From Sulfurovum sp. (GTDB lineage: Bacteria > Campylobacterota > Campylobacteria > Campylobacterales > Sulfurovaceae): 14,004 nt of DNA. Positions within the stretch are counted from its first letter, which is position 1. The number at the start of each line of letters is the position of its first letter. Where the stretch lies: NCBI GenBank assembly GCA_003978375.1, contig QNZW01000131.1:1-14004 (forward strand). The letters are read 5' to 3'. Positions 1 through 14,004 of the stretch are shown piece after piece. The position numbers and the translations under genes are program-made. A model generated the notes under the pieces. The model was not told the origin of the DNA and ran no database searches. It saw nothing but the letters and a program-made list of their open reading frames with translations.

Positions 1-461
1 ATTTTTTTACCTGTCGCATCAAATATTGCAGCAACTGGTGTGTCTGATAACATTGCATTTTCACTTAACCATGATACAACTACGTTACCATCTGTTGTTT
101 GAATAACATCAAACTGATCTACATCATACCCATCTGTTCCGTCTACTGCTAAATTTGAAACTTTTATATCGCCTGTTCTTGCAGTTCCGTTACTTTCAAA
201 ATATCTGATTTTTAGGGTACGGTTTGTACCACCATCACCAAGTGCTGCATTATCTTCCCATACAGATGCAAAACCACCATCTTTTAAAGCTACAATCTTA
301 GCTGGTGATTCAAAATCTTCCAAATCTGTTGCAGCCAACTCTGTTTCGTGTTCAATAAAATTGTAACATTCTGATGCAAAAGTTGTATAACTTAATGCAG
401 CAATAAGTACAATATATTTACCTATACCATTTAATTTAATCATAAAATTTGACATATTCAT
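1..461 (-). CDS. Secreted repeat-containing surface protein, N-terminal part (truncated by window edge)
   Basis: The reading frame is open from the ATG at 461 to the left edge (153 codons, no stop). The start is supported by AGGAGT at 468-473. Residues 1-29 form a Sec-type signal peptide: a hydrophobic run around 16-25, then a likely cleavage after T-F-A29. Two copies of a beta-type repeat follow, at about 55-92 and 115-153. Each has the pattern hydrophobic-x-x-x-DG(G/N)-x3-(V/S)W, then a variable loop and an 'R/I-x-F-(E/D)-x-(N/T)-G' ending. This resembles the 'DGGFVVTW...FDANG' repeats of large bacterial surface and RTX-type adhesins. I infer a secreted or surface-exposed adhesin-like protein. 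Its length, export route and C-terminal anchoring lie outside the window. The long leader upstream carries two cyclic-di-GMP riboswitch aptamers in the same direction. Confidence 0.8.
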   Translation of the reverse strand, partial: MNMSNFMIKLNGIGKYIVLIAALSYTTFASECYNFIEHETELAATDLEDFESPAKIVALKDGGFASVWEDNAALGDGGTNRTLKIRYFESNGTARTGDIKVSNLAVDGTDGYDVDQFDVIQTTDGNVVVSWLSENAMLSDTPVAAIFDATGKK

Positions 462-467
462 CAATTT

Positions 468-473
468 ACTCCT
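468..473 (-). promoter_or_regulatory. Ribosome binding site of the secreted protein gene
   Basis: AGGAGT on the minus strand ends 6 bases before the ATG at 461. It selects this ATG over the in-frame ATG two codons later. Confidence 0.7.
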
Positions 474-525
474 GTTTTATATATTACTGTTGTTTATGTG
501 TTTAGATTTAACATTACTGTAGTCT

Positions 526-560
526 GATGACATACACATACACATACACACACTGTCATC
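526..560. repeat. Hexanucleotide microsatellite framed by a 7-bp inverted repeat
   Basis: Three perfect copies of CATACA (531-548) are followed by CACAC (549-553). The tract is bracketed by GATGACA (526-532) and TGTCATC (554-560), which are exact inverted repeats. In the minus-strand transcript this would be a 7-bp hairpin with the GT-rich repeat in its loop, 65-99 bases before the start codon of the secreted protein gene. Confidence 0.7.
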
Positions 561-740
561 TACGCGCCCTTACTCAATTAACCTTATATTAAGTTTTTTA
601 TTCATTGTTAACTCATATAGTATGAAAATTATTAAAAGTATTCTATTAAATAAGGATAGTCATACACTTTTAATCCATTATTTTAATAAATAAAATATAT
701 CCATACAATTAACAATTAATTGATCATTATTTTCTTTATA

Positions 741-794
741 TTAAAATGATAATAATGTCATAACTGGTATAAATAAATTCTTTATTTTTTTCAT
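741..794 (-). CDS. 17-codon mini-ORF behind riboswitch copy A (leader peptide or signal-peptide remnant)
   Basis: ATG at 794 to TAA at 741 encodes MKKIKNLFIPVMTLLSF. GGAG at 803-806 sits 8 bases before the ATG, a good spacing. The peptide has a KK-start plus a hydrophobic run like the first part of a Sec signal peptide, and then stops. It begins about 20 bases after the 3' end of aptamer A. It could be a real regulatory leader peptide, or the surviving start of a gene whose body has been lost. I see no continuation of an exported protein after the stop. Confidence 0.4.
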   Translation of the reverse strand: MKKIKNLFIPVMTLLSF

Positions 795-811
795 AAATTT
801 TACTCCACTGT

Positions 812-882
812 TAGGCAACTCAGCCATCTAAAATATTTTAGACCTGTAGCTTTCCGTCCTACCCTCACAGGCAGTTTGGCTT
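812..882 (-). promoter_or_regulatory. Cyclic-di-GMP-I (GEMM) riboswitch aptamer, copy A (gene-proximal)
   Basis: On the minus strand the element starts with GCCAAAC (880-874). A P2 hairpin follows (CTGCC / GGTAG around a GTGA tetraloop), then GACGGAAAGC (858-849). The P3 stem comes next, with a perfect TCTAAAAT/ATTTTAGA palindrome, and the element closes with CTGAGTTGCC. This is the order and spacing of the GEMM-I family. In the numbering of the Vibrio cholerae Vc2 structure (from memory), the ligand-contact bases G20 (880), A47 (853) and C92 (815) are kept. It is identical to copy B over 32 bases (849-880). P1 looks weak: the base in position 14 is A facing C93. The RBS of the 17-codon mini-ORF lies a few bases downstream, so translational control is possible. 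Confidence 0.85.
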
Positions 883-1088
883 TAGTATAATTTAATTATT
901 TAGAAAAGGTTTTTGATTAATTTTAAGAAGAAGAAAAAAACTCTTACATGAAGTTATATTTTTTTAAAAACTAAAACATAGTAAAACTATATTAAAAGCC
1001 CCTAAAAATTTATATTAAACTACGTAAAAATATATTACCTGCCCCCGGAAAACCTTTCTAAAATTTCAACTCAACAATTCTGAAACAT
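881..1088 (-). other. Spacer between the two aptamers
   Basis: This stretch is AT-rich and holds no plausible gene. It contains a G/C-rich island at 1038-1054 that can pair with aptamer B, and a weak hairpin (ATAGT/ACTAT, 978-990) followed on the minus strand by a T-rich tail, which could be a weak terminator. A TATACT box at 889-884 lies too close to copy A to leave room for its P1 strand, so I do not call a promoter there. Confidence 0.5.
1039..1054 (-). promoter_or_regulatory. Candidate anti-aptamer strand (expression platform) for riboswitch copy B
   Basis: Minus-strand GGTTTTCCG (1054-1046) can form nine consecutive pairs, one of them G-U, with CGGAAAGCC of the aptamer core (1134-1126). 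GGCAG (1043-1039) can additionally pair with CTGCC of P2 (1152-1148) in the correct nested order. The alternative fold would destroy the aptamer. A weak AT/T-rich tract follows the strand. This is inference from base complementarity only. Confidence 0.4.
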
Positions 1089-1166
1089 TAGGTAACCCGG
1101 CTGTCTATTTCATAAATAGACCCGTGGCTTTCCGTCCTACCCTCACAGGCAGTTTGGCATTTACGC
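1089..1166 (-). promoter_or_regulatory. Cyclic-di-GMP-I (GEMM) riboswitch aptamer, copy B (promoter-proximal)
   Basis: The parts follow the GEMM-I order: GCCAAAC (1158-1152), P2 with a GTGA loop, GACGGAAAGCC (1136-1126), an 8-bp P3 (GTCTATTT / AAATAGAC) and CCGGGTTACC. In Vc2 numbering G20 (1158), A47 (1131), C92 (1092) and G14 (1164) are kept. The normally G21-C46 pair is replaced by C21-G46, a compensatory swap. Compared with copy A, CGG/CCG becomes CAG/CTG and the neighbouring C-G becomes T-A, so both helices are preserved. G at position 20 points to cyclic-di-GMP rather than cGAMP. An extended -10 box lies just upstream. Confidence 0.88.
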
Positions 1167-1170
1167 TCAT

Positions 1171-1179
1171 AATATAGCA
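1171..1179 (-). promoter_or_regulatory. Promoter of the riboswitch leader
   Basis: Minus-strand TG-C-TATATT is an extended -10 box with TATATT at 1176-1171. It would start transcription near 1164, right at the 5' edge of aptamer B. No clear -35 is seen, as is usual for the vegetative promoters of this phylum. Confidence 0.5.
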
Positions 1180-1183
1180 TTTT

Positions 1184-1221
1184 TTCTATTAAAATTTGAT
1201 GAAACATTTTATTTAATAGAA
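1184..1221. repeat. 10-bp perfect inverted repeat over the -35 region of the leader promoter
   Basis: TTCTATTAAA (1184-1193) and TTTAATAGAA (1212-1221) are exact inverted repeats with an 18-base spacer. They cover the stretch just upstream of the -10 box at 1171-1176. The same TTCTATTAAA word recurs at 641-650 in the leader. This could be an operator. It lacks a T-tail on the minus strand, so it does not look like an mfd terminator. Confidence 0.45.
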
Positions 1222-1302
1222 AAGAAAGCTAATACTTAAATTACAAAAAAGCTAAAAAATACGTTATTTACAAGGATCAAACCATAAGATATAAATTTTG
1301 AA

Positions 1303-4278
1303 TTAAAATGATTTCAAATATGTCATTGCTGTCGCAATAATGTCATCATCGTCTTTAGAGTGTGATTTGAGTACTTTACGTGCTTTGCCTTCTTCTCTAA
1401 ATTCTATAAAAACATTTTCACCATAGGAAGAGACTTTACTTATACCTTGTTCTCGTGCCAATACTTTCATGACAATCACATCTATAAATTGTCTCGTAAT
1501 GGTATCAAGTTTACCAAACCTATCTGCTATTTCTGCTTCTATTTCATACACTTCTCCTGTACTTTGACAAAGAGAAAGTCTACGGTATAGCTCAAGACGC
1601 AATCTATCTTCTTCTATAAGTTCTTCATTTAAATACGCATCTATTGAGAGTTTCATATCAATAGTATGTGCCACTTCTTTATCTTGTCCTGAAAGTTCTT
1701 TAATAGCATCTTCTAACATACGCAAATAAAGACTATAACCTATCTGTTTGATATGTCCAGATTGTGCTTCTCCAATAATATTACCTCCTCCACGTATCTC
1801 TAAATCATGAAAAGCAAGTACAGCACCAGATCCTAAATCTGAATGTGATTCTAGAGCGAGTAAACGGCGTTTGGCATTGTCACTAAGACGTTCTTTATCT
1901 GTAACCATAAAATAACAATAGCCTTCCATGCCTCCACGTCCTACGCGTCCTCGAAGTTGATGTAAATCTGCTATCCCAAAATTTTCACTTCCATCAACAA
2001 TCATCGTATTGGCATGAGGCATATGTATGCCTGACTCTACAATAGAAGTAGAAAGCAATACATCATACTCTCCATCTTCAAACTTCATCATTTCATCTTC
2101 TGTCTCTTTGGCTGATATTTTAGAATGAAGTACGGCGATACGTAACTTCGGTAATATCTCTAATAATATTTTTTTCTTCTCTTCAATCCCTGCAATGGAG
2201 TTAAAGACATAAAATATCTGTCCACCTCTACGTAATTCACGAAGAATTGCCTCTTTAATCACTTTGTCATCATAAGATTTAACAAAGGTTCTTACCCCTA
2301 AACGTTCCATGGGAGGTGTAAGAATCTCAGAGAAACTCTTGACCTCTGAAAGTGCCAAATTCAATGAACGTGGTATAGGCGTAGCAGACATTGAGAGTAG
2401 ATGAATATCAATAGCTATCTCCTTAAGTCTCTCTTTTTGTTTTACGCCAAACTTATGTTCTTCATCGATAATCACAAGTGCAAGATTTTTAAATTTCGCT
2501 TTCAGTAATGCATGGGTTCCTACCACTACATCTATACTTCCACTCTCCAAACCATCTAAGGTTTGCTTTTTTTCTTTGGCTGTTGAAAATCTATCCAATT
2601 TCGCAACTTTAATACCGTGATTATAAAAACGCTCTTTTAGACTTTTGTAGTGTTGAGATGAAAGCAGCGTTGTTGGTGCTATCATCATTGCTTGATAGCC
2701 ATTTTTAATCGCTACGTACATCCCATTCATCGCTACTTCTGTTTTACCAAAACCTACATCTGCTGAGAGTAACCTATCCATCATTTTTCCAGAACTCATA
2801 TCATCAAGCATTGCATAAATAGCTCTTTCTTGATCTTCTGTATGCTCAAATCCTGCTTCAGACATAAAAATAGCATGTTCTTCCATATCTGACTTTAGTG
2901 CAATACCTTTCTTCAAATGCCGTTGCGCTGAAAGATTAATGATTTGTGAAGCAATAACAAAAAGTTTTTCTTTTACTTTGGCTTTAAGCTTTTTAAAGCT
3001 GGCTTTCCCCATGCGATCAAGCACTGGCAGTGTCCCACCTTCAGCAACATATCGATCTATCACTTCTAGATTAGACACAGGGATTAAGAGTGTATCCTCA
3101 TTTTGATACTGTATTACCACAAACTCAGAAAAAGATCCTAATACTTCTCTTTTTTCTATCCCTTTAAAAATACCTACACCATAGTTCTCATGTACCACAT
3201 AATCACCTGATTTCAATTCATCTAAAATAATAGACGCTTTTTTCGCCTTTTTACGTTTAATGGGTTTATTGAGTGAAAGAATAAGCTTATCCGAACCTAA
3301 AAGATTGACAATACCCTCTTGATAAACAAACTCTATATTTTCAAAAGAGTCTAATTCTGATCCCCTTACAATACTCTCATTTTTAGCAAGTATAATAATA
3401 TGCTTATCTTGATGTGACGCAAGAAGCTTGTTAGGATTTACAACTTCTAAATCACGATATTTAGAGCCTTCTGAAATAACAGGAAGTAAAAAATCTTTTC
3501 GTGGTATAAGTGGTTCGCTCAATGCATATATCTCTTTAAGTTCTTCATCTAAATTTGATGCCCATACGCCAGAAAATTGTTTCAAGGCACTCTCGCCTAA
3601 ATCCTCTAAATACCAAAGTCCTAAGGCATCTATATCTTTGACAAACGTATCATAACTACTTTGTTCACATCTCGATTTTAATGCTTCATATTGTGTTTTA
3701 TTTAATGCTAAAAATGTTGATGTAAAAGTAAATGATTCCAACTCATCGGGTAAACGTTTTTGAGAATTTTCATCATAATGTTGTATAGATTCTATCTCTT
3801 CATCAAATAATGAAAGACGATATGGTTTTAAAGCATCTATAGGATATATATCGATAATATCTCCACGAAAAGAAACTTCACCACGCTGTGCTGCAATGTC
3901 TGTAAAATGATATCCCCAATGATACAAAGTTTCTTTTAAATCTTGTAGCTTTATTGTCTGTGCAAACGCTATCGTTTTAGAAGCAAAATATTCTGGCTTA
4001 GGAAAAGGAATAAGTAGTGTTCTCAGTGGAGAGATGAGTACTTTTTTTTCTCTGCTTTGATGATAACCTAAAAGTTGCAAAAAAAGTGTTTGTACATCTT
4101 GTGTATATGCACGTAAATCTTCCCCTACACTTACACGTAAATCAGGCAAGACAAAGGTATCAAAACCAAGAAGTACTGCAACATCACGTATTTGCATCGC
4201 TTCTTTGTCATTGTTACAAATGAGTAGTTTTTCTTCAGTGAGTGTTTCTAAATATTCATATATATTACTTTGATACAT
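1303..4278 (-). CDS. mfd: Transcription-repair coupling factor Mfd
   Basis: Mfd is a cytoplasmic ATP-driven DNA translocase that releases RNA polymerase stalled at lesions and recruits UvrA. At 991 residues it is shorter than the E. coli enzyme (1148) but similar to those of its own phylum. Residues about 1-330 are the divergent UvrB-like region. Residues 355-412 are the CarD-like RNA polymerase-interacting domain (GDYVVHENYGVG...LLIPVSNL). The SF2 helicase motor follows, with Walker A ADVGFGKTE (506-514), DEEH (605-608), SAT (631-633) and QLRGRVGR (774-781). A C-terminal Mfd domain ends the protein. It begins with ATG at 4278, without a convincing Shine-Dalgarno, 60 bases after folC. It is the last gene of the leuS-lptE-folC-mfd run. 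Confidence 0.97.
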   Translation of the reverse strand: MYQSNIYEYLETLTEEKLLICNNDKEAMQIRDVAVLLGFDTFVLPDLRVSVGEDLRAYTQDVQTLFLQLLGYHQSREKKVLISPLRTLLIPFPKPEYFASKTIAFAQTIKLQDLKETLYHWGYHFTDIAAQRGEVSFRGDIIDIYPIDALKPYRLSLFDEEIESIQHYDENSQKRLPDELESFTFTSTFLALNKTQYEALKSRCEQSSYDTFVKDIDALGLWYLEDLGESALKQFSGVWASNLDEELKEIYALSEPLIPRKDFLLPVISEGSKYRDLEVVNPNKLLASHQDKHIIILAKNESIVRGSELDSFENIEFVYQEGIVNLLGSDKLILSLNKPIKRKKAKKASIILDELKSGDYVVHENYGVGIFKGIEKREVLGSFSEFVVIQYQNEDTLLIPVSNLEVIDRYVAEGGTLPVLDRMGKASFKKLKAKVKEKLFVIASQIINLSAQRHLKKGIALKSDMEEHAIFMSEAGFEHTEDQERAIYAMLDDMSSGKMMDRLLSADVGFGKTEVAMNGMYVAIKNGYQAMMIAPTTLLSSQHYKSLKERFYNHGIKVAKLDRFSTAKEKKQTLDGLESGSIDVVVGTHALLKAKFKNLALVIIDEEHKFGVKQKERLKEIAIDIHLLSMSATPIPRSLNLALSEVKSFSEILTPPMERLGVRTFVKSYDDKVIKEAILRELRRGGQIFYVFNSIAGIEEKKKILLEILPKLRIAVLHSKISAKETEDEMMKFEDGEYDVLLSTSIVESGIHMPHANTMIVDGSENFGIADLHQLRGRVGRGGMEGYCYFMVTDKERLSDNAKRRLLALESHSDLGSGAVLAFHDLEIRGGGNIIGEAQSGHIKQIGYSLYLRMLEDAIKELSGQDKEVAHTIDMKLSIDAYLNEELIEEDRLRLELYRRLSLCQSTGEVYEIEAEIADRFGKLDTITRQFIDVIVMKVLAREQGISKVSSYGENVFIEFREEGKARKVLKSHSKDDDDIIATAMTYLKSF

Positions 4279-4290
4279 TGATTTTATTTG

Positions 4291-4343
4291 TGTAAGATAG
4301 GATTTCTAATCCATCATATTGTGAGCAAAATGCTCATCCTACA
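4291..4343. repeat. REP-like palindromic element overlapping the folC stop codon
   Basis: The 53-base element has near-inverted ends (minus strand: TGTAGGAT at the start, ATCCTATCTTACA at the end). It contains two small hairpins: TGAGCA/TGCTCA with a 3-base loop at 4322-4336, and GGATT/AATCC with a 3-base loop at about 4300-4312. The folC TAG (4341-4339) falls inside the left end, so the last residues of FolC are set by the element. It fills nearly all of the folC-mfd gap. Whether other copies exist cannot be told from this window. Confidence 0.4.
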
Positions 4344-5487
4344 TATTCCTTTGTTTTAAAAATGCTTCTACAACATAAAATGATCCAAAAACCAAATAAT
4401 CTTCATCTTCATCTATTTTATGTTGGAAATAACTATATTCCAAACCTACAGCTTGTAATGCTTTTTCAATCTCTGCTAAAGTAGTGGCTCTTTGAGATTC
4501 TATTGGTATGATTTCTACACGTTTTATTTTAGGCTTTAATGTACGCAATACCTCTTCATAATCTTTATCATCTAAAGAGTTATAGATAAGGACGACTTTT
4601 TTATCTAAAGCTTTTTCTATTGCTTTAGCCGCTAAAGGATTGTGACCTACGTCTATGCGTATATGCTCCGTTAATGCATAAAAACGTCCAAATAGATCCA
4701 AGGTTTTTAAATCATTTGCATCATATTTAACATTTAATATATCTAGGGCTTGTAAAGCAACGGTAGCATTATCTATAAGATACGCAGCCCAACCCTTTTG
4801 TTTTGCAATACTTTCTAAAGCCGTAGATTGGAGTGTCATCTCCTTGGCTTCATATAATTTAGCACCTTTTTCTTGTGCAATCTCTTTTGCCATTTTAGCC
4901 ACCTCATCATATATCTGAGGCGCCAACAAAGCCTTCTTCTGGATACTTCGTATCTTTGTACTAGCTATTTCTTCTATGCTCTCACCCAAGAAAGCTTGAT
5001 GGTCTATGCCAATAGGTGTAATGATACTCAGTTCTTTATCATAGACATTGGTTGCATCAAATTCTCCCCCAAGTCCAGCTTCAAGTACTATGAGATCACA
5101 CTCTTCAAACACCACAAATGCCAAAAGTGTTGTATACTCAAAATAACTTAATGCCTTTGATATCTCTTGACCTAAAATTTTAAAAAGTTTTTGGTGTGCA
5201 ACTTCAAGTATCTCATCAGATGCGTCTACACCATCTATCCAAATACGTTCATTAAATTTTAAAATATGAGGAGAGGTATAATGTCCAACCTTCAATCCAC
5301 TTTTATGGGCCAAATGGGCTACCATACGTCCAGTTGAGCCTTTACCATTGGTGCCTATGATATGCACTGCTCTTGTCTGTTGGATATATGGTTTTAATTT
5401 TTCATAAGCGATACCTATACGCTTATGGTCTATCTCTTTATAATAGAGTGGTTTTTCATTGAGAAAACAATCTAAAGACGCTATCAA
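4339..5487 (-). CDS. folC: Bifunctional folylpolyglutamate / dihydrofolate synthase FolC
   Basis: FolC is a Mur-ligase-family enzyme that adds glutamate to dihydropteroate and to tetrahydrofolates in the cytoplasm, using ATP. At 382 residues it has a normal length for this phylum. The P-loop is GTNGKGST (45-52). The TSPHILKFNERI segment (71-82), the LEAGLGGEFDATN substrate/metal segment (135-147) and IDHQAFLG (161-168) follow in the family's order. The start is TTG at 5487. An in-frame TAG lies four codons upstream and no ATG is near, so TTG is forced; AGGA lies 7 bases before it. The gene sits 28 bases after lptE. The stop codon lies inside a palindromic element. Confidence 0.94.
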   Translation of the reverse strand: MIASLDCFLNEKPLYYKEIDHKRIGIAYEKLKPYIQQTRAVHIIGTNGKGSTGRMVAHLAHKSGLKVGHYTSPHILKFNERIWIDGVDASDEILEVAHQKLFKILGQEISKALSYFEYTTLLAFVVFEECDLIVLEAGLGGEFDATNVYDKELSIITPIGIDHQAFLGESIEEIASTKIRSIQKKALLAPQIYDEVAKMAKEIAQEKGAKLYEAKEMTLQSTALESIAKQKGWAAYLIDNATVALQALDILNVKYDANDLKTLDLFGRFYALTEHIRIDVGHNPLAAKAIEKALDKKVVLIYNSLDDKDYEEVLRTLKPKIKRVEIIPIESQRATTLAEIEKALQAVGLEYSYFQHKIDEDEDYLVFGSFYVVEAFLKQRNM

Positions 5488-5515
5488 GATATTATCCTAT
5501 GCTTACAGACAATTA

Positions 5516-6094
5516 CTAAAGCGTTTTATTGATATCTGTCACTTGCATAGTGACAGTCTCATCACTCTTTTTAGTGTCAGTCGTTCCTTTGGCTGCAACA
5601 TACGCTAAGAATTCATCCAAAGCTTTTTCAAGACCTTTTCTAATTGCCTCTGTTCTAAGTTTAGAAGATTGCAATGAAGAAGCTTGAATTTCAGATTCTA
5701 CCCTAGCACTGATATTTTTTTTCAATACACCTCTTTTTGTAATCATTTTGAAACGTACTCTGACATTGGCACGGTATCGTGTTATATATCCATTGGTATA
5801 TGCAAGTGCTCGAAACGTCGTGCCTTGGTAACTCACATAAATTTGACTTTGTGCTTGTTCTTTAGGTACAACACGTCCTTTAAATCGTGTATAAATAAGA
5901 CGATTCATCTCATCTTTCACATAAGGTGCATTCTCTGGCTCTGCTCTATCAACCTCTACTTCTACATATACTGTATCTGAAAACATCTCTTTAATATATT
6001 GAGAAGAGGGTTTATACCCACAAGCACTTAACAAGAAAGTTAGTGTAACGCCCAACAACACATAATACAGAGTAAACTTTTTATTTATTTGCAT
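5516..6094 (-). CDS. lptE: LPS-assembly lipoprotein LptE
   Basis: This is the outer-membrane lipoprotein that plugs and assists LptD in inserting lipopolysaccharide. The signal peptide (about 1-24) ends in the lipobox L-S-A-C with the lipidated cysteine at C25, followed by GYKPSS. The rest shows the alternating beta-strand and helix pattern of the family: a VYVEVEVDRAEPENAP strand, then RLIYTRFKGRVV, and a C-terminal helix rich in A/E/K (about 140-165). At 192 residues the length fits. AGGA lies 7 bases before the ATG. The gene sits between leuS and folC, the place where I recall lptE in Campylobacter jejuni. The sequence family is poorly conserved, so position and architecture carry part of the call. 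Confidence 0.85.
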   Translation of the reverse strand: MQINKKFTLYYVLLGVTLTFLLSACGYKPSSQYIKEMFSDTVYVEVEVDRAEPENAPYVKDEMNRLIYTRFKGRVVPKEQAQSQIYVSYQGTTFRALAYTNGYITRYRANVRVRFKMITKRGVLKKNISARVESEIQASSLQSSKLRTEAIRKGLEKALDEFLAYVAAKGTTDTKKSDETVTMQVTDINKTL

Positions 6095-6130
6095 CTTTTT
6101 TTCCTATGCCTTTATTAAATATTTATCATA

Positions 6131-8572
6131 TTATACTGATTTAACTGCAAGATTAACTAATTTGTTAGGAACTACTATCTCTTTTACGATATGCATCCCC
6201 TCAAGCCACTTTGCTCCTGCTTCTTTTGCTAACGCCAATATTTCATCTTTACTTGCTGAAGGACTTACTTCAATTTCAGTACGTTTTTTGCCTCCTATCA
6301 TCACCACATACAAAATACTATCTTGTACAAAAACCTCTTCTTTGACTTCAAGCTGTACTTCTAAATTTTCTCTTGCAAATAAGCTATCAGAAAGCTCTGT
6401 TGCAACATGAGGAATAATGGGCTCTAAAAGATTTAACATAATATACATCCCCTCTGTCCATACCTCACTATTGTCTTGTTTGTCGAGTGCATTCAATGCT
6501 TCCATACACGCAGCAATGAGTGTATTGAAAGCAAATGTTTTTTCATATACTTCTTTGGATTTTTTCAATGCTTCATAAACTTTTACACGTGCTAATTTTG
6601 CCTCTTTACTTAGTGTATTTTGATCTATCTTTGGCAAAGTTTTGGCTGTTACTTTTGTATGTCTGTCATACAATTTCTTAATAAACCTAAATGCACCCTC
6701 TACTGCAGCATCATTCCATTCAAGTTCCTTGGCTGGAGGTGCTGCAAAAAGTGTAAAAAGTCTTGCTGTATCTGCACCATATTTTTCTACCAATGCATCA
6801 GGATCAACAGTATTTCCTTTAGACTTAGACATTTTCGCACCATCCATAAGCACCATACCTTGTGTAAGCAGATGATTAAATGGTTCATTGACATCATGAT
6901 AACCCAAATCACGCAATACTTTTGTAAAAAACCGTGCATAAAGCAGATGCAAAATAGCATGTTCTATCCCACCAATGTATTGGTCTACTCCAAGCCAATA
7001 GTTTGCATCTTCTTTATCTATGCCTGTTGTATTCCATCGACTTGGATGCGTTGCATAACGAAACTGATACCAACTTGATTGTACAAATGTATCAAGTGTA
7101 TCTGTTTCGCGTATAGCATCTTTGCCACATTTTGGACAAGCACAATATTTCCAAGTTGGATGCTTTTCAAGTGGATTTCCTTCACCCGTAATCTCTACAT
7201 CTTCAGGCAGTGTTATGGGTAAATTTTCTATTTTTTCTGCCACAAGTCCACAAGATTCACAATGCACAAATGGTATAGGCGCACCCCAATAACGCTGACG
7301 AGAAATTCCCCAATTTCTTAGCTTGTAGTTGGTTGTACCCTTACCTAAAGTATTGTCCTCAAAATATGAAATAATGTGTACTTTAGCCTCTGTATTTTTC
7401 ATACCTGTAAACGATTCTGAATTTTCCAACTTACCTTCTAAAGTATAAGGTAACGTTTCACCACCAGATATGACTCTTTTGATAGGCAATTGATACTTTG
7501 TTGCAAACTCAAAGTCTCTTTCATCGTGTGCTGGTACTGCCATCACTGCACCTCCACCATAAGAAGCCAATACAAAGTTTGCCGTCCACACAGGAATCTC
7601 TTCCTGTGTGAGTGGATGGATTACAGTAAGTCCTAAATCATATCCCTCTTTACCTTTTTTGGCACGTTCTATTTCTGTCATATTGGTGATAGCCACTATC
7701 TTCTGTGCTACATCGTTGTCTAATAAATCATTATCAAGTAGATACTTAGTGATAGGATGCTCCGCTGCCAATGCCGTGTAGGTCACACCATAAATCGTAT
7801 CTGGACGGGTGGTAAACACAGACAAGGTCTCAAAGTTCCCACCAAGTTTTGCTTTGCTCTCTTTGGAGAGTTCAAATTCAAACTCAAGCCCTTGAGATTT
7901 ACCTATCCAATTTTCTTGCATAGTCAGTACTTGGTTTGGCCATTTTCCTTCAAGCTGTTTCAAATCTTCTAGCAAATCATCTGCATACTTAATAATATCG
8001 AGGTAATATCCTGGCATCTCTTTGAGTTCTACAGGATTATCACAACGCCAACAACAGCCTTCTTCTACTTGTTCATTGGCTAATACTGTATGACAATGGT
8101 TACACCAGTTTACTGTCGTACTCTCACGGTAAAGCAATCCCTCTTCAAACATTCTAATAATAAACTCTTGCTCCCACTTCGTATACAGTGTATCACAAGT
8201 AGCAAACTCACGTGTTTTAGAAAAGGAGAGTCCTAGTGCTTGTAACTCATTTCTCATGTAGTCAATATTTGCATACGTCCACTCTTTAGGATGGCGTCCA
8301 TGCTTAATGGCAGCATTTTCTGCAGGCATTCCAAAAGCATCCCAACCTATAGGATGAAGCACATTAAAGTTTTGTTTTCTATAGTAACGTGCAAACGCAT
8401 CACCAATAGCATAATTTCTTACATGTCCCATGTGTAAACGCCCACTAGGAAAAGGAAACATTGAGAGAATATACTTCTTCTTTCTATCTAAAGTATCATC
8501 AGGCTCATGTGCCTTTTCATCATCCCATTTTTGTTGCCATTTTGCTTCAATCTGACTTGGAGTGTAACTCAT
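6131..8572 (-). CDS. leuS: Leucyl-tRNA synthetase
   Basis: This class I aminoacyl-tRNA synthetase charges tRNA-Leu in the cytoplasm. It has 813 residues. The HIGH signature is HMGH (47-50), within [14 protein letters not shown]. The KMSKS loop is exact (580-584). The CP1 editing domain carries the TTRPDT motif (254-259) and AHDERD (349-354), so proofreading should be intact. Two Cys clusters look like zinc ribbons: C157/C160/C174/C177 and C438/C441/C479/C482. AGGA lies 8 bases before the ATG at 8572. It is the first gene of the run with lptE, 36 bases upstream of it. Confidence 0.98.
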
Positions 8573-8602
8573 TTATTGCTTCCTATTATTTTCTTTGTTC
8601 CT

Positions 8603-8618
8603 ATAGAAATATTTCTAT
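8603..8618. repeat. 16-base perfect palindrome in the leuS leader
   Basis: ATAGAAATATTTCTAT reads the same on both strands and lies about 30 bases before leuS, between its -10 box and its RBS. It could be an operator or a small RNA hairpin. No regulator is identified. Confidence 0.4.
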
Positions 8619-8645
8619 TGCATGGTTTGGGTTTAAATAAATGAG

Positions 8646-8651
8646 ATTATA
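8646..8651 (-). promoter_or_regulatory. Promoter of the leuS-lptE-folC-mfd run
   Basis: Minus-strand TATAAT (8651-8646) within TTAGATATAATCTC gives a start near 8639 and a leader of about 65 bases. There is no obvious -35. It is the best -10 match facing leuS in the divergent region. Confidence 0.5.
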
Positions 8652-8721
8652 TCTAAGATGCAGTTATAATCTTTTTATTAGCGTAAATTTAGTAAAATAC
8701 TTGTGTGTATTTATGTGTAAT

Positions 8722-8727
8722 TATAAT
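8722..8727 (+). promoter_or_regulatory. Promoter of the Sel1-repeat gene
   Basis: Plus-strand TATAAT lies about 40 bases before the ATG at 8769. A TATACT box at 8735-8740 and another TATAAT at 8665-8670 are alternatives. Confidence 0.45.
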
Positions 8728-8768
8728 AGAATTTTATACTATATTTATTGTAGTAATGAAGAACTAGG

Positions 8769-9257
8769 ATGAATTTGGAAACGAACAATCAAAGTATTAT
8801 ACAAAACTTTGTTGATATTCAAGAAGTTTATACGATACGACATCAAACAAATGAAAACTTTTCAACTGTAAAATTTTGGCTTATGCAAATCAAATATTCT
8901 GGATACTCCAAAAAAATGATGCATAAAGTAATACATTATATTTTACAATTAAAAGAAAAATCTCGGTATACCGAAGCTGCACAACTCTTATTGGTCTCTG
9001 CTGCTACGCATGATGCCTTAGCGCTACATGTTCTAGCAAGAGAGCTTATCTTTGGTATACTTTTTGAAAAAAACGAAGCTGCTGCTTTTGGCATTTTAAC
9101 AAATCTTTCAGAAAAAGAGTATCCTGAAGTGCTTTGTGATTTAGCTTACTTTTATCAACATGGTATTGTCATACAAAAAGACAAAAAACAAGCACGTCGT
9201 TATTATGAAAAAGCTGCTTCACTTGGTGTGACACGTGCGAAAAAATATATTAATTAA
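8769..9257 (+). CDS. Small cytoplasmic Sel1-like repeat protein
   Basis: The 162-residue protein has no signal peptide or membrane segment. Residues 118-154 form a clear Sel1/TPR-like unit: the A-x-F-Y-x-H-G pattern, then K-D-x-x-x-A-R-x-Y-Y-E-K-A-A-x-L-G. Residues 82-115 form a second, more divergent unit (LHVLARELIFG...NEAAAFGILTNL). Residues 1-80 look helical and match nothing I recognise. Sel1 repeats usually serve as protein-protein scaffolds, so the role is likely binding; the partner is unknown. The start has AGG directly abutting the ATG, which is not a usable spacing. A purine stretch GAAGAA (8758-8763) is the more plausible ribosome contact. The gene overlaps the end of the convergent peptidase gene by 8 bases. 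Confidence 0.75.
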   Translation: MNLETNNQSIIQNFVDIQEVYTIRHQTNENFSTVKFWLMQIKYSGYSKKMMHKVIHYILQLKEKSRYTEAAQLLLVSAATHDALALHVLARELIFGILFEKNEAAAFGILTNLSEKEYPEVLCDLAYFYQHGIVIQKDKKQARRYYEKAASLGVTRAKKYIN

Positions 9258-10137
9258 AGGTATCACACTGTCCTAAGTCACCAGATGTAAAACCTCGCTT
9301 AAACCACTCTACACGCTGTGCAGAACTTCCATGTGTAAATCCATCTGGTCTTACATAACCTGTAGCTTCTTTTTGTAATTTGTCATCTCCTATTGAACTG
9401 GCTGCTCTTAACGCTTCTTCGATATCTCCTGCTTCTACAAGATTAAATTTGACATGGGCATATTTTGCCCAAACTCCAGCATAACAGTCTGCTTGGAGTT
9501 CTACTTTTACCTGCAATGCATTGGATCTACTACTTCCTTCACCCCAACGTTGTTTTAGCCGTTGTACCTTCTCTAATGTACCTTGCATATTTTGGATATG
9601 ATGCCCTATCTCATGAGAAAGCACATAAGCTTGTGCAAAATCTCCTGCTGCATTATGACGGTTTGCCAGTTCATCAAAAAATCCTAAATCAAGATAAACT
9701 TTTCTGTCAACAGGACAATAAAAAGGACCCATTTGTGCATCGGCATATCCACATCCACTTCGTGTACTAGCACGGTACAGCACCATTACTGGCTCTTGAT
9801 ATCTCATATGATATTTAGGTAAAACATCATTCCATACCTCTTCTGTGCTTGTCAAAACTTTTTTGATAAATACTGCTTCTCTCTCATCTGCTATCTCATT
9901 AATAGGTTTAGATGCTCCACCGCTCATTCCAATCAAAGACAGAGGATTAAAGCCAGAAAAATAAGCCACTGCCGCCACTGCTATCACTGCCCAACCAAAT
10001 TTTGTTCGTAAAAGTGGTTTGACAAAAGGCCAAACCATCATAATGGTACCCATAGAAGGCATACGTCCTCTTCTACGTCCAGTGCTTGATCTTCTATCTT
10101 CTACATTGCGACTTTCCCGTTCATTATCCATTCGCAT
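9250..10137 (-). CDS. Membrane-anchored neutral zinc metallopeptidase, YpfJ family
   Basis: The 295-residue protein belongs to the predicted neutral zinc metallopeptidase family represented by E. coli YpfJ. Residues 1-28 are strongly charged (R/E-rich, cytoplasmic). A membrane segment covers about 47-62. The rest should be periplasmic. The zinc-binding HEIGH is at 175-179, and the downstream ELQADCYAGVWA segment (213-224) supplies the likely third ligand E213. Cysteines C129 and C141 lie either side of a GYADAQMGPFY segment typical of the family, and C218 and C291 lie further on. AAAGG lies 8 bases before the first ATG at 10137, favouring it over the in-frame ATG two codons later. Substrates are not known to me. 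Confidence 0.9.
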   Translation of the reverse strand: MRMDNERESRNVEDRRSSTGRRRGRMPSMGTIMMVWPFVKPLLRTKFGWAVIAVAAVAYFSGFNPLSLIGMSGGASKPINEIADEREAVFIKKVLTSTEEVWNDVLPKYHMRYQEPVMVLYRASTRSGCGYADAQMGPFYCPVDRKVYLDLGFFDELANRHNAAGDFAQAYVLSHEIGHHIQNMQGTLEKVQRLKQRWGEGSSRSNALQVKVELQADCYAGVWAKYAHVKFNLVEAGDIEEALRAASSIGDDKLQKEATGYVRPDGFTHGSSAQRVEWFKRGFTSGDLGQCDTFN

Positions 10138-10165
10138 ATTTAAAACCTTTGCATTTATTTGATGA

Positions 10166-10173
10166 ATTATACC
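10166..10173 (-). promoter_or_regulatory. Promoter of the zinc metallopeptidase gene
   Basis: Minus-strand TG-G-TATAAT is an extended -10 box with a perfect TATAAT (10171-10166). Transcription would begin about 20-25 bases before the ATG. Confidence 0.6.
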
Positions 10174-10248
10174 AATTAAAAGTAAACTTTAAATACAATA
10201 TTACCTTACTAAGTATTATTCTTTTCTTTTAAAAAGAGGAAAATGTAC

Positions 10249-10254
10249 TAAAAT
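10249..10254 (+). promoter_or_regulatory. Promoter of dnaX
   Basis: TAAAAT lies about 50 bases before the GTG start. A 7-bp inverted repeat (GAATCAA 10256-10262, TTGATTC 10271-10277) directly follows, covering the expected transcription start, and might be an operator. Confidence 0.35.
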
Positions 10255-10304
10255 AGAATCAAATCAAACGTTGATTCATAGTTGAAAAAAACATAGGAAA
10301 TATT

Positions 10305-12137
10305 GTGTCTTTAGCACTTGCAAGAAAATACCGACCTGCTACCTTTGATGATCTTATAGGACAAGAAGCAGTTTCGCAAACATTATCACTTGCACTTGAT
10401 GGTGATAGACTTTCTCATGCTTATCTTTTTTCAGGCTTGCGAGGCTCTGGCAAGACTTCTACAGCACGTATCTTTGCAAAGGCACTGCTTTGTGAAAAAG
10501 GCACAACCTCTCATCCATGTGGCACGTGTAGTCATTGTGTCATGGCAACAGAGGGAAATCACCTAGACATTATTGAGATGGATGCTGCTTCTAACCGTGG
10601 TATTGACGATATTAAAGATCTTATAGAACATACCAAATACAAGCCTAGCTCAGCACGGTTTAAAATCTTTATCATCGATGAAGTCCATATGCTTACCAAT
10701 CAAGCGTTTAATGCTTTACTTAAAACACTTGAAGAGCCTCCAGATTTTGTCAAATTTATTCTAGCAACCACAGACCCACTTAAGTTACCAGCCACTATCC
10801 TTTCGCGAACACAGCATTTTAGATTTAAAAAAATTCCTCAAACTCTTGTGCTTAATCATCTTGAACATATTTTAAACCTTGAAAATATTGGCTTCGAAAA
10901 AGAGGCTTTAGAGATACTCGCACGTTCTGGTGCAGGAAGTCTGCGTGATTCACTTACCTTAACAGATCAAGCCATTGTTTATTCTAAAAATTTTGTTGAT
11001 CTTGCAACAGTTACAGGAATGCTTGGCATTATAGAACCCAGCCATTTAGAGGCACTTTTAGCAGCGATTATGGCTAAAGATACATCAAAAATTTTGGATT
11101 TTATTGCCTTGTCACGTGAGTATGAAGCCGAGATGATACTTGATGAACTTACACTCTATCTCAAAGATATACTTCTTCAAGGAAGTCCTACAATAAGTCC
11201 GATGATAATAGAACGTTTTTTCAGAGTTATCGCAGAGTCTAAAACATTATTAGCTCTTGGCAGTGATGGTGAATTTGTTCTTTCTTTAGCACTTTTTAAA
11301 ATGATGGAAAGTTTAGAAATCAAAAATATTGATGCTATGATAAAAAGTCTAGAAAATGAGCTCAAAGGTGTGGAAATTTCAGAAACCTCCACGCCTATTG
11401 TGCAAACAGACGTCGTTTTACCCACTGAAGTTATTACGATTACTGAAGATGAAATCATGTCAACACCTCCACTTTCCAAAGATGAATCTCCAACCAAAAC
11501 AGAAGCACCCCAAGCAGAAAAAAAAGAAGAACAAGAAACAACCACTACTACTCCTAAACAAATCATACCAAATGAAATACAAACAGAAAATGAAACACAA
11601 ACACAAACTGAACCTGTGGTAGAAAAGATAAACCATTACCAAAAAACATTTGATACATTGGTGCAAAAAATTTATGATAGAGATTACGACTTAGGTACGT
11701 GTTTTGAACGCAATATTCATTTTAAACATTTTGAAGACAATAAACTAACGTGGGAGTCACAAGCAGAAGATGAAGATAAAAAAACATTGATTACCCATTG
11801 GGGTGTTATCAATATGTTTGTCAAAGAGTGTTTTGGTTTAGAAACAAAAATAGTTAATATTCCTAAAAAAAAAGTAGTTGATTCTCCTACACCTTCAGAA
11901 AACCCAGATACCAATAAAGAAAAACCTACCGAAATAAACCAAGCCCCTCACTCTGATGCAGACACAAGCTCTATGCTAGAAGACATAGAGATGAAAAGTT
12001 CATGCATTGCTCCAGATGCAGGAGACAGTGAAGCAGCCAAAGAAAAAGATCCCTCCACACTCCTAGAAGAACCCATGGTCAAAGAAGCCATAGCCCTTTT
12101 TGACCCTAAGAAAGTTAGGATTAAACGAAATAGTTAA
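10305..12137 (+). CDS. dnaX: DNA polymerase III subunit tau/gamma (clamp loader ATPase)
   Basis: DnaX is the AAA+ subunit of the clamp loader that places the beta clamp on primed DNA and, as tau, links polymerases. The start is GTG at 10305, with AGGA (10295-10298) 6 bases upstream. Walker A is GLRGSGKT (44-51), the zinc module uses C63, C72, C75 and C78, Walker B is IIDEVH (123-128), and the arginine-finger motif is SRT (167-169; SRC in E. coli). The AAA+ and collar part runs to about 355. A low-complexity T/E/K/Q linker (about 360-430) follows, then a compact C-terminal domain (about 433-520) and a second low-complexity tail (about 524-610). Runs of eight A (11518-11525) and nine A (11865-11873) interrupt linker and tail; slippage would give shorter forms. 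At 610 residues it is of E. coli tau size. Confidence 0.97.
   Translation: MSLALARKYRPATFDDLIGQEAVSQTLSLALDGDRLSHAYLFSGLRGSGKTSTARIFAKALLCEKGTTSHPCGTCSHCVMATEGNHLDIIEMDAASNRGIDDIKDLIEHTKYKPSSARFKIFIIDEVHMLTNQAFNALLKTLEEPPDFVKFILATTDPLKLPATILSRTQHFRFKKIPQTLVLNHLEHILNLENIGFEKEALEILARSGAGSLRDSLTLTDQAIVYSKNFVDLATVTGMLGIIEPSHLEALLAAIMAKDTSKILDFIALSREYEAEMILDELTLYLKDILLQGSPTISPMIIERFFRVIAESKTLLALGSDGEFVLSLALFKMMESLEIKNIDAMIKSLENELKGVEISETSTPIVQTDVVLPTEVITITEDEIMSTPPLSKDESPTKTEAPQAEKKEEQETTTTTPKQIIPNEIQTENETQTQTEPVVEKINHYQKTFDTLVQKIYDRDYDLGTCFERNIHFKHFEDNKLTWESQAEDEDKKTLITHWGVINMFVKECFGLETKIVNIPKKKVVDSPTPSENPDTNKEKPTEINQAPHSDADTSSMLEDIEMKSSCIAPDAGDSEAAKEKDPSTLLEEPMVKEAIALFDPKKVRIKRNS
11518..11525 (+). 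promoter_or_regulatory. dnaX: Candidate slippery site (A8) in dnaX, gamma-like product
   Basis: In frame it reads GAA-AAA-AAA-GAA, a perfect A-AAA-AAA heptamer. A -1 shift adds ten residues and stops at TAA 11555-11557, giving about 417 residues that end just after the AAA+ and collar region, close to E. coli gamma (431). No upstream Shine-Dalgarno-like stimulator or stable downstream stem is visible, so transcriptional slippage is as likely as ribosomal. Confidence 0.35.
11865..11873 (+). promoter_or_regulatory. dnaX: Candidate slippage site (A9) in dnaX, tail-less product
   Basis: Nine A in frame as AAA-AAA-AAA (codons 521-523). The -1 frame stops at TGA 11879-11881 and the +1 frame at TAG 11875-11877, so a shift in either direction ends the protein at about 523-525 residues, removing the low-complexity tail. 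Confidence 0.35.
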
Positions 12138-12150
12138 ATACATGGAAACT

Positions 12151-12693
12151 TCAAGGAATTTTCCAGTCAATATCTGTACCTTTAAATTCATGATAATAGG
12201 GTGCTCCATTAAATAGTGGTATGCCCGTTTTTATATTCCATTGTACATTTTCACAAATAACATAGTATTTGCCTTGCTTAAAGCATGGATTATAAAACTC
12301 AGGCATACCTCTTGTTAACTTTCTATCATATTTTGGATTATAGTAACTCCCAAAGTTTTTTTGGAAATAGACTTTTCTTTTTGTATCTTCTTTTAAAAAT
12401 TTATTTTTTGATCTTTGCGTTTTAAAGAGATAAATAGAAAAATGTATATGCTTTATATTATTATCGCACATGATTTCATGGCGTACATCTTTACTAGTTG
12501 TTTCTACTAACCCACCTGCTACATCTAAAGTACATGATGCATTTTTAGCAACATCTCTTGCTAAGGCACCTATAGAATCACCATTGTCTAATTTTTTATC
12601 AACCAAGAACTCAAATAATAAAGATGAATAATTTAAAAAAAGATAAACAAGTATCAATAACAAAACCAATATAATTTTTATAGTTTTCATCAT
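12151..12693 (-). CDS. Membrane-anchored four-cysteine protein of unknown function, paralog 2
   Basis: I do not recognise this 180-residue protein. One N-terminal membrane segment or uncleaved signal (about 5-23) puts the rest in the periplasm or outside. It is a paralog of the gene directly upstream. Shared features are an A-x-x-x-A-(R/K)-x-VAK-x-A-x-C block (43-54) and a C-terminal block CFK-x-G-x-x-Y-x-ICE (137-148), then G-x-x-x-FNG-x-x-(F/Y)-YH-x-F-x-G-x-D. Cysteines C54, C76, C137 and C147 match those of the paralog, suggesting two disulfides. The insert at about 100-130 is longer and basic/aromatic. The ATG at 12693 touches the stop of the upstream gene with no gap and has no RBS of its own, so translation is probably coupled. 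It converges on dnaX, 13 bases apart. Confidence 0.7.
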   Translation of the reverse strand: MMKTIKIILVLLLILVYLFLNYSSLLFEFLVDKKLDNGDSIGALARDVAKNASCTLDVAGGLVETTSKDVRHEIMCDNNIKHIHFSIYLFKTQRSKNKFLKEDTKRKVYFQKNFGSYYNPKYDRKLTRGMPEFYNPCFKQGKYYVICENVQWNIKTGIPLFNGAPYYHEFKGTDIDWKIP

Positions 12694-13173
12694 TTAGTTA
12701 ATCGTGTATTCAAGATCTTCTCCTGAGAATTGATGATAAAATTTTTGTCCGTTAAATATAGCTTTGCCATCACTATCTCGTGCCATAGAAGATTCACAAA
12801 TTAAATAGGCAGGTCCTTTCTTAAAGCATCTTTGATGCTTACCATTATATGGTTTATTCCTATTTTTTATCATTTCATCTCTTGTTTTATCATTTAAAAA
12901 AACATATATGATAAATGAAGCATATGTATTGGTGAAAAATATGCAACTAAAGTCAAGTAGAGTTTTTTCTTTATTGGAATCAAAATTAATAAAAGCCAAC
13001 GAAACATCGTCACATTTTGCCTCTTTTGCTACACTCTTTGCCAAATAAGTAGCAGATCTCCGGCTATCAGGCTTAGTATCTAATGGTACATAAAGAGGCA
13101 ATAAATAAAGTTTATCTAATATTAAGACAATCATTACCAGTAATACTATATCTATGAGTTTGATTTTTAACAT
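12694..13173 (-). CDS. Membrane-anchored four-cysteine protein of unknown function, paralog 1
   Basis: The protein has 159 residues and is unrecognised. A hydrophobic N-terminus (about 7-28) anchors or exports it. The shared A-x-x-LAKSVAKEAKC block (41-54) and the CFKKGPAYLICE block (116-127), followed by GKAIFNGQKFYHQFSGED, align with paralog 2. Cysteines C54, C77, C116 and C126 correspond to the four in paralog 2. GGAG lies 8 bases before the ATG at 13173. It follows the EF-hand gene after 67 bases and is fused stop-to-start with paralog 2, so the pair is almost certainly co-transcribed. The two proteins may form a complex, or be diverged immunity- or sensor-like extracytoplasmic proteins; nothing seen decides this. 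Confidence 0.7.
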   Translation of the reverse strand: MLKIKLIDIVLLVMIVLILDKLYLLPLYVPLDTKPDSRRSATYLAKSVAKEAKCDDVSLAFINFDSNKEKTLLDFSCIFFTNTYASFIIYVFLNDKTRDEMIKNRNKPYNGKHQRCFKKGPAYLICESSMARDSDGKAIFNGQKFYHQFSGEDLEYTIN

Positions 13174-13240
13174 TTGATATACTCCATTGGTTTATATATT
13201 GATTTGCATGACAACAATATTATATTTAACGTACCTTTCC

Positions 13241-14004
13241 TCAAAATCCTCTTCTTTGGCTCTTTGAAAATTCTTCTAAGTCTATCTTTTTATTTTGATT
13301 TAAGTCTACTCTATTAAACTCTTCTTCTCTTGATATCATAGCTATATCATTTTTATCTATACTAGTACTCTTATCATAATCAAATGTATCAAATATTTCC
13401 ATATTTAACTTACAATTTTGTGCTTCTTCTACAATAAGTCGCATATCTTTATTTGTATCACACATGGAGAACAATATACCTACCTGTGCTTCTTTTGGTA
13501 AGCCATCCATTGCATTAATATCTAACTTATCTTCATCTCTACCTATAGATAATCTAGGAGGAAGTTTAGTCACTTTGGCAATTTCAAAACTTTTTTGATA
13601 ACTTGCACTATAGTTTAAAAACATATCAGAACTCATATGACATTGATTTGAGGTAAACTCAACAAGTGTTAGTTGTCCATCTTTGTTTTTATCACATAAA
13701 GTCAAGGTATCTTTAAAGCTATCTAGTTCTTCTTTATGACTTGAAAGCATCCCCTTATATTTGCTATCTGCACTCTCAAAAAACGACAAATATTCTTGAA
13801 TTGAAAGTAAATTATCTTTATTTTTATCCATACTCTTAAATTCATCTTCTCTAAGAAAACATTGTTTGTAACTACGTTGAGACAAATCCCATTTTGATTC
13901 TGGCACCAGTTCATCTAGTGCAATAAAGTTATCATTATTTTTATCACATACTGTCATCACTTCACTTGCCACATTTTTAAACATTTTGTTCTCTTTATCT
14001 TTTG
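13241..14004 (-). CDS. Multi-EF-hand calcium-binding protein, possibly truncated at its N-terminus by the window edge
   Basis: At least 247 residues from the ATG at 13984. Six EF-hand loops are visible at 14-25, 53-64, 98-109, 176-187, 202-213 and 227-238, each with D at position 1 and an acidic residue at position 12. Loop 5 has D rather than E there. A cysteine directly precedes loops 1, 3 and 4 (C13, C97, C175) and another follows each (C42, C115, C191), so disulfide-bridged units are likely, which implies an extracytoplasmic protein. No signal peptide is seen at this ATG. The frame stays open to the edge (codons K-D-K-E-N-K precede the ATG) and only a weak GAG-type RBS is present, so the true start may lie outside. 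It precedes the four-cysteine paralogs. Confidence 0.75.
   Translation of the reverse strand, partial: KDKENKMFKNVASEVMTVCDKNNDNFIALDELVPESKWDLSQRSYKQCFLREDEFKSMDKNKDNLLSIQEYLSFFESADSKYKGMLSSHKEELDSFKDTLTLCDKNKDGQLTLVEFTSNQCHMSSDMFLNYSASYQKSFEIAKVTKLPPRLSIGRDEDKLDINAMDGLPKEAQVGILFSMCDTNKDMRLIVEEAQNCKLNMEIFDTFDYDKSTSIDKNDIAMISREEEFNRVDLNQNKKIDLEEFSKSQRRGF

Follow-up and report, generated by a model that had tools for sequence, protein, structure and literature searches.

Tandem c-di-GMP-I riboswitch aptamers in the leader between mfd and an exported-looking protein gene of Sulfurovum, and the recurrence of such pairs in the genus

The stretch of DNA analysed here (the window) comprises an entire contig of 14,004 nt from a Sulfurovum MAG, the assembly of which amounts to 1.58 Mb and is 79% complete. 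The genes that frame the region of interest both lie on the minus strand. The upstream neighbour is mfd, encoding the transcription-repair coupling factor (1303-4278; Pfam TRCF, CarD_TRCF_RID and DEAD), and the downstream gene encodes the first 153 residues of an exported-looking protein before it is truncated by the contig end (3-461, with AGGAG at 473-469). A pair of riboswitch aptamers is located between the two. Elsewhere in the window, the product of 13241-13984 carries several EF-hand calcium-binding motifs, and next to it are encoded two small proteins (12151-12693 and 12694-13173) with no Pfam family at E <=0.001. Conservation of the mfd neighbourhood was surveyed at 62 of 80 loci, using a sequence pattern that misses two of 83 known aptamers; among the 57 loci with at least 300 nt behind mfd, only two (L057 and L058) have an aptamer there, so the neighbourhood is not a conserved one. 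The locus as a whole yielded no orthologue.

The product of the gene at 461 has a signal-like start followed by about 120 residues. Its 153 visible residues match no Pfam family at E <=0.001, and a search extended to E 10 adds a single weak match, to GrlR (E 0.0013, under its cut-off). No relatives of solved structure were found up to E 10, no match was detected in 60 other genomes of the genus, and a search restricted to proteins of similar length returned only the fragment itself. Because the protein runs off the contig, export is likely, judging from the N-terminus, and 'adhesin' and 'repeat protein' are guesses. Thus, of the secreted adhesin-type repeat protein put forward in the preliminary description of this DNA, the exported-looking N-terminus stands, whereas the adhesin repeats are backed by neither a Pfam family nor a structural relative.

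Both aptamers are on the minus strand and belong to the c-di-GMP-I class. The upstream copy, aptamer 1 (1088-1168), scores 68.8 bits against the Rfam covariance model RF01051, and the downstream copy, aptamer 2 (811-890), scores 66.5 bits (E 1.8e-11), in each case far above the curated cut-off of 35 bits. The firm part of the analysis is that both are complete c-di-GMP-I aptamers standing in one intergenic leader. The covariance-model search, which the preliminary description had named as the check on its claim of two complete GEMM-type aptamers with the same orientation, bears that claim out, as it does the placing of the pair ahead of the gene starting at 461, since both copies are upstream of that ORF and on its strand. 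The same model has matches in none of 14 control genomes, and the rest of the Rfam search, up to E 1, returned only two snoRNA-family matches (E 0.07 and 0.11), below their cut-offs. The window's own assembly contains six RF01051 matches in all, along with two GGDEF protein matches, one of them partial.

In their details the two copies resemble other RF01051 riboswitches in score, consensus pairs, GUGA loop and contact bases, with only the usual variation otherwise. All 22 consensus pairs of aptamer 2 are standard, as are all 15 of the core pairs checked in aptamer 1, and by sequence both carry the GUGA loop on P2. The ligand-contact bases, which we take to be G20, A47 and C92 in the numbering of the Vibrio Vc2 RNA, are kept in both aptamers, according to alignments inspected by eye. 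An A in place of G at position 20 indicates c-AMP-GMP. PMC9262584 describes G20 as a selectivity factor among cyclic dinucleotides. Given the kept contact bases, both aptamers probably bind c-di-GMP.

A complication is that Rfam clan competition labels aptamer 1 as RF03167 (c-di-GMP-I-GGC; 1167-1087, 61.2 bits, cut-off 59), a model under which aptamer 2 reaches 56.7 bits and stays below the cut-off. The RF03167 consensus reads GGACGCGAA, with a G, whereas both window aptamers read GGACGGAAA, with an A. The middle G of 'GGC' presumably corresponds to position A47, and the equivalent base is A in both aptamers (in aptamer 1 by alignment, in aptamer 2 by sequence). Assignment of aptamer 1 to the 'GGC' variant was rejected, since it lacks the presumed diagnostic G and its RF01051 score is higher (68.8 versus 61.2 bits). 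On sequence grounds, both copies are treated as ordinary c-di-GMP-I aptamers.

The aptamers are separated by 197 nt (891-1087), with a start-to-start distance of 278 nt. The preliminary description had given about 210, which is close, with coordinates that were right to within a few bases; the identity over 32 bases that it reported is exact. This 32-mer contains the P2 stem. No ORF of at least 60 amino acids lies between the aptamers, and the ATG frames in the gap run for one and two codons. Overall, the two copies are 77% identical, and each is at most 65% identical to the four other aptamers of the same genome. An aptamer from another genome (L148) is 78% identical to aptamer 1 and therefore as close to it as aptamer 2 is. 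The better argument for duplication is the shared 32-mer, which among 187 sequences compared occurs only in loci overlapping the window.

Tandem arrangements of this class are well known. Bacillus thuringiensis is said to carry a triple tandem c-di-GMP-I riboswitch, Bc3-5. The main text of PMC9481103 counts 347 doublets and 12 triplets for c-di-GMP-I, the most of any class, and discusses them as giving more digital responses or as two-mechanism pairs. The tandem riboswitches considered there are complete aptamers separated by at most 300 nt with no intervening ORF, and the window pair has these properties; like those tandems, it consists of complete aptamers of the same class in one leader, less than 300 nt apart and with no ORF between them. 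It differs from the tandems of that text in having no recognised terminator after either copy, a short ORF behind copy 2 and a host in the Campylobacterota. The main text of PMC12452182 reports enrichment of c-di-GMP riboswitches in Thermodesulfobacteriota and Deinococcota, and Campylobacter or epsilon terms are absent from the main texts of both papers. Searches of the open-access literature turned up no report of c-di-GMP-I riboswitches in Sulfurovum or Campylobacterota; supplementary lists may already include the genus pairs.

Aptamer 1 is directly preceded by a candidate extended -10 element, TGCTATATT (1171-1179, minus strand), which is a consensus match only. Given the usual spacing, a transcript from TGCTATATT would start near 1164. 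The element at 1179-1171 was not picked by a two-hexamer promoter scan, and the promoter-like matches within 400-1400 occur in a chance number (7 versus 7.4 expected). Those on the minus strand are at 1346-1317, within the mfd end, and at 773-746, in the leader; the latter is on the strand of the exported-protein gene, which could thus have its own start.

The spacer is predicted to fold into one long imperfect hairpin (891-1068, minus strand; -35 kcal/mol, z -3.2, matched in stability by 2 of 200 shuffles). Its inner A/U-rich hairpin (940-1031, minus strand; -20.3 kcal/mol) enters a U-rich stretch (940-925) and has a terminator-like outline. A simple terminator scan of 400-1400 passed no candidate and did not recognise this inner hairpin (1031-940), and a terminator scan ranked against shuffles places both window leaders at chance (p 0.38 and 0.50). 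An alternative fold is predicted in which the core CGGAAAGCC of aptamer 1 pairs with the downstream GGUUUUCCG. In the minimum-energy fold of 1168-1010, the arms of this possible ligand-free helix on the minus strand are CGGAAAGCC (1126-1134) and, opposite it, GGTTTTCCG (1046-1054), with nine pairs including one G-U. Before ligand, the aptamer 1 fold and the alternative fold are 0.6 kcal/mol apart. The fold of 1168-1010 has a z of -3.0, with 0 of 200 shuffles as good, a figure that includes the aptamer itself. Overall anti-aptamer pairing between aptamer 1 and its leader is borderline (z -1.6, equalled by 10 of 200 shuffles) and so suggestive only. Pairing of the aptamer 1 flanks is at p 0.74 against shuffled flanks. 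Helices between the A-rich start of the aptamer and downstream U runs were set aside as trivial.

The surroundings of aptamer 2 are of another kind. A ribosome-site-like GGAG (803-806, minus strand) is found 4 nt behind it and is followed, after an 8-nt spacer, by an ATG at 794. This ATG, 16 nt behind the aptamer, opens a 17-codon ORF, MKKIKNLFIPVMTLLSF (741-794, minus strand), which, together with its ribosome-like site, was overlooked in the preliminary description. Such a site with an ATG within 40 nt of the aptamer occurs in 1.8% of 5000 shuffles. The two downstream stretches are dissimilar: aptamer 1 is followed by a long hairpin with its U-rich run, aptamer 2 after only 4 nt by this ribosome-like site. 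That counts against the published reading of same-class tandems (PMC9481103, main text), under which both copies would use the same kind of platform in the same direction and make the exported-protein gene respond more steeply. The identical 32-nt core and the recurrence of pairs in the genus suit such pseudo-cooperation; a further point against it is that no terminator was found between 811 and 461, either by the simple scan or by the shuffle-ranked scan, which covered the first 130 nt. On balance this reading is unlikely, if still to be reckoned with.

The closing helix of aptamer 2 can run through GGAG, which is 74-90% paired with the aptamer formed. It is also 62-92% paired when that constraint is lifted, and the minimum folds of the region are identical with and without it, so ligand need not alter the site. 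By eye, the pairing that hides GGAG partly uses the CC expected to contact the ligand. The closing helix through the ribosome site makes a good-looking fold but was rejected as a signal, the flank pairing being no better than that of shuffled flanks (p 0.36). When the flanks are shortened, aptamer 2 takes a minimum fold other than that of the aptamer. The 738-902 fold is no more stable than its shuffles (48 of 200 as good), and anti-aptamer pairing for aptamer 2 is absent (130 of 200 shuffles as good).

Some 350 nt separate aptamer 2 from the start of the exported-protein gene. This leader is long for the sample of aptamers described below: in the 39 of 66 other rows where the same pattern finds a first start, the distance has a median of 112 nt and a range of 18-374 nt. 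The frame of the short ORF has five stops in the 346-nt leader (465-810, minus strand) versus 17 and 14 in the other frames, a shortage that, against 2000 shuffles, has a P of 0.014 for that frame and 0.037 when the best of the three is taken. The leader may accordingly be decayed coding sequence, and the short ORF is most likely a remnant of the original target of aptamer 2. Leader matches in other genomes, with up to 12 candidates scored per genome, are short outside the aptamers (best E 1.3e-5). Closer to the gene, 530-550 contains 3.5 copies of the hexamer repeat ACATAC (region 530-553); judged by eye, most of the repeat sits in the loop closed by a GATGACA/TGTCATC stem (560-526). Short tandem repeats of this kind can slip, switching expression.

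Control of the gene at 461 directly by the pair is unproven, with the short ORF and some 350 nt intervening. It is conceivable that only aptamer 1, or neither copy, serves this gene, which would have its own promoter, and that aptamer 2 and what follows it are relics. The stop-poor frame of the 17-codon ORF (P 0.014 to 0.037), the length of the leader compared with the median of other loci, the promoter-like match at 773-746 and the lack of detected relatives of the exported-looking protein are all in keeping with this; against it, aptamer 2 is undecayed in score, in its 22 standard pairs and in its contact bases, and promoter-like matches in the region are at chance level. We regard it as doubtful. 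Appreciably less probable is that the ORF encodes a functional leader peptide, such that c-di-GMP would set ribosome loading and translation would set, for example via Rho, whether polymerase reaches the gene. The low chance frequency of the ribosome-like site near aptamer 2 and the distance of some 280 nt from the short-ORF stop to the gene speak for a leader peptide. However, a decayed gene fits the stop-poor frame equally well, and no conservation is seen: one other sampled locus, L168, shows an ORF of 24 codons at 18 nt from its aptamer, which by eye is missing from the related L164. Taken with the site behind aptamer 2, the stop-poor frame makes a decayed gene the simplest reading and a leader peptide the bolder one. 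Least probable of all, in our estimation, is a full two-level device in which aptamer 1 would act on transcription via the spacer hairpin and aptamer 2 on loading of the leader ORF, and thereby on whether polymerase reaches the exported-protein gene.

The reading preferred here, to which we attach a probability of roughly 45%, is a duplicated tandem pair directed toward the gene at 461, with aptamer 1 as an attenuator and aptamer 2 acting at a ribosome site, both leaning toward OFF. One aptamer would have been duplicated to give the pair in a single leader. The transcription unit would start just upstream of aptamer 1, at about 1164, and run toward the exported-protein gene. Aptamer 1 would act on transcription by way of the long spacer hairpin entering the U-rich stretch and, when ligand is lacking, a competing helix would tie up its core. 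Aptamer 2 would act on the ribosome site of the 17-codon ORF, because its closing helix can run through GGAG. Ligand would then promote the terminator-like hairpin and keep the ribosome site hidden, which would make both copies OFF-leaning, one at each level. The exported-protein gene would now lie downstream of what is left of aptamer 2's original target. The direction of control, ON or OFF, is the weakest step, and since most fold and terminator tests are borderline or at chance, the order of an attenuator and then a ribosome site, both leaning toward OFF, is held with low confidence. The steeper response or two-level control suggested in the preliminary description is possible but unproven, as prediction of the platforms is weak and the tests on them mostly come out at chance level.

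The pair is not an isolated case. The window's own genome and 36 relatives of the same genus contain at least 255 c-di-GMP-I matches, nine of which fall below the cut-off; 35 of the 37 genomes have matches, up to 21 per genome. These are lower bounds, since in some genomes only some of the candidates were scored and many assemblies consist of many contigs. In a draw of 150 genomes from across the phylum, at least ten have a match, the window's own genome among them, a figure that is likewise a lower bound because the filters were stricter. Same-strand pairs number at least 16 (counted by eye; 32 matches) and are found in 12 of the 37 genomes (G000, G001, G003, G005, G012, G014, G016, G023, G027, G028, G029 and G036, with three each in G003 and G027). 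With 347 doublets already counted in the main text of PMC9481103, and these pairs in the genus besides, the novelty that had been supposed for the tandem arrangement finds no support. Since tandem pairs are known and recur in the genus, the window pair is real but mostly ordinary.

The gaps within pairs span 12-197 nt, that of the window pair being the widest and the other 15 lying between 12 and 141 nt. These 15 pairs (L117-L131) are of the same class, and most of their first ORFs have a hydrophobic, often lipoprotein-like N-terminus; where a first ORF was called (14 of the 15), its distance from copy 2 is 25-178 nt, and the downstream genes differ. The two copies of L123 are 99% identical to each other. 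Between L118 and L127, identity is 97% for copy 1 and 94% for copy 2 by position, and 70-72% across copies, which indicates that pairs can be kept. In both L118 and L127, TATAAT occurs 18 nt ahead of the second aptamer, so these pairs may have a promoter per aptamer.

Downstream sequence was analysed in a non-random sample of 67 rows (16 pairs and 51 single aptamers, mostly top-scoring), covering 83 of the 255 matches and yielding 81 leaders after two aptamers with too little downstream sequence were dropped. A leader strand that unfolds the aptamer was rejected as a general feature (mean z -0.2 over 81 leaders, four below -2), as was an intrinsic terminator behind the aptamer as a genus-wide rule, which reaches p <=0.05 in 13 of 81 leaders, the window's two not among them, where about four are expected. 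For L169 and aptamer 2 of L127, the downstream leader is more complementary to the aptamer than it is in the window, with 1 of 200 shuffles as good in each case, making them candidates for a real anti-aptamer platform. L132 and L144 have a hairpin and U-rich run behind the aptamer, with a first strand (AATAG) that is common to the aptamer closing helix (by eye), an arrangement that is possibly a simple ON switch in the genus; the terminator scan gives p 0.017 for one of the L132 leaders and p 0.23 for the second L132 leader and for L144. At L087 and L102, in two MAGs and some 2.0 kb downstream of mfd, the 3' half of the aptamer (CTCAGACCGCCGGGTTA) is repeated 33 and 38 nt later and can, by eye, pair with the 5' half; this half copy might serve for strand exchange or be the leftover of a former pair.

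The first ORFs behind the sampled aptamers are mostly exported-looking. After six of the 67 rows were dropped for want of a callable ORF (>=60 residues), a strong hydrophobic N-terminus is seen in 46 of 61 first ORFs, that of the window included. As a rough yardstick, it is seen in 31 of 78 complete ORFs of at least 100 residues at the same loci, a count that includes the targets. By eye, many of the first ORFs encode lipoproteins or large exported proteins, and a few are PAS-domain or response-regulator-like.

The window pair is thus genuine and recurrent in the genus, and its link to the exported-protein gene is unproven. The abundance of these riboswitches across the genus is more interesting than any single pair. 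Combined with the mostly exported-looking first ORFs, it suggests that a relative of Campylobacter and Helicobacter has a large surface regulon under RNA-based control. The genus also offers many natural pairs in which the direction and the value of doubling can be tested. If the two-level device is true, it would be a riboswitch-controlled leader peptide, in a genus where c-di-GMP-I riboswitches may govern a good part of the surface programme.
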